The translations under genes and the position numbers were made by a program. DNA of 62,740 nt, taken from Flavobacteriaceae bacterium (GTDB lineage Bacteria > Bacteroidota > Bacteroidia > Flavobacteriales > Flavobacteriaceae). Below are positions 1 through 62,740 of the stretch, one piece after another. Numbering within the stretch: the stretch's first letter is position 1; every line of letters begins with the position of its first letter. Location of the stretch: positions 1 through 62,740 of the forward strand of contig PAJL01000108.1 in NCBI GenBank assembly GCA_002706045.1, read 5' to 3'. The notes under the pieces were generated by a model. The model ran no database searches and was not told the origin of the DNA. It saw only the letters and a list, made by a program, of their open reading frames with translations.

Positions 1-89
1 AATATTAATTTTAATTTGTTTGCAAATCATTTTATATCAGTTATTTAAGATAAATCATTTCGGAAATAAGGGATTCCCTCTTTCTCCGC
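1..89. repeat. Left attachment-site repeat (attL-like)
   Basis: Bases 1-89 are identical to 48178-48266. The two copies diverge directly after the shared CTCCGC: the left one continues into phage DNA and the right one into a chromosomal terminator. The end ATTCCCTCTTTCTCCGC resembles the 3' T-arm and acceptor of a tRNA-Ser (acceptor TTTCTCC followed by G73). The tRNA T-loop (TTCG) and everything 5' of it are missing from this copy, so no tRNA is encoded here. The repeat may extend left of the window. Confidence 0.9.
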
Positions 90-90
90 T

Positions 91-141
91 AGGTTTTCTG
101 AACGTCCTTTGTTTATAGGGCGTTCAAGAAAATCTTAACCT
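91..141. other. Stem-loop just inside the left att repeat
   Basis: AGGTTTTCTGAACG at 91-104 pairs imperfectly with 121-141, which ends in CTTAACCT, around a ~16-base loop. It lies between the att core and the integrase gene and could be a terminator, or a structure in the phage attachment arm. Confidence 0.5.
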
Positions 142-163
142 AAAAGGGTAAAATAAGAGTAAA
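142..163 (+). promoter_or_regulatory. Putative integrase arm-type binding site, left
   Basis: AAAAGGGTAAAATA at 142-155 recurs exactly at 48146-48159 beside the other att copy. The following AGAGTAA is also shared in type with 48172-48179. Short direct repeats on both sides of a core are typical of tyrosine-integrase arm sites. This is inferred from position and identity only. Confidence 0.5.
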
Positions 164-203
164 CTGATATCTCCGCAGACATTTTTAATTTAAACAAATT
201 AAA

Positions 204-1364
204 ATGTTAGATCAAGTTTATACAAAACCAAGACTTTGTAAGTCTAAAGATGGTGTATGGTACGTTCACTTTTCGTATCGTGGAAAATTAAAGAAATTCA
301 AAAAAGGTATTAATTACATCAAGAATCTCAAAGAACGTGAGGTTATAGGTAATGCACTTGCAAATAAATTGCATAACAAATTAAAAGATGGATGGAATCC
401 TTTTATTGAAGAACCTAATCAATTTCAAGAATCTTTGCATATTGTTAATGCTTTAACTTATGCTCTAGGTGAAAAAAAGGAAACTTTAGCCACTAAATCT
501 TATTCAAGTTATAATATCACTTTAAAGTTTATTATAAAATCAATTAAATCTCTAGGACTAGAATATCTAAAGATAGAAGAGGTGAAACGTGTACATATTC
601 GTTCTATTTTAAAAAGAGCTAAGGAACAAAACAAATGGACTAACAAAGCCAGAAACAAGCATCTAGGACAATTAGCTGCAATTATGAGCGAACTTATAGA
701 ATGTGATTATATTGAATACAATCCTTGCCATAAAATTAGACCTTTACCTGTTGAAGAAAGTAACGCAAATAGAACATCGACAGACAATGAACATATTTTG
801 ATTAAAATTGAATTAGAAAATAACCATCCTGAATTTTCTAGGTTTATTGAAACATTATACCATACAGGTATTAGACCAAAAGAGATTTTATCTATTAAAT
901 TAAAAATGATTAATATAGAACTTAGAGAAATCATTTTACCACCTGTAATAACAAAGTCTGGCACTAAACAAAGAAACGTTATAATCAATGATTACATGCT
1001 CAAAATGTTTTTAGATTTAAAATTAGATGCTTATCCAGATGACTTTTATTTATTTGGGAGCTTCAGAAAAAGTGGATGCGGAAATATTGGTAAGTTTATA
1101 GATTTTATTCCAGGTCCCACAAAAATCAAGAGAGATACCGCAACTAAACGCTGGTATAAGATTGTAAAAAAAGGATTGGGAATAGATGTTAATATGTACA
1201 GTTATAAACACAAAGGTGGTGATGATAAGATTATAAACGGTGTAGATTTAGATTCTATTAGACATCAATATGGTCATAGTAAAAAGAGAATGACAGAACA
1301 TTACGTTAAACAGATAAAAGGTGTTTATAAAAAAGATTTAATTGAAAATTCACCAAGATTTTAA
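204..1364 (+). CDS. int: Tyrosine-recombinase phage integrase
   Basis: This 386-aa protein should catalyse integration and excision at the flanking att repeats. It has an N-terminal arm-binding-like part (about 1-80), a SAM-like core-binding region (about 85-185) and a catalytic domain. Catalytic R224 lies in TGIRPKE, a lysine in ITKSGTKQR, H358 in GHSKKR, and the nucleophile Y367 in EHYV, nine residues after H358 as is usual. The usual HxxR box is replaced by YSYKH, so the second arginine is a lysine and the first histidine a tyrosine. That variant is common in Bacteroidetes phage and conjugative-element integrases. Adjacency to the att repeat supports the role. Confidence 0.92.
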   Translation: MLDQVYTKPRLCKSKDGVWYVHFSYRGKLKKFKKGINYIKNLKEREVIGNALANKLHNKLKDGWNPFIEEPNQFQESLHIVNALTYALGEKKETLATKSYSSYNITLKFIIKSIKSLGLEYLKIEEVKRVHIRSILKRAKEQNKWTNKARNKHLGQLAAIMSELIECDYIEYNPCHKIRPLPVEESNANRTSTDNEHILIKIELENNHPEFSRFIETLYHTGIRPKEILSIKLKMINIELREIILPPVITKSGTKQRNVIINDYMLKMFLDLKLDAYPDDFYLFGSFRKSGCGNIGKFIDFIPGPTKIKRDTATKRWYKIVKKGLGIDVNMYSYKHKGGDDKIINGVDLDSIRHQYGHSKKRMTEHYVKQIKGVYKKDLIENSPRF

Positions 1365-1366
1365 CT

Positions 1367-1453
1367 ATGATTCAAGATATTGTATTTTTTATTATCTGTT
1401 GGCTTGTTGGGCTTTGGATTGTAGATAAGATTAGGAATACTCCAAGGCATTAG
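1367..1453 (+). CDS. Possible 28-aa membrane peptide
   Basis: A short frame begins three bases after the integrase stop and encodes one hydrophobic segment (IVFFIICWLVGLWIV) followed by a basic tail. It overlaps the 3' end of the convergent gene at 1450 by four bases. No family is recognised. It could be a real tiny membrane protein translated with the integrase, or chance. Confidence 0.3.
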   Translation: MIQDIVFFIICWLVGLWIVDKIRNTPRH

Positions 1454-1806
1454 TTACTCAAAAGCATCCCAACAACCAAACCACCAACAACACCAAGCGA
1501 TGTTGGTAATGCCCAATTAGACTTTTTTTTCTTTAAAGCTTCAACGGATTCATCGTATTGTTTTTGTAGTTGGATACGTTTAGCTTCTTCTTCAGAAACT
1601 CGCTTAAAATATTCAATATTAGTTTCTACAATAAAGTCGAATTCCTTTTTTAAGTTGATGTGAGCTACAGCAAGACTATCGCATTTATCAATTTTGCGTT
1701 TCATGTTTTTTAATACGGAAACTTTTACAACTTTAGTAGTCGTAGTCTGAGATGAAATCGTCCAACTCATCATCATTATAATCGCGATTATCAATAATTT
1801 CTTCAT
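1450..1806 (-). CDS. Secreted coiled-coil/membrane protein, possible outer spanin-like lysis protein
   Basis: The 118-aa protein has a signal peptide (about 1-19, ending TISSQ), a charged helical stretch (about 30-95) and a hydrophobic C-terminal segment (PTSLGVVGGLVVGMLL). It starts inside the preceding gene in another frame (overlap 1733-1806). That nested arrangement, next to an endolysin, recalls Rz/Rz1 spanin pairs. There is no lipobox cysteine, so it is not a classical o-spanin. The function is inferred from context only. Confidence 0.5.
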   Translation of the reverse strand: MKKLLIIAIIMMMSWTISSQTTTTKVVKVSVLKNMKRKIDKCDSLAVAHINLKKEFDFIVETNIEYFKRVSEEEAKRIQLQKQYDESVEALKKKKSNWALPTSLGVVGGLVVGMLLSN

Positions 1807-2083
1807 CTTGCTTTAATTTATCTTGAATACTTTGTGCTTTTTTTTGGACAGTTTTTGTCCTAATTTCTTGTTTTTGGGTCAAGTCTTTTAATCGTAAATT
1901 GAGCGATTCTATACTGTCTTTAGCAGTGTTGTATTTCTCTGCTTCAGATTTGTAATATTTGTATTTATAGACACTTTTTTGAACCGTTACCACAGAAACA
2001 TACACCACACCAACAGCTATAATTACTAAAAATAGTTTTTCTAACGTGGTGCGTTTTTGCCAGAATAGTATAAGGATGGTCAT
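1733..2083 (-). CDS. i-spanin-like membrane coiled-coil protein
   Basis: The 116-aa protein has one N-terminal transmembrane segment (about 17-34, LFLVIIAVGVVYVSVV), a long charged helix (about 40-95) and a very acidic tail. The topology matches an inner-membrane spanin (Rz-like). It lies two bases downstream of the endolysin and overlaps the next gene by 74 bases. There is no sequence motif to prove the role. Confidence 0.55.
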   Translation of the reverse strand: MTILILFWQKRTTLEKLFLVIIAVGVVYVSVVTVQKSVYKYKYYKSEAEKYNTAKDSIESLNLRLKDLTQKQEIRTKTVQKKAQSIQDKLKQDEEIIDNRDYNDDELDDFISDYDY

Positions 2084-2085
2084 TG

Positions 2086-2520
2086 TTAGGGTTTAATAAT
2101 TAAAGGTCGCTCATTGGTATTCATATAACCTGCGTGTGTCCAGGTTCTGGTATATTCAAAATCTTCTAAGGTATTTAGCTTTTTTAGCTTATCGTCTTTT
2201 ATGAGTTGCTTTACAAAGTTGAAGAACTTACGGTGTTTACCATTTACTGGCTCTAAGTCAAAGGTGTTACCTTGCTTATGCGTAGAGTTCCACGCACCAT
2301 CTGGATCGTTTGGTGGACGAAATCCACGACTATCAATACCTAAATTAATGCGATTTACATACACACCAGAGCCTTCTAATTTATACCATTCTTCGCGTAT
2401 AAAATCGAGATCCTTTAACGCATCTGCATCTAATCTTAGCCATGCGTTAATTTCGCCAATCTTTTTTATAATCCATGGATGGACTAATTCTTGTATGGTG
2501 TAGTATTTACATTTATACAT
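2086..2520 (-). CDS. Endolysin, peptidase M15 family
   Basis: The 144-aa enzyme is predicted to cleave peptide cross-links of peptidoglycan (L-Ala-D-Glu or D-Ala-D-Ala type). The M15 zinc site is visible: H81 in STHKQG, D88 in TFDLEP and H129 in WTHAG, with GFRPP before it. It has no signal peptide, so it would depend on the adjacent holin-like protein for export. Its stop and start abut neighbours in a compact lysis cassette (3361-1450). Confidence 0.85.
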   Translation of the reverse strand: MYKCKYYTIQELVHPWIIKKIGEINAWLRLDADALKDLDFIREEWYKLEGSGVYVNRINLGIDSRGFRPPNDPDGAWNSTHKQGNTFDLEPVNGKHRKFFNFVKQLIKDDKLKKLNTLEDFEYTRTWTHAGYMNTNERPLIIKP

Positions 2521-3077
2521 TACTTCATTTTTTCAGGTACAACCATTCCGTAAATTAAAGTATCTTTTCTCTCAATAATCCGCCATTTAAAGACATCTAA
2601 TTTTATACGTTCTGAAGTTTCAGCATCTAATATACTTTCATCAAATCGCTTCCAATCTCCATCAATAGCCAAGGACAAATCCCTTGCATAAAATATTGTA
2701 GCAGTCTTATAATCATAGATATCAAAATCAGTTGATCCCATGTAATCATAACGATCCAAACCCCTAGGTATTAAATACCTTTCGTAATAGGCTTTATTTA
2801 CATATTGCATTACGAACTTACCGTCACGTTTTACTTTTTGCCAGACAGGAAGTGGAAAATCCTCAAATGATCTATTGAAATAAACCATGTCAGCTATAAG
2901 CGACTGGTTTTCATTTTTAATATTTTGAAGCTCTAGTTCAAGTTCTATAACATCCCTTCTTAAAAAAATGTTTGAAATCGTTAATGTAATGAGTCCAAAA
3001 TAAGTAAGTACAGTTTTGTATCTATTAAAAAAACGCTTAATAGCTACAATCTTTCTTCTTGAAATATATAACCTCAT
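2520..3077 (-). CDS. Membrane-anchored PAS-like domain protein in lysis cassette
   Basis: The 185-aa protein has a basic N-terminus, one transmembrane segment (about 20-40), a short coiled coil (about 45-65) and a C-terminal domain (about 72-183) that reads like a PAS fold: LPVWQKVKRDGKFVMQ, then VNKAYYERY, then DYMGSTDFDIYD, ending with a YGMVV strand. PAS domains sense small ligands or redox state. The gene overlaps holin and endolysin genes by one base at each end, so it is translated with them. The role is unknown; it could tune lysis timing. Confidence 0.6.
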   Translation of the reverse strand: MRLYISRRKIVAIKRFFNRYKTVLTYFGLITLTISNIFLRRDVIELELELQNIKNENQSLIADMVYFNRSFEDFPLPVWQKVKRDGKFVMQYVNKAYYERYLIPRGLDRYDYMGSTDFDIYDYKTATIFYARDLSLAIDGDWKRFDESILDAETSERIKLDVFKWRIIERKDTLIYGMVVPEKMK

Positions 3078-3361
3078 TATTTAGTGACTTTTTGTAAAAT
3101 ATTAGTCAGTACAATACCTACATTATTAATGACCATACCTATTTGTTTACCACCACTAGAGAGTAGCAATCCAAATAAGAGTAATATCCAGTCATTCCCA
3201 TTTAGAGTTAAATTTTCTTTACTCTCAAAGAAATATGCTTTTAATGGAAGGAATAATGGAGCTATAAATAATATAAATCCGATTAATCTAATTGCTATGA
3301 TCCACCACCATTGCCCTTTACTATCATGATCTTCTAATAATTTTGGTTTAGATTTTTCCAT
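3077..3361 (-). CDS. Putative holin (two-TM small membrane protein)
   Basis: The 94-aa protein has two hydrophobic segments (about 20-45 and 57-88) separated by a polar turn (FFESKENLTLNGND), and a positively charged end. It lies in the lysis cassette two genes upstream of the M15 endolysin. Size, topology and position fit a class II holin. No holin family signature is recognised. Confidence 0.6.
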   Translation of the reverse strand: MEKSKPKLLEDHDSKGQWWWIIAIRLIGFILFIAPLFLPLKAYFFESKENLTLNGNDWILLLFGLLLSSGGKQIGMVINNVGIVLTNILQKVTK

Positions 3362-3366
3362 GGGTT

Positions 3367-3804
3367 CTATTGATTTAGAGTTATTACTTCTTCATTATCG
3401 TAAAGCTCATCTAAGTGCTTTTTCTCTTTTTCTAAACGCCTGTCTTCACGCCGTTTTTTTGATCCTTCACTTTGAAATATAAGGTCTGTAACAAACGTAG
3501 TTACAATAGCACCTGCCACACCAAAAACAACATCGTTAGTACTGAAGGCATTGTTTTTATTTCCATCTGTAAGCTCTTTTACAACATTGACGCCTGTACC
3601 AAAAGCTAAGCCAGTCCATATAGCTGTACTTCTTTTACCTTTTGACATTTCCCATCCCAGATAATAACCAGGAAGAGCTGCTGCACCTCCAAAGACAAAG
3701 TGTTCTAATTTATCTGGTTCAATAATTTCATTGCCTTCAAAAAAGTTTTGAGAGCTTATGATTTGCGTTACTGCTAAGAGCAGGATTAATAATAGTTTCT
3801 TCAT
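3367..3804 (-). CDS. Signal-peptide membrane protein with DKxxH motif (YfiM/DUF2279-like)
   Basis: The 145-aa protein has an N-terminal signal sequence (1-18) and the motif PDKLEHFVFGG. Two glycine-rich hydrophobic segments and KELTD followed by NDVVFGVAGA come next. DKxxH followed by KExxD and Dxxxxxxxg resembles the YfiM/DUF2279 lipoprotein group, though the lipobox cysteine is absent. The C-terminus is highly charged and probably helical. It is a common member of Bacteroidetes phage lysis regions; the function is unknown. Confidence 0.55.
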   Translation of the reverse strand: MKKLLLILLLAVTQIISSQNFFEGNEIIEPDKLEHFVFGGAAALPGYYLGWEMSKGKRSTAIWTGLAFGTGVNVVKELTDGNKNNAFSTNDVVFGVAGAIVTTFVTDLIFQSEGSKKRREDRRLEKEKKHLDELYDNEEVITLNQ

Positions 3805-3806
3805 TT

Positions 3807-4040
3807 TTAAAAATTTAATTGTCCTGATAAAAAGACGTGTATCTCGTAATCATTCGGATTCATTTTAGCGAAATTAAATACCGATTCACTACTTGGTTTT
3901 TTTCTATAATTTCCGTTAAATAGTTTCAACGCTATTGCGTTGCATAATTCCTTATGGTTTTGGTCTAAAAAATCAAAAGAGGGTTTTCTTTGATTTAATT
4001 TAAACACCATTCTCTTGAGGTTATACGCTTCCTGCATCAC
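3807..4040 (-). CDS. Hypothetical 77-aa protein
   Basis: No family is recognised. It is basic in the first half, soluble, with no signal peptide. The start overlaps the stop of the upstream gene by four bases (ATGA), which indicates translational coupling in the tail/lysis operon. Confidence 0.6.
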   Translation of the reverse strand: MMQEAYNLKRMVFKLNQRKPSFDFLDQNHKELCNAIALKLFNGNYRKKPSSESVFNFAKMNPNDYEIHVFLSGQLNF

Positions 4041-4921
4041 AGCTCTTCTATTTTCAAATTAGTAATTATGAACACATCACCTTTATTCTTTGCTCTTATT
4101 CCTAGTCGCTCTCTTGGTAGCAACTCTACGGTGTAATCAAAATAATGGTTTCCGTTTTCAAAAGTTAATTCACTGGTTATTAATCCGCTTACCCATTCGT
4201 TAGGTAATGTTGTGCCGTAGGTTTCGTATAGCCAAAAATCCATTACAGCCGTACCTTCTGTAGCAATGTTGAAGGAAATTCTGTAAGTTTTACCAACTTC
4301 TAAATCCCTGTTAAAGTGAAAACTGATGTAACGATTTGTAATCTCATCTTGATAGGTGTACACATTGTTTTCGGTGTCGATTTGCCAACCTGTTGTGTCA
4401 AAGGCAAAATTCCTAATTATAGGCAGCGAGTAATCTATCTGCTCTTCGCAATTACAAGTAAAGGCTACTGAATCTCTTATGAATGTTTGAATCGTGTTAA
4501 TTCTAGCTTCTAAAACTTTGAGCTTCTTAGCTTTAATTGTATCTGCTATTAGAAGTTTCCCTATTGCTTCTGCTTGAATTAAATTCTGTGTTTCAAGGCT
4601 CGAAATTCTGTTAGTTAGATTACTATCTGTTACTAATTTGTTTTCGTTTATAAATATTCTTAAACTGCCTGTTGGTTCTGAATCTGGCGACTTAATAACG
4701 GTTTTAACATTAGGGTATTTCTTCCGTAATAAACTAGCCTTTAACGCTGCCTTAGTGTATTTTGAGTGCGACGAAATTAGCACCGAATCTAAATAGACCT
4801 CGTGTAAGCCTTTCTCTACTATATCTGAAGTATCTACAATAGAATCTGGCTCAATCTCAATTAACTGTGCATTTACATTATAACAAAATATAAATGCGAA
4901 TATTAAAATTAAATTTTTCAT
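4037..4921 (-). CDS. Secreted beta-sandwich protein, possible receptor- or glycan-binding tail accessory
   Basis: The 294-aa protein starts with a signal peptide (about 1-18, ending NVNAQ). A helical middle (about 95-145) is followed by a C-terminal domain (about 168-294) patterned like a galactose-binding/CBM jelly roll (FDTTGWQID, YRISFNIATEG, VFIITNLKIEEL). It follows the tail spike by one base and shares the unusual signal peptide. It may be a spike accessory or an exported lysogen protein. Confidence 0.55.
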   Translation of the reverse strand: MKNLILIFAFIFCYNVNAQLIEIEPDSIVDTSDIVEKGLHEVYLDSVLISSHSKYTKAALKASLLRKKYPNVKTVIKSPDSEPTGSLRIFINENKLVTDSNLTNRISSLETQNLIQAEAIGKLLIADTIKAKKLKVLEARINTIQTFIRDSVAFTCNCEEQIDYSLPIIRNFAFDTTGWQIDTENNVYTYQDEITNRYISFHFNRDLEVGKTYRISFNIATEGTAVMDFWLYETYGTTLPNEWVSGLITSELTFENGNHYFDYTVELLPRERLGIRAKNKGDVFIITNLKIEEL

Positions 4922-4922
4922 T

Positions 4923-7559
4923 TTAGTTAGTTATATAATCTGTTGACACATCAAATGTTATCACAAAATTGGTATCATAAGTTAAAGCAGCATCAACCCT
5001 CAAATCTAAATCCCCTCCAGACCTCTTTATCCAAACATTTGTTGCTGGTGTCATTGGGTTTTGATCTACTGTAGGATTGCCACCAGTATCTAAAACTTGG
5101 ATATGTGCGCTGTATAATTCCAAAACATTTGAGTTCATTCCTATAGCCTCTATTGCTGTAGATAAGTCTACAAATTTAGAACCTGCCGTAATAGTTGCTA
5201 ATAGTCTTACTTTGTCATTTATACCTCCGCCATTGCCTGACTTTTTCCACCCCACACCACCTAAATCAGTATCTATATCTCCATAATTTCCAGTAACTAT
5301 TGCTCTATCTCCCGATGTTCTAATACTTGCATAAGTTTGCGTTTTTGTCACTTGGTCATCATAAATTCTATTATTACTTATTATAGCGTCATTTCCATTA
5401 CAATCTATACCAACTTTCAAATAAACAACTCCCTCTGTATCTTGACCATTATTGTAAATTGTATTATTGCTTATTAATGCATTATCATCACGTAAAGACA
5501 TACCTGCATATTGGTAATCGTGGATTCTATTATTGATTACTTTAATAGTATTAGTTTCTAAATACGTGCTGATAGCATGGAAATTAGGAATGTTTCTAGG
5601 GTGGTTGCTCGGACCCTCAAAATGGTTGCCATCTATAACTAAGTTTTGATAATTACCATTAACACCTGCATAAATAATAGAGTGTTTAAAGTGATTATTT
5701 CTGAAAGTTAAATTGTAAACCGTATAACCTCCTGAACCACTAGACAAAGAAATTCTAGCCTCATTATCTTCAATTACACACTTTTCAAAAAGTCCATTAT
5801 GCATATCGCCAAATTGAGGAAAAACTTCAACAGCAGAATTAGTTTGATGGGGTCTGGCGAAATACATATTTTTAACCGACCAATTATCAATTGACCCATG
5901 GGGTTCAATACAATCTTGGTTTAACATATCTGTAGCGTAACCTCCATCTAAATATACATGATTAGCCTTCTGTAGTCTTATACCTTCACCACAAAAATCT
6001 ACTCGCATATTGTTAACATATATTTGAGACGCTCGTAACACATCACTTTCACCATCTACTTCAAAGCCTACACCTAAAAAATTAGTAATGTATACATTGT
6101 TAATTGTTACATTATGTGTTTGACCGCTAACTACTATTGCGCCTCCTGAAGTACCATACAGTGCATCGTCACCAGCAGCTGCATTGTCTATAGCTTCTGC
6201 GTTACCATCAAAAATGCCGCCTGTTATATTTACGTTATTAGTTACAACGCCATATTCGCCAACTTGAAACATAACAGAAGCTGATGTTTCAGAGTCACCA
6301 AATTTGAAAGTTGTATCAGCTTTATTAATTAAATCTATACTGTTAGAAATTAATACTGCATAAGTTTCGGTATCAGTAGAGATTAAGTATTCGCCACTTT
6401 CAAACTCTAAAGTCTTGTAGTAACTCGCATCGATAGCGCGTTGTATATTAACAGTATCGTCAATAGCATCATCAGGAATAGCTCCAAACCAAGCTATTTG
6501 ATTAGCACCATCATACTGTCTTACCCAACCATCTATAATAGTACCGAAATTGTCGGTTGCGCTTAGTGTTGAATCATACTTAAAAAGTCCTTTAATTCTG
6601 TCATTTGTGACATAGGCTAAGTCACCATCTGTTGGTGATGCTATGGAGCTTAATGCGGTGTAATCTGATATGTAGACGATATTATTTGGACTTGCGGATG
6701 CTAAATCAAAAATTGCGTTATCAATAGAATTAAACACCGATTGAGCATCTGTGCCTGTAATTTCATCAAATGAAGCATCATCTACGGTTATATCAGAGGC
6801 ACTGGAACTACCACCACTTTCATCTTGCCATGTTAAACTACCACTACCATCAGTTTTTAGAACTTGACCAGCAGAGCCATCTACTCTAGGAAATGAATAA
6901 TTACCAAAGGTGATGCTCAAATCTGTAGCATCTATACCAAAAGCCGGTACAGCACTTCCACTTGTGCCACCTGAGCCTAAAAGTATAAGGTTGCCATTTA
7001 TGGTAGTTAAATGATAACTTCCTATTTCAGTAGTATAACTGCCTGGGTTACTTAATTGTATATTACCAGCTTGGGTAGTACTGTTTCCAAATATAGATAA
7101 ATAACCTGCTAAATTATTTGATTGACCAATAGCCATCAAAGACCTGTCAACTGAATTTAAAGAACCTTTATATAAATTAAATAATATATTATCTGCTGTT
7201 GCGGTTTCATTATAAATTCTGAAAGCATTACTAACACCAGCAGTACCATCACCATCTGAATCTAAATAAAGAAATAGGTTGCCATTACTAATAAAATCAT
7301 TGCCATTAGTGATAAGGTTTTGTGTAAGTTGGTGATCGAAGCCTGTGCCAACACCTATAACTTCCCAACTGTCACCATCCCAATATTCAAATTGTCCTGT
7401 GGTGATGTTGTATATCTGTGGGTTGGTATTAGCTAATGGTGTAAAAGCATCACGCTCTGTTGTGGTGACTTGTTTCCATTGTTGGAATCTTACAACAGGA
7501 CTTTGCGCTAATAAAAAGCCTGTGAATAGTAAGGTTAGTATTAAAAATAACTTTTTCAT
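4923..7559 (-). CDS. Tail spike with right-handed beta-helix (pectate-lyase-like fold)
   Basis: The 878-aa protein is probably the receptor-binding spike, possibly with polysaccharide-cleaving activity. It has a typical Sec signal peptide (1-18, FTGFLLAQ), a head region with tail-fibre phrases (GQVLKTDGSGSLTWQD near 235-250), and a spike head domain (about 290-370, TDGDLAYVTNDRIKGLFKYD). From about 375 to 780 it has parallel beta-helix rungs such as ISNNTIYNNG and ISNNRIYDD. Catalytic residues cannot be assigned by eye. A signal peptide on a virion protein is odd. Confidence 0.75.
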   Translation of the reverse strand: MKKLFLILTLLFTGFLLAQSPVVRFQQWKQVTTTERDAFTPLANTNPQIYNITTGQFEYWDGDSWEVIGVGTGFDHQLTQNLITNGNDFISNGNLFLYLDSDGDGTAGVSNAFRIYNETATADNILFNLYKGSLNSVDRSLMAIGQSNNLAGYLSIFGNSTTQAGNIQLSNPGSYTTEIGSYHLTTINGNLILLGSGGTSGSAVPAFGIDATDLSITFGNYSFPRVDGSAGQVLKTDGSGSLTWQDESGGSSSASDITVDDASFDEITGTDAQSVFNSIDNAIFDLASASPNNIVYISDYTALSSIASPTDGDLAYVTNDRIKGLFKYDSTLSATDNFGTIIDGWVRQYDGANQIAWFGAIPDDAIDDTVNIQRAIDASYYKTLEFESGEYLISTDTETYAVLISNSIDLINKADTTFKFGDSETSASVMFQVGEYGVVTNNVNITGGIFDGNAEAIDNAAAGDDALYGTSGGAIVVSGQTHNVTINNVYITNFLGVGFEVDGESDVLRASQIYVNNMRVDFCGEGIRLQKANHVYLDGGYATDMLNQDCIEPHGSIDNWSVKNMYFARPHQTNSAVEVFPQFGDMHNGLFEKCVIEDNEARISLSSGSGGYTVYNLTFRNNHFKHSIIYAGVNGNYQNLVIDGNHFEGPSNHPRNIPNFHAISTYLETNTIKVINNRIHDYQYAGMSLRDDNALISNNTIYNNGQDTEGVVYLKVGIDCNGNDAIISNNRIYDDQVTKTQTYASIRTSGDRAIVTGNYGDIDTDLGGVGWKKSGNGGGINDKVRLLATITAGSKFVDLSTAIEAIGMNSNVLELYSAHIQVLDTGGNPTVDQNPMTPATNVWIKRSGGDLDLRVDAALTYDTNFVITFDVSTDYITN

Positions 7560-7560
7560 T

Positions 7561-7863
7561 TTATTGTCTATTATCTATTAATAATCTTGCTTTTGTTGGG
7601 TCGTCTATATCAAAATCTGTTGCGTCTAGTACAACTCCTACTACATATCTTGTTGGTGATACTAAACCTCTAAATTCGTTACCATCTTCTATAGCGTTTA
7701 CGTCTGTATTTCCTACAGTATAGTACCAAATTCCGTTTATTCTTACTTCGCCATTTCCACCACCACCAGAACTTTGTATTACAGGTTGTGTGTTGATTGA
7801 AACACCGTTGTAAGTCACAGTACAACTCAACTTTGTAACATGATATGTAATGGTTACATTCAT
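7561..7863 (-). CDS. Small tail/baseplate protein sharing a C-terminal domain with 8213-9178
   Basis: In this 100-aa protein the last ~60 residues (VRINGIWYY ... DATDFDIDDPTKARLL) closely match the last ~60 of the 321-aa protein at 8213-9178 (VRINGLWHY ... DATDFDIDDDTKARLL). The shared domain probably joins or trimerises tail-tip components. It lies between the BppU-like protein and the spike. Confidence 0.6.
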   Translation of the reverse strand: MNVTITYHVTKLSCTVTYNGVSINTQPVIQSSGGGGNGEVRINGIWYYTVGNTDVNAIEDGNEFRGLVSPTRYVVGVVLDATDFDIDDPTKARLLIDNRQ

Positions 7864-8213
7864 TATACTGTGGTTTGTTTTAAGATGTTATACTCTACAT
7901 CATAAATCGTTTTTGTTTTACCTTCATAGGTATATTGTATATCACCTTTAAGTTCTCCATGTGGTAGAATAGGATCATCTTTACTGCGTTCGTCTATTAC
8001 CCACTTTACAGAGCTTTCAACTGTAATACCACTACCATTAGATAAACTGATAACTATTTTACCATTCTTATCTTTTATCTGCATTTTTATTTCGGCTTGT
8101 GTCCAATCTACTGTGGCATCATCCCAAACAAATTCAATTTTTCCTATAGTGTCACCTTGTTTTATAAAAGTGTCGCTGTTTTTTGGCGGTATGTAAAGTG
8201 TTTCTATACTCAT
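7863..8213 (-). CDS. BppU N-terminal-like baseplate protein
   Basis: The 116-aa all-beta protein has the pattern FIKQGDTIGKIEFVWDDA, then a strand region IKMQIKDKNGKIVISL, then GELKGDIQYTYEGKTKTIYDVEYNI. This resembles the N-terminal domain of siphophage upper baseplate protein BppU, which anchors receptor-binding proteins. It overlaps both neighbours by one base. Confidence 0.6.
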   Translation of the reverse strand: MSIETLYIPPKNSDTFIKQGDTIGKIEFVWDDATVDWTQAEIKMQIKDKNGKIVISLSNGSGITVESSVKWVIDERSKDDPILPHGELKGDIQYTYEGKTKTIYDVEYNILKQTTV

Positions 8214-9178
8214 TAGTAGTAATTATTAACTAATAATCTTGCTTTAGTATCATCATCTATATCAAAGTCTGTGGCATCTAACACAATACCAGACACAAAC
8301 CTTGTTGGTGTTGGGAAACCTCTAAACTCTTGACCATCTGTTATTGCTGTTGGATCTGTTGCATTTTTTGGGTAATGCCATAAACCGTTTATTCTTACTT
8401 CTACATCTTCGTAGTTTATAGGTAAGCCTAAATGCAATGTATCTTCTACATCTATTTCAGCATCTAAAACACCTGTTATCGTTACTTTAACCTTATTAGT
8501 ATCTACTGTTGTAAACTCGGTAATTGTAGCACGAATATTTATGTTTTTGGTAGCATTGTAAATATTGAGATAGAAATTTTCAGTAGTTGCTAAGGATTGT
8601 GCTTTAGCTATAATTTCGCTGTATGGTACGTCGAAAATTAAATCCGTAATATCAGGATCATCATTTAAAACATAAATATAACCACTAACTAAACTTGTAT
8701 AATCAACGACTGCAGTATCTTTAAATCTTACCGTTTTTGTTTGCCATGCTTGGCTACTTTCTATTATTGCAACTTCATCTGCACTTAATTTTCTGTAATC
8801 GCTATAAGTCTGTGTGTTAGTATCTAATTTCTCAAAATAAGCATAGTCACCATCTGCTATGTCTGGAAAACCAAAGGCGTTTTCTACATACTGAATACGA
8901 CCTGTTGTTTGTTGACTTTGTTGCGTTAATAGCGGATTTGTACCGCTCATTGTATCATAATAATTCTCAACAAAGAGATTGTTTTCTTGTAGATATGCTA
9001 GTATTAACGTTAACGATGCTTTTTTATCTATACCACCTTGAGATATGTGTAAAAAATCTTCACCATTAAGACTTGAAGCTGATGTAAATAAAGGTATATT
9101 CTTAACGTTTGCTGCAAGCTGAGTTAAAAATGCATTAATGTTAGCAATTTGCTGTGTTATTTGTTGCTGCCAAGACAT
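8213..9178 (-). CDS. Tail fibre/baseplate protein
   Basis: I chose the ATG at 9178 (321 aa) because the TTG at 9184 lies in the promoter box. The protein has an N-terminal helix (QQQITQQIANINAFLTQL), a phage-fibre-like LFTSASSLNGEDFLHIS stretch, beta-rich middle domains and the C-terminal domain shared with 7561-7863. The late promoter box TATATTTG ends only three bases before the ATG, so its message may be leaderless. It is the first gene of the distal tail/lysis transcription unit. Confidence 0.65.
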   Translation of the reverse strand: MSWQQQITQQIANINAFLTQLAANVKNIPLFTSASSLNGEDFLHISQGGIDKKASLTLILAYLQENNLFVENYYDTMSGTNPLLTQQSQQTTGRIQYVENAFGFPDIADGDYAYFEKLDTNTQTYSDYRKLSADEVAIIESSQAWQTKTVRFKDTAVVDYTSLVSGYIYVLNDDPDITDLIFDVPYSEIIAKAQSLATTENFYLNIYNATKNINIRATITEFTTVDTNKVKVTITGVLDAEIDVEDTLHLGLPINYEDVEVRINGLWHYPKNATDPTAITDGQEFRGFPTPTRFVSGIVLDATDFDIDDDTKARLLVNNYY

Positions 9179-9181
9179 GTT

Positions 9182-9223
9182 CAAATATAGTTAAAATTCA
9201 ACTATTTAGAATGATTCTAAATA
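9182..9223 (-). promoter_or_regulatory. Late promoter with 21-bp palindromic operator
   Basis: On the minus strand a perfect Bacteroidetes -7 box TATATTTG (9189 to 9182) lies 14 bases after the palindrome ATTTAGAATGATTCTAAAT (9204-9222; one more pair extends it to 9203-9223). There is no TTTG -33 box at the right distance; the palindrome occupies that place. The same arrangement recurs at 24942-24985. I infer a site for a regulator of late transcription. Confidence 0.7.
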
Positions 9224-9269
9224 ATAAAGTGTTTAAATTTTTTTTAGCTTTTATCATTACTTTTACAAA

Positions 9270-9470
9270 ATGTTGTTATTCGTCATTATATTCTTTGTTG
9301 GTGGTGGTTACCTTTTGGGTAAAATCATTGCTTCATTTATTCCTGGTGAACCTAAGGACACCAACACTTTTATAACACATACACACGAAACACATAATCA
9401 TCTTCATATTGATAAAGAGACTTTGCAGTCGCTTATTGATAAGTCATATAATTCCCATCAGAATCAATAA
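9270..9470 (+). CDS. Small membrane protein with His-rich tail
   Basis: This 66-aa protein is one of the few plus-strand phage genes. It has an N-terminal transmembrane segment (about 2-24) and a hydrophilic tail containing THTHETHNHLHID and a short helix (KETLQSLIDKSY). It fills the gap between two minus operons and overlaps the 3' end of 9433-11481 by 38 bases. Similar His-rich short proteins occur in flavobacterial phages, from memory. Function unknown. Confidence 0.5.
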   Translation: MLLFVIIFFVGGGYLLGKIIASFIPGEPKDTNTFITHTHETHNHLHIDKETLQSLIDKSYNSHQNQ

Positions 9471-11481
9471 CTAAGTTTGATACTTCTAGGTTATCGTTAG
9501 TGTCTAATAGTTGTTCGTCTCTATTTAAATAAGCTCTACCTCTAGATTTTAACATTGGTAATCTTACTTCGTATAGGTTGCTTTCTTCTAAAGGACCTTC
9601 TTTTTCTATTTCACCATTTTTAATGTAATATGTGCCGTTAATTATCACTACCTCGTTACTCGCTTGCTCTACAATTAATCTGTAAATTTCTTTGGTTACT
9701 GGTCCTATAATGAAAAGATTAGTTTCATGTAATGAGCCTGAGACTAATCCGCTAGAAGTATCACCTTTATTAACTTCGCTTTCTTGGTCGTAACCACCTT
9801 CAATATTAATAATTGGCAAACGTGCTTTTTGTTGAATTCCACTTGCATAAAAAACATCGGTGTTATCTATGCCGTAGCTTATCATTTCAATAGTGTTTTT
9901 TTGTTCTGTTTTTACGTTTTGGTATTCCGATAGCCAAACTTTTGTAGGGAAACGATCATCGGTTTCAGTTATTTGAACTTGAAAACATGTATTATTATAA
10001 CTAGCCATTACGATGTTGAATTCATGCACTTCAAACTTTTGTCTGTTATAAATAGATTTTACAATAATATTTGTAGTTGCACCGCCTGAGTAAATAGCAT
10101 TAATTACTAAAACTTCAGCTTGTAAATCTTCATCATATAAAGTGTTAACGATTTGATACCATGCCGAATCTATACTAAAGTAATTACCAATAACGCCCCA
10201 TTCTGGTAAACCACCATTAAGAAGATAATCTGTGTCTGTATCTACATCTGTATCATAGTCGTAAAGATTACCGGATAAAAAGTAAACGCCTGTTTGTCCG
10301 TTGCCTAGATCATAACTTATAGCATCTCTTGCATCTTTTCGGCCTATGTTTTCAGTTAATTGAAATATTGAAACAACATCTTCTGTACCATCTTGTTTTA
10401 AAACCTTTACTTCTATATTTTCATAGTTAGACCATAATTGATTTGGTATAGTATCGCAACTGTTCCATGCTTGACTTTCTTTATAGGCTAGCCTTTGGTT
10501 ACGTGCAAAAGCTTGAAAACTTAATGTATTTTCATCATTAACAGATGCTCCACAAGGCTCAAATGTTTCTTGAGTTGCAAAACGTATAGAGTTGCTTTTA
10601 CTGATGTATGAAAATGGATCTGTAATGTTATTGGCATCTACAACAAATGTTTTACTAGCAATGCAACCAAATCCATCACGAACGTAAGCTGTATAGTCAC
10701 CATTTTCTAAACCAGAAAACACATTTGAAGATTGCCAATCTGTATTATTCAATGAATATTCAACATCACCTAAGTCACCAATAAGATTGACTAAAGATAT
10801 TGTTGCTGTACCACCGTTTGGTGAACTATTAGAAACTATACTTATATTTTCAGTATTAAATAAAGAAATAAAAGACAATGTATTGCTACTTACTAACTGC
10901 TCATCATCTAAGTTTACCCAAACTCTAAATCCTGCACCTCTTGGTCTTTCAAAATAAAATGGATTTGATGTTATAGGTATAACTGTTTCATCATCACTAA
11001 AATAATAAGACGTAGCTTCTATACTTGTTGTTACTTCGACTCTATAATGTGTACATGGTGTGTTTTCTGTAGCTTCTAAAAATTGTATGTCATCTATAGT
11101 AAGGACATCGCCAGTGTAATTTTCTATTAATTCAGTAACATTGGTGCTGTCGTCTATTGGATTATTAAAGTCACTATGGTTATAAAAATTTGAGAAATCT
11201 AAATTTGGGTTATTAGATTCTATGACTACCACATTATCTGTTCTACTTATTTCATATTGATTAGTAGCATTAAAATCTAAATTAAAAGCTGTTAGAAAAT
11301 TAATAGCTGAGCGTTCTCCAGAAATACCTGTTGGTGTACCTTGAGTTACTTGTTTAGATTGTAACCTTTGAAAAACCCATGTTTCGTAAATTTCTAAGCT
11401 TAGAACTGATGTAGAAAACCCTATACGCTCATTTATAGCTAAATCATCGTTGAATGTTAATGTTATTTTTGAAAAACCCAT
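9433..11481 (-). CDS. Baseplate/tail-tip protein with SprB-like repeat
   Basis: The 682-aa protein lies directly after the distal-tail protein in the position of a tail-tip or fibre component. Most of it is beta-rich. Residues about 213-282 match the SprB/gliding-adhesin Ig-like repeat pattern: YSLNNTDWQSSNVFSGL, then NGDYTAYVRDGFGC, then a final strand. Such repeats are usual in Bacteroidetes surface adhesins, so this may be a host-derived binding module. No catalytic motif is seen. Confidence 0.65.
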   Translation of the reverse strand: MGFSKITLTFNDDLAINERIGFSTSVLSLEIYETWVFQRLQSKQVTQGTPTGISGERSAINFLTAFNLDFNATNQYEISRTDNVVVIESNNPNLDFSNFYNHSDFNNPIDDSTNVTELIENYTGDVLTIDDIQFLEATENTPCTHYRVEVTTSIEATSYYFSDDETVIPITSNPFYFERPRGAGFRVWVNLDDEQLVSSNTLSFISLFNTENISIVSNSSPNGGTATISLVNLIGDLGDVEYSLNNTDWQSSNVFSGLENGDYTAYVRDGFGCIASKTFVVDANNITDPFSYISKSNSIRFATQETFEPCGASVNDENTLSFQAFARNQRLAYKESQAWNSCDTIPNQLWSNYENIEVKVLKQDGTEDVVSIFQLTENIGRKDARDAISYDLGNGQTGVYFLSGNLYDYDTDVDTDTDYLLNGGLPEWGVIGNYFSIDSAWYQIVNTLYDEDLQAEVLVINAIYSGGATTNIIVKSIYNRQKFEVHEFNIVMASYNNTCFQVQITETDDRFPTKVWLSEYQNVKTEQKNTIEMISYGIDNTDVFYASGIQQKARLPIINIEGGYDQESEVNKGDTSSGLVSGSLHETNLFIIGPVTKEIYRLIVEQASNEVVIINGTYYIKNGEIEKEGPLEESNLYEVRLPMLKSRGRAYLNRDEQLLDTNDNLEVSNLVIDSDGNYMTYQ

Positions 11482-13772
11482 TATATAGCTGATTTTATTA
11501 AGGTAAACTGACCTTTACCGTTAGGTTTTATACTTATTATTTTTCCTTTTTCGAGTTCACCAAACTCATTTTTAAACTCTATTTTACCGTAGATATTCGG
11601 TATTTTATCACCATTTGCTAATACTGTGTAACCTTCTATTTTTTTTATAAGTTCACGGTCAACGGTAAATTCAAAACTTATTTCTTCAGGTATATCTCTT
11701 GCTTGTTCTAAATCTGCATTTGGTATGTTACCGTTTTCAGAATAAGCGTTGTTTCCTATGGATTGTATCGTTACTTGGCTTTTTCCTGTTGAGCTTCCGA
11801 ATATGATACTATCGTAAGGGTACTGTTTTAAACCTGCGTTTAACTTATAGCCATGTTTTAGTAACAATTGCACTGGCGACCAAAGGAAATTATACGAGCT
11901 GTCAGGATCAAACATTCCTACAGGCTCAACTTCTAAAACATCTTGCCACGTCTTTAGTTCTAATATATCCGTTGCGCTCGGTTTTACATCATGTGCCCAG
12001 ATATCTAAATCACCACTTTGATCTGTTGTTGGTGCTGTAATTTTGTTGCGTCGTCTTATAATTTCTTCACCGTAAGGATCCCATCTGTATTTTGCTGTTT
12101 TTTTGTACTCATTGGCAACACCTTCTATAATAGTAGTGAAGTTGGCTTGTGTGTTAGTTTCTTGTAAACCCATTACTTCTTCATAGTCGCCACCTTTATC
12201 TGAGCCTATGGTAATAGATGAATAATAATAATCTTCATTTACCTTACGTTCTACATTTTTTACCTGTTGGTATTCAAAAGTTCCATTGACTTCTTTTCCT
12301 AGTCTTATAGTGACGTTGTTATTATTGAAGTACTTAGAATCTTCAACAATGATACGTTCCTTAAATCCTATACGTTCTATTCCTAAACCGATATTATGTA
12401 ATACTTCTAAACTTTCAAAGGCATCTAAAAACGATGTAGCAAAAGGTTTGTAAAGTTCATCTTCTGCGGTAAACTGTCTTATCCAATGGCCATGAGCAAA
12501 AAAAGTATAAGCCCCTGGACCATCTACTGCATAACCTCTATCGACACGACCATAATAACTAGATTTAAAATTGGTTTTGTCGCCTGTCATAATTTCAACC
12601 AAACGTTCTAAAAGTTCATAAGCTAGTAATCCATTAGTTAAAGTTGGCTCATAGTAGCTATCTTCTTCTATTTTTAGATTTGAAACAATATTTTGGGCAT
12701 AGCATCTTACACCTGCATTTACATCAACATACATATCCGACTGCAATAAACACTCAAGTGCCATACTTTCACCTTCTAATAATTCTATTTGTGTTGTATA
12801 ACTTCCTGCAATTGGAATAGTGAAAGATGGATAAACTGCATCGAAATCAGATGGTAAATTACCTAAAGACACACCACCATCTACCAAATCACCATCTACA
12901 CCTTCACCTGATGATCTTAATTCATAAATTACCCTACGTTCTTTAACATTATAGTTTGCACCTTCATCATAAACAGTTAAACACACTTGGTATCTACACC
13001 ATTGTACATTTTCGTATTGTTGGAAATAAGCATCGAAATTAAAATCTAATGATATATCCATTAAACGCGTTCTATCATTCAGTGCATAAAACATCATGCC
13101 TGTTGTACCTTGTAACTCATTACTGGTACTATTTAAAAACACACTATTTGCTAAATCGTGTGATTGACCTGTTAATTGTAAAGGAATACCACAAACTTGT
13201 GCTCTTGTACTACCATCGTTAGATTGTACTCTACATTTAGCTTCATTGTTAACATTATCTGTGCTAAAATCTGTTTCTAAAAAAATACGTCTGCCAGGTA
13301 GATTTAATTTTTTTACCTCTAATTCTGGTATTGGTTTACCTGTGTAAGTCTCGGTACGCTCTAATTCTACTTTGTCTTTTCGTCTGGCTTTTAATGTGTT
13401 TTCTAATCCACCAGATTCAAACTTCATAGATACGACGTTATCTCTAAATTCCCATGAGCGCATAGATAAAAACCCTCCATAATCTCTTTGCCAAACCAAC
13501 TGATTATCTAAAGCATTTTTGACTAAACGACCTTTGGCATTAATGCCTTGTGTGGCTCTAAGATTATTTATCCAGTCTTTGGCAGTGCCTTTAAATCGTA
13601 ATGCATTAGAAAATTTTGCAAAAATACCTTCGTAATCTTCATTACGCGCATATTCTTTTTCATCTTCATTCCAACCTATAACATCATCTGAAGGTATAGG
13701 TAGGTTTCCAATGCTTGTATTTTGAAGCTCGTAATATACTCTGTCGTTATATGCTGTATCTATATTACTCAT
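11481..13772 (-). CDS. Large distal-tail/baseplate protein
   Basis: It is placed immediately downstream of the tape measure, where siphophages encode Dit/Tal-type tail proteins. I prefer the ATG at 13772 (763 aa), which overlaps the tape-measure stop as TAATG; a GTG at 13778 is the alternative. The protein is beta-rich, and its N-terminal part speaks of segments of DNA-independent tail hub type (WEFRDNVVSMKFESGG). No domain can be assigned firmly by eye. Confidence 0.6.
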   Translation of the reverse strand: MSNIDTAYNDRVYYELQNTSIGNLPIPSDDVIGWNEDEKEYARNEDYEGIFAKFSNALRFKGTAKDWINNLRATQGINAKGRLVKNALDNQLVWQRDYGGFLSMRSWEFRDNVVSMKFESGGLENTLKARRKDKVELERTETYTGKPIPELEVKKLNLPGRRIFLETDFSTDNVNNEAKCRVQSNDGSTRAQVCGIPLQLTGQSHDLANSVFLNSTSNELQGTTGMMFYALNDRTRLMDISLDFNFDAYFQQYENVQWCRYQVCLTVYDEGANYNVKERRVIYELRSSGEGVDGDLVDGGVSLGNLPSDFDAVYPSFTIPIAGSYTTQIELLEGESMALECLLQSDMYVDVNAGVRCYAQNIVSNLKIEEDSYYEPTLTNGLLAYELLERLVEIMTGDKTNFKSSYYGRVDRGYAVDGPGAYTFFAHGHWIRQFTAEDELYKPFATSFLDAFESLEVLHNIGLGIERIGFKERIIVEDSKYFNNNNVTIRLGKEVNGTFEYQQVKNVERKVNEDYYYSSITIGSDKGGDYEEVMGLQETNTQANFTTIIEGVANEYKKTAKYRWDPYGEEIIRRRNKITAPTTDQSGDLDIWAHDVKPSATDILELKTWQDVLEVEPVGMFDPDSSYNFLWSPVQLLLKHGYKLNAGLKQYPYDSIIFGSSTGKSQVTIQSIGNNAYSENGNIPNADLEQARDIPEEISFEFTVDRELIKKIEGYTVLANGDKIPNIYGKIEFKNEFGELEKGKIISIKPNGKGQFTLIKSAI

Positions 13773-16700
13773 TACCACTTAATGTTTTGAGAACGGAACA
13801 ACTGATAAGGAATGTCATATTTTTCATTTCTGATATTGACACCTAATTTTAAAGCCTTTACAGCTCTAGTATTGTTCTTTAATTCATCTACCATGTCGCC
13901 TGAGTATTTCTCAAAGGCTAATAAGGTTTCATAATGGTTTAGGTTATGTTTTTCGTGCGCTAAGCTCGTCATTATTGACGCTGATATCATTTGGTTTGAA
14001 AATTCATCTACACTTGGAATAACCTTAGTGTGTGGTGCAAGGTTTAGTGTTGCTCTTGTTTTTTGGATATATGGTTTTTTACCTGGTTCCATAATAACCT
14101 CTGGTCGTACTTCTGCAACTTCGGCCAATCCACCAGGATGATCTTCTGTTCCGTAACGGTATTTTGGGATAGGTTTAGCTAAAACCGCAGCTATTTGTGC
14201 TGCACCTAAACCTGCTACAAAAGTTGTAAGTAAACCTGCACTAATACCAAAATCGAACTTTGGCACTTGTGCCCAAATACCTAATATAGCTTGAGCAGTA
14301 TTTAAACCTATTTGAAATACAGATTGTGCTTTAGCAAATTTTGCAGCTTTAACCTGTTCGTCTCGTTTCTTTTTTTCTAAAGCTTCACGTCTTGCTTCAC
14401 GTTCTAATTCTAAGGCTTCACGCTGGCTTTCATCTTCACCAGCTAATTCTATTTGTCTGTCGTAGTATTCTTCTTGTGCATCTATTTGTTCATCGATACC
14501 TTGAATATTGGCATCAAAAACAGATTGTAATATATCACCAGTAACTGCACCAATAGAACCTATTTGAGATAATGTTCTTGAAACCTCATTGTATTTATCT
14601 ATAACCGCATCACCTGTACTTTCTGCTTTTTGAAGAAATGATGTAAATAGACTTTCAATATTTTGAGCATCCAAACCTAAACTATCTGCAATACTTTGTG
14701 AGGATTGCGATAATAGTTGTTGTTTCATATCAAACAAACGCTGTTCGGCTTCTGCTTGTCGTTCTGCGTTGGCTATGGCATTATCAGTCTGTTCGTCACT
14801 TAATGCAATCTTAGCATCTGCAAGCATTTGTTCTAATGCGATACGTTGCTCAGGATCTAGCATTGGATTTGCCAGTTCTTTTTCTATGACTGCTATTTGA
14901 TTGTTTAGGCGTTCCTCTGCTGCGTTACGTTCTATTTGGGTAACTTCATCTTCATAGGCTTGTATGCGTGCCAAACGCGCTGGACCGTTAAGCGTTTCTA
15001 AATCTGTTCTAAGACGTGCCTGAGCTTCATTGATACGCTTATTAGTTGCATCTTGCTGTAACTGGTTTTCGGCTTCAATTCTGGCTTTTGTCTTTTCAAA
15101 ACTATCTTGTAGAATACCTTGAACGTTATCTTCACGCTCACGTATTAACGCATCGTAATCATCTGAATAAGCTTCGTTAATTCGTGTTATTTCGTCCGTT
15201 CTGCCTTTTGCTAGTTTTATAGCACGGTCTCGCTCTAACTGTAAAAGTTCTATTGATTTGTTGGTGTAGTTAACTGAAGCTGCTAATCGCTTTGATGTAG
15301 TTTCGCTATCACTATCCAATATACGTTTTTGTGCATCTGCTTGAGATTGTAAACGTTGTTTGTCTAGGTTGAATGCGTCTTGTTCTAGTTGCTTTTTTCT
15401 TTGCTCTAAAGCCTTTTGTTCTTTATCTGTTAATAGTCCTGTAGCATTTGCATTTTTAGTTTTAGCTGCGGTATTGGCTGCAAACAAAGCATTGATTTCT
15501 TCTAATGTTGTACCCATATTTTCTTCTAGTCGCAACATTAAATCCTGTTGTTCAGTCAATTCTTTATTAACTCTATTTTGTCTTATTTTAGTAGAAATGG
15601 TTTTACCTATATCACTATTTAAAGACTGTAAGGCTTTTGCTTCACTATTTAAAGCAGTTCTAACACCTGTACGTTGGCTCTCGCTAAACCTTGCATTTAC
15701 TTCTAATGCTTCAGTTACTGCATCAATACGCTCTTGATAGGACTTATTAGTTAAATCAATAGATCCTTTTAAAACGGTGTTATTGATTCTAATGATTTCT
15801 TTGTCTACTTCAACTTGTGCTTTAGCTTGTCTAAAGGCTTCTTTACCGGACTTCTGTAAGAGTTCTTCAATGGTTTCTTGCTGTTGTTGTAGTGCAATTC
15901 TTTTAATATAAAGTTGGTTAACTTCTGCAAGTGCTGTAGATAAACTTTCGTTGTCTGTTTTTTCATCATTAAGAAACTGAAGAAATGCTGGATATTGCGT
16001 TTTTAAGTTTCCAATTAATCGCTCACGTTCTTCGTTGGATGTGTTAACGTCAGTTATTTTATTAACTAATAAGTTAAGTTCGGTTTGCTCTTTTTCAATT
16101 TCGGTTACTAAAGTTTTTGTAGGTGTGATAACATCTAAGATATTACGACCTAAATCGTACATAGCATCACTAGCTTTAGCAACTAATCCCTTACCTATTG
16201 CTAACTGAAAATTCTGATATGCTGCATTAAATTTCTGTTGAGAGTTACCAGCATCATCTAAAACGCTTCCAGCTTCTGCAATTTCTCTTTTGGCAATGTT
16301 TGCAACTGCCTGAACAAAGTCTGGTGTTTTTTCGAGTTCGGCATTTAGTTCGGTTGCGGATATACCTAAGTTGTCAATTCTTAGTTTAGATTCTTTAGAT
16401 AGACCTTCTACAAGTGAAGATTGTAATTGCTCTATACTTTGACCTGTTTGCGCTGCTCTTACTGCTAAAAACTCAAACAAAGTATCTGATTCTTCTAATG
16501 ATAGATTGAAGTTGTCGAAATCCACAAGGGCTTTCTTTATATCCAAATCAGACAACAACCCTCTTGTTGATGCTTTAACACGCTCAAAGGCATCTACACC
16601 AGTATCGCCTAATCTATCAAAGGCAAACTCAACACCTTTGGCTTCAATTGCTAATTGTCTGGCTTCTTTTGCAAAATTAAAGGCTTCACGCAGTCCAAAT

Positions 16701-17374
16701 CCTGCACCAATTAATGGTAAAAATGATTTGATAGATTTTATTGCACCACTAAAAAACTTAGGATAGTTACCGACGTTTTCTTGAAATTGTCCTGTACTTT
16801 TTTTAATCGCTTGGACTTTCTTGTTATATTCTTCAAATAGTTTGGTAGATTCCCTTAGTTCTTTTTGCTCTTGGTCGCTTAGTTTTTTTCCTAGTGCTAA
16901 CTTAGCTTGTAGTTCTTGTACTGACTTACGAGCCTTATCGCGTTCATTTGTCAAACGACCCATAAACGTTAGGTTTCGTTTTATCTCTAGGTTTTGAAGT
17001 CTTAATGTTTCTCTTGCTTCAATATTTTGTTTGTTGGTTTGGGTGTTAACGTTCTGTAATCTGTTAGTGGTACGTAATAGACTTGCTAATGACTTTTGAC
17101 GTTCTTCATCTACTTTGGCTAATGCTTTACCTTGATCTTCGTAAGCTTTTGTGGCTGTTTGGGTAATTTGTATTTGTTTGGTTTGTAACGTATTTAATTG
17201 CTTAGTATCTGACGCACCTTGAATCTGTTTGTAAAGTGAAAATAGTTCTTTTGAGGACTTTATAAGTTCGTTATTTTTATCAATAGCGATTTGCAGGTTT
17301 CTTGCATACTCAGGACCCCAATTTAAACCTTCATCGGTTATTATGTCTTTTCTTGTTATTTGACCTTCCGCCAT
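13772..17374 (-). CDS. Tail tape measure protein
   Basis: The 1200-aa, strongly helical protein determines tail length and is ejected through the tube during infection. Long coiled-coil stretches cover about 30-200 and 560-960. Hydrophobic segments lie near 205-235 (SFLPLIGAGFGL) and 1055-1090 (GLLTTFVAGLGAAQIAAVLA). Its size and its position between the assembly-chaperone-like gene and the distal tail gene are typical. The C-terminal third contains a GTEDHPGGLAEVAEVRPEVI segment common in Bacteroidetes tape measures. Confidence 0.88.
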   Translation of the reverse strand: MAEGQITRKDIITDEGLNWGPEYARNLQIAIDKNNELIKSSKELFSLYKQIQGASDTKQLNTLQTKQIQITQTATKAYEDQGKALAKVDEERQKSLASLLRTTNRLQNVNTQTNKQNIEARETLRLQNLEIKRNLTFMGRLTNERDKARKSVQELQAKLALGKKLSDQEQKELRESTKLFEEYNKKVQAIKKSTGQFQENVGNYPKFFSGAIKSIKSFLPLIGAGFGLREAFNFAKEARQLAIEAKGVEFAFDRLGDTGVDAFERVKASTRGLLSDLDIKKALVDFDNFNLSLEESDTLFEFLAVRAAQTGQSIEQLQSSLVEGLSKESKLRIDNLGISATELNAELEKTPDFVQAVANIAKREIAEAGSVLDDAGNSQQKFNAAYQNFQLAIGKGLVAKASDAMYDLGRNILDVITPTKTLVTEIEKEQTELNLLVNKITDVNTSNEERERLIGNLKTQYPAFLQFLNDEKTDNESLSTALAEVNQLYIKRIALQQQQETIEELLQKSGKEAFRQAKAQVEVDKEIIRINNTVLKGSIDLTNKSYQERIDAVTEALEVNARFSESQRTGVRTALNSEAKALQSLNSDIGKTISTKIRQNRVNKELTEQQDLMLRLEENMGTTLEEINALFAANTAAKTKNANATGLLTDKEQKALEQRKKQLEQDAFNLDKQRLQSQADAQKRILDSDSETTSKRLAASVNYTNKSIELLQLERDRAIKLAKGRTDEITRINEAYSDDYDALIREREDNVQGILQDSFEKTKARIEAENQLQQDATNKRINEAQARLRTDLETLNGPARLARIQAYEDEVTQIERNAAEERLNNQIAVIEKELANPMLDPEQRIALEQMLADAKIALSDEQTDNAIANAERQAEAEQRLFDMKQQLLSQSSQSIADSLGLDAQNIESLFTSFLQKAESTGDAVIDKYNEVSRTLSQIGSIGAVTGDILQSVFDANIQGIDEQIDAQEEYYDRQIELAGEDESQREALELEREARREALEKKKRDEQVKAAKFAKAQSVFQIGLNTAQAILGIWAQVPKFDFGISAGLLTTFVAGLGAAQIAAVLAKPIPKYRYGTEDHPGGLAEVAEVRPEVIMEPGKKPYIQKTRATLNLAPHTKVIPSVDEFSNQMISASIMTSLAHEKHNLNHYETLLAFEKYSGDMVDELKNNTRAVKALKLGVNIRNEKYDIPYQLFRSQNIKW

Positions 17375-17376
17375 GA

Positions 17377-17964
17377 TTACTTACGTTTATTTTTTTTAGC
17401 TTGTTCCCTTGCGGCTTTTAGCTTATCGTTAAATACTTTTTGAAGTGCATAGTATTGCGTTACTGTAATTTTGTTGGTGTCTGTATATTGTAGATTGGTA
17501 TAGCTTGAGTAACCTAAAATAACCTCGTCAATGTTGGTTGCTTTTTTGCCATTGTGTTTTGGTAATAAGGCTTCGAGTTCATCTATGAACATTAATAAGG
17601 CTTGACTTTCATTATTGATGGTTTCTAAATCATCTATGAAAGTATCTTCGGTTAACTTAAATCCGAACTCACGTAATTGGTTTTCGAGGTCTAAATCTCT
17701 ATCGAATTTTAAAGCTGCGATAGCAAACTGAATACCGTTGTACTGCGTTCTGTATTCTTCAATTTCCTTTAGCGTTCTAAAGGTTTTTTGTATTTGGTTG
17801 CTTGGATCTAATTCTTCAAATTGTGCCTTTAGGCTATCCCATATCTCATTTAGTTTTTTAAGGTTAAGGTCTTTCTTATCATTAGTCAATAAAGACACAT
17901 CACCAGAGCTTAAGATTTGGTAAAATGTTTTTAATGGGATAGTATCTAATGATGTATAGGTCAT
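17377..17964 (-). CDS. Possible tail assembly chaperone
   Basis: The 195-aa helical protein lies just upstream of the tape-measure gene, the usual place for a tail assembly chaperone. It contains a long helical middle (LNEIWDSLKAQFEEL onward) and a basic C-terminus. It overlaps the preceding gene by four bases (ATGA). The assignment is by synteny only. Confidence 0.5.
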   Translation of the reverse strand: MTYTSLDTIPLKTFYQILSSGDVSLLTNDKKDLNLKKLNEIWDSLKAQFEELDPSNQIQKTFRTLKEIEEYRTQYNGIQFAIAALKFDRDLDLENQLREFGFKLTEDTFIDDLETINNESQALLMFIDELEALLPKHNGKKATNIDEVILGYSSYTNLQYTDTNKITVTQYYALQKVFNDKLKAAREQAKKNKRK

Positions 17965-18437
17965 AATTTTAGTTCCTTTCGGATATAATTTTGTAAATAT
18001 GGTAATACACGTTGTTGAAGTATAAATACCTTGTTTACGTCTTGTAAGCCAAAGAATGATTTGCTTTGAAGTCTTACGTTATCAAAAATGTCATCGAGCT
18101 TTGGGTCTGTACTACCAAATATTACCTGTTGGTTTACCACTCTTGCAAAAATGGATGGTAAAAAGACACCTGTTTGTTTAAAGTCGTAAGGTTCACCTTC
18201 TCGTTTTATGATAGTGCCCTTACCTAGTAAAGCCTCATTTGTAGTGATGTATTCGGTAGCCCTTGAGTAAGTTCCCAAAGGCTGGCCGAATATATCCTCA
18301 CTCTTTTTAAATATCTGTTGACGGTTGAGTTCCGCCATTTCATCTTCAATGGATTTGAGATATTGAAACAGTACATTACTCAGATGCGTTGGCGTTAGCT
18401 TCTGAACTCTCTGAAGTTGCTGTTGAAGTGTTGCCAT
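17961..18437 (-). CDS. Tail-region protein of unknown function (158 aa)
   Basis: Mixed alpha/beta protein, rich in Gln at its N-terminus (MATLQQQLQRVQ). The ATG at 18437 makes a 62-base overlap with the upstream gene in a different frame. A later ATG at 18338 (residue 34) would remove the overlap. It sits where the second tail-chaperone frame or a minor tail protein is expected. Confidence 0.55.
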   Translation of the reverse strand: MATLQQQLQRVQKLTPTHLSNVLFQYLKSIEDEMAELNRQQIFKKSEDIFGQPLGTYSRATEYITTNEALLGKGTIIKREGEPYDFKQTGVFLPSIFARVVNQQVIFGSTDPKLDDIFDNVRLQSKSFFGLQDVNKVFILQQRVLPYLQNYIRKELKL

Positions 18438-18612
18438 TAATTTCTTTTTGTAATGCTGTTTTCTGTTTCTTTGTAATATCCTTACCTGTTAAAGCTTTGT
18501 ATGCTTCTTCGAGTTCGTCTAATGGGATGATATGTGAATGTGACTTTTTAAATTCATCCCATTTAGGACTGTAATTTTCATTGAAGGACACATTTTTATA
18601 TACTTTTCCCAT
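18376..18612 (-). CDS. Small tail-region protein (78 aa)
   Basis: Starts two bases after the major tail protein candidate. It is helical and charged with a low-complexity Ser/Ala/Asn tail (TSTATSESSEANANASE). It lies between tube and tape-measure genes, so it could be the short form of a tail assembly chaperone. The 3' end overlaps the next gene by 62 bases in the +1 frame. Confidence 0.5.
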   Translation of the reverse strand: MGKVYKNVSFNENYSPKWDEFKKSHSHIIPLDELEEAYKALTGKDITKKQKTALQKEINGNTSTATSESSEANANASE

Positions 18613-18614
18613 GA

Positions 18615-19493
18615 TTAACTCACTGTAAATGATACGGCTTCATCAGTTTTATACATTGCTAATGTCTGTGCTACTACATCTGTTGCAATAGTACCAGAAG
18701 CTAAGTCTGTATCTACAAATGTGTAAAGGTTAGCATCGTCACCAGAACCTGCACTAACACTATCTGGTGTTTGTGATGCACCTGCAGCAGTTAACACTAC
18801 AAAATCATCAATTAAAAGCCCTGTTAAAGCTTTATCTGCACAACCGTAAGTAGCTCTTACCACTAATGATGTTGTAGATGGTGTACCTTCAACAGTTAAA
18901 GTAATAGGATAGATACCTTTGTACTTTAAAATATCAAAGTCTGGCTCTACAACTGCACCACCTTTAGACATTTCGTTAGGGTCTGCATAGATCATTTCTA
19001 CTGTACAGCTTTGAGGATCACCTTCTATTACAGGCTCGTTTACGATACCTACAATATAGTTGCTTAACTCTTGGCCTTTAATTGTACCATCTGATTGCTC
19101 AACACCTTTAATAAGTCCATCTTCTGTAAACTCATATACATGTGTGTATTCGCTTTCTTCATAACTTAACAATGCACCATGCGAGCAATACCCAAGTAAA
19201 TGAGTAACGTTAAGACCTTTACGTGCTTCTTTAGTTTTGATACGGCTGATTCTACCTTCGTAATAAGTAGGCTCAACATTGGCAAGTTCTGACCTGTCAA
19301 CACTATACATTATTACAACGTCCTCAGCTTGTTTAGCCGTGTCCCATGCTGTTTTACTTCTAAATGCGTCTGCATCTGCAAAAGACTGTGTAGACTTAGC
19401 TAAAGCATAGGCAACCGTTGGTTTAGTGAGACATTGCTTGTCTGCACCTGTTGCTTTTGTGGAACCTGTTGTTCCGCATTTATCGTTTATCAT
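18615..19493 (-). CDS. Probable major tail (tube) protein
   Basis: The 292-aa beta-rich protein has the composition and position of a tail tube protein: after the tail-terminator candidate and before the chaperone and tape-measure genes. The C-terminal ~90 residues (TYGCADKALTGLL ... DDANLYTFVDTD) look like an added Ig-like domain, as in other tube proteins. Confidence 0.6.
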   Translation of the reverse strand: MINDKCGTTGSTKATGADKQCLTKPTVAYALAKSTQSFADADAFRSKTAWDTAKQAEDVVIMYSVDRSELANVEPTYYEGRISRIKTKEARKGLNVTHLLGYCSHGALLSYEESEYTHVYEFTEDGLIKGVEQSDGTIKGQELSNYIVGIVNEPVIEGDPQSCTVEMIYADPNEMSKGGAVVEPDFDILKYKGIYPITLTVEGTPSTTSLVVRATYGCADKALTGLLIDDFVVLTAAGASQTPDSVSAGSGDDANLYTFVDTDLASGTIATDVVAQTLAMYKTDEAVSFTVS

Positions 19494-19505
19494 CTTATGT
19501 GATTT

Positions 19506-20009
19506 TTAATAATTAATTGTTTTTGTTTTACAACTAGTATCTATTCGCACGTCTCTTGCAAATACTATGGCATCCCATATATCTGGAAACTGTGATTTGT
19601 TGTTGGAAGCATCTGTAAAATTGTAATGTCTCGCAAATGTGTTGCCTACCTGGTTAATGAAACTTACAAATCCGCATTGTTGTAATGCTGTAATAACATA
19701 GTTATAAAGCGGATCTAAAACGTCTGCGAAATACGTATCAAGTCGCTGTCTGTTTTCCATTTCACTTTCTGTTGGGTAGGCTAATATGAATTTTAAACGT
19801 GTGTTTAGTATTGGCTCTTTACCTTTTAGATTTATTGGTGTTTCTAACCAAACTAAAGGGTATTTGTCCTTTGATGTGTTTACAGTAAGGAACTGAACGC
19901 AGTCTTTTTCTGTACCAAAATCATACTTAGTATTAAGGCTTACACCTTGAAATGTAATGTTTGGTATGGTCTTAAAGACTTCTATAAATCTGTCCTCTAA
20001 CTGTATCAT
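19506..20009 (-). CDS. Tail terminator/completion-like protein
   Basis: The 167-aa alpha/beta protein contains YPLVWLETPINL and a long RQRLDTYFADVLDPLYNYVITAL helix, a layout seen in tail-completion proteins. It overlaps the adaptor gene by four bases and precedes the tube gene. Inferred mostly from gene order. Confidence 0.5.
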   Translation of the reverse strand: MIQLEDRFIEVFKTIPNITFQGVSLNTKYDFGTEKDCVQFLTVNTSKDKYPLVWLETPINLKGKEPILNTRLKFILAYPTESEMENRQRLDTYFADVLDPLYNYVITALQQCGFVSFINQVGNTFARHYNFTDASNNKSQFPDIWDAIVFARDVRIDTSCKTKTINY

Positions 20010-20644
20010 ATACTAAATACATTAACTTTACTAAATGTTTTTGGCAACCAATTAGGATAGGTTGTAGCATCTAGCGTGTTCATGTCGTTTAAAAATTCGT
20101 AAAGACTTCTTACACCTGTACCGATTTCGTCACTGTAACCGTTGCAATACTTTCCTACAACCATATCTACAAAGTCGTTATAAGCTTCTACATAGTTATA
20201 AGTTGGACCTACTCGTGTTGCACCTTTGGCTTCTGGCTTGCTTAATCCTACACCTAAATGCTTATTATGCTTAACCGATAGCCATTTACAGTAAACGTAA
20301 TTGGTAATAAAACTTCTATCAACATCTTCGTCCTCAAATATGACACCTTGCCAAACAACCGTTACACCGTTTTTGGTGTACTCTTTACCATTAAGTAAGT
20401 CTTTCCATTTCTGGTCTGCACTGTCTTTAATGGTATGTATGTTATTGGTGGATGCATAATCGAATTGCGCCATGAACGCTTTGTAAAGAGAATACCCTAA
20501 CGTTTGTTGTAGTATTTCCTTTTCGTAGCGCATTATGAGTTTATCTGCTTCGTTGATGTTCCCAACGAGTGAAGCGCTGGGAACATCATCCGAAACAAAT
20601 GGCAAATGCGAATTGAGTGCGAAATATTTTCTAGTTGTAATCAT
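20006..20644 (-). CDS. Head-tail connector/adaptor, DUF6712-like
   Basis: The 212-aa helical protein contains EADKLIMRYEKEILQQTLGYSLY and VDRSFITNYVYCKWL. From memory these patterns occur in DUF6712 adaptor proteins that follow the capsid gene in Bacteroidetes phages. The place between capsid and tail completion genes agrees. Confidence 0.6.
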   Translation of the reverse strand: MITTRKYFALNSHLPFVSDDVPSASLVGNINEADKLIMRYEKEILQQTLGYSLYKAFMAQFDYASTNNIHTIKDSADQKWKDLLNGKEYTKNGVTVVWQGVIFEDEDVDRSFITNYVYCKWLSVKHNKHLGVGLSKPEAKGATRVGPTYNYVEAYNDFVDMVVGKYCNGYSDEIGTGVRSLYEFLNDMNTLDATTYPNWLPKTFSKVNVFSI

Positions 20645-20646
20645 TG

Positions 20647-20868
20647 TTATGCCTTACTTGGCTTTTTGCTTTTATCATCGGATTTTTTCACCGTAGAACT
20701 CTTCTTTTTAGGCTTTGACTCGGTAGAGTCTTCCTTTGAAGGAATAGTAATTTTACTTTCCTTTGTTTCTAAGGTGACTTTAAGACCATATTTTTTAGCT
20801 CTTAATCTATTGTCTTTAGATACAATTGCTAAGACCTTATCATCACCTTCAAAGATTAGCTTTCCCAT
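20647..20868 (-). CDS. Small basic protein after capsid gene
   Basis: The 73-aa protein has an N-terminal beta-like part (GKLIFEGDDKVLAIVSKDN) and a Lys/Ser-rich disordered tail. It overlaps the capsid stop by one base. It could be a decoration or minor capsid protein. Not recognised. Confidence 0.5.
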   Translation of the reverse strand: MGKLIFEGDDKVLAIVSKDNRLRAKKYGLKVTLETKESKITIPSKEDSTESKPKKKSSTVKKSDDKSKKPSKA

Positions 20869-22577
20869 TATACCGCAATTGCTGCCTTAGCTGTTGTAAA
20901 GTTTCCTGTTACAAACATGTAAGGGTTATAAATTGGGAACAAGACTTCCTCTTGAACAATAGCTTCTACCATGTTCTTAAGTTTTTCTTGTGTACTTTCT
21001 GAGAATTCTAAAGTAAGTTCTGAGAACTGCGCTAATGCAGCAGCTAAAATCCAATCACCAACAATAAATTTACCTGCTGGCATAGCTGTTGTTTCTACTA
21101 CTGGAAGTCCACCGATAGTTAAAACACCATTTTCTAAACGTTGTACGTCTATGTAATGTTCATCACTACCTTTTAATGTTTCTATTTTAGTAGCATCAAC
21201 AGGATTTAAAACAATACCTGTAGCCATGTACTCTTGAACTGTAACTAAAGTTTTAGCAACTTTAAGCACATCGATTTCTTGAGCAGCTTCAATAGAATCC
21301 TTAAAAGGACTATTTACAGTAAATGTCCATGCAGAAGTATCTGCTTCAGCTACATAAGCTAAATCAATTACTATTTGAGTAGGACTCTTTACAATAGCTG
21401 AATGACTTGCGTTATATGCACCAGCTGTAGCGTTTGCAATTGTGATAGTATCACCATTGTTAAGATTTTGGTTTGCAGCAAAAGTGATTAATGCTTTTGC
21501 ACCACCATCATAAGTAGCAACAGAAGCAACCGCACCTGCAGCACCAGTAATTGAAGTGTTTACCAATGTTGCAAAATCTTGAGCTTTTTTGAAAACACCT
21601 AATACATTATCACCAGCACCATCACCATGTAACAGTTGAAAATCCTCTTGGTATCTTACCATTGCAGGTAATTTCTGCATTATGTGACCCATTACAAATG
21701 AAGCTGAACGCAACATTCTTTTTGATAGTGGGATGTGTGTACCGATTCTTTTTGCATCAACAGTAGCTTCTCTTACTTTAAAAGTAGATTCTGCTAAAGT
21801 TCCGTTTTCATCGATAGTACCTGTGTTTCTATCCCAATCGTAAACTTCTGTAAACGCTAAGTATGGTAAATCTGTAGGAATAACAGTTAACAAATCTCTT
21901 ACGTTTAAACGTGTTACTTCTGGGTGATCTACAACTCTAGAATCTCTAGATGTAATGTGTACAAGGCTATTACCTGTATAATCATCGGAAATAGAAACAG
22001 CTTTTAAACTAAAAGATGCTTTCTTTTTTCCGTTAGACTCTACAAACTCTTTATATTCTTCACTGTCAAGAGCTTTTTTAAGTTCTTCTTTAAAAGCATT
22101 TTTAGCAGATGTAGGAATACCGCCATCCTTAAACTTAGCAAGTTCAATTCCTTGAGCTTTAGATACTTTTTCTAATTTTTCTAACGCTTGCTCAAATTTA
22201 TCGAACTTATCTGCATCCATTTTCTCAAGCTTAGATTTAATCTTTTCAAATTCCTTATCAAATTCTTCTTTAGTAATTAAATCTGCTTTTGATTTAGATA
22301 CCAAATCTACAAGTTCAGATTTTACATCTTCAATTTGCTTTTTTTGATACAAGGCCTTATCAGCGAAATATTGAGTCTGTTCTTCATCTGAAAGTTTAGC
22401 AATTTCATCTACTGATAACTCTTTAAAAGTTCCTTCTTTAATACTTCCCCAAATTGGAACTAAGGAAGCGATACTCATAGCGCCACCAGCTAGTGGGTCT
22501 AATAATGCAAATGTTAATGCCACCGCAAAAAGCAGGCATAAAAACAATACTGTTTTGTTTTTAAAAATGTTTTTCAT
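20868..22577 (-). CDS. HK97-type major capsid protein with N-terminal membrane-like segment
   Basis: The 569-aa protein forms the capsid shell. Residues about 50-180 are a charged helical scaffold-like delta domain. The HK97-type body begins near 190 (TGNSLVHITSRDSRVVDHP, later LPYLAFTEVYDW, HIPLSKRMLRSASF, LLHGDGAGDNVLGVF). About 345-420 looks like an inserted beta-sandwich domain (NNGDTITIANATAGAYNAS). Unusually, residues 8-30 are a strong hydrophobic segment (LFLCLLFAVALTFALLDPLA). The neighbouring prohead protease probably removes the first ~180 residues. Confidence 0.82.
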   Translation of the reverse strand: MKNIFKNKTVLFLCLLFAVALTFALLDPLAGGAMSIASLVPIWGSIKEGTFKELSVDEIAKLSDEEQTQYFADKALYQKKQIEDVKSELVDLVSKSKADLITKEEFDKEFEKIKSKLEKMDADKFDKFEQALEKLEKVSKAQGIELAKFKDGGIPTSAKNAFKEELKKALDSEEYKEFVESNGKKKASFSLKAVSISDDYTGNSLVHITSRDSRVVDHPEVTRLNVRDLLTVIPTDLPYLAFTEVYDWDRNTGTIDENGTLAESTFKVREATVDAKRIGTHIPLSKRMLRSASFVMGHIMQKLPAMVRYQEDFQLLHGDGAGDNVLGVFKKAQDFATLVNTSITGAAGAVASVATYDGGAKALITFAANQNLNNGDTITIANATAGAYNASHSAIVKSPTQIVIDLAYVAEADTSAWTFTVNSPFKDSIEAAQEIDVLKVAKTLVTVQEYMATGIVLNPVDATKIETLKGSDEHYIDVQRLENGVLTIGGLPVVETTAMPAGKFIVGDWILAAALAQFSELTLEFSESTQEKLKNMVEAIVQEEVLFPIYNPYMFVTGNFTTAKAAIAV

Positions 22578-22579
22578 TT

Positions 22580-23386
22580 TTAGTTGTTTAAATGATTAAT
22601 AATTAAATTTCGTTTGGCTTGAAGTGCTCTCGCGGCTTCTTTCTGAGTGCTGTTTTGCGGCTCATAGTTTTTCACCCAAAGGGTAGGTGTAACGCTGTTG
22701 CTGCCAAACACAACTGCGCTTCCCTCACGTTTCTTAGCTTCGTATATTACCCAGAAGTAACCGTATTCATCTGCTACTTCAGGATTAACACATTGTTGTT
22801 TCATTTCATTGAAGAAGTCCATTTGCTTTTGGCTATCTTCATCGTAATAGGCTATATCTAAATCGACGTATAGCATACCTACGGAATGTTGATCTACATC
22901 ACCGTTTTTATAAGCATCGAACATAAAAGGTATCTTTGAGCGTTCTAATACAAACTCATTGATGTTGGCCACCGTTTTAAAGTTAACATCGAGACCTAAT
23001 TGATTAAAGTTTGAATTCTCGTTGTAACTCTTAGCTTTTTTTGAGATGACGCTCTCGAACTTGTTCTCGTGTTGCTTTAAATGATGGCTATACGGATTAT
23101 CTTTTACGGTTTTATTCCAGATGTTAGGCATGTGAAGATCTAAATGGCTATCAATAATGTTTGTGGTATTAATAACTGTTTTTACTTCTATGAAATCTGA
23201 GGTTATATCTTCAATTTGTGGCTCAAACATCTTTGTTTTAAGTCCACTTATAATTGGCTGTGAATTGGTTTTGTATTCAGCTTTCTTTATTTCCTTTAGT
23301 TCTTCAAAGTGTTTTTTGATAAAACGTGTTTGGTCCATCTTATCCGTGAACTTCTTGTCTGGATATTGTTTTATTGTATAGTTCAT
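22580..23386 (-). CDS. HK97-family prohead protease
   Basis: The 268-aa serine protease trims the capsid precursor. The fold pattern begins at TSDFIEVKTVINTTNIIDSH. The catalytic pair is probably H106 (LKQHENK) and S168 in the conserved DQHSVGM. It lies between portal and capsid genes, as usual. The start overlaps a 42-aa upstream frame by four bases (ATGA). Confidence 0.82.
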   Translation of the reverse strand: MNYTIKQYPDKKFTDKMDQTRFIKKHFEELKEIKKAEYKTNSQPIISGLKTKMFEPQIEDITSDFIEVKTVINTTNIIDSHLDLHMPNIWNKTVKDNPYSHHLKQHENKFESVISKKAKSYNENSNFNQLGLDVNFKTVANINEFVLERSKIPFMFDAYKNGDVDQHSVGMLYVDLDIAYYDEDSQKQMDFFNEMKQQCVNPEVADEYGYFWVIYEAKKREGSAVVFGSNSVTPTLWVKNYEPQNSTQKEAARALQAKRNLIINHLNN

Positions 23387-23511
23387 TTTGTCACGGTTTT
23401 AGAGTTGGACAATAGTTTTATTTTGCGATCTAAAGATTCTTTTAACCGAGCATCACCATTATTCTCGGCTTTTTGTCTTAAGGCTTTGAGTTGTTCAATT
23501 TTGGTTTCCAT
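23383..23511 (-). CDS. 42-aa charged helical protein between portal and protease
   Basis: A complete frame ATG (23511) to TGA (23383) overlaps the portal stop by 17 bases and the protease start as ATGA. The product is highly charged and helical (METKIEQLKALRQKAENNG at the start). Tight coupling on both sides argues that it is translated. It could be a short scaffold or portal-associated peptide; no family is recognised. Confidence 0.55.
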   Translation of the reverse strand: METKIEQLKALRQKAENNGDARLKESLDRKIKLLSNSKTVTK

Positions 23512-24898
23512 TGTTCTCGGTTATTAATTGTTTGTTTATAGCTGCTTGTTGTTCTGGTGTTAAATCCCAGATGCGTAGTTCGCCTATGGTTTCGTTATGA
23601 GGTAAACCGATAGCGGTTAAATAATCGTTATAGTTTATTGCACCACTTCTAAAGGCACGTTCAGCAGTTTGTGAATGTTTTTCTGTGGTTTCGGCTTCCT
23701 CTTTTTTGTTGGCTTTTAGTATGTTTAGATGCTCATAACTTCCTATAATTTCTATTCCGAGACTTTCGGTATTGAAATAGTTATTGAAGTTGAGCATGAA
23801 ATCTTCTGTTTCAGGAATTATAGTAGAATCGTAAAGGCGTTTTTCTGACGCGTTAAGGTTTTCGAATGTGCCACCTTGCACATAGTATTTAGCTAGTAAC
23901 TCTGGCACACCTTTAGATGTTGCTATTGCTATGGCATCGCTTTCTACTTCTTCAAACAACATTAAATCCTTTGTGCTAAAGCCTGTTTTTTGGAACTTTA
24001 AAGGCATAGGACTTATAACCTGTGTGTATTGGTCGTCCATAATGCCATACTTAGAAAATGCTTTTTGCACATCTGCTATTTGGTCATCATCCATTGGAAC
24101 TGAACCCATAACATCATCTTTAAGCTCTGATGTCCATGCACCTTGTGGCCCACGTTTTTCAATAAGTACATTTCTAGCTTCGTATGCTTTTGATATGTTG
24201 GTGATTGGTTTTACAAGTGCTAATAAATCTGATTTACCTATTGTAAAATCTCTATCGAAACGGATATTGACATTATTAAAATGCATTACCGTATTTGGGT
24301 GTAAGTCTTTGTTTTTATTGTTGAAATTCTTTAAAACGTACTTACTTATAATTTCCTTTTTTTTAGTAGCTGTAAGCCAGTTGCCTGTAAGTACCGGACT
24401 AACACAATAAGGTGGTAAGTTGTTAAGAACTTCGATGTCCTGGTATGTGAAATTGTTTTCCCAACCTATAGGAATCATTCCGTAAACAAAACCGTTACCG
24501 AAAACCTCGTAGTTAACTTTGAGCTGTCTTAACCATTCTGATCCTGTTTGTAATGGGTTTGGTTTTTTTAGTAGCTGTCTTAGCTTTCCGCCATCAGCGT
24601 CGTATTGCTCTAATGGGATTATTTCGCCTGTTTTAAGGTCTTTTACTTTAAACTTTAAGTTGGCAAATGCTTCGGCTTTTATGTTAATGATTGCGTTTAC
24701 TACTGGGTTAGAGTAGTAGCAGTCTAATAAATAAATGAGTTCTGAGAAGTTTTGCCAAACTGGTGTACCTGTTGTAAGAAACGTAGATGGTGGTATAAGC
24801 CTTAAGGCGTTTTGTGCAGAAGATGAAACGGTAATTGAACTTTTGTCAACCGTTTTAAGAATTTGCTTATCGTACCACTTTTTGAGCCTATTAGCCAT
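23495..24898 (-). CDS. Phage portal protein
   Basis: The 467-aa protein forms the dodecameric DNA gate. It shows the HK97-type portal layout: a Met/Ser-rich N-terminus, then YYSNPVVNAIINIKAEAFANL, KPNPLQTGSEWLRQL, YEVFGNGFVYGM and the C-terminal EEVESDAIAIATSKGVPELL/SEKRLYD helices. It is the first gene of the head operon behind a late promoter at 24942-24984. The start at 24898 gives a leader of about 40 bases. Confidence 0.85.
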   Translation of the reverse strand: MANRLKKWYDKQILKTVDKSSITVSSSAQNALRLIPPSTFLTTGTPVWQNFSELIYLLDCYYSNPVVNAIINIKAEAFANLKFKVKDLKTGEIIPLEQYDADGGKLRQLLKKPNPLQTGSEWLRQLKVNYEVFGNGFVYGMIPIGWENNFTYQDIEVLNNLPPYCVSPVLTGNWLTATKKKEIISKYVLKNFNNKNKDLHPNTVMHFNNVNIRFDRDFTIGKSDLLALVKPITNISKAYEARNVLIEKRGPQGAWTSELKDDVMGSVPMDDDQIADVQKAFSKYGIMDDQYTQVISPMPLKFQKTGFSTKDLMLFEEVESDAIAIATSKGVPELLAKYYVQGGTFENLNASEKRLYDSTIIPETEDFMLNFNNYFNTESLGIEIIGSYEHLNILKANKKEEAETTEKHSQTAERAFRSGAINYNDYLTAIGLPHNETIGELRIWDLTPEQQAAINKQLITENNGNQN

Positions 24899-24941
24899 CT
24901 AAATCGTTAATTTATAATGGCACTCAAAGGCACTCTAATAG

Positions 24942-24985
24942 CAAATATAAAAAAAATATGTATTATTTAGAATGATTCTAAATAA
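24942..24985 (-). promoter_or_regulatory. Late promoter with palindromic operator, second copy
   Basis: Minus-strand TATATTTG (24949 to 24942) lies 15 bases after the palindrome ATTTAGAATGATTCTAAAT (24965-24983; pairs extend to 24963-24985). No TTTG -33 box is at the proper place. Its design is the same as at 9182-9223, and it drives the portal-to-baseplate genes. Confidence 0.72.
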
Positions 24986-25049
24986 ATGTTTATATTAGAG
25001 CTTTGATTTTTTAATCAAAAGTAAGATTTAGTTAATTATTAGAATTAGT

Positions 25050-25081
25050 AAAAACCCTCAGCTAGTTGTTGAGGGTTTTTT
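25050..25081. terminator. Bidirectional Rho-independent terminator
   Basis: AAAACCCTCA (25051-25060) pairs perfectly with TGAGGGTTTT (25070-25079) around a 9-base loop, with A and T runs on the outer sides. It follows the 60-aa gene on the minus strand and isolates the packaging genes from the late promoter for the head operon. Confidence 0.85.
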
Positions 25082-25084
25082 GTT

Positions 25085-25267
25085 TCATGCTACTTTAAGG
25101 TTGTTTTCACACCATTCTAATAATTCAATAGCGTTGGTGAATGACTTTTCTTTAAACTCTGTGTCGGAATAATAAACTATTATATTGTCCTTGTCAACAA
25201 TTCCGATTTTGTAGATTTCAGGAAAGCAGCTCATGATTCCTAAAATAGTATTGATTGCATCTTGCAT
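25085..25267 (-). CDS. Hypothetical 60-aa protein
   Basis: A small acidic alpha/beta protein (IYKIGIVDKDNIIVYYSD in the middle) in the packaging-side operon, directly before the terminator. No family is recognised. Confidence 0.5.
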   Translation of the reverse strand: MQDAINTILGIMSCFPEIYKIGIVDKDNIIVYYSDTEFKEKSFTNAIELLEWCENNLKVA

Positions 25268-25312
25268 AGTTTTTGTTTTTAATGTTCAATCAAAACTACA
25301 ATCAAGGTTTTG

Positions 25313-26031
25313 TTATTCCTTACTGTTTTCCGTATTGAGCGCTAGTTCTTTTCCTCTAAGTGCTAAATATAGGTTTTGAAGTTGGTGTACGTGTTTAATA
25401 TGGTTAAAAGTTATTTCAGACAAATCACTACTTAAATCTGAGCCTTGTAATATCTCAAGATTAGCACTAAAGTTTTCACCTAGTCTAATCCATAAATTTA
25501 CTTGAGTTTTATCCCAAATAACATGTTTTAAATCTTTTAAGATTAAACTAAAAGCACCATTTTTTTAGAAAACCCAAAATCAATAAGCCATTGTTCGGTT
25601 ATTTGGATTGGTTTTAATGTTATTACAGGTGTATTTGGGTAGGAATGCTTACTTGCAGTTTGTTTTATATATTCAGCTAATTCATATTGTTCGTTAAATA
25701 AAGCGTTTTCAAGATGATACTTCAGGAACTTATTTGGTGATTCATCTACTAGATCTTTGTATCTACCTAAATTATTCATATAACTTTCATGGCTTTCTTG
25801 TTCATCATTATTAAATACCTCACGCCAAATATTATTTTTTGTATTTCTATAAGGTAGATCCGTTATAAAAATCTCATCATCGTAATCATCTAAAGTATCT
25901 TTTGAATAAGAAAATCCTATACTTTCTAAATCATCTTTTAGTTCTAAAGGCTTTTCATTGTGTATATGAATAGTTGAGCTTAGAAAGTGACCTATTGCAA
26001 TTCCGATAATTAAACATAGTACGTATATCAT
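25313..26031 (-). pseudogene. Membrane-anchored phage protein split by a frameshift at an A7 run
   Basis: The first frame (26031-25543, 162 aa) has an N-terminal transmembrane segment and continues to WLIDFGFSKK, then stops after MVLLV. A second open frame with no start codon continues from the same point (NGAFSLILKDLKHVIWD ... FNHIKHVHQLQNLYLAL) to a TAA at 25313. The switch is at seven A (minus strand, 25561-25567 region); eight would restore one ~240-aa protein. HVHQLQNLYLALxG is a frequent ending of flavobacterial phage proteins. The cause could be mutation, a sequencing error or slippage. Confidence 0.7.
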
Positions 26032-26198
26032 TTCAATTCAATTTTAAATATTTCGTGTTTTTTATATGTGTAAGGAAAGTCTTTTTTGCCTTTGAGATAA
26101 CCGTAATTGAATAGAGTAGGATTAGAGCGACATAGTTTTGTTAGCGTGGTGAATGCTTCCATGTTGTTGTCTTTTTTTAATATCAATACAGATCTCAT
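26028..26198 (-). CDS. Small basic phage protein (56 aa)
   Basis: Frame ATG (26198) to TGA (26028), overlapping the next start as ATGA. The product is basic, ending YKKHEIFKIELK, with NYGYLKGKKDFPYTYKK before it. Similar short proteins with a KxPFxYKGFxxxK theme are common in flavobacterial phages, from memory. Function unknown. Confidence 0.6.
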   Translation of the reverse strand: MRSVLILKKDNNMEAFTTLTKLCRSNPTLFNYGYLKGKKDFPYTYKKHEIFKIELK

Positions 26199-26235
26199 AA
26201 TGTATAAATAATTGCGTTTTCTTTCGAGTGTGAGA

Positions 26236-26433
26236 CTAAAATAGTTTTCTTAAAGATTGCTTTTTTATAACCTCTGAAACGGATTTAATCTTATGGTTTA
26301 AATCTGTTTGATTTAAGTGTTTTAGTTTACTATACCAAATATCTATTTGCAATTGTGTTGGTGTTACAAGTGATATATGAGGCATACAATGACCTAATCC
26401 AGTTCCTTTAATGTTATCTGTTACGCAATTCAT
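26236..26433 (-). CDS. Hypothetical 65-aa protein
   Basis: Starts as TAATG with the upstream zinc-ribbon gene, so the two are coupled. It is basic with no recognised domain. Six Lys/Arg near the C-terminus (VIKKQSLRKLF) could suit nucleic-acid binding. Confidence 0.45.
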   Translation of the reverse strand: MNCVTDNIKGTGLGHCMPHISLVTPTQLQIDIWYSKLKHLNQTDLNHKIKSVSEVIKKQSLRKLF

Positions 26434-26597
26434 TACTTTTCAATCTTAGCTTCTATCAGTACTTTGTATTTGTTTAGGTTGCTAAATTCAAATGATGTTT
26501 TACATCTAGGACATACACAACTTATATTTGTTGCACCTAATGCTTCAGCTACCTTTCGGTTGCAGTTAGGACATCTTATTTCGGTGGGTTTGTGCAT
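26433..26597 (-). CDS. Com-like zinc-ribbon protein (54 aa)
   Basis: Frame ATG (26597) to TAA (26433). It contains CPNCNRKVAEA and, 17 residues on, CPRCK. This C-x2-C ... C-x2-C layout is the hallmark of the phage Mu Com family, an RNA-binding translational activator of mom. No mom-like gene is seen beside it, so the target is unknown. It could be any small zinc-ribbon nucleic-acid binder. Confidence 0.6.
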   Translation of the reverse strand: MHKPTEIRCPNCNRKVAEALGATNISCVCPRCKTSFEFSNLNKYKVLIEAKIEK

Positions 26598-26607
26598 TAT
26601 TGAAAGA

Positions 26608-26973
26608 TTATTTTTTAACTATATTTTGCTTTGCTTTATCTAATTCATTTTTAATATTATCAGTCATTGGTATTATTTTAATACCTTCTAAATATGCTAT
26701 TGCAGCATCTGCCATCATACCATCTGAAATTCTATCACCATACAATCTAAGTTCATCAACAAAACCACTTCTTAATATATGGGTGTTATTTTTAATCCCT
26801 CTTTTGCGTTCTTCTGGGTTGCTATCGTCTAACGCATGGCAATCGATGAAATAAGGCGCAAAAGGCACTACATCTGGTTCGTTTAGATTTATTTCTCTCG
26901 AAATATTCTTTATTTTTTTCAAGTTTCCTTGTACGTCACCACTTATTGGATGGGATATGTAGGCTGTTTTCAT
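26608..26973 (-). CDS. Nucleoside 2-deoxyribosyltransferase-like protein (DUF4406/DUF7768-like)
   Basis: The 121-aa protein opens with AYISHPISGDVQGN, as in nucleoside 2-deoxyribosyltransferase-fold proteins. It continues with VVPFAPYFIDCHALDD and GDRISDGMMADAAIAYLEG, where the acidic residues in the last part match the usual nucleotide-handling site. Phage members are thought to act on nucleotides. The exact substrate cannot be told. It overlaps the upstream small membrane gene by four bases. Confidence 0.6.
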   Translation of the reverse strand: MKTAYISHPISGDVQGNLKKIKNISREINLNEPDVVPFAPYFIDCHALDDSNPEERKRGIKNNTHILRSGFVDELRLYGDRISDGMMADAAIAYLEGIKIIPMTDNIKNELDKAKQNIVKK

Positions 26974-27188
26974 TCTCTAAACGTTCTTTCAAGATTATTA
27001 CCTGTTAATGCTAGGAATATTATTAGAGACATTTCCCAACCATAAAAAACAGGTGCAAGTATCATTGCTATAATACCTAATAGCATTCCTAAAATTCTAA
27101 GTGCTTTTCTCATTTTTATAATTTCAAACTTAATTAGTATTCTTTTACCTAAATTTCTAATATCGTATAGATAGTTTAGTTTTATCAT
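26970..27188 (-). CDS. Small membrane protein (72 aa)
   Basis: A basic N-terminus (about 1-27) is followed by two close hydrophobic segments (ILGMLLGIIAMILAPVFYGW and MSLIIFLALTG). An internal Met26 could be the real start. It is placed directly downstream of the terminase. Not recognised. Confidence 0.5.
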   Translation of the reverse strand: MIKLNYLYDIRNLGKRILIKFEIIKMRKALRILGMLLGIIAMILAPVFYGWEMSLIIFLALTGNNLERTFRE

Positions 27189-27202
27189 TTTAATTCATAC
27201 TT

Positions 27203-28507
27203 CTACCACAAAGCCTTAGCTAACATCACATATCTAGCAGCAGCGAGACAGTCTGGTTCGTGTCCGTCTGGCTCTGGGATGATGTTTCCGTTCTTATCTA
27301 TCTTTCGCATCCAGCTATTAAGCCCAGAAACAATATTTGGACTATCTGGCAATACGTGTATGTTATAGCTTCGCATACGGTTTACGCCTGTCATCTGTGA
27401 GCCTTTAGGTTTTTTTACACCTCTAACGGAATAACCATGTTTTGCTAAATCCCTTAGTTCGGTTGCCCCTGAACTGTCTCCAATGGTCAAATGCTTTTTT
27501 ATTTTTTGGATTTCAGCTTTTATCTGCCTGTCAACATCTGTTTCAGTTTCGTTTTTGTAATTTTCTTTGTTGTACCCAAAATAGAAATCCTCATCCTTTG
27601 TGAAATCTGTTGAACTAAACATCAACCTTACTTTCTTTAGCACCAACCTATCCTTGAAATCTACTATACTATCACGCTCTGCACCTTTTATTTTTTCGGT
27701 TAGTAGATTGTATTCAGTAAAGACTTCTTTTAAATAGAGATCTGCTCCATCCAAATAAACTTCAACTTCACAAGTCGGATCTGGCGAACTTCCAAAGTCC
27801 ATTCCATTAGGCAAACGTATTGCTGTACTCGGTAGGGTAGAAGCCATTTTGTATTGGTACATTCTGCGTTCGGAATAAGTTCCTGTTTCACCACGTCCAT
27901 ATACTTTAAACCATTCTTCATCGTGTCGCATACTTTCGATATGCTTTTTCTCTGAAGCTGGACACATTTCGTTATCTTGATAGGTAATGATTATCTTTTC
28001 GCAGTTATCCTTAACTTCTAACTTGGTATGCGCCCAAAATTCAAAATCTGGGTTAAAATCCACGTACACTTCTTTACTACGTGCTATATAATGCTTTACA
28101 GCTTCCCAACCTACACGGTTTCCCTCATTAATGTAAAGTATTCCACGTCTAGGGCCTTTACCTTTGTTAGGCTTGTTATCATCTAAATAACGAAACTGTA
28201 TTTTTGTATCACAGTAATAACAAGTCTTATCTTGTTTATTGTAGTAGTCGTAGAAATCCATTCCCCAAAGACCAAACACAAACTCAAAATCAGCAATTGC
28301 ACCATCTTTTAAATTCTCGTAAGTGTCGGTCATTATAGTTATGGTGTCTCTAAAAATATTTTCATCTTCTGCACGTTCCAATAATCTAACAGCCATTGCC
28401 ATGTTCTTACCAGCACTTTGACCACCCTGAAGCAAATAGATGTCTATTCCCTCTTTTTTTTCGAGTTCCTTAATTTTCCAATATGTCGTCGTATAGGCTA
28501 GGCTCAA
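27203..28507 (-). CDS. terL: Terminase large subunit
   Basis: The 434-aa packaging motor ATPase and nuclease. Walker A is GGQSAGKN (28-35) and Walker B with the catalytic acid is ILYINEGN (123-130). The C-terminal nuclease domain begins near GMDFGSSPDPTCEVEVYL and includes the ELRDLAKHGYSVRGVKK region. It overlaps the TerS stop by four bases. Length is usual for the PBSX/Terminase_3 group. Confidence 0.9.
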   Translation of the reverse strand: MSLAYTTTYWKIKELEKKEGIDIYLLQGGQSAGKNMAMAVRLLERAEDENIFRDTITIMTDTYENLKDGAIADFEFVFGLWGMDFYDYYNKQDKTCYYCDTKIQFRYLDDNKPNKGKGPRRGILYINEGNRVGWEAVKHYIARSKEVYVDFNPDFEFWAHTKLEVKDNCEKIIITYQDNEMCPASEKKHIESMRHDEEWFKVYGRGETGTYSERRMYQYKMASTLPSTAIRLPNGMDFGSSPDPTCEVEVYLDGADLYLKEVFTEYNLLTEKIKGAERDSIVDFKDRLVLKKVRLMFSSTDFTKDEDFYFGYNKENYKNETETDVDRQIKAEIQKIKKHLTIGDSSGATELRDLAKHGYSVRGVKKPKGSQMTGVNRMRSYNIHVLPDSPNIVSGLNSWMRKIDKNGNIIPEPDGHEPDCLAAARYVMLAKALW

Positions 28508-28974
28508 TCTTGTACTTTGTTTTTGTAGTCGCTCTTGTCGATTATCTGTCTAGGTGGTAATGTCTTTTGACGGTTGTCTTTTTCAAAATGTCCGTGCTGT
28601 TTTGCTAACCTATCCCTTGCAGAATTATAACCATGTGACCCTATAAAACGAATAGTTCTTTTAGCAACATCTAGTTGTTTTTCTGTAGAGTTTTCATCTT
28701 GAAGGACATCTAAAGCTTTTTCATATCGTTCTATAAGCTTTTTATCACCTCTAACAGATTCTTCTAAGGTGTATAGCTCTTTGTCGCTTAATTCTTTTTT
28801 TAGATCTTCTATCCTTACCGAAACTTTACCGTGTGAAGAAAGTTCGTTAGCTTTAACCCAAATAGTTTCATCTGCCATTTTTGAAGTATCATAAGCGTGT
28901 CTATAAGCATCGGATTTATTACCGTGCTTTACGTAGTGTTGTGCAAATGCTTCTTGTTTTGGTGTTAAAGGCAT
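28504..28974 (-). CDS. terS: Terminase small subunit
   Basis: The 156-aa protein should recognise phage DNA for packaging. Its N-terminus, LTPKQEAFAQHYVKHGNKSDAYRHAY, is the typical TerS helix-turn-helix. It continues with KANELSSHGKVSVRIEDLKKEL and a helical oligomerisation region. It lies immediately upstream of TerL. Confidence 0.87.
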   Translation of the reverse strand: MPLTPKQEAFAQHYVKHGNKSDAYRHAYDTSKMADETIWVKANELSSHGKVSVRIEDLKKELSDKELYTLEESVRGDKKLIERYEKALDVLQDENSTEKQLDVAKRTIRFIGSHGYNSARDRLAKQHGHFEKDNRQKTLPPRQIIDKSDYKNKVQD

Positions 28975-28987
28975 TTATAAATATTAT

Positions 28988-29167
28988 TTAAGGTTTAGTA
29001 ACTTCTTCTACAGAAACACTAATACTAACATTGTAGATTTTGTTATTAAAGCCTATGTTAGTTATTTGGTTAGATACTTTTTTTAGGTTGTTACCCACAA
29101 GTATTCTGGCTACGTCTAACATAAGTAGAGTAGAGGTGTTGTTTTTTATTTTGGATTGTGGGTTCAT
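28988..29167 (-). CDS. Hypothetical 59-aa protein
   Basis: A complete frame, ATG 29167 to TAA 28988, in an otherwise empty gap of the packaging operon. The product is Asn/Lys-rich with a beta-like C-terminal half (IYNVSISVSVEEV). Codon use fits its neighbours. Not recognised. Confidence 0.5.
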   Translation of the reverse strand: MNPQSKIKNNTSTLLMLDVARILVGNNLKKVSNQITNIGFNNKIYNVSISVSVEEVTKP

Positions 29168-29202
29168 ACAACTAATTTCTATTATTATTTAAATTTTAAA
29201 GG

Positions 29203-29487
29203 TTAAGGAAAAATTATATTACTTGGCGAATAGTGAAATGTTGCATCTGGAAACAATTTATTTCCTAGAACATTAAGCCTATTAACCATTCTATCATATA
29301 GTTGCATTCCTTTTTGAGTGTACATAAATGATATTGCACCATCAAAATCATATAAATCTTCGCTGTCTGGTTTTCTAGTAAGTCCTTTTCGTACTGGAAA
29401 ATCCTCTAAGAAAGAGTCTAAAACATCTGATGCTACTAACTCCCAGTCTAGCGCATCATTAATTGTAATTGAGTTTCTAAATTTCAT
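29203..29487 (-). CDS. Hypothetical 94-aa protein
   Basis: A soluble acidic protein (DVLDSFLEDFPVRKG, then DLYDFDGAISFMYTQ). It lies upstream of TerS in a set of small genes; no family is recognised. Confidence 0.5.
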   Translation of the reverse strand: MKFRNSITINDALDWELVASDVLDSFLEDFPVRKGLTRKPDSEDLYDFDGAISFMYTQKGMQLYDRMVNRLNVLGNKLFPDATFHYSPSNIIFP

Positions 29488-29494
29488 AATTAAG

Positions 29495-29770
29495 CTAATT
29501 TCTCTTACCTACCTTTCTATAACTTAAACCTAGATTATCGAACTTAATGATGTGCTTTACTTTGCTCAACTTTAGATTTAGCCTTTTAGCTATGGCTTCT
29601 TTGCTTAATCCATATTGGTATAGGTTCATTACCTTGTTTTCGATTTCCTTTTCCTCTTTAATGTCCTTTAGGATCTGTTCTAAGGTTAATCCACTCTTTG
29701 CTATGGCTTCGGGTAAACATCCGCAGTTGTTGAACTTTACTGTATTTTGGAATCTTATTTCTCTAACCAT
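29495..29770 (-). CDS. HTH-containing small protein (91 aa)
   Basis: The C-terminal half (YGLSKEAIAKRLNLKLSKVKHI) is a helix-turn-helix of sigma-factor region 4 or transposase type. It follows GLTLEQILKDIKEEKE. Being at the head of the packaging operon, it could be a transcription regulator, for instance of the palindromic late promoters, but nothing links it directly. Confidence 0.55.
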   Translation of the reverse strand: MVREIRFQNTVKFNNCGCLPEAIAKSGLTLEQILKDIKEEKEIENKVMNLYQYGLSKEAIAKRLNLKLSKVKHIIKFDNLGLSYRKVGKRN

Positions 29771-29895
29771 ATTTTTAAGCGTGATATTCTTCTGTCGATT
29801 TCCTCGATGCTTATTGAGCGTTGTTTTTCGTTTCTTTGTTTCTCGTAGTGCTCAATTCTATCGGTTATATGCTTTTTTCCTGCTTTTGAGAGCAT
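29755..29895 (-). CDS. Small basic helical protein (46 aa)
   Basis: Frame ATG 29895 to TAA 29755, overlapping the HTH gene start by 16 bases. It is highly charged and helical (KHITDRIEHYEKQRNEKQ). It is the first gene after the terminator at 29906-29928. Confidence 0.45.
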   Translation of the reverse strand: MLSKAGKKHITDRIEHYEKQRNEKQRSISIEEIDRRISRLKIWLEK

Positions 29896-29905
29896 GACTT
29901 TTTTT

Positions 29906-29928
29906 AAAAAAAGCTAGTCTTTCCTAGC
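29906..29928 (-). terminator. Rho-independent terminator upstream of the packaging operon
   Basis: Read on the minus strand: GCTAG - GAAAGA - CTAGC followed by seven T (29912-29906). It ends ten bases before the 46-aa gene and ~200 bases downstream of the tRNA. It should stop transcription coming from the tRNA/early side before the packaging genes. Confidence 0.65.
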
Positions 29929-30126
29929 AGTCAGAATTACTATTCAATTCGGTCAGAAAACAATGTTGTATTTAGGTCTGTGTGATTGTGCCTCTCGCTT
30001 CCGGTACTGTCCGTATTACTATTAATCTTTCCAGTATGTCAAAAGTCTTTCCTTTTTGTCTAAATCACATTTTGGCCTTAATGCCTAAAACTCATGTTTT
30101 CGATTTCATCTATCTGGGTTGCGTTG

Positions 30127-30199
30127 TTGCGCGGACAGGATTCGAACCTGCGACCTTCGGATTATGAGACCGATGAGATGACCACTGCTCTACCGCACG
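30127..30199 (-). tRNA. tRNA-Met (CAT), initiator-like
   Basis: A 73-nt cloverleaf without encoded CCA. The anticodon loop is CTCATAA and the T-arm is GCAGG-TTCGAAT-CCTGT. The first acceptor pair is C1 x A72 (mismatch) and the D-stem has A11-U24, both marks of initiator tRNA. Sequence similarity to bacterial tRNA-fMet is evident (AGAGCAGTGG, CCGAAGGTCGCAGG). Odd points: 31-39 is T-T, so one of the three initiator G-C pairs is lost, and 13-22 is mismatched. It may be a divergent phage tRNA or a decaying one. The 449-base stretch 29896-30344 otherwise holds only its promoter and the terminator. Confidence 0.88.
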
Positions 30200-30210
30200 A
30201 TATATAAAAG

Positions 30211-30239
30211 CATATAGCCTTAATCTGCATAGTTGCAAA
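30211..30239 (-). promoter_or_regulatory. Putative promoter of the tRNA
   Basis: On the minus strand, TTTG (30239-30236) is followed after exactly 19 bases by TATATGCT (from 30216). This fits the Bacteroidetes TTTG-N19-TAnnTTTG pattern only in part. The expected start lies about 6 bases before the tRNA. Confidence 0.4.
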
Positions 30240-30344
30240 CAGCCTTATTGGTAAGGAAATAATTTAAGAAATGATTTGTGCCTTGCTAAGTTGCCTGGAC
30301 TTGAAATGATTTGAATTGTAAATATAGTAATATTCTATATAAAA

Positions 30345-30602
30345 TTATACTTTAAGTGGTTTTATTTTTTCATTTAGTCCACTTGGAATTACCAACGGGT
30401 AATCATCTGTTATTTTCTGGGTTTCGTATAAAGCCATTTTGCTTATTCGCTCAACCTCTTTTTTTATTCTACCCATTTCAAATATTAATTTATCCTTTTG
30501 TTCTCTGGTTAAATCGCTAGTTGAACAAAACAGAAAATCAAAATATAGGTTATACTGCTTTATGAGTTTTATTCTTTTGGTATAGAAAGTTTCTGATCTC
30601 AT
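30345..30602 (-). CDS. Hypothetical 85-aa protein coupled to recombinase
   Basis: A helical basic protein (KRIKLIKQYNLYFDFLF, then a charged helix DKLIFEMGRIKKEVERI). The start overlaps the recombinase stop as TAATG, so the pair is co-translated and may act together. Not recognised. Confidence 0.5.
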   Translation of the reverse strand: MRSETFYTKRIKLIKQYNLYFDFLFCSTSDLTREQKDKLIFEMGRIKKEVERISKMALYETQKITDDYPLVIPSGLNEKIKPLKV

Positions 30603-31417
30603 TAACCAATGTCTTTTAATGTCAATACCATATCACTTAAAGATTCTTTACTTAGGTGATAATATCGTTGAGTTGATTTTGGTGATTTATGACCAGCAAA
30701 CTGTTGTACTTTCATAATATTATGTTTATTATCCATAAGATTTGTAAGCGCGGTATGTCTTAATAAATGCGGATAAACATGTTTGTTAGTTCTTATCTTT
30801 TTTACAACGTTTCTTATAGATGATTGCGAGTACTTTTTACCTTTTACAGTACTTTCAAATAAATAAGTTTCAGGTCGGTATTTTTTGTAGTAAATACGTA
30901 ACTCTTTTAAATCTCGATCAGTTATAGGAAAACGTCTTGATTTACCACCTTTACCGTTTTGTATTAGTATGCGATTATTTTCAGAATCAATATCTTCTAA
31001 AGTTATATTTTGAAGTTCTGATATGCGTAAAGCACCCACATACAATAAGTTTATTATACACCTATGCTTAATGTTATCAATTAATAAAAGACTATTTTTT
31101 ATTTCATCTACTGAAAGTATGTTAATTTCCTTTTTTGAATCTTCTTTGTATGGAATGTTTTTAAGTTTTTGAGGTTGTTCTAGTAACTTAAAAATAATTC
31201 TAACTGAAGATAACATTTGGTTGTAATAAGATACTGAATACTTCCTGCTGAAATTAACAAAATAAGTTTCAATATCATTAGCTGACATTCTGTAAATCCT
31301 ACTATTTGAACTAACAAACTTTTTAAAACAGCTTTTGTAGTTACTAATAGTATCTTTAGAGGTATAATTCAACTCTAAATAATTGTCATAATTTTTAAAA
31401 AGTTCTGTCAATTTCAT
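30602..31417 (-). CDS. XerC/D-type tyrosine recombinase
   Basis: The 271-aa site-specific recombinase has a complete active site: R131 (GALRISEL), K156 or K159 (GKGGKSR), H217-x-x-R220 (HLLRHTAL), H243 (GHKSPKS) and Y252 (QRYYHL). An N-terminal SAM-like domain covers 1-85. It is unrelated in detail to the prophage integrase at 204-1364. It borders the array of inverted-repeat elements that starts at 31465. The extra domain of integron integrases is not seen. Possible roles are cassette mobility, dimer resolution or an inversion switch. Confidence 0.85.
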   Translation of the reverse strand: MKLTELFKNYDNYLELNYTSKDTISNYKSCFKKFVSSNSRIYRMSANDIETYFVNFSRKYSVSYYNQMLSSVRIIFKLLEQPQKLKNIPYKEDSKKEINILSVDEIKNSLLLIDNIKHRCIINLLYVGALRISELQNITLEDIDSENNRILIQNGKGGKSRRFPITDRDLKELRIYYKKYRPETYLFESTVKGKKYSQSSIRNVVKKIRTNKHVYPHLLRHTALTNLMDNKHNIMKVQQFAGHKSPKSTQRYYHLSKESLSDMVLTLKDIG

Positions 31418-31464
31418 TTTGAAAGTATTGTGTTTATTGGTGTTTTAGTATATTGTGGATAAGT

Positions 31465-31974
31465 ACCGTTACCTGTAAGCCAAGAACAATAATTAGAATC
31501 AAAATAAATGATAGAAAAAAACATAGGATTTATTAAACAAATAATTGAAGAAGGTATTCCAGTTCATAAATTTTTAGGACTAAAATTATTGGAACTTGAA
31601 AAAGGGTTTGTAAAAGTTAAAGTTCCCTTTAGAGATGAAATTGTTGGAGATATGAGAACAAACAGGTGGCACGGAGGAATTATTGCTACAATAATGGACT
31701 CTGTTGGTGGTATTGCAGGAAGCACTCACTTTACGTCATTGGAAGATAAATTAGTAACTATTGATTTAAGAATAGATTATTTAAAAGGTGCTGAAGCATC
31801 TGAAATAATTGTGGAAGGTAAAATAGTTAGGTTAGGTAATAGAATACTTGTAACGAAAATGAAAGCCTTTCAGAATGATGAATTAATTGCAGAAGGAAAA
31901 GGCGTATATAATTTCATACGAATTAACAAATCAACGGAAAAATAGGAACTGAAACAAAATAGCCTACAGGTAAC
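31465..31974. repeat. Inverted-repeat element A flanking the thioesterase gene
   Basis: ACCGTTACCTGTAAGCC (31465-31481) is matched by GCCTACAGGTAACAAAG (31962-31978). GTTACCTGTA (31468-31477) and TACAGGTAAC (31965-31974) are perfect 10-bp inverted repeats. The PaaI-type gene lies wholly between the arms. Same family as elements B-E. Confidence 0.65.
31508..31945 (+). CDS. PaaI-family hotdog thioesterase
   Basis: The 145-aa acyl-CoA thioesterase-like enzyme carries the family core RWHGGIIATIMDSVGGIAG, which includes the HGG turn and the catalytic-helix acid D, followed by the hotdog strands LVTIDLRIDYLKGA and EGKGVYNFIR. Substrate cannot be told; PaaI members act on aromatic or medium-chain acyl-CoAs. 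It is the only plus-strand gene in this part of the phage and lies inside an inverted repeat, so it looks like imported cargo rather than a phage core gene. Confidence 0.85.
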   Translation: MIEKNIGFIKQIIEEGIPVHKFLGLKLLELEKGFVKVKVPFRDEIVGDMRTNRWHGGIIATIMDSVGGIAGSTHFTSLEDKLVTIDLRIDYLKGAEASEIIVEGKIVRLGNRILVTKMKAFQNDELIAEGKGVYNFIRINKSTEK

Positions 31975-32138
31975 AAAGTGTAAAAATAATAAGGGTTTTA
32001 GTGCTTATCCCAAAGTGAAGTGCATTTTACAAAGTCCGCAAAATTTACAATTTTGCATGTCTATTAATTAAAGAAAAAATTGCAAATTTGGCTAAGTGAT
32101 AAATTGAAAGTTCAGTCCTTCGAAATCCCTTACTATTC

Positions 32139-32224
32139 TTACACAAACCGTTGTAAACAAGCGCACCAATCTTTACCAATCAGTGCGCTTTATTTATGCG
32201 CCAGATTTACAACAATGCATAACC
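32139..32224. repeat. Inverted-repeat element B (compact hairpin)
   Basis: GTTGTAAA (32150-32157), then GCGC (32161-32164), a loop with its own GCGCAC/GTGCGC pair (32161-32188), then GCGC (32198-32201) and TTTACAAC (32206-32213). It is flanked by ACC before and AATGC after. The surrounding 31946-32231 gap holds no coding frame I can support. Confidence 0.65.
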
Positions 32225-32231
32225 ACAATGC

Positions 32232-32426
32232 CTAAGTATCGGCTTCTTCATCTGGCTTCTGTTCTAAATCTGCCGTTTTTATATTTTTTTCTTCCCATCC
32301 TTCAACACACTCAATAAAACTATCAACTTTATGTTGGTACTTCTTAGGAATGCGATTGCGGGTAATGCTAGTTTCATTGCCCGCTAATCTTCTGCTCAGT
32401 TCTTTCCAGTTTATTAGATCGCTCAT
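32232..32426 (-). CDS. Small putative DNA-binding phage protein (64 aa)
   Basis: It begins MSDLINWKELSRRLAGNETS and continues TRNRIPKKYQHKVDSFIECV, a compact HTH-like sequence, followed by an acidic tail. Proteins with this INWKELSRLLAGN start are common in Bacteroidetes phages, from memory. It overlaps the upstream stop by one base. Confidence 0.55.
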   Translation of the reverse strand: MSDLINWKELSRRLAGNETSITRNRIPKKYQHKVDSFIECVEGWEEKNIKTADLEQKPDEEADT

Positions 32427-32641
32427 TATTTCCAGTAATTAAATGAAGTAACAGCATCATCAAATCTTCTTTTGAAGTTTTCGTTTCCATCAACTTTACT
32501 AGATAAATCAGCTATCAAAACAGGAATTTCTCTTAAATCCTTATTGTAGTTCTCTTTACCTCTCTTTGTGTTTAGAGTTTTATGTTCTCCGATAAATTTT
32601 ACTCTTAATTCTAATCTTTCTAATTGCTCTAAAGTTGTCAT
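32426..32641 (-). CDS. Small charged phage protein (71 aa)
   Basis: I prefer ATG 32641 (MTTLEQLERLELRVKFIGEH), since homologous phage proteins begin there as far as I recall. ATG 32701 would add 20 residues. Helical, basic. Function unknown. Confidence 0.5.
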   Translation of the reverse strand: MTTLEQLERLELRVKFIGEHKTLNTKRGKENYNKDLREIPVLIADLSSKVDGNENFKRRFDDAVTSFNYWK

Positions 32642-32731
32642 AATTTTAAGTTTTAATATCTCAGCTTCATTGCTTTCGATATTCAAATATACAACTATCA
32701 TTGAAATAAAACACTATAAAACTTAATTATT

Positions 32732-32786
32732 TTCAACTTTTGTTGAATTTTTATAATATCCTCAATAAATTTCAACTTTAATTGAA
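32732..32786. promoter_or_regulatory. Pair of 16-bp palindromes, possible operator
   Basis: TTCAACTTTTGTTGAA (32732-32747) and TTCAACTTTAATTGAA (32771-32786) are near-identical palindromes 39 bases apart, upstream of the minus genes at 32641 and below. Nothing else explains the 208-base gap 32702-32909 except element C at its right end. Confidence 0.45.
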
Positions 32787-32900
32787 TTATTGTTAATAGT
32801 TTTGCTGTCGCAATCTGCCTACGCTCAAAAAAATATAAAAACTAATTTGTTCTGTAAAGCTATCTTTTAGGCTTAAACACGGCACTATGGTTATGCTAAC

Positions 32901-33167
32901 CGTTAGCATTCATTTGCCAACGCTCACCACTTCAAGATTATCCCAGTTAATTATCCGTCTGCCTTTGCGTAGGTGTTTTTTGAGAGCTTCTAAATCTTCA
33001 CTAAAAGCAATTTCCTTCCACCTCATTGGTTGGTTGGTGTTATTCTTTGTCAATTGTTCAGGTCTTATCTGCTTTAGTATTGCAGGCGGATAAGGCTGTA
33101 ATGATTGTAATGCGTATTCTGCCATATCTTTAAAGTTTCTGCCAACGCTCAAAAACGAAATGCTAAC
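32901..33167. repeat. Inverted-repeat element C flanking a 71-aa gene
   Basis: GTTAGCATT (32902-32910) and AATGCTAAC (33159-33167) are perfect inverted arms, preceded by ACC and followed by AACG. GCCAACGCTC recurs as a direct repeat just inside both arms (32916-32925 and 33141-33150). The gene 32910-33125 fills the interior. Confidence 0.6.
32910..33125 (-). CDS. Hypothetical 71-aa protein inside element C
   Basis: The ATG at 33125 (MAEYALQSLQPYPPAILKQ) is preferred over a TTG at 33152 that lies in the repeat. It is basic with LKKHLRKGRRIINWDNLEVV near the end. The stop codon overlaps the left arm of the inverted repeat. Not recognised. Confidence 0.5.
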   Translation of the reverse strand: MAEYALQSLQPYPPAILKQIRPEQLTKNNTNQPMRWKEIAFSEDLEALKKHLRKGRRIINWDNLEVVSVGK

Positions 33168-33246
33168 AACGTATATAAATAAGTGCTAGTGTTTCTTTTA
33201 AAAGTTGGCTGTTAATTCAATGTTTATGTTTTATTTGTCTACGGTG

Positions 33247-33354
33247 GATTTCCTTCGGAAATCGCACCTATTCATATACAAACCGTTATGTACAAGCGCA
33301 ATATCTGTACGCACTCAAAACGGTTAGATGCGCCAGTACATAACAATGCGTATA
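33247..33354. repeat. Inverted-repeat element D (compact hairpin) with adjoining stem-loop
   Basis: GATTTCC-TTC-GGAAATC (33247-33263) is followed by TATAC (33275-33279), GTTATGTAC (33285-33293), GCGC (33296-33299), a loop, GCGC (33330-33333), GTACATAAC (33336-33344) and GTATA (33350-33354). The pairs nest in order. The 33153-33445 gap has no supported gene. Confidence 0.65.
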
Positions 33355-33445
33355 AAACATAGCTATGTAAGTGCTTAACCGTTTATTTCGTGTGTACTTG
33401 CTCATAATTAACAATTTTTTCCCTCGCTTTTTTTCTTACTCAAAC

Positions 33446-33691
33446 TCAATTAGATTCTTTAATTCTAAATTGGTCTGGCATACTTTTATTACCAGGTAAT
33501 TTTTCATAAGTAAATTGAGCGCCTTCTAATGCTGTTTTTGCATTATCAATAATGTTTTTTGCTACACCATTAATTGCTTTTGCTCTTTCAATTTCTTTCT
33601 GTAAATCTTCTTGGGTTAAATCTTCATCGCCTAATCTTTCTAGTTGAGCGAATAAATGATTATTTAAGTCTGATAGTGTGTTTTTAGCCAT
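33446..33691 (-). CDS. Conserved small phage protein (81 aa)
   Basis: Pattern TLSDLNNHLFAQLERL, then EKEIERAKAINGVAKNIIDNAK. This is a widespread small phage/prophage type in both Bacteroidetes and Proteobacteria, as far as I recall, with unknown function. Helical. Overlaps the HNH gene stop by eight bases. Confidence 0.6.
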   Translation of the reverse strand: MAKNTLSDLNNHLFAQLERLGDEDLTQEDLQKEIERAKAINGVAKNIIDNAKTALEGAQFTYEKLPGNKSMPDQFRIKESN

Positions 33692-34316
33692 TTTGTAAAG
33701 TATTTAATTTATTTTCTAATTGTTTATTTAAAACCAATGATGGTATTATTTCTTTTGGGTAACTATGTTTAGAGTTTCTATACATGTTTTCAGTCATTGT
33801 AATAAGTTCAAGGTTTTCAATATTTGTGTTTTCGGTGTTATCATCCTTAAAAACCACCAAATGATTATCTGGTATTTTTCCGTTTACTTTTTCCCAAACA
33901 ACTCTATGGTACAATTCCCAAACACCTTTTTTAATCCTTACATATTTATAACTACGTCCAGAAGAATCTAATCTTGTAACAATAGCACCATTACCTTTTT
34001 TGTTTGTGTTATGTGGCTCATTACCTTTTTTAAACCTTGTTTTTTTAGTTCTTTCAATAGCTTCAGTAGTCATATAATCAACTTGCTTTTTACCTTTATT
34101 AAATGGTATGTCGCCTTTTTTCTTTCTACTATCTAATTTTCGTTTTTCAATTAATGCTTTCGGTATTTCTAAATCATTTTTTTTTAGAAATCTCATTATT
34201 CTGCCATAAGTAGTTCCTAATTCATCAGCTAATCGTTTTACAGGCTTCAATAAAAATTCATCTTTTATCTTCTGCTCTTGTTCTTTAGTAAACGGTATAT
34301 AATATCCTTTTGGCAT
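33684..34316 (-). CDS. HNH endonuclease with HTH region
   Basis: The ATG at 34316 (210 aa) is chosen over a TTG at 34346. The N-terminus, about 5-45, contains an HTH-like stretch (VKRLADELGTTYGRIMRFL). The HNH nuclease core is ELYHRVVWEKVNGKIPDNHLV, then DDNTENTNIENLELIT, as in HNH_3 homing endonucleases. It is probably a selfish or DNA-processing nuclease in the accessory region. Confidence 0.8.
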   Translation of the reverse strand: MPKGYYIPFTKEQEQKIKDEFLLKPVKRLADELGTTYGRIMRFLKKNDLEIPKALIEKRKLDSRKKKGDIPFNKGKKQVDYMTTEAIERTKKTRFKKGNEPHNTNKKGNGAIVTRLDSSGRSYKYVRIKKGVWELYHRVVWEKVNGKIPDNHLVVFKDDNTENTNIENLELITMTENMYRNSKHSYPKEIIPSLVLNKQLENKLNTLQNG

Positions 34317-34434
34317 TTCGTTTGTTTTGCTTCCTAACGTCAGCAATTTGCCAACGCTAAAAATTGTTAATTATTTATTTCGTTTTTTATTCAAATGTTT
34401 GTGTTTTCTAAACGCTACGTTTCATACGCTCAAC

Positions 34435-34613
34435 GTTGTAAACAATAAAAAATCAATTGTTATTTTCACTTTTGCTAATTTCGTCGGCTATTTGGCTTGT
34501 TCTATCATCACATTCATTACACATTCCTTGGTCTTGCAAAGCTATCGTCTCTAAGTATTTATTGCATACCACGCAATTTTCTATATAATCCATATTTTTT
34601 ACAGATTTACAAC
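34435..34613. repeat. Inverted-repeat element E flanking a 46-aa gene
   Basis: GTTGTAAA (34435-34442) and TTTACAAC (34606-34613) are perfect inverted arms; the right one is followed by ACAG and TATATAA. The arm sequence is the same as in element B. The Cys-rich small gene 34453-34593 lies between. Confidence 0.6.
34453..34593 (-). CDS. Small Cys-rich (zinc-ribbon-like) protein, 46 aa
   Basis: Frame ATG 34593 to TGA 34453. Two CxxC pairs (CVVC near 7-10, CNEC near 25-28) suggest a structural zinc. The rest is acidic. It lies wholly within element E. Confidence 0.5.
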   Translation of the reverse strand: MDYIENCVVCNKYLETIALQDQGMCNECDDRTSQIADEISKSENNN

Positions 34614-34635
34614 ACAGTATATAAAAAATGCTGTG

Positions 34636-34866
34636 TTAGTTATTTTCTATTAAGACTTGTCCTTCAAAAATTTTAAAAGCTACTGCGTTCCAATACCCCT
34701 CGCTCTTACCTATCTTTTCAGGGTGTTTTGATTTTAAACAAACGCCTTTGTAATTATGTTTTGTTTCATCCCAAAAACCAGTCGCTAATATCAGCGTGTT
34801 ATTTCTTTCGTTATACATTAATTTAGGAAATTCTATTTTTTCCGCTTTTAAAATTCTGACTTTCAT
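34636..34866 (-). CDS. Conserved small phage protein (76 aa)
   Basis: A beta-rich protein of the pattern FPKLMYNERNNTLILATGF, then GVCLKSKHPEKIGKSEGYWN. From memory this kind occurs widely in Bacteroidetes phages. Function unknown. Confidence 0.55.
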   Translation of the reverse strand: MKVRILKAEKIEFPKLMYNERNNTLILATGFWDETKHNYKGVCLKSKHPEKIGKSEGYWNAVAFKIFEGQVLIENN

Positions 34867-34923
34867 CTCTGTTTATTTATTAAATTAATTTTTAATTATA
34901 CGCACTTTTCATATACTCGGCAC

Positions 34924-34931
34924 GTTGTAAA
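34924..34931. repeat. Solitary left arm F of the inverted-repeat family
   Basis: CACGTTGTAAACAA with ATATAC before it matches the left arms of elements B and E. I found no complementary right arm after the gene at 34936-35196, so the element is half or eroded. Confidence 0.4.
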
Positions 34932-34935
34932 CAAT

Positions 34936-35196
34936 TTACTTGCATTTATCACAAGGGTGTTGTTTAGGTTCACCAACAATACCACCTTCAAACCAAGTGC
35001 AAATATCTGTTGGATGCTTGCAAGTAAACTGCTCGCTATCGCTTTTACAACACTGTATAACATTAATAGCTTCATACAGTTTTTCTATACCAAATATTTC
35101 AATAGGTTTATTTCCGTTTTTATCCATTTTATAGCTTTCTAAAGCAATTAAATGCTCTTTTGCTAACTCTGTAAATTTTTCTTTACTTATATTCAT
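34936..35196 (-). CDS. Hypothetical Cys-rich protein (86 aa)
   Basis: The N-terminal helix (KFTELAKEHLIALESYKMD) is followed by a cysteine-rich C-terminus (CCKS, CKHP, CTWF, CDKC). The cysteines suggest metal binding. The gene starts beyond, and its stop abuts, inverted-repeat arm F. Not recognised. Confidence 0.5.
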   Translation of the reverse strand: MNISKEKFTELAKEHLIALESYKMDKNGNKPIEIFGIEKLYEAINVIQCCKSDSEQFTCKHPTDICTWFEGGIVGEPKQHPCDKCK

Positions 35197-35237
35197 AATT
35201 ATGTTTGTAATTCACGCTACTAATGTTATACTTTACC

Positions 35238-35245
35238 GTTGTAAG
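35238..35245. repeat. Solitary left arm G of the inverted-repeat family
   Basis: TACCGTTGTAAG with TATAC just before (35227-35231) fits the family. No complementary arm is found to the right, where the truncated PAPS-reductase-like gene begins. Confidence 0.4.
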
Positions 35246-35264
35246 TAATTGATAACCTACAGTT

Positions 35265-35816
35265 TTAAAATAATTCTAATTCATAATTAATTTCCTGTGC
35301 TGTAGGATTTGGTTTGTTTAAATCGTTTACAGCACAACCAATTCCGTTGCAATCCATTAAAGGTTTTGGTTCTCTCGCTTTAACATCTAAAACCGTTAAA
35401 TTATTTGGATAGTCTGGATGCGGTTTTAAAAAAAGTAAGTTTTCTCTATCTGGTTTCGCTTTTGCTTCGGATGATTGATGTTTACACATAGTAACTTGAT
35501 AACCTCTAAGGTTTGTTAGATCATGCTCTATTTTTGCCATAGCGTTAAACTTGTCTGGAAACTCTCGATACATTTTTTGCCAATAGCCAATACCACCTTG
35601 AACACAGCCAGTCTTTAAACAGTTATTGTTATGAAAACCATATTTATATGCTCTTGGCACTTCAATACCAGCTTCATTTACTATTTCTAAACATTTTTCT
35701 TTATCGTAACCCAACATAAGAAGCGGAAATATTGCTTTTGAATCTGGATAATTTTTAGCAACGCTTAGCGCACGATTAAACTCACGCTTATTAAATTCAA
35801 AACCAAATACTTGGTG
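35265..35816 (-). pseudogene. N-terminally truncated PAPS-reductase-family protein
   Basis: The readable frame from ATG 35717 gives 150 aa, but homologous-looking sequence continues upstream of it without a start (FGFEFNKREFNRALSVAKNY) until it meets the 3' end of 35818-36504. CLKTGCVQGGIGYWQKM and LFLKPHPDYPN are typical of phage phosphoadenosine-phosphosulfate-reductase-like (ATP-pyrophosphatase) proteins. The N-terminal SGGxxS nucleotide loop is missing, so it should be inactive unless the remaining domain has another use. Confidence 0.7.
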
Positions 35817-35817
35817 T

Positions 35818-36504
35818 TTATAGTTGTTTTCTTTTTTCTTTTAACAGATAAACCCATTTAGCCTTTTCACTATCTTTTTGCCAGTCTATTATAAAATCCT
35901 CAAGCATTTGTCTATCCATATTTTTTGTGATATAGTCAACGTGTTTCTGGACTTTTTCTTTATGTTTTTTTTGTAATAACTTTTTCTTGTAACTAAATAT
36001 ATCTTCATCTGTCGCAGATTGCCTTAACTCTGGTTTAGGTTGGTTTTGTTCTCTTAAAATTGATTTTTGTTCCATGAACTGAGGAAACCATTCACCAAAA
36101 ATTAAGTTACTATCTATGCCTTTTTTTGCACTTCCAAATTTGCCTGATCGTGCCATCTTGAAAAACAAAATAATGTCTTCTAAACTTTCATAAGCAAAGT
36201 TTTCTAAAGTGTCTACGGTTAGTATTTCTACTTGAGAATCGTTTAACTTTGTTGAAAATGCGAAGGATTCTAAAAATCTATTCACTAGTACTTTTACAAC
36301 ACTAAAACCAATCTGACCTGTATCGCCTTTAAACACGCTTCGCATCTTTGCTTTGTTATCCGATTCAGCTAATGTTAAGCTCATTTCTATCATTGCTAGG
36401 CTTTGTTTTCCTTCAAGGATATCTTTACTTAAACTTAAACTGCTTTGCTGTTTCTGATTGCATAGCTTCTGAGAATACTTCTGTATTTGTTTTGTCTTTT
36501 CCAT
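35818..36504 (-). CDS. DUF6633-like phage replication-region protein
   Basis: The 228-aa helical protein contains LESFAFSTKLNDSQVEILTVDTL, EDIILFFKMARSGKFGSAKKGIDS and FMEQKSILREQ. From memory these are features of the DUF6633 group found beside replication initiators in Bacteroidetes phages. It may load or accompany helicase. It overlaps the upstream gene by 80 bases; an internal ATG at 36393 would remove the overlap. Its end appears to have displaced the start of the PAPS-like gene. Confidence 0.55.
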   Translation of the reverse strand: MEKTKQIQKYSQKLCNQKQQSSLSLSKDILEGKQSLAMIEMSLTLAESDNKAKMRSVFKGDTGQIGFSVVKVLVNRFLESFAFSTKLNDSQVEILTVDTLENFAYESLEDIILFFKMARSGKFGSAKKGIDSNLIFGEWFPQFMEQKSILREQNQPKPELRQSATDEDIFSYKKKLLQKKHKEKVQKHVDYITKNMDRQMLEDFIIDWQKDSEKAKWVYLLKEKRKQL

Positions 36505-37327
36505 CTGTTTTTTGAATTTCGATTTTTAGCCACCTGTTGAAATGTTTCTTAGCGTCCTTTACGGTCTTACATTCTTCACCGTCGCCTTTGATGAGTTTAA
36601 AGAATTGCTCTAGGTAGTTTTCTAATCTTTCCATGTTGAATCCTTTTCTAACTTCAGAGAAGTTTCTGCAAAGGCTTTCTTTCCATGTCACTTCATTTTC
36701 AAATTGTTTTTCTAAATCCGAAATGCTTAACAAGGTTTCAGGGTCTACAACGATGCTTAAAAGTTTTTCAGACTTTTCAAAAGTTTCTTCTTCATCTTTA
36801 ATATTACTTATATCTACATCTTTATCTATATCTATTAAAAGGTTAACCTTTTGGTTAACCAAATGGTTAACCAACTCTTTTAGTTTTTCTTTATCTTTTA
36901 ATTTGATAATATCCTCAGTGTCTAAGTCGTAAAGATGTTTTTTAAGTAAATTTATTGTTGTTTTTTCCACACCTAAATCTATCGCATACCTTACAACTAC
37001 ACCCATTGCAGAGCTTCTGTCTTTTCCTTTTTTATAGGATTTTCGCTTTTGAATAACATCTTTTGCAAAGTCATTTTCTAACCGTTGGTTATTATTTTGG
37101 TTAAACTTTTGGTTAACCACTTGGTCAACGAATTGGTTAAACCGTTCAAACTCGCTAGGACGAACTCTACATATACCTGCCATTTCATCTAAATCGGTTG
37201 GAACTGAGCCATTATCGAACTGATGTAGCAATAAATCGAAATACCATGCTCTAAATTCAGCTTTCATTCCGTTAGTTGCAGAAATCCATTGCGCTATATA
37301 TACTAATGCTGCTGGGTCTTTACTCAT
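36425..37327 (-). CDS. Replisome organiser/replication initiator-like protein
   Basis: The 300-aa protein has an N-terminal winged-helix-like domain (about 1-110: FRAWYFDLLLHQFDNGSVPTD, then AGICRVRPSEFERF) like DUF1376/replisome-organiser proteins. A low-complexity linker follows, and a C-terminal domain (about 210-290) ends in FNRWLKIEIQK, as in DnaT/helicase-loader proteins. Two clusters of 12-bp iterons lie inside the gene, as the origin lies inside lambda O. Its stop and start abut the helicase-MTase gene. Confidence 0.7.
   Translation of the reverse strand: MSKDPAALVYIAQWISATNGMKAEFRAWYFDLLLHQFDNGSVPTDLDEMAGICRVRPSEFERFNQFVDQVVNQKFNQNNNQRLENDFAKDVIQKRKSYKKGKDRSSAMGVVVRYAIDLGVEKTTINLLKKHLYDLDTEDIIKLKDKEKLKELVNHLVNQKVNLLIDIDKDVDISNIKDEEETFEKSEKLLSIVVDPETLLSISDLEKQFENEVTWKESLCRNFSEVRKGFNMERLENYLEQFFKLIKGDGEECKTVKDAKKHFNRWLKIEIQKTDGKDKTNTEVFSEAMQSETAKQFKFK
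36841..37143. repeat. Two clusters of 12-bp iterons (GGTTAACC), putative phage origin
   Basis: GGTTAACC occurs at 36841, 36853 and 36865. GGTTA/GGTCA units occur at 37087, 37099, 37111, 37123 and 37135. Both clusters have an exact 12-base period with TTTT or similar between units. They sit in the coding sequence of the replisome organiser, where they encode V-N and F-N repeats. I infer binding sites for that protein or the DnaA-like protein at 39991-40344. Confidence 0.65.
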
Positions 37328-39846
37328 TACGCTGTCTTTTCAAGTTCTTCCATATCAAAAAGCGTAGGCACGTTTAATTGATATTCAATAGATTTTAGAT
37401 AGAATAACCCATCATCATAATAATCAGGATTCAACTCTACAGCCCAAGCTTTGCGGTTCATTTTTACAGCTGTGTAAGGTGTACTGAATAACCCACCAAA
37501 AGGATCGCCAACTGTTTCACCTGGATTAGAATATTGAAATACCAATCGCTCAATAATATCTAACTGAAGTGGGCAAATATGCTTTTCCTTTTTACGATTC
37601 TTCTGGTTAGCGTTTAGAGTTTTTAATCGGTTAACGTCGTTCATTACGTCTGGTCCTGTTGGTCTATTCATTAAGCTCATCATCTTTTTTGAGAGCTTTC
37701 CTGCCTTGTCTAAAGTTTCACAAGCATCTAAGTGTAGTTGATAATCGTATGGAACTACACGGCAGTATTCTTTCCACCATGCGTAAATGGTTTTAGGATT
37801 TAACTGTTCGGCTTGTTCTAAGGTTAAAAATCGATTACCGTTGCTTTGCCATATCGCATGAGCGTCTAACTGCCATTTAGCTAAAGTGTATTCTTCTTTA
37901 GACTTGTTAACAGGTAAATCTGCATAAGCATTTTTATCATCGCTTGGTGATTTTCTGAATAACAGAATGTACTCAGGTAATCCGCAGCCCATTTTAGTAC
38001 TATCCTTAACCAATTCACCCCAAGTTAATCGGTAAGTTTGGTTATTCTCTTGTACTACATCAGTAGGTACTGTGATTTTTCCTATAAGATGAAAACCGTG
38101 CTTTGTAAAGCTTCTTACGGTTTCACCACTAAAATCATCTATTGTGGTGTAACTGATATTTTTTTGATAACCATAACGGATCCTATCTTTTACATGAACC
38201 GCACATATACGTCCTGGCATAAGCTTATCCAGTAACTTTGGCACGAGATAATCCATCTGCTCAAAAAAGCCTTCGTTTGTTGGATTGTGTCCAAAGTCGT
38301 TATAGTTGTTAGAATATTCGTAGTGATTACCGAACGGAATAGAGGTTACAATCAATCCGGTTGAATTGTTTTCTATCTTATCTAGTTCAATTGTGCAATC
38401 GCCATTATATACCGTTGCATTACCGACTGTGTGAATTCTGGTATCGTTAAATATTTTTCGTTTCATATCGCTTGAGAGTTTATTATTATTTAGTCCGTAA
38501 TTTCTAACGAGGTTTATCATTTCGGTTTGAAGCTCTACATGTCGCTTCCATTTAGCTTTAAGTTCTTTAAGCACCTCACGCTCGTTTTGGGTGTGAATGA
38601 TGTAGATGTAAACTTCTTTAGATTGCTTAAATCTGTAGATGCGGTGAACTGCTTGTATAAAGTCGTTGAACTTATAATCGATGCCAACAAATATGGCACG
38701 GTTGCAATGGTGCTGAAAGTTACATCCACTACCAGCAATCTGAGGTTTTGTAGATAGTATTTGATAGCGACCTTCTGAATAATCGATTAACAGTTTTTCT
38801 TTTAAGTCGTTGGATTGACTACCATAAACCGATTTTAAAACGACATTATCAGGGCATCTTTTTTCGATGGCCATGCGCTCGGCTTCTCTATGATGCCATA
38901 GAATAACATTAGAGTTCTGAAATTCATTTTCTATGATTTCAAAGGCTTTGTTAACTCTAAGTTCTACGGTTTCAGATTTCTCTCTGGCTGTGTCGTTAAG
39001 GCTCTTTGTTACGTCCTTAAACATTACCAAATCACCATCCTTGTTTATAATTGGTTTACCTGTTAAGTTTTCAACTTCAATTTCATGGATATGCATTTTT
39101 GGTAGGTCATAACCTTCATCACTATAACCTAAATCTGAAGGTTTGTTAATGAACACAGCCCAACTGCTAACCCATTTCCAGAATTCATCTTTTTGAGTGT
39201 CGTTAATTTTTAAGTTTCCTGCCTTTTTAGAATCACGTTTAAAGAATTGCGTTAGTGCATGACCTCTATCAATAACACCTAGAAACTGAGCATAGTTTAA
39301 AATCTCTATGTAGTTATTTGGTGTAGGTGTTGCTGTAAATACAAATCGATACGGTACTTTTCCGAAATGCTCTAAAACATAGTTTGTGGTTTCGGTCTTT
39401 AGGTTTCTTAAAACTGATGCTTCGTCAAATGATACACCACCGAATTTAGAGGCATCTATATCACCTTTACGGATGCGCTCGTAGTTGGTAAGGTAAATTT
39501 TAGGTTGAAAGTCGTCTATTGTATCAGTGTCAGTGATATACTGTATTTCAACATCTGAGCCTAAGAGTTCATTATCTCTTTTAAACTCGCCAATAACACC
39601 AAGCGGTAAACCAATTAAGAATGGTTTGTTGGTTTTTTTAATGATTTGTTGTGCAATAGCCAACTGCATTACGGTTTTTCCTAATCCAAATGAAGCAAAC
39701 ACAGCTCTACGTCCACCTTCAATAGCCCATTTAGTAATGTCTTTTTGGTGTGGTAGCATGATTTCTGGCAGAACATCTGTTGTTATTTCAAAGCCGTAAT
39801 TCTCTGCTAGTATGATTTTGTTTTCTAAGAATTCTATGTAATCCAT
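37327..39846 (-). CDS. Fused SNF2/DEAD-like helicase and DNA methyltransferase
   Basis: In the 839-aa protein the helicase part (about 25-445) has Walker A SFGLGKT (52-58), Walker B DEAS (141-144), motif III TATPTPNN (171-178) and motif VI HRIYRFKQ (401-408). The methyltransferase part (about 470-839) has motif IV as TSIPFG (501-506, a variant of TSPPY) and motif I DPFGG (781-785) after it. That is the beta-class order of N4-C/N6-A enzymes. It probably remodels and modifies phage DNA during replication or evades restriction. One base separates it from its neighbours. Confidence 0.85.
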   Translation of the reverse strand: MDYIEFLENKIILAENYGFEITTDVLPEIMLPHQKDITKWAIEGGRRAVFASFGLGKTVMQLAIAQQIIKKTNKPFLIGLPLGVIGEFKRDNELLGSDVEIQYITDTDTIDDFQPKIYLTNYERIRKGDIDASKFGGVSFDEASVLRNLKTETTNYVLEHFGKVPYRFVFTATPTPNNYIEILNYAQFLGVIDRGHALTQFFKRDSKKAGNLKINDTQKDEFWKWVSSWAVFINKPSDLGYSDEGYDLPKMHIHEIEVENLTGKPIINKDGDLVMFKDVTKSLNDTAREKSETVELRVNKAFEIIENEFQNSNVILWHHREAERMAIEKRCPDNVVLKSVYGSQSNDLKEKLLIDYSEGRYQILSTKPQIAGSGCNFQHHCNRAIFVGIDYKFNDFIQAVHRIYRFKQSKEVYIYIIHTQNEREVLKELKAKWKRHVELQTEMINLVRNYGLNNNKLSSDMKRKIFNDTRIHTVGNATVYNGDCTIELDKIENNSTGLIVTSIPFGNHYEYSNNYNDFGHNPTNEGFFEQMDYLVPKLLDKLMPGRICAVHVKDRIRYGYQKNISYTTIDDFSGETVRSFTKHGFHLIGKITVPTDVVQENNQTYRLTWGELVKDSTKMGCGLPEYILLFRKSPSDDKNAYADLPVNKSKEEYTLAKWQLDAHAIWQSNGNRFLTLEQAEQLNPKTIYAWWKEYCRVVPYDYQLHLDACETLDKAGKLSKKMMSLMNRPTGPDVMNDVNRLKTLNANQKNRKKEKHICPLQLDIIERLVFQYSNPGETVGDPFGGLFSTPYTAVKMNRKAWAVELNPDYYDDGLFYLKSIEYQLNVPTLFDMEELEKTA

Positions 39847-40001
39847 TAGGCTAACATTTTTAATTTATTATCTAATACTTTTCTCACTTTGTCTTTGTGT
39901 ATTCCTGTTATTTTAGAAATGTTTTTAAGGCTGTTATCTTGCAATACATCAAACCAATACAAAACTATATCTGTGGTTATGGGATGGTATCTATCTGCCA
40001 T
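39846..40001 (-). CDS. Small HTH protein (51 aa)
   Basis: Frame ATG 40001 to TAA 39846, overlapping the helicase-MTase start as TAATG and the DnaA-like stop by 11 bases. NSLKNISKITGIHKDKVRKVLD is a helix-turn-helix. It could regulate or assist the replication genes. Confidence 0.6.
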   Translation of the reverse strand: MADRYHPITTDIVLYWFDVLQDNSLKNISKITGIHKDKVRKVLDNKLKMLA

Positions 40002-40344
40002 TTTTAAACCTTTCAATTTTCTTTATTACTGATCTTACTTTTTCGGTATTTGGAAGTGTTTTAATAATGTTTAAAACTTCTTCTCTTACTTCTGAATTAA
40101 ATTGTACTAACCCTTCTATTCGGTTTATAGAATATATTACTGTGCAGTGTGTAAATGGCTCAGTACTTTTAAAACTTCCTATGGTTTTTAGTGATACATG
40201 ATAGCCTATTATTAGCCTTGAGATATATTGAAACAATTGTCTTACATAAGCTCTACGTCTGCAGGTGTCTTTTACTACAATGTAATCTTCATCTAACTTG
40301 TAGAAATCTGTAACACATTGGTATATGGTATTTAGATTTATCAT
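39991..40344 (-). CDS. DnaA domain IV-like DNA-binding protein
   Basis: The 117-aa protein contains RRRAYVRQLFQYISRLIIGY, then SLKTIGSF and HCTVIYSINRI. This is the layout of the DnaA C-terminal HTH, in which a basic loop and an H-[CST]-T-V recognition helix bind origin boxes. No ATPase domain is present. Next to the iteron-bearing initiator, it probably binds the phage origin. Confidence 0.72.
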   Translation of the reverse strand: MINLNTIYQCVTDFYKLDEDYIVVKDTCRRRAYVRQLFQYISRLIIGYHVSLKTIGSFKSTEPFTHCTVIYSINRIEGLVQFNSEVREEVLNIIKTLPNTEKVRSVIKKIERFKNGR

Positions 40345-40592
40345 AGTTTTTCTATTGATGTGGCAATAATGTTATTATAGGTATGGCCAGCTTTGGTTAA
40401 CTTACCGTGTATATAGACTTCGGCTTTGATATTTACACCAGGTAGAATACTGTCTATAATAGCCTTAAGGTCACCTCTAAATTCTACAAAGGATCTATTT
40501 TTTTGATAGTCTATAATTTCTACTTTACTATAGATTCTGTTTTTGTTTTCACTGGCTATAGTATTGCCTATTTTACCTATAATCGTTGGCAT
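40341..40592 (-). CDS. Hypothetical 83-aa OB-like protein
   Basis: Beta-rich: RIYSKVEIIDYQKNRSFVEF, then VNIKAEVYIHGKLTKAGHTY. The strand pattern resembles small OB folds that bind single-stranded DNA. Overlaps both neighbours by one to four bases. Confidence 0.5.
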   Translation of the reverse strand: MPTIIGKIGNTIASENKNRIYSKVEIIDYQKNRSFVEFRGDLKAIIDSILPGVNIKAEVYIHGKLTKAGHTYNNIIATSIEKL

Positions 40593-40978
40593 TATGCACT
40601 GAGTTCTGTTAATAATACGTTTCTGGTTTCGTCGCTGATATCTTCTTTTAAAAGGCGTTTTATAGCGTGGTTTTTTTTGGACTTGTTACGGTCTTTTGCT
40701 AGTTGCTCAATCTCTTTTGGATCGGTTACAATGACTAATTTTGAAACCTTTGATACTTTACTTTCAAATTGACCTGTAATCTTTATGACACCCATATCTA
40801 ATAAATCTGACACTCTTGCGGTTATTGAGCTTTCTCGCATACCTGTAGAGAAGAATTTTATATCTTCAATAGTATGTTCTGGATTGCGTTTTATGTAAGC
40901 GTATATCTTTGCTTTTTGGCTATTGAACGTGCCATTGTTAATGCCTTTTAAAAAGGCTTCTGTACTACATTTTGTCAT
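40592..40978 (-). CDS. Winged-helix DNA-binding protein (128 aa)
   Basis: KIYAYIKRNPEHTIEDIKFFSTGMRESSITARVSDLLDMGVIKITG is a clear winged helix: sensing helices followed by a wing. The charged C-terminus is helical. It may regulate early genes or help replication. Confidence 0.6.
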   Translation of the reverse strand: MTKCSTEAFLKGINNGTFNSQKAKIYAYIKRNPEHTIEDIKFFSTGMRESSITARVSDLLDMGVIKITGQFESKVSKVSKLVIVTDPKEIEQLAKDRNKSKKNHAIKRLLKEDISDETRNVLLTELSA

Positions 40979-40999
40979 GGCTAATTAGTTTTGAGTTTT

Positions 41000-41092
41000 T
41001 TAAATCCCTACACATTTCAAAACAATTAAGGTTATTGCAATAAGTGCTAATACAACTAATGGTTGTGGGTTTTGTTTGATGTTGTTTGTCAT
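41000..41092 (-). CDS. Tiny membrane peptide (30 aa)
   Basis: Frame ATG 41092 to TAA 41000, with a single hydrophobic segment (PLVVLALIAITLIVL). It fills the gap between the outer-membrane protein and the winged-helix gene. Function unknown. Confidence 0.4.
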   Translation of the reverse strand: MTNNIKQNPQPLVVLALIAITLIVLKCVGI

Positions 41093-41097
41093 GGCTT

Positions 41098-41559
41098 TTA
41101 GAATTTAAAACCTAGTCTTACAAATCCACTATTAACTGTATGGTAATCTTCATTTCCCCATAGCTTACTATCGGTTTTCATATCACTGGCGTATGATGCA
41201 CCTATAAAGATGTTTTTAGTGATATTGATATCTAATCCTGCTTCTAAACCTAATAGAGCATGTACACGTTCTTGTCTGTAAATTCCACCTATGCGAGTTC
41301 CGGCATAAAATCTTATTACTTTAAGGTTAGCATTTAAACCAAACCTACCTATAAGATGTGTATAATCTATATTGTTGAGTTTTGGGAAGTGGTACAACTC
41401 AGGACCAACATATATAATGTTGTTTTGGTGCTCGTACTGAATTGCTATACTAAAACCATCATCATAAGAGTTTGGCGATTGTACTACACTTATGTTATTG
41501 CTTTCTTGTGCCAATAGTGTTATTGGAAATAATAATAGGATGTAAATAATTTGTTTCAT
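41098..41559 (-). CDS. Small outer-membrane beta-barrel-like protein
   Basis: The 153-aa protein has a signal peptide (1-17, ITLLAQ), alternating amphipathic strands (FSIAIQYEHQNNIIYVGPEL, then IRFYAGTRIGGIY) and a terminal aromatic residue in VNSGFVRLGFKF, the usual outer-membrane barrel signal. It is encoded among early genes rather than virion genes. It may alter the host surface during infection, for example in superinfection exclusion. That is inference. Confidence 0.6.
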   Translation of the reverse strand: MKQIIYILLLFPITLLAQESNNISVVQSPNSYDDGFSIAIQYEHQNNIIYVGPELYHFPKLNNIDYTHLIGRFGLNANLKVIRFYAGTRIGGIYRQERVHALLGLEAGLDINITKNIFIGASYASDMKTDSKLWGNEDYHTVNSGFVRLGFKF

Positions 41560-41864
41560 GATTTGTTTTGAAATTTTAAAATGAGTTTATCTAATTTCTC
41601 GTGGCAGCTTCTACAGCGTACCTTTATATTTTCTTCATCCCAGCATAATTCTGTTTTACCTTGTTCTTTAGCCAATTTTATGCTGATGTTGTGGCTCATG
41701 TCTAGCCTAGTTCCGTTACCATTTCTACCACACTCTACACAGAAATTATAACCGTGCTCATCTAATTGGGCTTGTATTACATTTTCCTTTGCTACACGCA
41801 TTCTGCTTTCTATTTGGCTTTGTGTTACGCGCTCGCCTGTAGAGGTTTGGTAGGTATTAGACAT
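41556..41864 (-). CDS. HNH-type zinc nuclease-like protein (102 aa)
   Basis: Two zinc-knuckle pairs CVECGRNG and CRSCHEKL flank DMSHNISIKLAKEQG. The SHN with CxxC/CxxC pattern is that of small HNH endonucleases. It overlaps the outer-membrane gene by four bases. It may serve in DNA processing. Confidence 0.65.
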   Translation of the reverse strand: MSNTYQTSTGERVTQSQIESRMRVAKENVIQAQLDEHGYNFCVECGRNGNGTRLDMSHNISIKLAKEQGKTELCWDEENIKVRCRSCHEKLDKLILKFQNKS

Positions 41865-42399
41865 ATAAATTATTTTTAATCATATATTTTTTTCTAGCAT
41901 CAAAAGCTTTAATTTCTGTTTCATAAAATCCTAAATGAATATTTCTCTTTAAGTGTGTTATATATGAAGCCCATTTATTTTTGTCTTTCATAAAACAAAC
42001 ACCTACATATTTACTGGAGCTTTTTAAATGCTTTTTATTTGTGTTTTTTCTTGTGCTTATGTATTCTAAATTGCAAAGCCTATTATCAGTTCTATCAAAA
42101 TTTTTGTGATTTATAACATCGTCTATATTCTCTTTTTTTAAAAATGTAATAGCAATTAACTGATGTACTCTTTTTGTTTTCCTTAAGCCATTACATCTAA
42201 TAGATACAGAAGTGTATAAATTTTTATTACCCATGTATGGCTTTAATATTTTATCATTAATTAATCTGTAAGAATCATCACCATTTTTAACATATCTTTT
42301 TTTACTTCTTATTCTACCTAAGTTACTAGCCTCATAACCTTCGTGATTTGGTATGTTTTTCCAAAACTCTTTCACTTTATGTTTATTTAGTTTAAGCAT
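41857..42399 (-). CDS. NUMOD4-HNH homing endonuclease with AP2-like domain
   Basis: The 180-aa protein has an N-terminal NUMOD4 motif (WKNIPNHEGYEASNLGRIRS), an HNH core (VHQLIAITFLKKENIDDVINHKNFDRTDNRLCNLEYIS) and a C-terminal AP2-like part (SKYVGVCFMKDKNKWASYI). It is a typical intron-free phage homing endonuclease, probably a selfish insertion between the OB-fold and HNH genes. Confidence 0.82.
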   Translation of the reverse strand: MLKLNKHKVKEFWKNIPNHEGYEASNLGRIRSKKRYVKNGDDSYRLINDKILKPYMGNKNLYTSVSIRCNGLRKTKRVHQLIAITFLKKENIDDVINHKNFDRTDNRLCNLEYISTRKNTNKKHLKSSSKYVGVCFMKDKNKWASYITHLKRNIHLGFYETEIKAFDARKKYMIKNNLYV

Positions 42400-42402
42400 A
42401 AC

Positions 42403-42759
42403 CTAGAATGGTAAATCGTCGTGATCTTCTTCAATTGGTTCTTGAGATTCTGGTTGATTTATACCTTCACGTACAAAGTCTATTTTGTAAGCCACTAAGT
42501 CTTGTGCAAATCCTACAGAACCATCATCTTTAGCAAATGATTTTCCGTTTATTGAAAACCCTACTTTAATGATGTCACCAACTTTATATTGGTCTGGATT
42601 GCATTTTTCGTTGAAGATTTTAAACCTTGCATGATTACTGTATTTTTCACCAGTCATTTGGTTAAATCTTGTTAGGTCTAAATAGAATTCCTGTACTTGA
42701 AATCCGCTATCAAACGTTTTTGTTTCGCCTACTGAGTGTAATTTTCCTGTGATGTCCAT
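42403..42759 (-). CDS. DUF3127 OB-fold protein (SSB-like)
   Basis: The 118-aa protein begins MDITGKLHSVGETKTFDSGFQVQEF and shows DIIKVGFSINGKSF, the pattern of DUF3127 proteins, which have an OB fold and often replace SSB in Bacteroidetes phages. The acidic tail ending DDLPF is exactly the kind of C-terminal tip used by SSB to recruit partners. It follows the exonuclease by one base. Confidence 0.75.
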   Translation of the reverse strand: MDITGKLHSVGETKTFDSGFQVQEFYLDLTRFNQMTGEKYSNHARFKIFNEKCNPDQYKVGDIIKVGFSINGKSFAKDDGSVGFAQDLVAYKIDFVREGINQPESQEPIEEDHDDLPF

Positions 42760-43610
42760 TATTTATAAGTGTAATATTCGTTACTGCATTTTACGATTGA
42801 TCCGTTAAGGTTCAATAGATTGGTGTTTTCCTTAAATTTTTTGACTTGCTTTTTTTCGCACATATCAAAGAGTTCTTCGTCACTGATTTCGGGTGCGCTT
42901 GTAAGGTCCTTAAAGATGATATCTCGCATAGGAAAGAAGCCATCTATACGCTTTATAATTTCCTTTTGCATAGCTTCATCTGCATCTTGGTAAAAGAAAT
43001 GAGAGCGTTTTTCTGGTGCTATCTTGTATTCCTTTTTATTTCCAAATTCATCCACGTCAGCACTTGTTAAGTAAAGGCATATAGCCCCTTTTTTGTGCTT
43101 TGTAGCTATCATCTGCATTTGGTTTTGGGCTTTATAACCTTCGTTAATTTTCTTTACGTTGTTCCAAAAGGTGTAAGGTGTGTAAGGACATTTAATGTCT
43201 ATGGTAAGCCCTTCAAATTCATCTGTAACGTCTGGTGTGGCCCAATACGATTTTTGTTCTACTTCTGAAATAAATATTGAAACATCTGATCTTAAATTTG
43301 CATTAGGATATTTCTTTATTACCACATCTCTATAACCATCAATCTCTGAGTTGATACCGTGAAGCATGGCGTTTGTAGATACATAATCTCTATAACCGTT
43401 AATGAGTTCTAATGCTTTTTCGTAAGCAAATGAATGAGCAGTTTTAGCATCTAATCCAGCTCTTGTAAAAAGTTTTGACACTTCACTTGCACCAACACAG
43501 CCCAATTTTTTAGGGTCGTCGTGTATGGTGTTTTCATACAGTTCTACGTCAGAAACCGCAGCCGAATGTAGATTCGGCATCGATTTCTTAAGTTGTTCAA
43601 TAACACTCAT
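42759..43610 (-). CDS. YqaJ/lambda-exonuclease-like nuclease
   Basis: In the 283-aa protein, GASEVSKLF near the N-terminus, then the PD-(D/E)XK core WATPDVTDEFEGLTIDIKCPY with catalytic D...D-x-K, then the helix GYKAQNQMQMIAT, give the YqaJ/lambda-exo signature. It should resect DNA 5'-3' for phage recombination together with the neighbouring OB-fold proteins. Confidence 0.8.
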   Translation of the reverse strand: MSVIEQLKKSMPNLHSAAVSDVELYENTIHDDPKKLGCVGASEVSKLFTRAGLDAKTAHSFAYEKALELINGYRDYVSTNAMLHGINSEIDGYRDVVIKKYPNANLRSDVSIFISEVEQKSYWATPDVTDEFEGLTIDIKCPYTPYTFWNNVKKINEGYKAQNQMQMIATKHKKGAICLYLTSADVDEFGNKKEYKIAPEKRSHFFYQDADEAMQKEIIKRIDGFFPMRDIIFKDLTSAPEISDEELFDMCEKKQVKKFKENTNLLNLNGSIVKCSNEYYTYK

Positions 43611-43612
43611 AA

Positions 43613-44029
43613 TTAAAGTACTATTGGTTTAACAGACCATCTATCGGATTGGTAAGAATTGGTTTTGTTCTTACGCTTTCCTAGGTAGCTTAAACGTATA
43701 GGTGTTTGTCCTAAAACAAGTTCACCGCTTTCAATAGCACTTTCAATAGTTGCTACCAATCGCTTAGATCCATTTCTAATAGTATTGAAACTTCCATCTT
43801 CTTCTTGATTTAACATGATGATGCATGGTAGTTTTACTGTTTCACCAGACTTATCATCTGTGTAGTTTTCTTCTTTGATTTCCATGATAACACCTACTTT
43901 GTATTCGCCCTCAACTTCTGGAGTCCAATAGGTAGAGGATAGTTCTCTAGGTGATACTTTAGCATTGTGAAGATTAGGTAAGCTATCTAATGTCGCTATT
44001 CCTGTTTGATTTTCTGCTTCTGTTTTCAT
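43613..44029 (-). CDS. Recombination-module protein (138 aa), unknown
   Basis: The beta-rich second half contains VEGEYKVGVIMEIKEENYTD, then LPCIIMLNQEEDGSF. N-terminal LPNLHNAKVSPRELSS resembles the start of the adjacent nuclease (MPNLHSAAVSDVEL), so the two may share a short binding motif. It lies two bases upstream of the nuclease. Could be an ssDNA-binding or annealing factor; not recognised. Confidence 0.5.
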   Translation of the reverse strand: MKTEAENQTGIATLDSLPNLHNAKVSPRELSSTYWTPEVEGEYKVGVIMEIKEENYTDDKSGETVKLPCIIMLNQEEDGSFNTIRNGSKRLVATIESAIESGELVLGQTPIRLSYLGKRKNKTNSYQSDRWSVKPIVL

Positions 44030-44062
44030 TTTTAAAAGATTTAGTATTAATGATTTATTGAA

Positions 44063-45133
44063 TTATTTCAAATTTTCGAGTTTGGATGTGAGTGTGTTTT
44101 TTAAGTCCTCTATATCTAATTTAAGTTCTGTATAGAATGTTTGAGAAGCTTTGTCCTTTAGTTCTGGTGCTTCTTGGTGAATACCTATTGAAGCGATTAT
44201 AGACTTTAATTTTTCTAAATCTGGTTTAAGTGCTTCAGCTCTTTTTTCAGCTTCCTTTTTAGCTTTAGCTTCTGCCTTAGCTTTTTCTTCAGCTTCAATC
44301 TCAGCTTGTCTTTTAGCTTCTGCTTCAGCTATTTTTCGTTTTTCTTCTTCAATAGCTTCACGTTCTTTTCTTAACTTTCCCTCAGCGGCTTCACGTTCCT
44401 TACGTTCAGCTTCTAACTTCTTTTGACGTTCAGCTTCTTCTTGTTCAGCTTTTTTGCGAGCTTCTTCCTGTTGTTCTTCAAAGGCTTTGCGTTCGGCTTC
44501 TAACTTTTCACGCTCAACACGAGCTTCTTCTTTTTCATTTAAGTCTGTTATCTTTTCTTGAAGGAAATGAAAAAGTAGGTTTTTCTTTTCAGCATAATCC
44601 ATGTCGAATTCTTCAAAGTCTTTTTGGTCGAACTTTTCTAATATGGCGTTAAAGACTTCTTTTGTGTTTTCAATATCCAAAAATTCTAAGTTTGAAATCT
44701 CACACTTCAAATTGTTGTAGAATTGGTTGATTTCACTTTGGATTTTATCCTTTCGCTCTTGTTCTAACCTTAGCTTTTCTTGACGTTCAGCTTCTTTTAT
44801 AGCTTCGTAGCGTCTAACTTCCTCTTGTTGCTTTTCCTCATGAGGTACTGTAATGGCAATCAATTCTTTTGATGCATCCGCAACTTTGTTTCTAAAAGAT
44901 TTTAGTTTTGAAGCAATAAGCTTTTCTTGCTTTTCAATAGTGGTTCTAGCGGTTACTAAAGCCGTTCTATTTTTTTTTGCATCTTCATAGCTTTTATGAT
45001 CTTCAATCTTTACGAATGGATTTTCTTCAACTATTTTTAATTGAGTTTCTTTCCATCCATTAAGTTCTGGAAGCATGTTAGCATCTAATTGATCTAATTC
45101 TATTAAAGATGTTTCTTGATTTGATTTTGACAT
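44063..45133 (-). CDS. DUF1351-like coiled-coil protein of recombination module
   Basis: The 356-aa N-terminus, SYEDAKKNRTALVTARTTIEKQEKLIASKLKSF, is the pattern of DUF1351 proteins found with phage recombinases. A very long Glu/Lys/Arg/Ala coiled coil follows (about 110-310), then a short helical end. It could act as a structural partner of the nuclease. Confidence 0.65.
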   Translation of the reverse strand: MSKSNQETSLIELDQLDANMLPELNGWKETQLKIVEENPFVKIEDHKSYEDAKKNRTALVTARTTIEKQEKLIASKLKSFRNKVADASKELIAITVPHEEKQQEEVRRYEAIKEAERQEKLRLEQERKDKIQSEINQFYNNLKCEISNLEFLDIENTKEVFNAILEKFDQKDFEEFDMDYAEKKNLLFHFLQEKITDLNEKEEARVEREKLEAERKAFEEQQEEARKKAEQEEAERQKKLEAERKEREAAEGKLRKEREAIEEEKRKIAEAEAKRQAEIEAEEKAKAEAKAKKEAEKRAEALKPDLEKLKSIIASIGIHQEAPELKDKASQTFYTELKLDIEDLKNTLTSKLENLK

Positions 45134-45156
45134 GGTTAATGATTTATTTAATTATT

Positions 45157-45231
45157 TCAAGTTATTTTAAGTGGCTTTATTACAATTCTGTAAATGCATA
45201 GCCCTAATGCTATTCCTATAAGTATGTCCAT
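45157..45231 (-). CDS. Possible tiny membrane peptide (24 aa)
   Basis: Frame ATG 45231 to TGA 45157, with a hydrophobic start (MDILIGIALGLCIYRIVI) and a basic end. It is in a 200-base gap with a second similar frame next to it. Weak evidence. Confidence 0.35.
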   Translation of the reverse strand: MDILIGIALGLCIYRIVIKPLKIT

Positions 45232-45243
45232 GATTAAGTAGGT

Positions 45244-45336
45244 TTAAAAGGCTATAAGTGCAATTATTAATAGTAAAATGAGGTATCTAAACTTTACGAT
45301 GTAATACATTACCATTAGTGGGTTTGGTGTTTTCAT
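45244..45336 (-). CDS. Possible tiny membrane peptide (30 aa)
   Basis: Frame ATG 45336 to TAA 45244, overlapping the upstream stop by four bases. One hydrophobic segment (FRYLILLLIIALIAF). The overlap supports translation; function unknown. Confidence 0.4.
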   Translation of the reverse strand: MKTPNPLMVMYYIVKFRYLILLLIIALIAF

Positions 45337-45551
45337 AATCCTAGTATTTCGTTTTTCTTTACACGTCTGTTAGAGCTTAGTACTTCATCAAAAAACTGTT
45401 GTCTTTTTTGGTGAGGTGAAATAGGGGAAGGGATTTCAACTTCTTCCCCATTTTCTAACTTCTTTAAGAGTGGTTTTCCTTCTTTTAAAAAAGCTTCTGC
45501 CTCATTGATTAGTCTCCGCAGACATTCAATATTTTTGTTGTTTTTTGCCAT
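45333..45551 (-). CDS. Hypothetical charged protein (72 aa)
   Basis: Helical, basic N-terminus (NIECLRRLINEAEAFLKEGK) and a PISPHQKRQQFFDE segment. Early region; not recognised. Confidence 0.5.
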   Translation of the reverse strand: MAKNNKNIECLRRLINEAEAFLKEGKPLLKKLENGEEVEIPSPISPHQKRQQFFDEVLSSNRRVKKNEILGL

Positions 45552-45554
45552 TTG

Positions 45555-45623
45555 TTATGCTTTTCGGTATTTGGGCTCTGGTGCTATAAAACCAATATCT
45601 ATCGTGAATAATCCAAAGCCCAT
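45555..45623 (-). CDS. Possible 22-aa peptide
   Basis: Frame ATG 45623 to TAA 45555 between two early genes. Ends with IAPEPKYRKA. It is supported only by its tight fit in the gap. Confidence 0.2.
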   Translation of the reverse strand: MGFGLFTIDIGFIAPEPKYRKA

Positions 45624-45627
45624 TTAC

Positions 45628-45963
45628 CTAGTTTTTTCGTCTTACTCTTGTTCTATAAACCTTGTGGGTTTTTTGCTTTGTAGGTTTTCTGTAATCATCC
45701 GTATAGTCACCAAACATTACAATACTTTGTATGGATAGAAACATTACGGCTATCATAGTTTTAAAAAGCTCTGGGTGCACTGCTGCATATTTTGCTATAA
45801 GATGATAACTAGACTTAGCACTTGCTTTTTGTATGGCACGTTTTACCTGTGTTTTTACGGTGTGTATAGAAACACATCTAAGGTCTGCTATCTCTTTTTC
45901 TAAGTAGCCTTGAGCTTTTAGTTTTACAACTTCATTTTCAGATTTGGTAAGGGCTTGTAACAT
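45628..45963 (-). CDS. LuxR-type HTH protein with C-terminal hydrophobic segment
   Basis: In the 111-aa protein, LTKSENEVVKLKAQGYLEKEIA followed by SIHTVKTQVKRAIQKASAKS is a GerE/LuxR-type helix-turn-helix, including the typical V-T-V-K-T/H recognition helix. It is followed by a hydrophobic stretch (LFKTMIAVMFLSIQSIVMF, about 66-84) and a basic tail. DNA binding plus a membrane segment is unusual. There is no receiver or ligand domain. Confidence 0.65.
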   Translation of the reverse strand: MLQALTKSENEVVKLKAQGYLEKEIADLRCVSIHTVKTQVKRAIQKASAKSSYHLIAKYAAVHPELFKTMIAVMFLSIQSIVMFGDYTDDYRKPTKQKTHKVYRTRVRRKN

Positions 45964-45964
45964 G

Positions 45965-46228
45965 TTATATTAGGTTTAGGGCTTTTTTGTTTGTTTTGGT
46001 ATCTATGGATATTCTATCCTTTCTGTTTTCTACAGCTTTAGCAATTATGGCGGTTATAAATGCTAAATTGTTTTCGGTGATCTTGCGCTCACGTCTTATG
46101 AGTTTTCGTCCTAGCTCTATAGAGCAATCATGTGCTATAGCTATTTCTTTTTGTTCATCTGTAGTTGTCCACTGCTCAATGTAGTTAGACATATCTACGC
46201 TTATGTAATTACCTGGTTGTAGTGCCAT
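45965..46228 (-). CDS. Hypothetical early protein (87 aa)
   Basis: Helical and charged (DEQKEIAIAHDCSIELGRKLIRRERKI). It resembles small phage regulators in length. Coupled upstream by TAATG. Confidence 0.5.
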   Translation of the reverse strand: MALQPGNYISVDMSNYIEQWTTTDEQKEIAIAHDCSIELGRKLIRRERKITENNLAFITAIIAKAVENRKDRISIDTKTNKKALNLI

Positions 46229-46392
46229 TATAATGTTGGGTTTATATCTTTGCTGAATAGTTTATTTAGTGTGCTATCTATAGATTTAGAGTAAGCATCA
46301 TCATCGTTGTACTTATCACTATCTACTTCTATTGTAGTTTTTACTTTACAGTTTTGGGCTGTGGTGCGCAAACCTCTTTGATTATTGAACAT
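46228..46392 (-). CDS. Hypothetical early protein (54 aa)
   Basis: Frame ATG 46392 to TAA 46228, overlapping the next start as TAATG. Acidic middle (DSDKYNDDDAYSKSIDSTL). Not recognised. Confidence 0.45.
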   Translation of the reverse strand: MFNNQRGLRTTAQNCKVKTTIEVDSDKYNDDDAYSKSIDSTLNKLFSKDINPTL

Positions 46393-46394
46393 GG

Positions 46395-46679
46395 TTACTT
46401 AATTTTTACGGTTATTTCGCCTTGAGGTAGTCTAAATCTATTTTGATGTACACCTAAAAGAGACGCTCTAATAGCTTTACTTGTAGGTTCTTGTATTTTG
46501 CGTTTTAGGGTATGATACAAATGACCTATGCGTTTTCTTTTAGCTTGAAAAGCATCTGAGCACACTTGCTCATGGCTCAATGTATCTTGCTCTTGCATTA
46601 ACAAATCCCATCTATGTTTTAAAAGCTGAACTCGTTTAGCGTATATTTTTTTTAGATGAGTGGTTTCTGCTGTTTCCAT
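46395..46679 (-). CDS. First leftward early gene (94 aa), unknown
   Basis: A helical basic protein (HLKKIYAKRVQLLKHRWDLL) that starts 80 bases from the early promoter. Its position opposite the repressor is that of Cro or an early activator, but no HTH is obvious. Confidence 0.5.
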   Translation of the reverse strand: METAETTHLKKIYAKRVQLLKHRWDLLMQEQDTLSHEQVCSDAFQAKRKRIGHLYHTLKRKIQEPTSKAIRASLLGVHQNRFRLPQGEITVKIK

Positions 46680-46759
46680 TTTGTAATGCTTATGTGGTAT
46701 TTTGCTTACAACAACTTTTTTTATATCAATTTTTGTTATTACTTTGTTGTTGTATAGTA

Positions 46760-46767
46760 CAAATATA
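46760..46767 (-). promoter_or_regulatory. Leftward early promoter -7 box
   Basis: TATATTTG on the minus strand, a perfect Bacteroidetes -7 box, about 80 bases upstream of the first early gene. It lies beside the operator region 46775-46827, so it is probably repressed in the lysogen. Confidence 0.65.
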
Positions 46768-46774
46768 TGCAGAA

Positions 46775-46827
46775 GTATTCATATACGCAATACTTTTCGT
46801 AAAATAATACGTAAAAATATTCATATA
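46775..46827. promoter_or_regulatory. Repressor operator region
   Basis: TATTCATATA is repeated at 46776-46785 and 46818-46827 (42 bases apart, four helical turns). GTATT/AATAC (46775-46793) and CGTA/TACG (46798-46811) form inverted repeats between them. Location between divergent early genes and the repressor gene makes these probable repressor sites. Confidence 0.6.
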
Positions 46828-46836
46828 AAAAGTTAA

Positions 46837-47520
46837 ATGATTGATTTTAAAAGGATTAGAAAAGAAAAAAACATGACCCAAACCGAGTTTGCAAAGCTTA
46901 TAGGTGTGTCTTTAAGGTCTATTCAATCTTATGAAAAAGGAAATACGAAACCTTCTGCGGATGTTCTTATGAAGATTATGAATTTTGATACGAATAATGA
47001 TGCGTATTTAAATAATGATGTTTTAAATAAAACCAATGAACCAGATGCTATTTGGGTTAATTATGAAAGTTTTATGCTTGTACCAATGGTAAGTCATAGA
47101 GCACAAGCTGGTTTTTTGAGTGGTTGGGGTGATGAGGATTATTTAGAAGAATTACCAAAAGTACCTTGGGAAGTAGATAAAGAATATAAAGGTAAGTACA
47201 TGACCTTTGAAGTTTCTGGTGAAAGCATGGAAAGTGAGGACGACCCTAGAGATAGTCTTTATGAAGGTGATTTACTATTATGTAGAGAGGTGATGCGTCA
47301 ACATTGGCAAAACAAGTTGCATATTAATAAGTGGGATTTTATAATAGTGCATAGAGAACAAGGTATATTAGCTAAAAGAATTACTAAGCATGATACCGTA
47401 AATGGAACTTTAACACTTCATAGCTTAAATCCTTACTATGAGGACCAGACAGTTAACCTAGACGACCTTATAGCTATTTTTAATATTATAGATGTAAAAC
47501 GATCCCGTAAAAGAAGATAA
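46837..47520 (+). CDS. Phage repressor, HTH plus S24 (LexA/CI-type) peptidase
   Basis: The 227-aa protein keeps the lysogenic state. The N-terminal HTH is MTQTEFAKLIGVSLRSIQSYEKG (about 13-35). The C-terminal S24 domain has the cleavage bond A91-G92 in RAQAGF, catalytic S130 in SGESM and K180 in LAKRI. It is therefore inducible by RecA after DNA damage. Divergent from the early operon with shared operators. Confidence 0.9.
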   Translation: MIDFKRIRKEKNMTQTEFAKLIGVSLRSIQSYEKGNTKPSADVLMKIMNFDTNNDAYLNNDVLNKTNEPDAIWVNYESFMLVPMVSHRAQAGFLSGWGDEDYLEELPKVPWEVDKEYKGKYMTFEVSGESMESEDDPRDSLYEGDLLLCREVMRQHWQNKLHINKWDFIIVHREQGILAKRITKHDTVNGTLTLHSLNPYYEDQTVNLDDLIAIFNIIDVKRSRKRR

Positions 47521-47522
47521 AT

Positions 47523-47726
47523 ATGAGCGATAAGAAAAACCTAAAGAAATTAAAGTTTTTACAGTCTTATGAAGGCTATGATACTGACCAACTCTTAAAA
47601 GAGCTTTTGTATTATCAAAAAACACAAATTGAAAAACTTGAAAAAGTAAGAAGTAATACTTCTACTTTGGTTTGGTGGCTTGTTGCTATTCCTATAATAT
47701 TCGGCATTTTATTTTTCATTTTATAA
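47523..47726 (+). CDS. Small tail-anchored membrane protein
   Basis: The 67-aa protein has a charged N-terminal helix (about 1-45) and a C-terminal transmembrane segment (LVWWLVAIPIIFGILFFIL). Two bases downstream of the repressor, so it should be expressed in the lysogen. It may protect against superinfection; no family is recognised. Confidence 0.55.
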   Translation: MSDKKNLKKLKFLQSYEGYDTDQLLKELLYYQKTQIEKLEKVRSNTSTLVWWLVAIPIIFGILFFIL

Positions 47727-47734
47727 CATTATTT

Positions 47735-48145
47735 ATGAAACAGGCATTATACATTTTATTAACGTTAGTTATTGTAAGTTGTTCATCTTCTGATGATGGT
47801 GAAGCTGCAAAACAACTACCAGAAAGTTATGATATAAGAATAGAAATAGATGGTGATCTAACTGTTCCTAGTATTTATATAGCTGTAAATTCAACTGTAG
47901 TTAATGAATGGGAAAATCAAAGCCTACCATTTGAAGTTGATTACACTTATAACACAATAGGTAATGAACTAACTTCACACACATGCGGTTGTATTACAAT
48001 ATCAGTAGGCGCTTACTTAAGCCAAGTAAATAACATGACAAGTTTTAGACTTTATATAGATGGTGAATTAATTGATAGTACAAGCGTTACAAGCCCAAGT
48101 TCAGGCGGTTTTGTTAATCCTACACGTTTAGAATTCGTCTATTAA
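47735..48145 (+). CDS. Lysogen-expressed lipoprotein
   Basis: The ATG at 47735 (136 aa) begins a lipoprotein signal MKQALYILLTLVIVSC followed by SSSDDGE, the Ser/Asp-rich context used for outer-membrane lipoproteins in Bacteroidetes. The rest is beta-rich. A farther upstream ATG (47672) would spoil the signal peptide. It ends just before attR, so it is likely a lysogenic conversion gene. Confidence 0.65.
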   Translation: MKQALYILLTLVIVSCSSSDDGEAAKQLPESYDIRIEIDGDLTVPSIYIAVNSTVVNEWENQSLPFEVDYTYNTIGNELTSHTCGCITISVGAYLSQVNNMTSFRLYIDGELIDSTSVTSPSSGGFVNPTRLEFVY

Positions 48146-48176
48146 AAAAGGGTAAAATACAGGGTAAAAAATAGAG
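48146..48176 (+). promoter_or_regulatory. Putative integrase arm-type sites, right
   Basis: AAAAGGGTAAAATA (48146-48159) is identical to 142-155 and is followed by a second AGGGTAAAA (48161-48169). They lie immediately left of the right att repeat. Confidence 0.5.
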
Positions 48177-48177
48177 T

Positions 48178-48266
48178 AATATTAATTTTAATTTGTTTGC
48201 AAATCATTTTATATCAGTTATTTAAGATAAATCATTTCGGAAATAAGGGATTCCCTCTTTCTCCGC
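48178..48266. repeat. Right attachment-site repeat (attR-like)
   Basis: Identical to 1-89. Followed directly by a chromosomal terminator, as expected where the 3' end of a host RNA gene was the target. The tRNA-like part is only the last ~17 bases. Confidence 0.9.
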
Positions 48267-48299
48267 AAAGGCTTTACCAACATTGGTAAAGCCTTTTTT
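48267..48299 (+). terminator. Strong Rho-independent terminator at prophage border
   Basis: AAAGGCTTTACCAA (48267-48280) pairs perfectly with TTGGTAAAGCCTTT over a 2-base loop, followed by a T run. It probably terminated the host RNA gene whose 3' end served as attB. The rest of the 48146-48457 gap shows no gene. Confidence 0.88.
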
Positions 48300-48457
48300 A
48301 TTTTCGTAAATTATTTGTGAAATATTTTACATGTTAAAACTCACGTTATCAATTTTTTTGGCATTTTAACAATTAATTATGTGCTACTGTAGGTTTCACA
48401 ATATATTTAGAATCAGAAATAAAGAGACTTATATAAAAGCCTTAAATCAAACATATT

Positions 48458-49639
48458 ATGAGTAATACATCTACGCTAAAACAAACTAGCTTGTCACCTA
48501 CAGAAGCAGCATTAGAGATTTACGATTTAGCAATTAAACATCGAGATGAAACCGAACAACTAAGAAGAATGGCACCAGCGGTTGTTGACCGTATGAAAGA
48601 TTTGCAATTGTTTAGACTTGGTTTACCAAAATATCTTGGAGGATGGGAAGAAAATCCTGTAGAAGTATTCAAGGTTTATGAGTTATTAGCAAGCGCTGAA
48701 GCATCTGTAGCATGGAGTGCATGGAATAATCATTTGGCTTGTACCTTCGGTAGATTCCTAGATCAGGAAAGTATGAATGAAATTTATAAAAATTCATCTG
48801 ATGTGTACGCTAACTCTGCACGACCAGAAGGTGTAGCGGAAATCGTAGAAGGTGGATATAAAGTTTCTGGACGTTGGACACTAGTATCTGGTTGTGAAAT
48901 ATCAGATTGGTTTGCTTTACGTTGCCTTGTTACTTCTGATGATTTACCAAAAACATTAGGACCTGGCGCCAAATTAAAATTATTCTTTCTTCCTAAATCT
49001 GAAATAAATATTATTGACACATGGAGTGTTGGTGGGTTGAGAGGAACGGGAAGCCATGATGTTGAGATAAAAGATGCTTTTGTTGAAGAAAAATACGCCA
49101 TTGATTTCGATAGCCCAGTTGAAATTGATAACCCTTACAGTAGATTACCTATAGGCTGTATGAATGCCGTAGGTAATGCGTCAATTGCCCTAGGGATTTT
49201 GAAGTCTGCTATTACAGATTTAAAGCGTTTGTGTGCTGAGCGTGTTACACCAGGTAAAAATCCTGATTTAAGAGATAGGCTACAAATTCAGAGTGCTTTA
49301 GCCAAGGCAATAACAACTTTAGATTCTAAAAGATGTCAATTGCACAGTACAGTAAATGTAATATGGGAAGAAGCTAAAGCTAATAACAGATATACAGATA
49401 TACAATTGGCAGATGTTTGGTCAGCCTCTGTACAGGCAGCAACAGAAGCAAGAGCTATGGTTACTGAAATATATGCTGTAGCAGGAACAGCGTCATTGTA
49501 TACAACATCACATATAGAACGTGCACACAGAGATATTCATGCTGTTCTACAACATGGTATTATACAGCCTCACTGGTTAACTCAAGCAGGTAGAGCATAT
49601 GTTGGTTTAGAGCCTACAGGAGCAATGTTTAGGGTGTAA
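48458..49639 (+). CDS. Acyl-CoA dehydrogenase-fold flavin monooxygenase (HpaB/DszC-like)
   Basis: The 393-aa protein has a helical N-terminal domain (PAVVDRMKDLQLFRLGLPKYLGG), a beta domain with YKVSGRWTLVSGCEISDWF and a C-terminal four-helix domain. The SGRWTLVSG phrase is typical of group D flavin-dependent monooxygenases such as HsaA, HpaB and DszC rather than true dehydrogenases. Substrate unknown. First chromosomal gene to the right of the prophage. Confidence 0.75.
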   Translation: MSNTSTLKQTSLSPTEAALEIYDLAIKHRDETEQLRRMAPAVVDRMKDLQLFRLGLPKYLGGWEENPVEVFKVYELLASAEASVAWSAWNNHLACTFGRFLDQESMNEIYKNSSDVYANSARPEGVAEIVEGGYKVSGRWTLVSGCEISDWFALRCLVTSDDLPKTLGPGAKLKLFFLPKSEINIIDTWSVGGLRGTGSHDVEIKDAFVEEKYAIDFDSPVEIDNPYSRLPIGCMNAVGNASIALGILKSAITDLKRLCAERVTPGKNPDLRDRLQIQSALAKAITTLDSKRCQLHSTVNVIWEEAKANNRYTDIQLADVWSASVQAATEARAMVTEIYAVAGTASLYTTSHIERAHRDIHAVLQHGIIQPHWLTQAGRAYVGLEPTGAMFRV

Positions 49640-49740
49640 CACTAATTTTAAAATTTAACATAAAACAACTTTAATTTATTAAAATATTAATGCTTTTCTA
49701 TAAGCATTAATTCTAATTTTAAATTAAAATAAAAAGTTTA

Positions 49741-50793
49741 ATGATAGACGTTATAAAAAATAAGAAAGAATGGGTTGAACTTTTAGAAGTCTTTGGAAAT
49801 ATTGATTTCTATCACACTTATGACTACCACCAACTTTCTAAAAATGAAGGGGAGTTTCCTGTTTTAATAAAATATACTGAAGGTGAAACGGTGTTAGGTT
49901 TGCCACTCTTAATAAGAACCATAGAAAACTCAGAATTTAAAGATGCTGTATCAGTTTATGGCTATTCGGGTATTTTAAGCTCTGGCACAGACGAAAAATT
50001 TAATAAGGACAACTTTTATAAAGAGTTAAACGCTTACTTTAAAGAGAATAATATCATTTCAGTTTTTTCTAGATTTCATCCTATATTAGAGTATCAAGAT
50101 GATATTTTAAATGGTTTAGGTCAAATCACAACACTAGGAAAAGTGGTTTGTATAGACTTAACTGATACCATTGAGAATCAAAGAGCAAAATTCAATAGAA
50201 GATTAAAAACATATCTAAACAAATCCAGAAAGCTATGTACAGTGATTAATGGAAGTGTTGAAGAGTATAAAGATATTTTCGTGAATTTATATGAAGAAAA
50301 TATGAGGCGTGTAGACGCTGACGATAGTTATTTCTTTTCCGACAAGTATTATCAAGAAATTCTTTCAAGTGATGACTTTGAGTCAGTATTAAAGCTTTGT
50401 ATTCATAATGAAACTCAATCTATAATAGGTGCTGCGATTTTTATAAAAACAGGAGATATTGTTCAGTATCATTTATCAGGATTAAGCGAAGATAACTATG
50501 AGGTAGATCCAATTAAACTCATTATTGATGAAGCCAGAATAGAAGCTACAAATGAAGGTTATAAAATTTTTAACCTTGGAGGTGGAAGAGGTAGTAACGA
50601 GGATTCCTTATTCAGGTTTAAAAGTGGTTTTTCAAAAGATTTCAAAGATTTCAAAGTTTGGAAATATATAGTAGACGAAGAAGCTTATAAGAGTTTATTG
50701 AAGAACCGTTTGGGAACAACAGAAGATATTGAATTGAGTTATTCTGGTTTTTTTCCAGCTTATAGAGCAAAGCTAGAAGTAACAGCATCATAA
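49741..50793 (+). CDS. FemAB-like GNAT-fold acyltransferase
   Basis: In the 350-aa protein, FYHTYDYHQLSKNEGEFPVL near the start, NRRLKTYLNKSRKL in the middle and ILNLGGGRG-like IFNLGGGRGSNEDSLFRFKSGF near the end are the pattern of lipid II/peptidoglycan-bridge-type (FemAB, Acetyltransf_6) proteins. In Bacteroidetes these often act in exopolysaccharide or cell-envelope synthesis. Acceptor unknown. Confidence 0.7.
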   Translation: MIDVIKNKKEWVELLEVFGNIDFYHTYDYHQLSKNEGEFPVLIKYTEGETVLGLPLLIRTIENSEFKDAVSVYGYSGILSSGTDEKFNKDNFYKELNAYFKENNIISVFSRFHPILEYQDDILNGLGQITTLGKVVCIDLTDTIENQRAKFNRRLKTYLNKSRKLCTVINGSVEEYKDIFVNLYEENMRRVDADDSYFFSDKYYQEILSSDDFESVLKLCIHNETQSIIGAAIFIKTGDIVQYHLSGLSEDNYEVDPIKLIIDEARIEATNEGYKIFNLGGGRGSNEDSLFRFKSGFSKDFKDFKVWKYIVDEEAYKSLLKNRLGTTEDIELSYSGFFPAYRAKLEVTAS

Positions 50794-50818
50794 GATTTAT
50801 TTAATTTATAGGAAGAAG

Positions 50819-50849
50819 GCCATAAATTTTGATAAAGTTTATGGCTTTT
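50819..50849 (+). terminator. Rho-independent terminator after the GNAT gene
   Basis: GCCATAAA (50819-50826) pairs with TTTATGGC (50838-50845) and is followed by four T. Confidence 0.75.
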
Positions 50850-50944
50850 GTTTTGGGTTAATTGTGTTAAGACATTGAATTCTATATTCAAAAATCAATA
50901 TCTTTGAAGTAAATAAAACTAGAAAGTAAATAACTTCATTTCTT

Positions 50945-51778
50945 ATGGATTCTCTTTTCCAAATTTTCAAAGTTGATGTTGAAGAAGCAAATCGAATAGC
51001 TTCTGAAGCTAATGAACCGCATAGACATGACTTTGAAGAATTAATGATAGGAAACAAAGGAGTTTTAGAACACTTTATTGATTTCGATTCGGTTGAAACC
51101 AGAGCGCCTTTTGTGAGTTTTGTAACCAAAGGTAAAGTACACCGCGTGCAACCAAAGCCATTAAATGGAGAGTGTGATATTTGGGTAATCCGTTTCAAAA
51201 GTGAATTTATTCCTGAGACTACATTTCAATTGTATTCCTATTATCATAATCAGGCAGATTTACAGTTAGATTGCGGAACTTGCTTTAATAGACTGATTTT
51301 ATTGTGTCAGATGATTTTTGATGAAAACCAAAAAGCTGTTCCTAATTATGCTATTATACAGCAAACTTTAAACCTTATTTTTACGATTGTTGAGGGTGAA
51401 AGACAGCGAATCAATCCATATGATGAGGATTTGCAGAAAACGCAACACATATCTTTCAAAAATTTCCTATCAATCCTTGAAGAAAATTACAAGCGTTCCG
51501 TTGGTGTGGAATATTATGCTGAGAAGCTTTTTATGTCTTCAAGGAATCTGAATTTAATTTGTCAGAATATTTTATCGCAAAGCGTTTCTGAAATTATTGA
51601 AACAAGAAAGCTTATTGAAGCCAAAAATTTGTTAGTCAGTACTAATAAATCCATCTCTGAAATCGCATACGAATTAGGTTATAATGAGAATTCTTATTTC
51701 TCTAATGTATTCAAAAAGAAGGCCGGACAAAGTCCTACAGAGTTTAGAGAAGAGATGAAAAACTTGCTAATTTCTTAA
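50945..51778 (+). CDS. AraC-family transcription regulator
   Basis: The 277-aa protein has an N-terminal cupin-like sensor (NEPHRHDFEELMIGNKG) and a C-terminal double HTH: LFMSSRNLNLICQNILSQSV then KSISEIAYELGYNENSYFSN and GQSPTEFR. It precedes the YceI/dioxygenase/YceI genes on the same strand and may control them. Confidence 0.87.
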   Translation: MDSLFQIFKVDVEEANRIASEANEPHRHDFEELMIGNKGVLEHFIDFDSVETRAPFVSFVTKGKVHRVQPKPLNGECDIWVIRFKSEFIPETTFQLYSYYHNQADLQLDCGTCFNRLILLCQMIFDENQKAVPNYAIIQQTLNLIFTIVEGERQRINPYDEDLQKTQHISFKNFLSILEENYKRSVGVEYYAEKLFMSSRNLNLICQNILSQSVSEIIETRKLIEAKNLLVSTNKSISEIAYELGYNENSYFSNVFKKKAGQSPTEFREEMKNLLIS

Positions 51779-51858
51779 TTTTACAACTCATTTACCGAAT
51801 AGTGTAAAGAACTTACTGTATTCTCATTGCATCTTTGTACCAACAAAAAACATAAACA

Positions 51859-52389
51859 ATGAGTACTACAGCAAAATGGACAATTGATCCAACACATAGT
51901 GAAATCAATTTCAAAGTAAAACACTTAATGATCTCTAATGTTAAAGGTGAGTTTACTGAGTTTGAAGCAGAAATTAGCGGTGAAGATTTTACAGCATCTA
52001 AAATTTCAGCAAAAGTAAAGTCAGATTCTATTTTTACAAACAACTCGGATAGAGATGCACACCTTAAAAGCGAAGATTTCTTTGACGCTTCAAAACATGA
52101 ATTTATAACTTTTGAAGGTACAAAGCTTACAAAAGTTGATGATGATGAATATTCATTAGAAGGTGATCTTACCATAAAAGATACAACTAAAAACATCGCA
52201 TTGTTATTAGAGTACGGAGGACAAATGAAAGATCCTTACGGAAACGAAAAAATCGGATTTTCTGTAAATGGTAAAATTAACAGAAAAGATTGGGGACTTA
52301 ACTGGAACGCTGCTTTAGAAGCAGGTGGAGTTATGGTTAGTGATGAAGTTAAAATCATCGGAGAATTACAGTTTGTTAAACAAGCATAA
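51859..52389 (+). CDS. YceI-family lipocalin-like protein (cytoplasmic form)
   Basis: In the 176-aa protein, KWTIDPTHSEINFKVKHLMISNVKGEF is the classical YceI start; the D-x-x-H-S motif and NHLKSEDFF-like DAHLKSEDFFDASKHEFI follow. It binds isoprenoid-type lipids in relatives. No signal peptide, unlike the paralogue at 53327. Confidence 0.87.
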   Translation: MSTTAKWTIDPTHSEINFKVKHLMISNVKGEFTEFEAEISGEDFTASKISAKVKSDSIFTNNSDRDAHLKSEDFFDASKHEFITFEGTKLTKVDDDEYSLEGDLTIKDTTKNIALLLEYGGQMKDPYGNEKIGFSVNGKINRKDWGLNWNAALEAGGVMVSDEVKIIGELQFVKQA

Positions 52390-52408
52390 TTAATTTTATT
52401 TCTCTAAG

Positions 52409-53299
52409 ATGAAGCGAAGTAAATTTATTAAATCAATGGCATTGCTGCCAATAATAGGAGCATCTATGAACTTACAAGACTTAAACAAAATAACATCTAA
52501 AATGAGTAATACCAGCAAAATGCCAGTATTATTCCTAGGTCACGGTAGTCCAATGAACGCTATTGAGGAGAATGAATTTGTTTCAGGCTTTAGAAAGTTA
52601 GGTCAGGAAATTCAAAAGCCAAATGCTATTCTTTGTATTTCAGCGCATTGGGAAACCAAAGGAACCTTCGTTACAGCGATGAAACAACCAAAAACTATAC
52701 ACGATTTTGGCGGTTTTCCACAAGCGTTGTTTGATGTGCAATATCCAGCACCTGGTAGTCCTGAATTGGCTCAAACCACTAAGGACTTAATTAAAACAAC
52801 AGAAGTTGGTCTCGATGAAAATTGGGGATTAGATCATGGCTCTTGGAGTGTTATAAAGCACATGTATCCAGATGCAAATATTCCTGTGATTGAGCTGAGT
52901 ATTGATTATACACAACCGGCACAATACCATTACGATTTAGCAAAACAACTTTCAGAACTTAGACATAAAGGCGTTCTAATTATTGGAAGTGGAAATATGG
53001 TACATAACCTTAGAATGGTAAACTGGAGAAAACTTAACGAAGAATATGCTTACGATTGGGCTATTGAAGCTAACGAAAGCATGAAAAACTTCATCTTAGA
53101 CGATAATCATAAAGATCTTATAAACTTTAGATCACAAGGTAAAGCCTTTGACCTGGCAATACCAACACCAGAGCATTACATGCCATTAATTTATACCATG
53201 GCATTTAAAGACAAAAATGATGATGTATCATTATTTAATGATAAACCACTAGGAGGATCGTTGACTATGACATCAGTTAAAATAACACCAAACACTTAA
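52409..53299 (+). CDS. Extradiol dioxygenase, 4,5-DOPA dioxygenase (YgiD) family
   Basis: In the 296-aa protein, FLGHGSPMNAI holds the first metal histidine, followed by ISAHWETKG and YPAPGSPELA. The class III extradiol ring-cleavage fold uses these histidines. The N-terminus (MKRSKFIKSMALLPIIGAS) is hydrophobic and may be an export signal. Between two YceI genes, 19 and 27 bases away, so probably one operon. Confidence 0.85.
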   Translation: MKRSKFIKSMALLPIIGASMNLQDLNKITSKMSNTSKMPVLFLGHGSPMNAIEENEFVSGFRKLGQEIQKPNAILCISAHWETKGTFVTAMKQPKTIHDFGGFPQALFDVQYPAPGSPELAQTTKDLIKTTEVGLDENWGLDHGSWSVIKHMYPDANIPVIELSIDYTQPAQYHYDLAKQLSELRHKGVLIIGSGNMVHNLRMVNWRKLNEEYAYDWAIEANESMKNFILDDNHKDLINFRSQGKAFDLAIPTPEHYMPLIYTMAFKDKNDDVSLFNDKPLGGSLTMTSVKITPNT

Positions 53300-53326
53300 A
53301 ATTTTAAACACTAAAAATTAAAAATC

Positions 53327-53896
53327 ATGAAAAATTATTTATTAATAACATTTACACTTTTTGCTACGGCTTTTACAGCCTTAAACACTACATGGACTAA
53401 TGATGATGCGCATTCTACATTAGGATTTACAGTAACGCATTTAGGTATCAACGATGTTACAGGAACATTCAATGATATTGATATTACTTTAGAAGCGTCA
53501 AAAGACGATTTTAGTGATGCTGAATTTTCATTGGAAGCTAAAACAGCTTCAATTGATACAGAAGTTGAAGCTAGAAACAATCACTTAAAAAGTGCAGATT
53601 TCTTTGATGTTGAAAAATTTCCAACATTAACTTTTAAGAGTAACAAAATGAAAAAAGTAAAGAAAGATCATTATACACTTGAAGGTGACTTAACAATGCA
53701 TGGTGTAACAAAGTCAGTAACATTAGACCTAACGTTTAGAGGAACAACAGTTAACCCAATGAATAAGAAAACAACTGCTGGTTTTCAAGTTACAGGAACT
53801 TTAAAAAGATCAGACTTTAACATTGGCGAAAAATTCCCTGAAGCTATGATTAGCGATGAGGTTAGAATTAAAGCTGATGCTGAATTCATCCAATAA
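53327..53896 (+). CDS. YceI-family protein, exported
   Basis: The 189-aa protein has a signal peptide (1-19, FATAFTALN) and the YceI core TWTNDDAHSTLGFTVTHLG, with NNHLKSADFFDVEKFPTLTF following. Periplasmic lipid-binding protein paralogous to 51859-52389. Confidence 0.87.
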   Translation: MKNYLLITFTLFATAFTALNTTWTNDDAHSTLGFTVTHLGINDVTGTFNDIDITLEASKDDFSDAEFSLEAKTASIDTEVEARNNHLKSADFFDVEKFPTLTFKSNKMKKVKKDHYTLEGDLTMHGVTKSVTLDLTFRGTTVNPMNKKTTAGFQVTGTLKRSDFNIGEKFPEAMISDEVRIKADAEFIQ

Positions 53897-53932
53897 ATAT
53901 TACCTAAAATAGATTGATTGATAGCTAAAAAG

Positions 53933-53964
53933 TGGGCTCATTATTTATATGAGCCTGCTTTTTT
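53933..53964. terminator. Terminator between convergent genes
   Basis: GGCTCAT (53935-53941) pairs with ATGAGCC (53949-53955) and is followed by T-rich sequence on the plus strand. It serves the YceI operon, and possibly the convergent gene at 53966. Confidence 0.7.
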
Positions 53965-53965
53965 C

Positions 53966-54817
53966 TTATTTTAACTCAGCTTCAATAAATACGGGAAAAT
54001 GATCTGAAGGAAATTTGAAATTTACAGAACTAGAGAAAATAGCATATTTCTCAACATTCACCTTAGGGTTTTTTGAAACCAAAATATGATCAATCCTTCT
54101 TTTTACAGGCTCATCATATTTAAAACCAGTGAAAGTTCCTTCTGGTCCAAAAATAATATCAGCTATTTCCTTTGAATCATAAAAATCTACTTTTGTTTGT
54201 GCTATAGCATCACTGTTTGGTTCTACATTGAAGTCACCAGTAATAAACACAGGAAGGTTTTCCGTGTTTACTGATTTAACTTTATCTAAAATCAATTTTA
54301 AACCTTTCTTTTGGGCTACTTTTCCAACATGATCTAAATGTGTATTGAAAACCCAAAATTTTTCCTTTGTAGATTTAAGAGTAAACAACCCATACGTGCA
54401 TACTCTTCTACAAGCACCATCCCAGCCTTGAGATAACTCATCTGGTGTCTCAGATAGCCAAAATGTATTATCTTTTTCTACTGATACAGTCTTCTTATTG
54501 TAAAAAATAGCTGAGTATTCACCTTTATCTACGCCATCTCTGGCTTTACCTATAAAATTATAATCAGTTAATAAAGTATCTAAATCTTTCATTTGACCAG
54601 GCAAAGCCTCTTGAACTCCAAGCACATCAGGAGCAAAAAATAATACTTGAGAAGTCAAAAATTCTTTTCGGTTTGGCCACGCGTTCTCTCCGTCAGAAGC
54701 TATATTAAGTCTAATGTTATAGGACATTATTTTAGCATTGTCTTCAGGAACTTTTTTCTCTGCACAGCTTGTGAAAACAATGATAAATAATAAGAGTGTT
54801 GCTTTTATAAAGTTCAT
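53966..54817 (-). CDS. Endonuclease/exonuclease/phosphatase-family lipoprotein
   Basis: The 283-aa protein has a lipoprotein signal (LLFIIVFTSCAEK) and an EEP fold: MSYNIRLN, APDVLGVQEALPGQ, FNTHLDHVG, ITGDFNVEPNS, RRIDHILVS and SDHFPV carry the metal and catalytic residues. It is probably surface-anchored or periplasmic; the substrate may be a sugar phosphate, phospholipid or nucleic acid. Confidence 0.85.
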   Translation of the reverse strand: MNFIKATLLLFIIVFTSCAEKKVPEDNAKIMSYNIRLNIASDGENAWPNRKEFLTSQVLFFAPDVLGVQEALPGQMKDLDTLLTDYNFIGKARDGVDKGEYSAIFYNKKTVSVEKDNTFWLSETPDELSQGWDGACRRVCTYGLFTLKSTKEKFWVFNTHLDHVGKVAQKKGLKLILDKVKSVNTENLPVFITGDFNVEPNSDAIAQTKVDFYDSKEIADIIFGPEGTFTGFKYDEPVKRRIDHILVSKNPKVNVEKYAIFSSSVNFKFPSDHFPVFIEAELK

Positions 54818-54929
54818 ATTTTATGTAATTGGTCTTCACAAAAATAATAAAGCTGTTATTAAGATTTCTTTAGTAGGTAATATTATTTCCATCATAGATT
54901 AAATACTTATTTTTGTCAAAAAAGAGACC

Positions 54930-55559
54930 ATGTCTATTATAGAAAAATTACAGTGGCGCTACGCTACAAAGAAATTTGATAGTAATAAAGAATTATCAAA
55001 TGATAAACTCCAAACTCTTAAAGAAGCTTTTAATTTAACAGCCTTATCTTATGGATTACAAACTCTAAAGTTAGTTGTAGTTAAGGATAAGACTAAACGA
55101 GAGGCGTTATTGCCATGTGCTTTTGGACAACGTCAGGTAATAGATTCCTCTCATCTATTGGTATTGTGTATTCAATCAGAAATAGATGATAAAGATGTTG
55201 ACAATCATTTTGATAATGTTAAAAATATCCGTGAAACTCCAGATCATATTCTAGACCCATTTAAAGCTCAAATGAAATCTACAATTTCTTCTATGCCATT
55301 AGATAGAAAAGTAGATTGGGCAACAAGACAAGCTTATATAGCATTAGGAAATCTAATGACTGTTTGTGCTGTAGAAGGTATTGATAGCTGTCCTATGGAA
55401 GGATTTAAGCCAGCAGAAATAGACAAAGCTTTAGCTTTAGATGAATTAGGTTTGAATTCTGTTTTATTGCTTCCAGTAGGTTATAGGGCAGAGGATGATA
55501 TGTTTTCAACGTTTAAGAAAGTTAGAAAAACAGTTTCAGAAACAGTAGTTGAGTTATAA
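54930..55559 (+). CDS. Nitroreductase-family NAD(P)H oxidoreductase
   Basis: The 209-aa FMN enzyme of NfsB type: LQWRYATKKFDSNKELS at the start with the FMN-binding R/K, VDWATRQAYIALGNLMTVCAVEGIDSCPMEGF in the middle, and YRAEDD near the end. It reduces nitro groups or quinones. Confidence 0.85.
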   Translation: MSIIEKLQWRYATKKFDSNKELSNDKLQTLKEAFNLTALSYGLQTLKLVVVKDKTKREALLPCAFGQRQVIDSSHLLVLCIQSEIDDKDVDNHFDNVKNIRETPDHILDPFKAQMKSTISSMPLDRKVDWATRQAYIALGNLMTVCAVEGIDSCPMEGFKPAEIDKALALDELGLNSVLLLPVGYRAEDDMFSTFKKVRKTVSETVVEL

Positions 55560-55586
55560 TTAAAACGCTAAGAAAAGTAAATATTT

Positions 55587-56783
55587 ATGCCAGGATTTGA
55601 ACTATTTGGTGATGCAGAACGAAAAGAAGTAAATGATGTTTTAGATAACGGAGTGCTTATGCGCTATGGTTTTGATGGGATGCGAAAAGGCCATTGGAAA
55701 GCAAAAGAACTTGAAGCAGAACTCGGAACTGCATTTAAAACCCAATACGTGCAATTGGTATCTAGTGGAACTGCAGCTGTATCTGTGGCATTGGCTTCTG
55801 CAGGTGTAGGTGCAGGAGATGAGGTTATTATGCCAACATTTACTTTTGTTGCTAGTTTTGAAGCTATTATGATGTTAGGGGCAATTCCTGTTTTGGTTGA
55901 TATTGATGACACTCTAACTTTAGATCCTAAAGCTGTAGAAGCAGCTATTACGGATAAAACTAAAGCTGTAATGGTGGTTCATATGTGTGGTAGTATGGCA
56001 GATTTAAATGCACTTCAAGATATTTGTAATGCTAAAGATTTAATTTTGGTTGAAGATGCTTGCCAAGCCATTGGTGCCACTTATGAAGGAAAGCCACTAG
56101 GAAGTGTAGGTGATTTGGGTTGTTTTTCATTCGACTTTGTAAAAACTATTACTTGTGGAGAAGGAGGTGCTGTTATCACCAATAAGGAAGATTATTATAT
56201 TAATGCAGATCATTACAGTGATCATGGTCATGATCATATTGGCAATGATAGAGGTGCGGAAACCCATCCGTTTTTAGGATATAACTTTAGAATTTCAGAA
56301 CTCCATGCAGCTGTAGGTTTGGCTCAGGTTAAGCGTTTACCAGAGTTTCTAGAAATTCAACGTAAATACCTCAAAATTTTTCAAAAGACATTATCTCAAA
56401 TTCCTGAAATCACATTGAGAACTGTACCAGAAGGTGGAGTAGAGAGTGGAGCTTTCTTCAATTTCTTCCTTCCAAATATAGAGATTACACGAAAAGTAAT
56501 TCAGGCTTTTAAGGAAAATGGTATAGATGCTTGTTGGAACTATTATGACAACAATTGGCATTACATTCGTAAATGGGACCATTTAAAGGATTTAAAATCA
56601 TTATTCCCAATTTCCGAAGAAGTTAAGGAAGGCTTAAGTTATCTTCAAACAAAGTCTTTCGAACAATCAGATCATTTTATAGGTAGAAATATTTCTTGCC
56701 TGATTAAATTATCTTGGACAGAACAAGAAGTGAAGGACAGAGCATATAAGATGGCTGAAATTATTAAGAGTGTACTTTCTTAA
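55587..56783 (+). CDS. DegT/DnrJ/EryC1-family PLP aminotransferase
   Basis: The 398-aa enzyme carries the PLP lysine K186 in SFDFVKTITCGEGGA, D157 in EDACQ and TFTFVAS near 84-90. Members transaminate keto-sugars for surface polysaccharides. Here it stands alone, so the pathway is unknown. Ends four bases inside the convergent ribBA gene. Confidence 0.87.
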   Translation: MPGFELFGDAERKEVNDVLDNGVLMRYGFDGMRKGHWKAKELEAELGTAFKTQYVQLVSSGTAAVSVALASAGVGAGDEVIMPTFTFVASFEAIMMLGAIPVLVDIDDTLTLDPKAVEAAITDKTKAVMVVHMCGSMADLNALQDICNAKDLILVEDACQAIGATYEGKPLGSVGDLGCFSFDFVKTITCGEGGAVITNKEDYYINADHYSDHGHDHIGNDRGAETHPFLGYNFRISELHAAVGLAQVKRLPEFLEIQRKYLKIFQKTLSQIPEITLRTVPEGGVESGAFFNFFLPNIEITRKVIQAFKENGIDACWNYYDNNWHYIRKWDHLKDLKSLFPISEEVKEGLSYLQTKSFEQSDHFIGRNISCLIKLSWTEQEVKDRAYKMAEIIKSVLS

Positions 56784-57928
56784 TAATTTACGTAATCAAC
56801 GATTTCTAAACCATAGCCAATCATCCCAACACGTTTGGTTTGAAGACTATTTGAAATTAATTTCAACTTGCTGATTTTTAAATCGTGTAGTATTTGCGCT
56901 CCAATACCAAAATCTTTGGAATCCATGGCAATACTTGGAGCCTTTATTAATTTACCTTCAACTTGCTCTTCTTTCATAATTGCTAATCTATTTAGCAAAT
57001 TCATAGACTGAGCTTGTTGATTAATAAATATGATAGCGCCTTTGCCTTCCGTATTAATGACGTTAAACATATCGTCTAACTTTTGATCGGCATTGTTTGT
57101 GAGCGTACCAAGAATATCATTATTTACCAAAGTAGCATTAACACGAGTTAGGATTGGTTCATCAGATTTCCAATTACCTTTTGTTAAAGCAATATGAACT
57201 TGATTATTGGTAGTTTGTTGGTATGCTCTTAATCTAAACTTACCGAAGCGCGTTTCTATATCAAAATCTTCTTTTTTTTCAATCAAAGAATCATATTCCA
57301 TACGATAAGCAACCAAATCTTCAATGGAAACAATCTTTAAATCGAACTTTTTAGCGACCTCCAATAATTGAGGTAAACGTGCCATAGAACCATCTTCATT
57401 CATAATTTCAACAATAACACCAGCAGGTTCAAAACCAGCTAGACGCGCAAAATCAATAGCAGCTTCTGTATGTCCTGTACGTCTCAAGACTCCGCCATCT
57501 TTAGCAATTAAAGGGAAAATATGACCTGGTCTTGCGAGTTCAAAAGACTTTGTTTCTTTATTTACTAATGCTTTTACCGTCTTAGCTCTATCGCCAGCAG
57601 AAATTCCTGTACTAACACCATTTCCTCTTAAATCTACAGAAACCGTAAAAGCCGTTTCCATAGGATCCGTGTTGTTAGTAACCATAACCTTTAAATCTAG
57701 TTCTTTACAACGCTTTTCGGTTAAAGGTGTGCAAATTAATCCACGACCATGAGTAGCCATAAAGTTAATCATCTCAGGAGATACTTTTTCAGCAGCAGCT
57801 AAAAAGTCACCTTCATTCTCTCGGTTTTCGTCATCAACAACAATGATGACCTTACCTTGGCGAATGTCTTCAATAGCTTCTTCAATAGTATTTAAACGTG
57901 TTTCGGTATTCACAGCACTAGATATCAT
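56780..57928 (-). CDS. ribB: 3,4-dihydroxy-2-butanone-4-phosphate synthase with degenerate GTP cyclohydrolase II domain
   Basis: In the 382-aa protein the N-terminal RibB domain is complete: [21 protein letters not shown] and GHTEAAID carry the active-site residues. The C-terminal RibA-like domain (about 215-382) keeps the fold ([17 protein letters not shown]) but lacks the zinc cysteines: the normal SEC...RCDCG region reads [19 protein letters not shown]. It should therefore not act as a cyclohydrolase. Riboflavin biosynthesis. Confidence 0.87.
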
Positions 57929-57956
57929 AATGAAAATTTATTAAGCAAAGATACGC

Positions 57957-59951
57957 TTATTTTATGTTCTTAACGCAACTTAGATAGAAGTCGTAAGAAA
58001 TCTTATTTCTTAAATAAAGGTATTTTAAAGGGTAGAAAGGAAGTGACAGAATTAAAATCAGAGGATTAATTCGTTTTTTCTCATCCTTTATAGTTTTATA
58101 AAATTTTGAATAGACGTAAGCATCCACAATTACGTAGATAGCGTAAAATATAAATCCGATGATGCTTAAGCTTAAAGAGGCTTCTGCAAATTCAGGAAGT
58201 TTATTGTTCTTAAATACAAAATGAAGAATTAACAATATGGCACCTATGCTATAACTTACTAAGCTGGTTTTTGAATAATCTTTGTAGTCCTTCATCAATG
58301 ATTTGGCCTTAATGAGCTTATCAGGAACATAGAGGCCTTCAGATTTAAGACCTTCAAGAGCTATATTTCTACTCAATATACTATGAAGTGCTATTTCTTT
58401 AGGTTTTTTATCTAAATCAAATTCGTCTTGTTTTTTAATAATAGCGACTAACTCTTCAATTGAATATTTTTTGTAATAGTTATAAGATTTTGTGTCACTT
58501 TCAGAAAGTTGAAGTTTGTTCTTTGGAGCAAACATTCTTCTAAAAGGCGCAATAAGATTATCGAATTGAAAAACTCCCTTGTCATTTGTGGCTCTTGTGG
58601 TAAGATAAATACTTAAAGGCAACATTATGGCTGTTGAAAGCCACGAACCTATAATTGGGCTGAAACTTCCTTTTTCAGCACTGTTTTTTGCGAATATTCC
58701 AAAGAAATGATAGGTTAAAAACAATACTATAGCAATAACCATTGGTAGACCTAAGCCACCTTTGCGAATTAGAGCTCCAAGAGGTGCTCCCACAAAAAAC
58801 AGAATAACACATGCAAAGGCTAAAACAAATTTATCATGGAGGGCAATAATGTGCTTGTTCAACCAAATATTTTTAGATTCTTGATTTTTTAGATTTGAAT
58901 CTATAATTTGTCTTGTACTATTAGCCGAGTTTATAGCGAGATTAATAACTTGTACTTTAGTGTTAGTTTTATCGAATAGATCAATAATGTTATTAGTATA
59001 AATTGAATCTTTCTTCTCTAATGATTTAATCTCAATATTCTTATTAAGGGAAGCATAAGTTGATCTATTATATAAAGTATTTGATAAGGCTTCGGCATCA
59101 TTAGTTTGCTTTGCCGTTAAACTATCTATGGTATAGTTTAACTGGCTTATATTTTGCATATTATAGCGATCTGAATGATTTCTTTCATCCATATCATCAG
59201 CATTCAACTCTTCGAGATCTACATTTATAACATAGGTGTCAAAATAACTTTTGGCGTGAGGCTTTTTTATATTTTTTCGGACGTCTTTATCTACAATTTC
59301 CTGATAATAATTACCATTTTTTAATTCGAGTTTAAGAATATTGGATTCTTCACTACTTTTTAATTCACCTTCTTCAGATTTAATTACGGTGTAATTTCCT
59401 TTACGAGTATCGCTTTTTTGGTGAATGATAACATCTTTGAGGAACTGCCCATTTTCACCTGTTTTTTCTTCAACTTTAATATTGATATTACCAATTTCAT
59501 TGAATTGTCCTACAGCGATAGCTAGTGCAGGTTTTTTCTTGGCGATATTACGTCTTAGGTTATAAAAATTATATTCACCCCAAGGAATAACATTATTTGC
59601 AAAAAAGAAGCAACCTATACCAAGAATCACAATAAATACACTTAGGCTTCGCATAGCACGCTGTAGCGAAATACCTGTAGATTTCATAGCAGCAAACTCA
59701 TAGTTTTCGGCAAAGTTTCCAAAAACCATAATGGAAGATAACAACACACTCAATGGTACTACCAAAGGAATTAACTTTGGCATGTAGTAAAAAATAAACT
59801 TTACCGTAACAGCAACATCTAAATCCTTTCCTGCAAGTTCGGAAATGTATAGCCAAACCCCTTGCAAAACAAAGATGAACATAAATATAACAAAGACGCT
59901 AAAAAACGTTCTTAAAAACGTGATAAGTATGTACCTATCTAATATTTTCAC
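57957..59951 (-). CDS. LptF/LptG-family permease
   Basis: The 664-aa inner-membrane subunit of the lipopolysaccharide transporter. It starts MKILDRYILITFLRTFF with TM1. TM2-3 include PLVVPLSVLLSSIMVFG and the coupling motif ENYEFAAMKSTGIS. After a large periplasmic part (about 140-370), TM4-6 follow (GAPLGALIRKGGLGLP). A long cytoplasmic and membrane extension (about 490-664, with two further hydrophobic segments) makes it longer than proteobacterial forms. Confidence 0.87.
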   Translation of the reverse strand: MKILDRYILITFLRTFFSVFVIFMFIFVLQGVWLYISELAGKDLDVAVTVKFIFYYMPKLIPLVVPLSVLLSSIMVFGNFAENYEFAAMKSTGISLQRAMRSLSVFIVILGIGCFFFANNVIPWGEYNFYNLRRNIAKKKPALAIAVGQFNEIGNINIKVEEKTGENGQFLKDVIIHQKSDTRKGNYTVIKSEEGELKSSEESNILKLELKNGNYYQEIVDKDVRKNIKKPHAKSYFDTYVINVDLEELNADDMDERNHSDRYNMQNISQLNYTIDSLTAKQTNDAEALSNTLYNRSTYASLNKNIEIKSLEKKDSIYTNNIIDLFDKTNTKVQVINLAINSANSTRQIIDSNLKNQESKNIWLNKHIIALHDKFVLAFACVILFFVGAPLGALIRKGGLGLPMVIAIVLFLTYHFFGIFAKNSAEKGSFSPIIGSWLSTAIMLPLSIYLTTRATNDKGVFQFDNLIAPFRRMFAPKNKLQLSESDTKSYNYYKKYSIEELVAIIKKQDEFDLDKKPKEIALHSILSRNIALEGLKSEGLYVPDKLIKAKSLMKDYKDYSKTSLVSYSIGAILLILHFVFKNNKLPEFAEASLSLSIIGFIFYAIYVIVDAYVYSKFYKTIKDEKKRINPLILILSLPFYPLKYLYLRNKISYDFYLSCVKNIK

Positions 59952-59975
59952 TTAATAATTTTTTAAGCTTGAAAC

Positions 59976-60617
59976 TTAATCAATTTTGTTGATAAAGTAA
60001 TCACTGTATTTACTTTCGTCAAAAGTAAATAAGGTTTTTGAGATAGGTTCGTTGGTTTTAAAAGAATTAACAGTAAGTGTAGTTTTGGTACCGTTATTTC
60101 CAGCTTCAATTAAATTATAAATATGTTTTGTTGTGGCATCAATACCTAAAAGAACATACTTTATTTCAGAATTAGCATCAATAGGACTCAATTTTACATA
60201 TTGAATTTTTCTACCCTTCACGTTTTGAACAATATCCATCTTGTAAGTGTAGCCATCTTCATAAAATGAAAGCATATCACTAGGAGTAATTGTATTTTCA
60301 TTTTCAGTATTGTTGGAAGAGATAGTGACTTCTTCATCTTCCGGACTGATGGTATACAAAGTTTTGCCATCATAAATTCTTGTAATACCTAGAATATTAA
60401 GTTTGTATTTTTCACCTTCAATAACAACATCACCACGTGTTTCTTGTTTAATGTTTTCGCTTAGGTTGTTCAATTCGTATTTAAAATCTAAACTGATGTT
60501 TTTATAAGATTTAATCTTAGCGCTTACTTCATTTAGCAGTTTTTCAGCTTTAGCATCATTTTGCGAAAAAGCTGTAAACCCAAAGGCTAAAAAGGCAAAT
60601 ACTAATATTTTTTTCAT
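59976..60617 (-). CDS. lolA: LolA-like outer-membrane lipoprotein carrier
   Basis: The 213-aa periplasmic protein has a signal peptide (1-18, FTAFSQ) and a LolA-type unclosed beta-barrel pattern (NISLDFKYELNN, GDVVIEGEKYKLNILG, TRIYDGKTLYTISPEDEEV). It ferries lipoproteins to the outer membrane. Order ftsK - lolA - lptF/G is conserved in Flavobacteria. Confidence 0.8.
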   Translation of the reverse strand: MKKILVFAFLAFGFTAFSQNDAKAEKLLNEVSAKIKSYKNISLDFKYELNNLSENIKQETRGDVVIEGEKYKLNILGITRIYDGKTLYTISPEDEEVTISSNNTENENTITPSDMLSFYEDGYTYKMDIVQNVKGRKIQYVKLSPIDANSEIKYVLLGIDATTKHIYNLIEAGNNGTKTTLTVNSFKTNEPISKTLFTFDESKYSDYFINKID

Positions 60618-60640
60618 TTTTATTTAAGTTGTTATGTTTA

Positions 60641-62740
60641 TTATTCGTTTTCTAATAATTGATCCAAAGCTACTAAATCTGGCACTAATACTTGTCTGGC
60701 TTTACTACCTTCAAAAGAACCAACTATACCTGCTGCTTCTAATTGATCAATAATTCTACCAGCTCTATTGTACCCTAATTTTAGTTTTCGTTGTAGTAGA
60801 GAGGCTGAACCTTGTTGTGATGTCACAATAATTTCAGCAGCTTCTCTAAACAATTTATCTCTGTCAGATATATCTATATCAAGATTTGTGCCACCTTCTT
60901 CACCAACGTATTCAGGTAATAAATGTGCATCTGGATAAGCTTTTTGTGACCCTACGAATTCAGTGATTTTTTCAACTTCAGGTGTATCAACAAAAGCACA
61001 TTGTATACGAATTAAATCATTACCTTGTGTGTAAAGCATATCTCCACGACCAATTAACTGATCTGCACCAGAACCATCCAAAATCGTTCTACTATCAATT
61101 TTACTCGTTACTCTAAAGGCAATACGTGCTGGAAAATTCGCTTTAATGATACCTGTAATTACGTTTACCGAAGGACGTTGGGTTGCAATGATTAAATGAA
61201 TACCAATGGCACGTGCCAATTGTGCCAAACGTGCTATTGGAGTTTCTACTTCCTTACCTGCAGTCATAATTAAATCTGCAAACTCATCTACAACCAATAC
61301 AATATATGGTAGATAGGCATGGCCGTCGTTTGGATTTAATTTTCGTGCTTTAAATTTGGTGTTGTATTCAGCAATATTTCTACAAAATGCATTTTTAAGC
61401 ATTTCGTATCGGTTATCCATTTCAATACAAAGTGAATTCAGCGTATTAATAACCTTGGTGTTATCTGTTATAATAGCTTCTTCACTATCCGGAAGTTTAG
61501 CCAAATAATGACGTTCTATTTTATTGAAAAGTGTAAGCTCTACTTTTTTAGGATCAACAAGTACAAATTTAACCTCTGCAGGATGCTTTTTGTAAAGTAA
61601 AGACGTTAACACAGCATTAAGACCAACAGACTTACCTTGACCTGTAGCACCAGCCATAAGTAAGTGCGGCATTTTTGCTAAATCTACAACAAGTGTTTCG
61701 TTACTAATGGTTTTACCAAGCGCAATCGGGAGTTGCATTTTGGATTGTTGAAATTTCTGTGAAGCAATCACAGAACGCATCGATACTATAGTTGCGTTTT
61801 TATTTGGTACTTCAATACCGATAGTCCCTTTACCAGGAATTGGCGCGATAATACGAATACCAAGTGCCGCTAGCGAGAGCGCAATATCATCCTCTAAATT
61901 TTTGATTTTAGAAATTCGGATACCAGCATCTGGCACAATCTCGTAAAGAGTTACAGTTGGACCAATTGTAGCTTTTATACTGGTGATGCCAATTTTGTAA
62001 TTATTGAGTGTTTCAACAATTCGGTTTTTGTTTTCTTCAAGTTCGTCCTGATCTATTGAAATTCCTTCATTTTCGTATTTTTTCAAAAGATCTAAAGGTG
62101 GAAATTGGTATTTACCAAGTTCTAGAGTAGGGTCGAACTGCCCGAAATCTTCAACAAGTTTATCTGCTAAATTATCAGTTTCGGATTTTTCTTCTTCAAA
62201 TTTTTCAACTTCAACTTGTAACTCTGGTGTGTCAATAGTTTCCTCTTCTTTTTCTGAAACTTCAATCTTTAGGTTTTCAATTTTCTTGTCAGGAACAGGT
62301 GTTTTTTCGGTTTTAGAAGTGTTGTCGTCTAAAGAAATTTCATGAGCCGACTTAATCGCTTCAGCTTCTTCGGTTAAGCTATTGTCAATAATAACAGTTT
62401 GCTCTTCTGAAGCAGTTTGAAAATCATCTTTAATATTTCGTTTTGCACTTTTGAAAAGGTTAGCAATAGATTCGCCTGTAACTTCAAATCGGATAGCCAA
62501 ATAAGTAATGAATCCAAAAATAAGGAGTAGGATTGTACCTATTTTACCTATATAATCTTGAAGAAACAGATTGATTTCATACCCAATAACTCCACCAAGA
62601 ATATCAAACTTATGTGTAAAAAAACCGAATAAAATTGATAACCAAATGACGATTAATGTTCCCCAAATCCAGTGTTTTCTTAGTTTAGTCTTTTTTAGAT
62701 TTAAAGTCACATAGACTCCAGAGAGAAATAATAAACCTGA
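60641..62740 (-). CDS. ftsK: DNA translocase FtsK (partial, 5' end beyond window)
   Basis: The frame is open to the right edge; the GTG at 62710 is internal, since the transmembrane text continues upstream of it (GLLFLSGVYV). At least two or three membrane segments are followed by an acidic linker and the motor: Walker A AGATGQGKS, Walker B VLVVDEFADL, ATQRPSV, and the C-terminal gamma winged helix (SASLLQRKLKLGYNRAGRIID). It moves chromosome termini at division. Confidence 0.93.
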   Translation of the reverse strand, partial: SGLLFLSGVYVTLNLKKTKLRKHWIWGTLIVIWLSILFGFFTHKFDILGGVIGYEINLFLQDYIGKIGTILLLIFGFITYLAIRFEVTGESIANLFKSAKRNIKDDFQTASEEQTVIIDNSLTEEAEAIKSAHEISLDDNTSKTEKTPVPDKKIENLKIEVSEKEEETIDTPELQVEVEKFEEEKSETDNLADKLVEDFGQFDPTLELGKYQFPPLDLLKKYENEGISIDQDELEENKNRIVETLNNYKIGITSIKATIGPTVTLYEIVPDAGIRISKIKNLEDDIALSLAALGIRIIAPIPGKGTIGIEVPNKNATIVSMRSVIASQKFQQSKMQLPIALGKTISNETLVVDLAKMPHLLMAGATGQGKSVGLNAVLTSLLYKKHPAEVKFVLVDPKKVELTLFNKIERHYLAKLPDSEEAIITDNTKVINTLNSLCIEMDNRYEMLKNAFCRNIAEYNTKFKARKLNPNDGHAYLPYIVLVVDEFADLIMTAGKEVETPIARLAQLARAIGIHLIIATQRPSVNVITGIIKANFPARIAFRVTSKIDSRTILDGSGADQLIGRGDMLYTQGNDLIRIQCAFVDTPEVEKITEFVGSQKAYPDAHLLPEYVGEEGGTNLDIDISDRDKLFREAAEIIVTSQQGSASLLQRKLKLGYNRAGRIIDQLEAAGIVGSFEGSKARQVLVPDLVALDQLLENE

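Follow-up and report, generated by a model that had tools for sequence, protein, structure and literature searches.

Iteron-like repeats inside a DUF1376 gene of a flavobacterial prophage: a probable replication origin within its own initiator gene

Introduction

Replication origins that lie inside the gene of their own initiator are already known from phage lambda (gene O), phage SPP1 (gene 38) and RepA_N plasmids. In lambda, iterons and an AT-rich tract are described in the central part of initiator gene O (PMC7466680), and the annotation of J02459 gives one array of four 18-bp iterons with steps of 20-24 nt. For SPP1, the account in PMC6316719 places direct repeats within the initiator gene 38, together with an AT-rich unwinding element (gp38/oriL), and mentions a second origin, oriR. 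In RepA_N plasmids such as pSK41, according to PMC5703833, the N-terminal domain of the initiator binds Rep boxes in the middle of the rep gene, the origin DNA encodes the linker of the protein, and the structures resemble DnaD. The Rac prophage of E. coli is reported to have an active origin, oriJ (PMC3945230); neither its map position nor its placement in ydaU was found in the open-access literature searched, and that literature gave no description of an origin for the DUF1376 phage primosomal family.

Here we describe a prophage gene that is best read, by analogy with these systems, as carrying an in-gene origin, but one located in a DUF1376 gene. Like lambda O it appears to hold iterons inside an initiator gene, and like SPP1 gene 38 it has direct repeats, here next to a candidate AT-rich unwinding element. 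It differs from lambda in its 12-nt step (11-12 nt in relatives), in encoding a DUF1376 protein, and in having two arrays, one of which sits inside the coding sequence of the predicted DNA-binding domain, as it does in some relatives. It differs from RepA_N systems in the two arrays, in the lack of a RepA_N domain by sequence and in belonging to a phage, not a plasmid. The repeat unit, moreover, changes from phage to phage.

Results and Discussion

The window, that is the whole stretch of 62,740 nucleotides that was analysed, is part of contig C108, in an assembly of 2.8 Mb that is 73.6% complete. About 48 kb of it reads as a prophage, with structural genes between an integrase-like and a repressor-like gene (all named from their translations), and an 89-bp exact direct repeat is found at its ends. 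Since the contig starts exactly at this repeat, the repeat may represent an att core, or an assembly overlap derived from an excised circular form.

1..89, plus strand: 89-bp direct repeat, copy 1; adjoins the integrase-like gene; candidate att site, or else an overlap of the contig end
204-1364: integrase-like gene
46837-47520: repressor-like gene
48178..48266, plus strand: 89-bp direct repeat, copy 2; candidate other prophage end

A tRNA-Met (30126-30199) and a second tyrosine-recombinase-like gene (30602-31417, from reading the translation) were also observed inside the prophage. The candidate initiator gene, its repeats and its neighbours are as follows.

35818..36504, minus strand: overlapping downstream gene, 228 aa, no assigned function; phrog_35728 at E 5.5e-6, DUF6633 only at E 0.036
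36425..37327, minus strand: candidate initiator gene, 300 aa; DUF1376 predicted winged helix, helical region, disordered linker, DUF7833
36781..36840, minus strand: AT-rich tract, candidate unwinding element; 82% A+T (whole gene 67%); borders the linker array directly
36839..36874 (copies 36841-36872), minus strand: linker array of candidate iterons, three GGTTAACC with a 12-nt step; codons about 152-163
37085..37144, minus strand: wing array of candidate iterons, five partly degenerate units, one of them an exact GGTTAACC, with a 12-nt step; codons 62-81
37327..39846, minus strand: helicase-methyltransferase fusion, 839 aa; phrog_16 at E 1.6e-98, N6_N4_Mtase and SNF2-related domains; adjoins the initiator gene
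39991..40344, minus strand: protein of 117 aa, in part DnaA domain IV-like; Bac_DnaA_C at E 3.4e-7, 30.6 bits, below the Pfam cut-off of 31.5

The 228-aa gene occupies the position where some relatives have helicase or loader genes.

In the 300-aa protein, Pfam detected DUF1376 at residues 10-79 (E 2.8e-7; 31.2 bits, above the curated cut-off of 30.1) and DUF7833 at residues 214-269 (E 8.1e-14). The protein resembles the phage 'primosomal protein' phrog_3992 (E 2.6e-6), its only other PHROG match being phrog_12767 at E 0.041, and a relative of 28% identity, L114, matches the O-like phrog_345 in its C-terminal part (E 1.4e-21). The AlphaFold model, with a mean pLDDT of 83.6, comprises a confident N-terminal domain, a helical middle, a disordered stretch at 168-195 and a helical C-terminal part. 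On this model, we read the N-terminal domain as a winged helix. In BFVD it matches a DUF1376 protein best (E 1.4e-4; 97 columns at rmsd 1.9), and it aligned weakly with 4pql (Z 5.6), 5kbj (5.2) and 4pt7 (5.0), which we take to be RepA_N proteins, and with DnaD (2v79, 5.5); these rows, at Z 5.0-5.6, stand among other winged helices and below ORC2 and unrelated MLLE rows. For residues 97-168 the top VIA rows were poly(A)-binding MLLE domains, which we took as a chance helical match. Pfam gave no RepA_N match in the 300-aa protein up to E 0.1, no solved structure was matched by sequence, and Foldseek of the PDB gave no match at E<=0.001.

Counting its own genome, the window protein was matched in 6 of 299 genomes from its family, and among 395 genomes of the phylum, again with its own, DUF1376 was found in three and DUF7833 in four. 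Each of two queries had a single weak match among annotated phages, and a 71-residue query had none among plasmids. A profile search of genomes yielded 11 loci, nine flavobacterial by name, one from Saprospiraceae and one from Verrucomicrobiaceae.

A sequence-only reading had reported eight units with an exact 12-base period in this gene, and the window sequence confirms them. Copies of GGTTAACC start at 36841, 36853 and 36865, and a second set consists of GGTTATTA (37087), GGTTAAAC (37099), GGTTAACC (37111), GGTCAACG (37123) and GGTTAAAC (37135), the step being exactly 12 nt in both. On the model, the codons of the second set correspond to a helix (57-74) and the hairpin that follows it, which we read as the wing. 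All four occurrences of GGTTAACC in the window fall inside the gene at 36425-37327, a count reached in none of 100 dinucleotide shuffles. GTTAAC-6 nt-GTTAAC occurs twice in the window against 0.03 expected, and GGTTAACCNNNNGGTTAACC is found in the 2.8-Mb assembly at this gene only; a looser unit, TTGGTTAACCAA with up to three mismatches, showed no excess across the whole window (68 vs 56). The AT-rich tract encodes the start of the disordered linker, and on the array's far side the A+T content is 75% over 60 nt; the AT peak of the window gene does not exceed that expected from the encoded protein (p 0.57).

In order to compare this layout across the family, we assembled 98 loci (L140-L230, L003-L005, L008-L010 and L114), the viral relatives examined being the best 80 of at least 556 that a profile search gave among 600 stretches of viral contigs. 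Eight loci (L165, L168, L169, L173, L201, L218, L228 and L230) were without a gene by our filter. Removal of identical proteins gave 79 genes, and a shared 4-mer filter gave 61 non-redundant ones; layout, wing-linker matching and the comparison of units with domains were studied in the 60 that are 190 aa or longer.

Repeats in these 60 genes lie mainly in the wing and the linker. Pairs 11 or 12 nt apart numbered 95 in the wing (10.9 expected) and 216 in the linker (50.5 expected), against 25 elsewhere (10.7 expected); counted strictly, such pairs were present in both parts in 12 genes, in the linker and not the wing in 33, in the wing and not the linker in 2, and in neither in 13. The units vary among phages, and include GGTTAACC, GCGACCCTT, GCTACCCTT/GCTATGCTT, ACGAACGTA, a CATATG-centred unit and ACAATTGT. 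Within a gene, wing and linker match each other: they have 254 8-mers in common, against a permutation mean of 74.9 and a maximum of 137 in 10,000, and 30 of the 60 genes have at least three in common. In L229, the wing unit GCGACCCTT is reverse-complemented in the linker (11 8-mers in common inverted, 0 direct), and the linker copies of L148 are likewise reverse-complemented.

The surroundings of the linker arrays are AT-rich. For 33 such arrays, the A+T content of the adjoining 60 nt exceeded the gene mean downstream in 30 and upstream in 28, with downstream above upstream in 20, and the middle half of AT peak locations spans 0.51-0.63 of the gene in relatives vs 0.21-0.78 in controls. In several relatives the gene has replication genes as neighbours. 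Of 15 relatives viewed, nine were picked for a scan of their downstream genes, and five of these gave a helicase or loader, namely DnaB (L153, L184, L187), a primase-helicase (L190) and an IstB/DnaC-like ATPase (L176); L140 matched DUF6633 and L148 weakly matched a STAND NTPase, and the scans of L145 (second ORF scanned) and L180 were without a match.

It could be argued that the units are real binding sites of the gene's own protein that act as an operator or in copy control, through autorepression, looping or handcuffing between arrays, with the origin elsewhere. The presence of two separate arrays in the window gene and in some relatives, their at times opposite orientation, which suits looping, and the location of one array within the very sequence that codes for the DNA-binding domain would agree with such a role. 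However, the gene resembles replication families, helicase or loader genes stand next to it in more than half of the relatives scanned, and the layout matches that of known origins inside initiator genes. We consider a purely regulatory role unlikely, and the replication origin remains the reading that we follow below.

Because a repeated peptide, here [V/F]NQx, can yield a DNA repeat, the gene was compared with 20,000 versions of itself in which synonymous codons had been shuffled. The four exact GGTTAACC (mean 0.17), the six with at most one mismatch (mean 1.6) and the best 12-spaced run were each reached in none of the 20,000 shuffles, and GTTAAC occurred four times against 1.25 (p 0.005); with up to two mismatches, GGTTAACC was not in significant excess (9 vs 6.0, p 0.064). 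The excess over the shuffles indicates that the exact units are a DNA-level feature and not a protein repeat alone.

Loss of the DNA repeats in homologues that keep the amino acids had been named as counting against iterons, and in the nearest informative relative the opposite was observed. L005, which is 55% identical, has a rearranged linker peptide (VLNQKVNHLVNL where the window gene has LVNHLVNQKVNL) and nevertheless keeps three 12-nt units, two exact GGTTAACC and one CTTAACC, whereas among more distant relatives some keep GGTTAACC in part, some have other units and some show none by the tests used. At residues common to the window gene and L005, codons were identical at 14/18 positions in the iterons vs 62/131 elsewhere (one-sided p 0.014); the corresponding values were 14/17 vs 62/125 for L004 and L005 (p 0.0095) and 13/18 vs 66/128 for L003 and L005 (p 0.08).

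Constraint at the DNA level was also observed across the family. Local 8-mer repeats were in excess (p<0.01) in 35 of 79 distinct genes vs 10 of 214 flanking ORFs, and DNA-level repeats, at the same threshold, in 25 of 61 non-redundant genes vs 10 of 169 flanking ORFs (odds ratio 11). The other 44 of the 79 miss p<0.01 singly, including L114 (p 0.71) despite its two GGTTAACC, and a de novo unit count was weak, the observed value being reached in 0/25 shuffles in 8 of the 79 genes. Exact 7-mer repeats were raised at spacings of 11 nt (70 vs 6.8) and 12 nt (280 vs 67), and not at 9 or 15 nt, which are also codon multiples (1 vs 5.7 and 1 vs 7.1). Up to 17 nt, 11 and 12 nt alone stand out; 18, 24 and 36 nt were raised too, and control ORFs were raised at 12, 18, 30 and 36 nt. 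Out-of-frame repeats were in excess in the family (173 vs 82), the excess in controls being smaller (218 vs 156), and an exact 8-mer was repeated at 11 nt in 17 of 61 family genes vs 4 of 169 controls. Since 11 nt shifts the reading frame, a repeated peptide cannot be the source of these repeats. The unit of L209 lies at 138, 149 and 160 (one mismatch allowed), hence in three reading frames, its count not being significant singly (p 0.76).

Selection of a repeated peptide ([V/F]NQx; NENEN) in the protein, with the DNA repeat as a by-product or as recent slippage, is on this evidence very improbable. It would suit the in-frame position of the window units, whose step equals four codons, the partial recurrence in relatives of wing residues such as KFNQ, and the repeat excess of flanking control genes at some codon-multiple distances; but it is opposed by the synonymous-shuffle excess in the window gene, contradicted at the family level by the 11-nt arrays, and at odds with wing-linker matching and with inverted copies that code for other residues.

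The pattern GGTTAACN5GGTTAAC is not by itself diagnostic of the family. It was found in at least 120 viral-contig stretches, most of which are, by eye, unrelated genes, VNPxVNP repeat proteins or ORF-less. The matches listed contained 85 ORFs, of which 74 were aligned (L078, L091, L094, L097, L099, L101, L104, L105, L110, L112 and L115 were left out), and among these DUF1376 was found in 4/74 and DUF7833 in 3/74. A terminase small subunit family also contains GTTAAC units at a 12-nt distance (L111 and L121 by phrog_1206; L020, L045, L053, L086 and L126 grouped by eye on the peptide that surrounds the repeat), and such repeats within terS could serve as a packaging site. GGTTAAC pairs also occur, in a different frame (GLTxGLT), in two other candidate replication-initiation genes, L065, which matches the O-like phrog_345, and L084, which matches DUF1376 only below its cut-off.

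The excess-repeat test applied to the family detects lambda O (24 vs 3.0) and not lambda P (2 vs 1.75), and TP901-1 rep gives only a weak pass (p 0.021). In E. coli the Rac gene ydaU, which is annotated as DUF1376, also passes (12 vs 2.75), and ydaV fails. Like the window gene, ydaU is a DUF1376 gene with in-gene repeats; it has AT-rich DNA after the repeats (by eye), and a DnaC/IstB-like gene is next. Its unit, however, is another one, TGTTCAAACA, present in three exact copies (two direct, one inverted; offsets 33 and 23 nt) after the N-terminal domain, and its N-terminal part has two-mismatch matches only; with up to two mismatches the ydaU units showed no excess (p 0.16). The E. coli unit is absent from L304, a YdaU relative of 59% identity (p 0.39), and L294 gave p 0.12 in the repeat test. 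In ten of the 25 E. coli rows listed (H17-H26), the match to ydaU begins only at about nt 485-497, a pattern that would suit exchange of the repeat-bearing N-terminal part as a cassette.

Unit type was not found to co-vary overall with the identity of the DNA-binding domain (rho 0.04), although unit sharing was raised in the N-terminal identity bins above 70% and, oddly, at 25-35%. The proximity of a DnaA domain IV-like gene, to which attention had been drawn, carries little weight. The 117-aa gene lies about 2.7 kb away, and its match falls short of the cut-off. L003 has a 117-aa homologue at 2506-2859 (judged by eye). That the repeats are sites for another factor (the 117-aa protein, host DnaA or a repressor) could draw on this nearby gene and on unit sharing that does not track the N-terminal domain overall, yet it is highly improbable given that DnaA boxes are not enriched (18 vs 20.5 expected, one mismatch allowed), that L005 keeps its array while no DnaA_C-like ORF was seen by eye among its ORFs of at least 90 aa, and that matched arrays recur in the DUF1376 gene across phages with differing next genes.

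Conclusions

Iterons inside an initiator gene, with the parallel to lambda, remain the best-supported reading of this locus, in view of the synonymous-shuffle excess and of relatives that carry repeats. We propose that the repeats are probably iterons bound by the gene's own product, and that this gene segment is the replication origin of the prophage. On this view the linker array, and probably the wing array too, would be bound by the N-terminal winged helix, which would recognise units of 12 nt (of 11 or 12 nt in relatives); since the units are about one helical turn apart, they would lie on one face of the DNA. The protein-DNA complex may then melt the AT-rich tract next to the linker array, and a helicase or its loader would be recruited by the C-terminal part, so that a fork could start at this segment.

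A wider generalisation is possible, and we offer it tentatively. Phage initiators whose gene contains the origin may make up a large clade that is mostly uncultured; in a subset the origin would have two parts, with an array in the DNA-binding domain and a matching linker array among AT-rich DNA. The unit would turn over fast while its placement and near-helical spacing stay fixed. Looping between the two arrays, which are sometimes in inverted orientation, may serve to control firing, and the origin would move together with its specificity as a single cassette.

Such a reading turns a 'domain of unknown function' family into a testable class of initiators, and the origins of many uncultured phages would become readable from their sequence. 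A stretch that codes for a DNA-binding domain and apparently holds that domain's own target would be an unusual case of overlapping constraint, and the turnover of units would offer a natural experiment on the joint change of initiators and origins.
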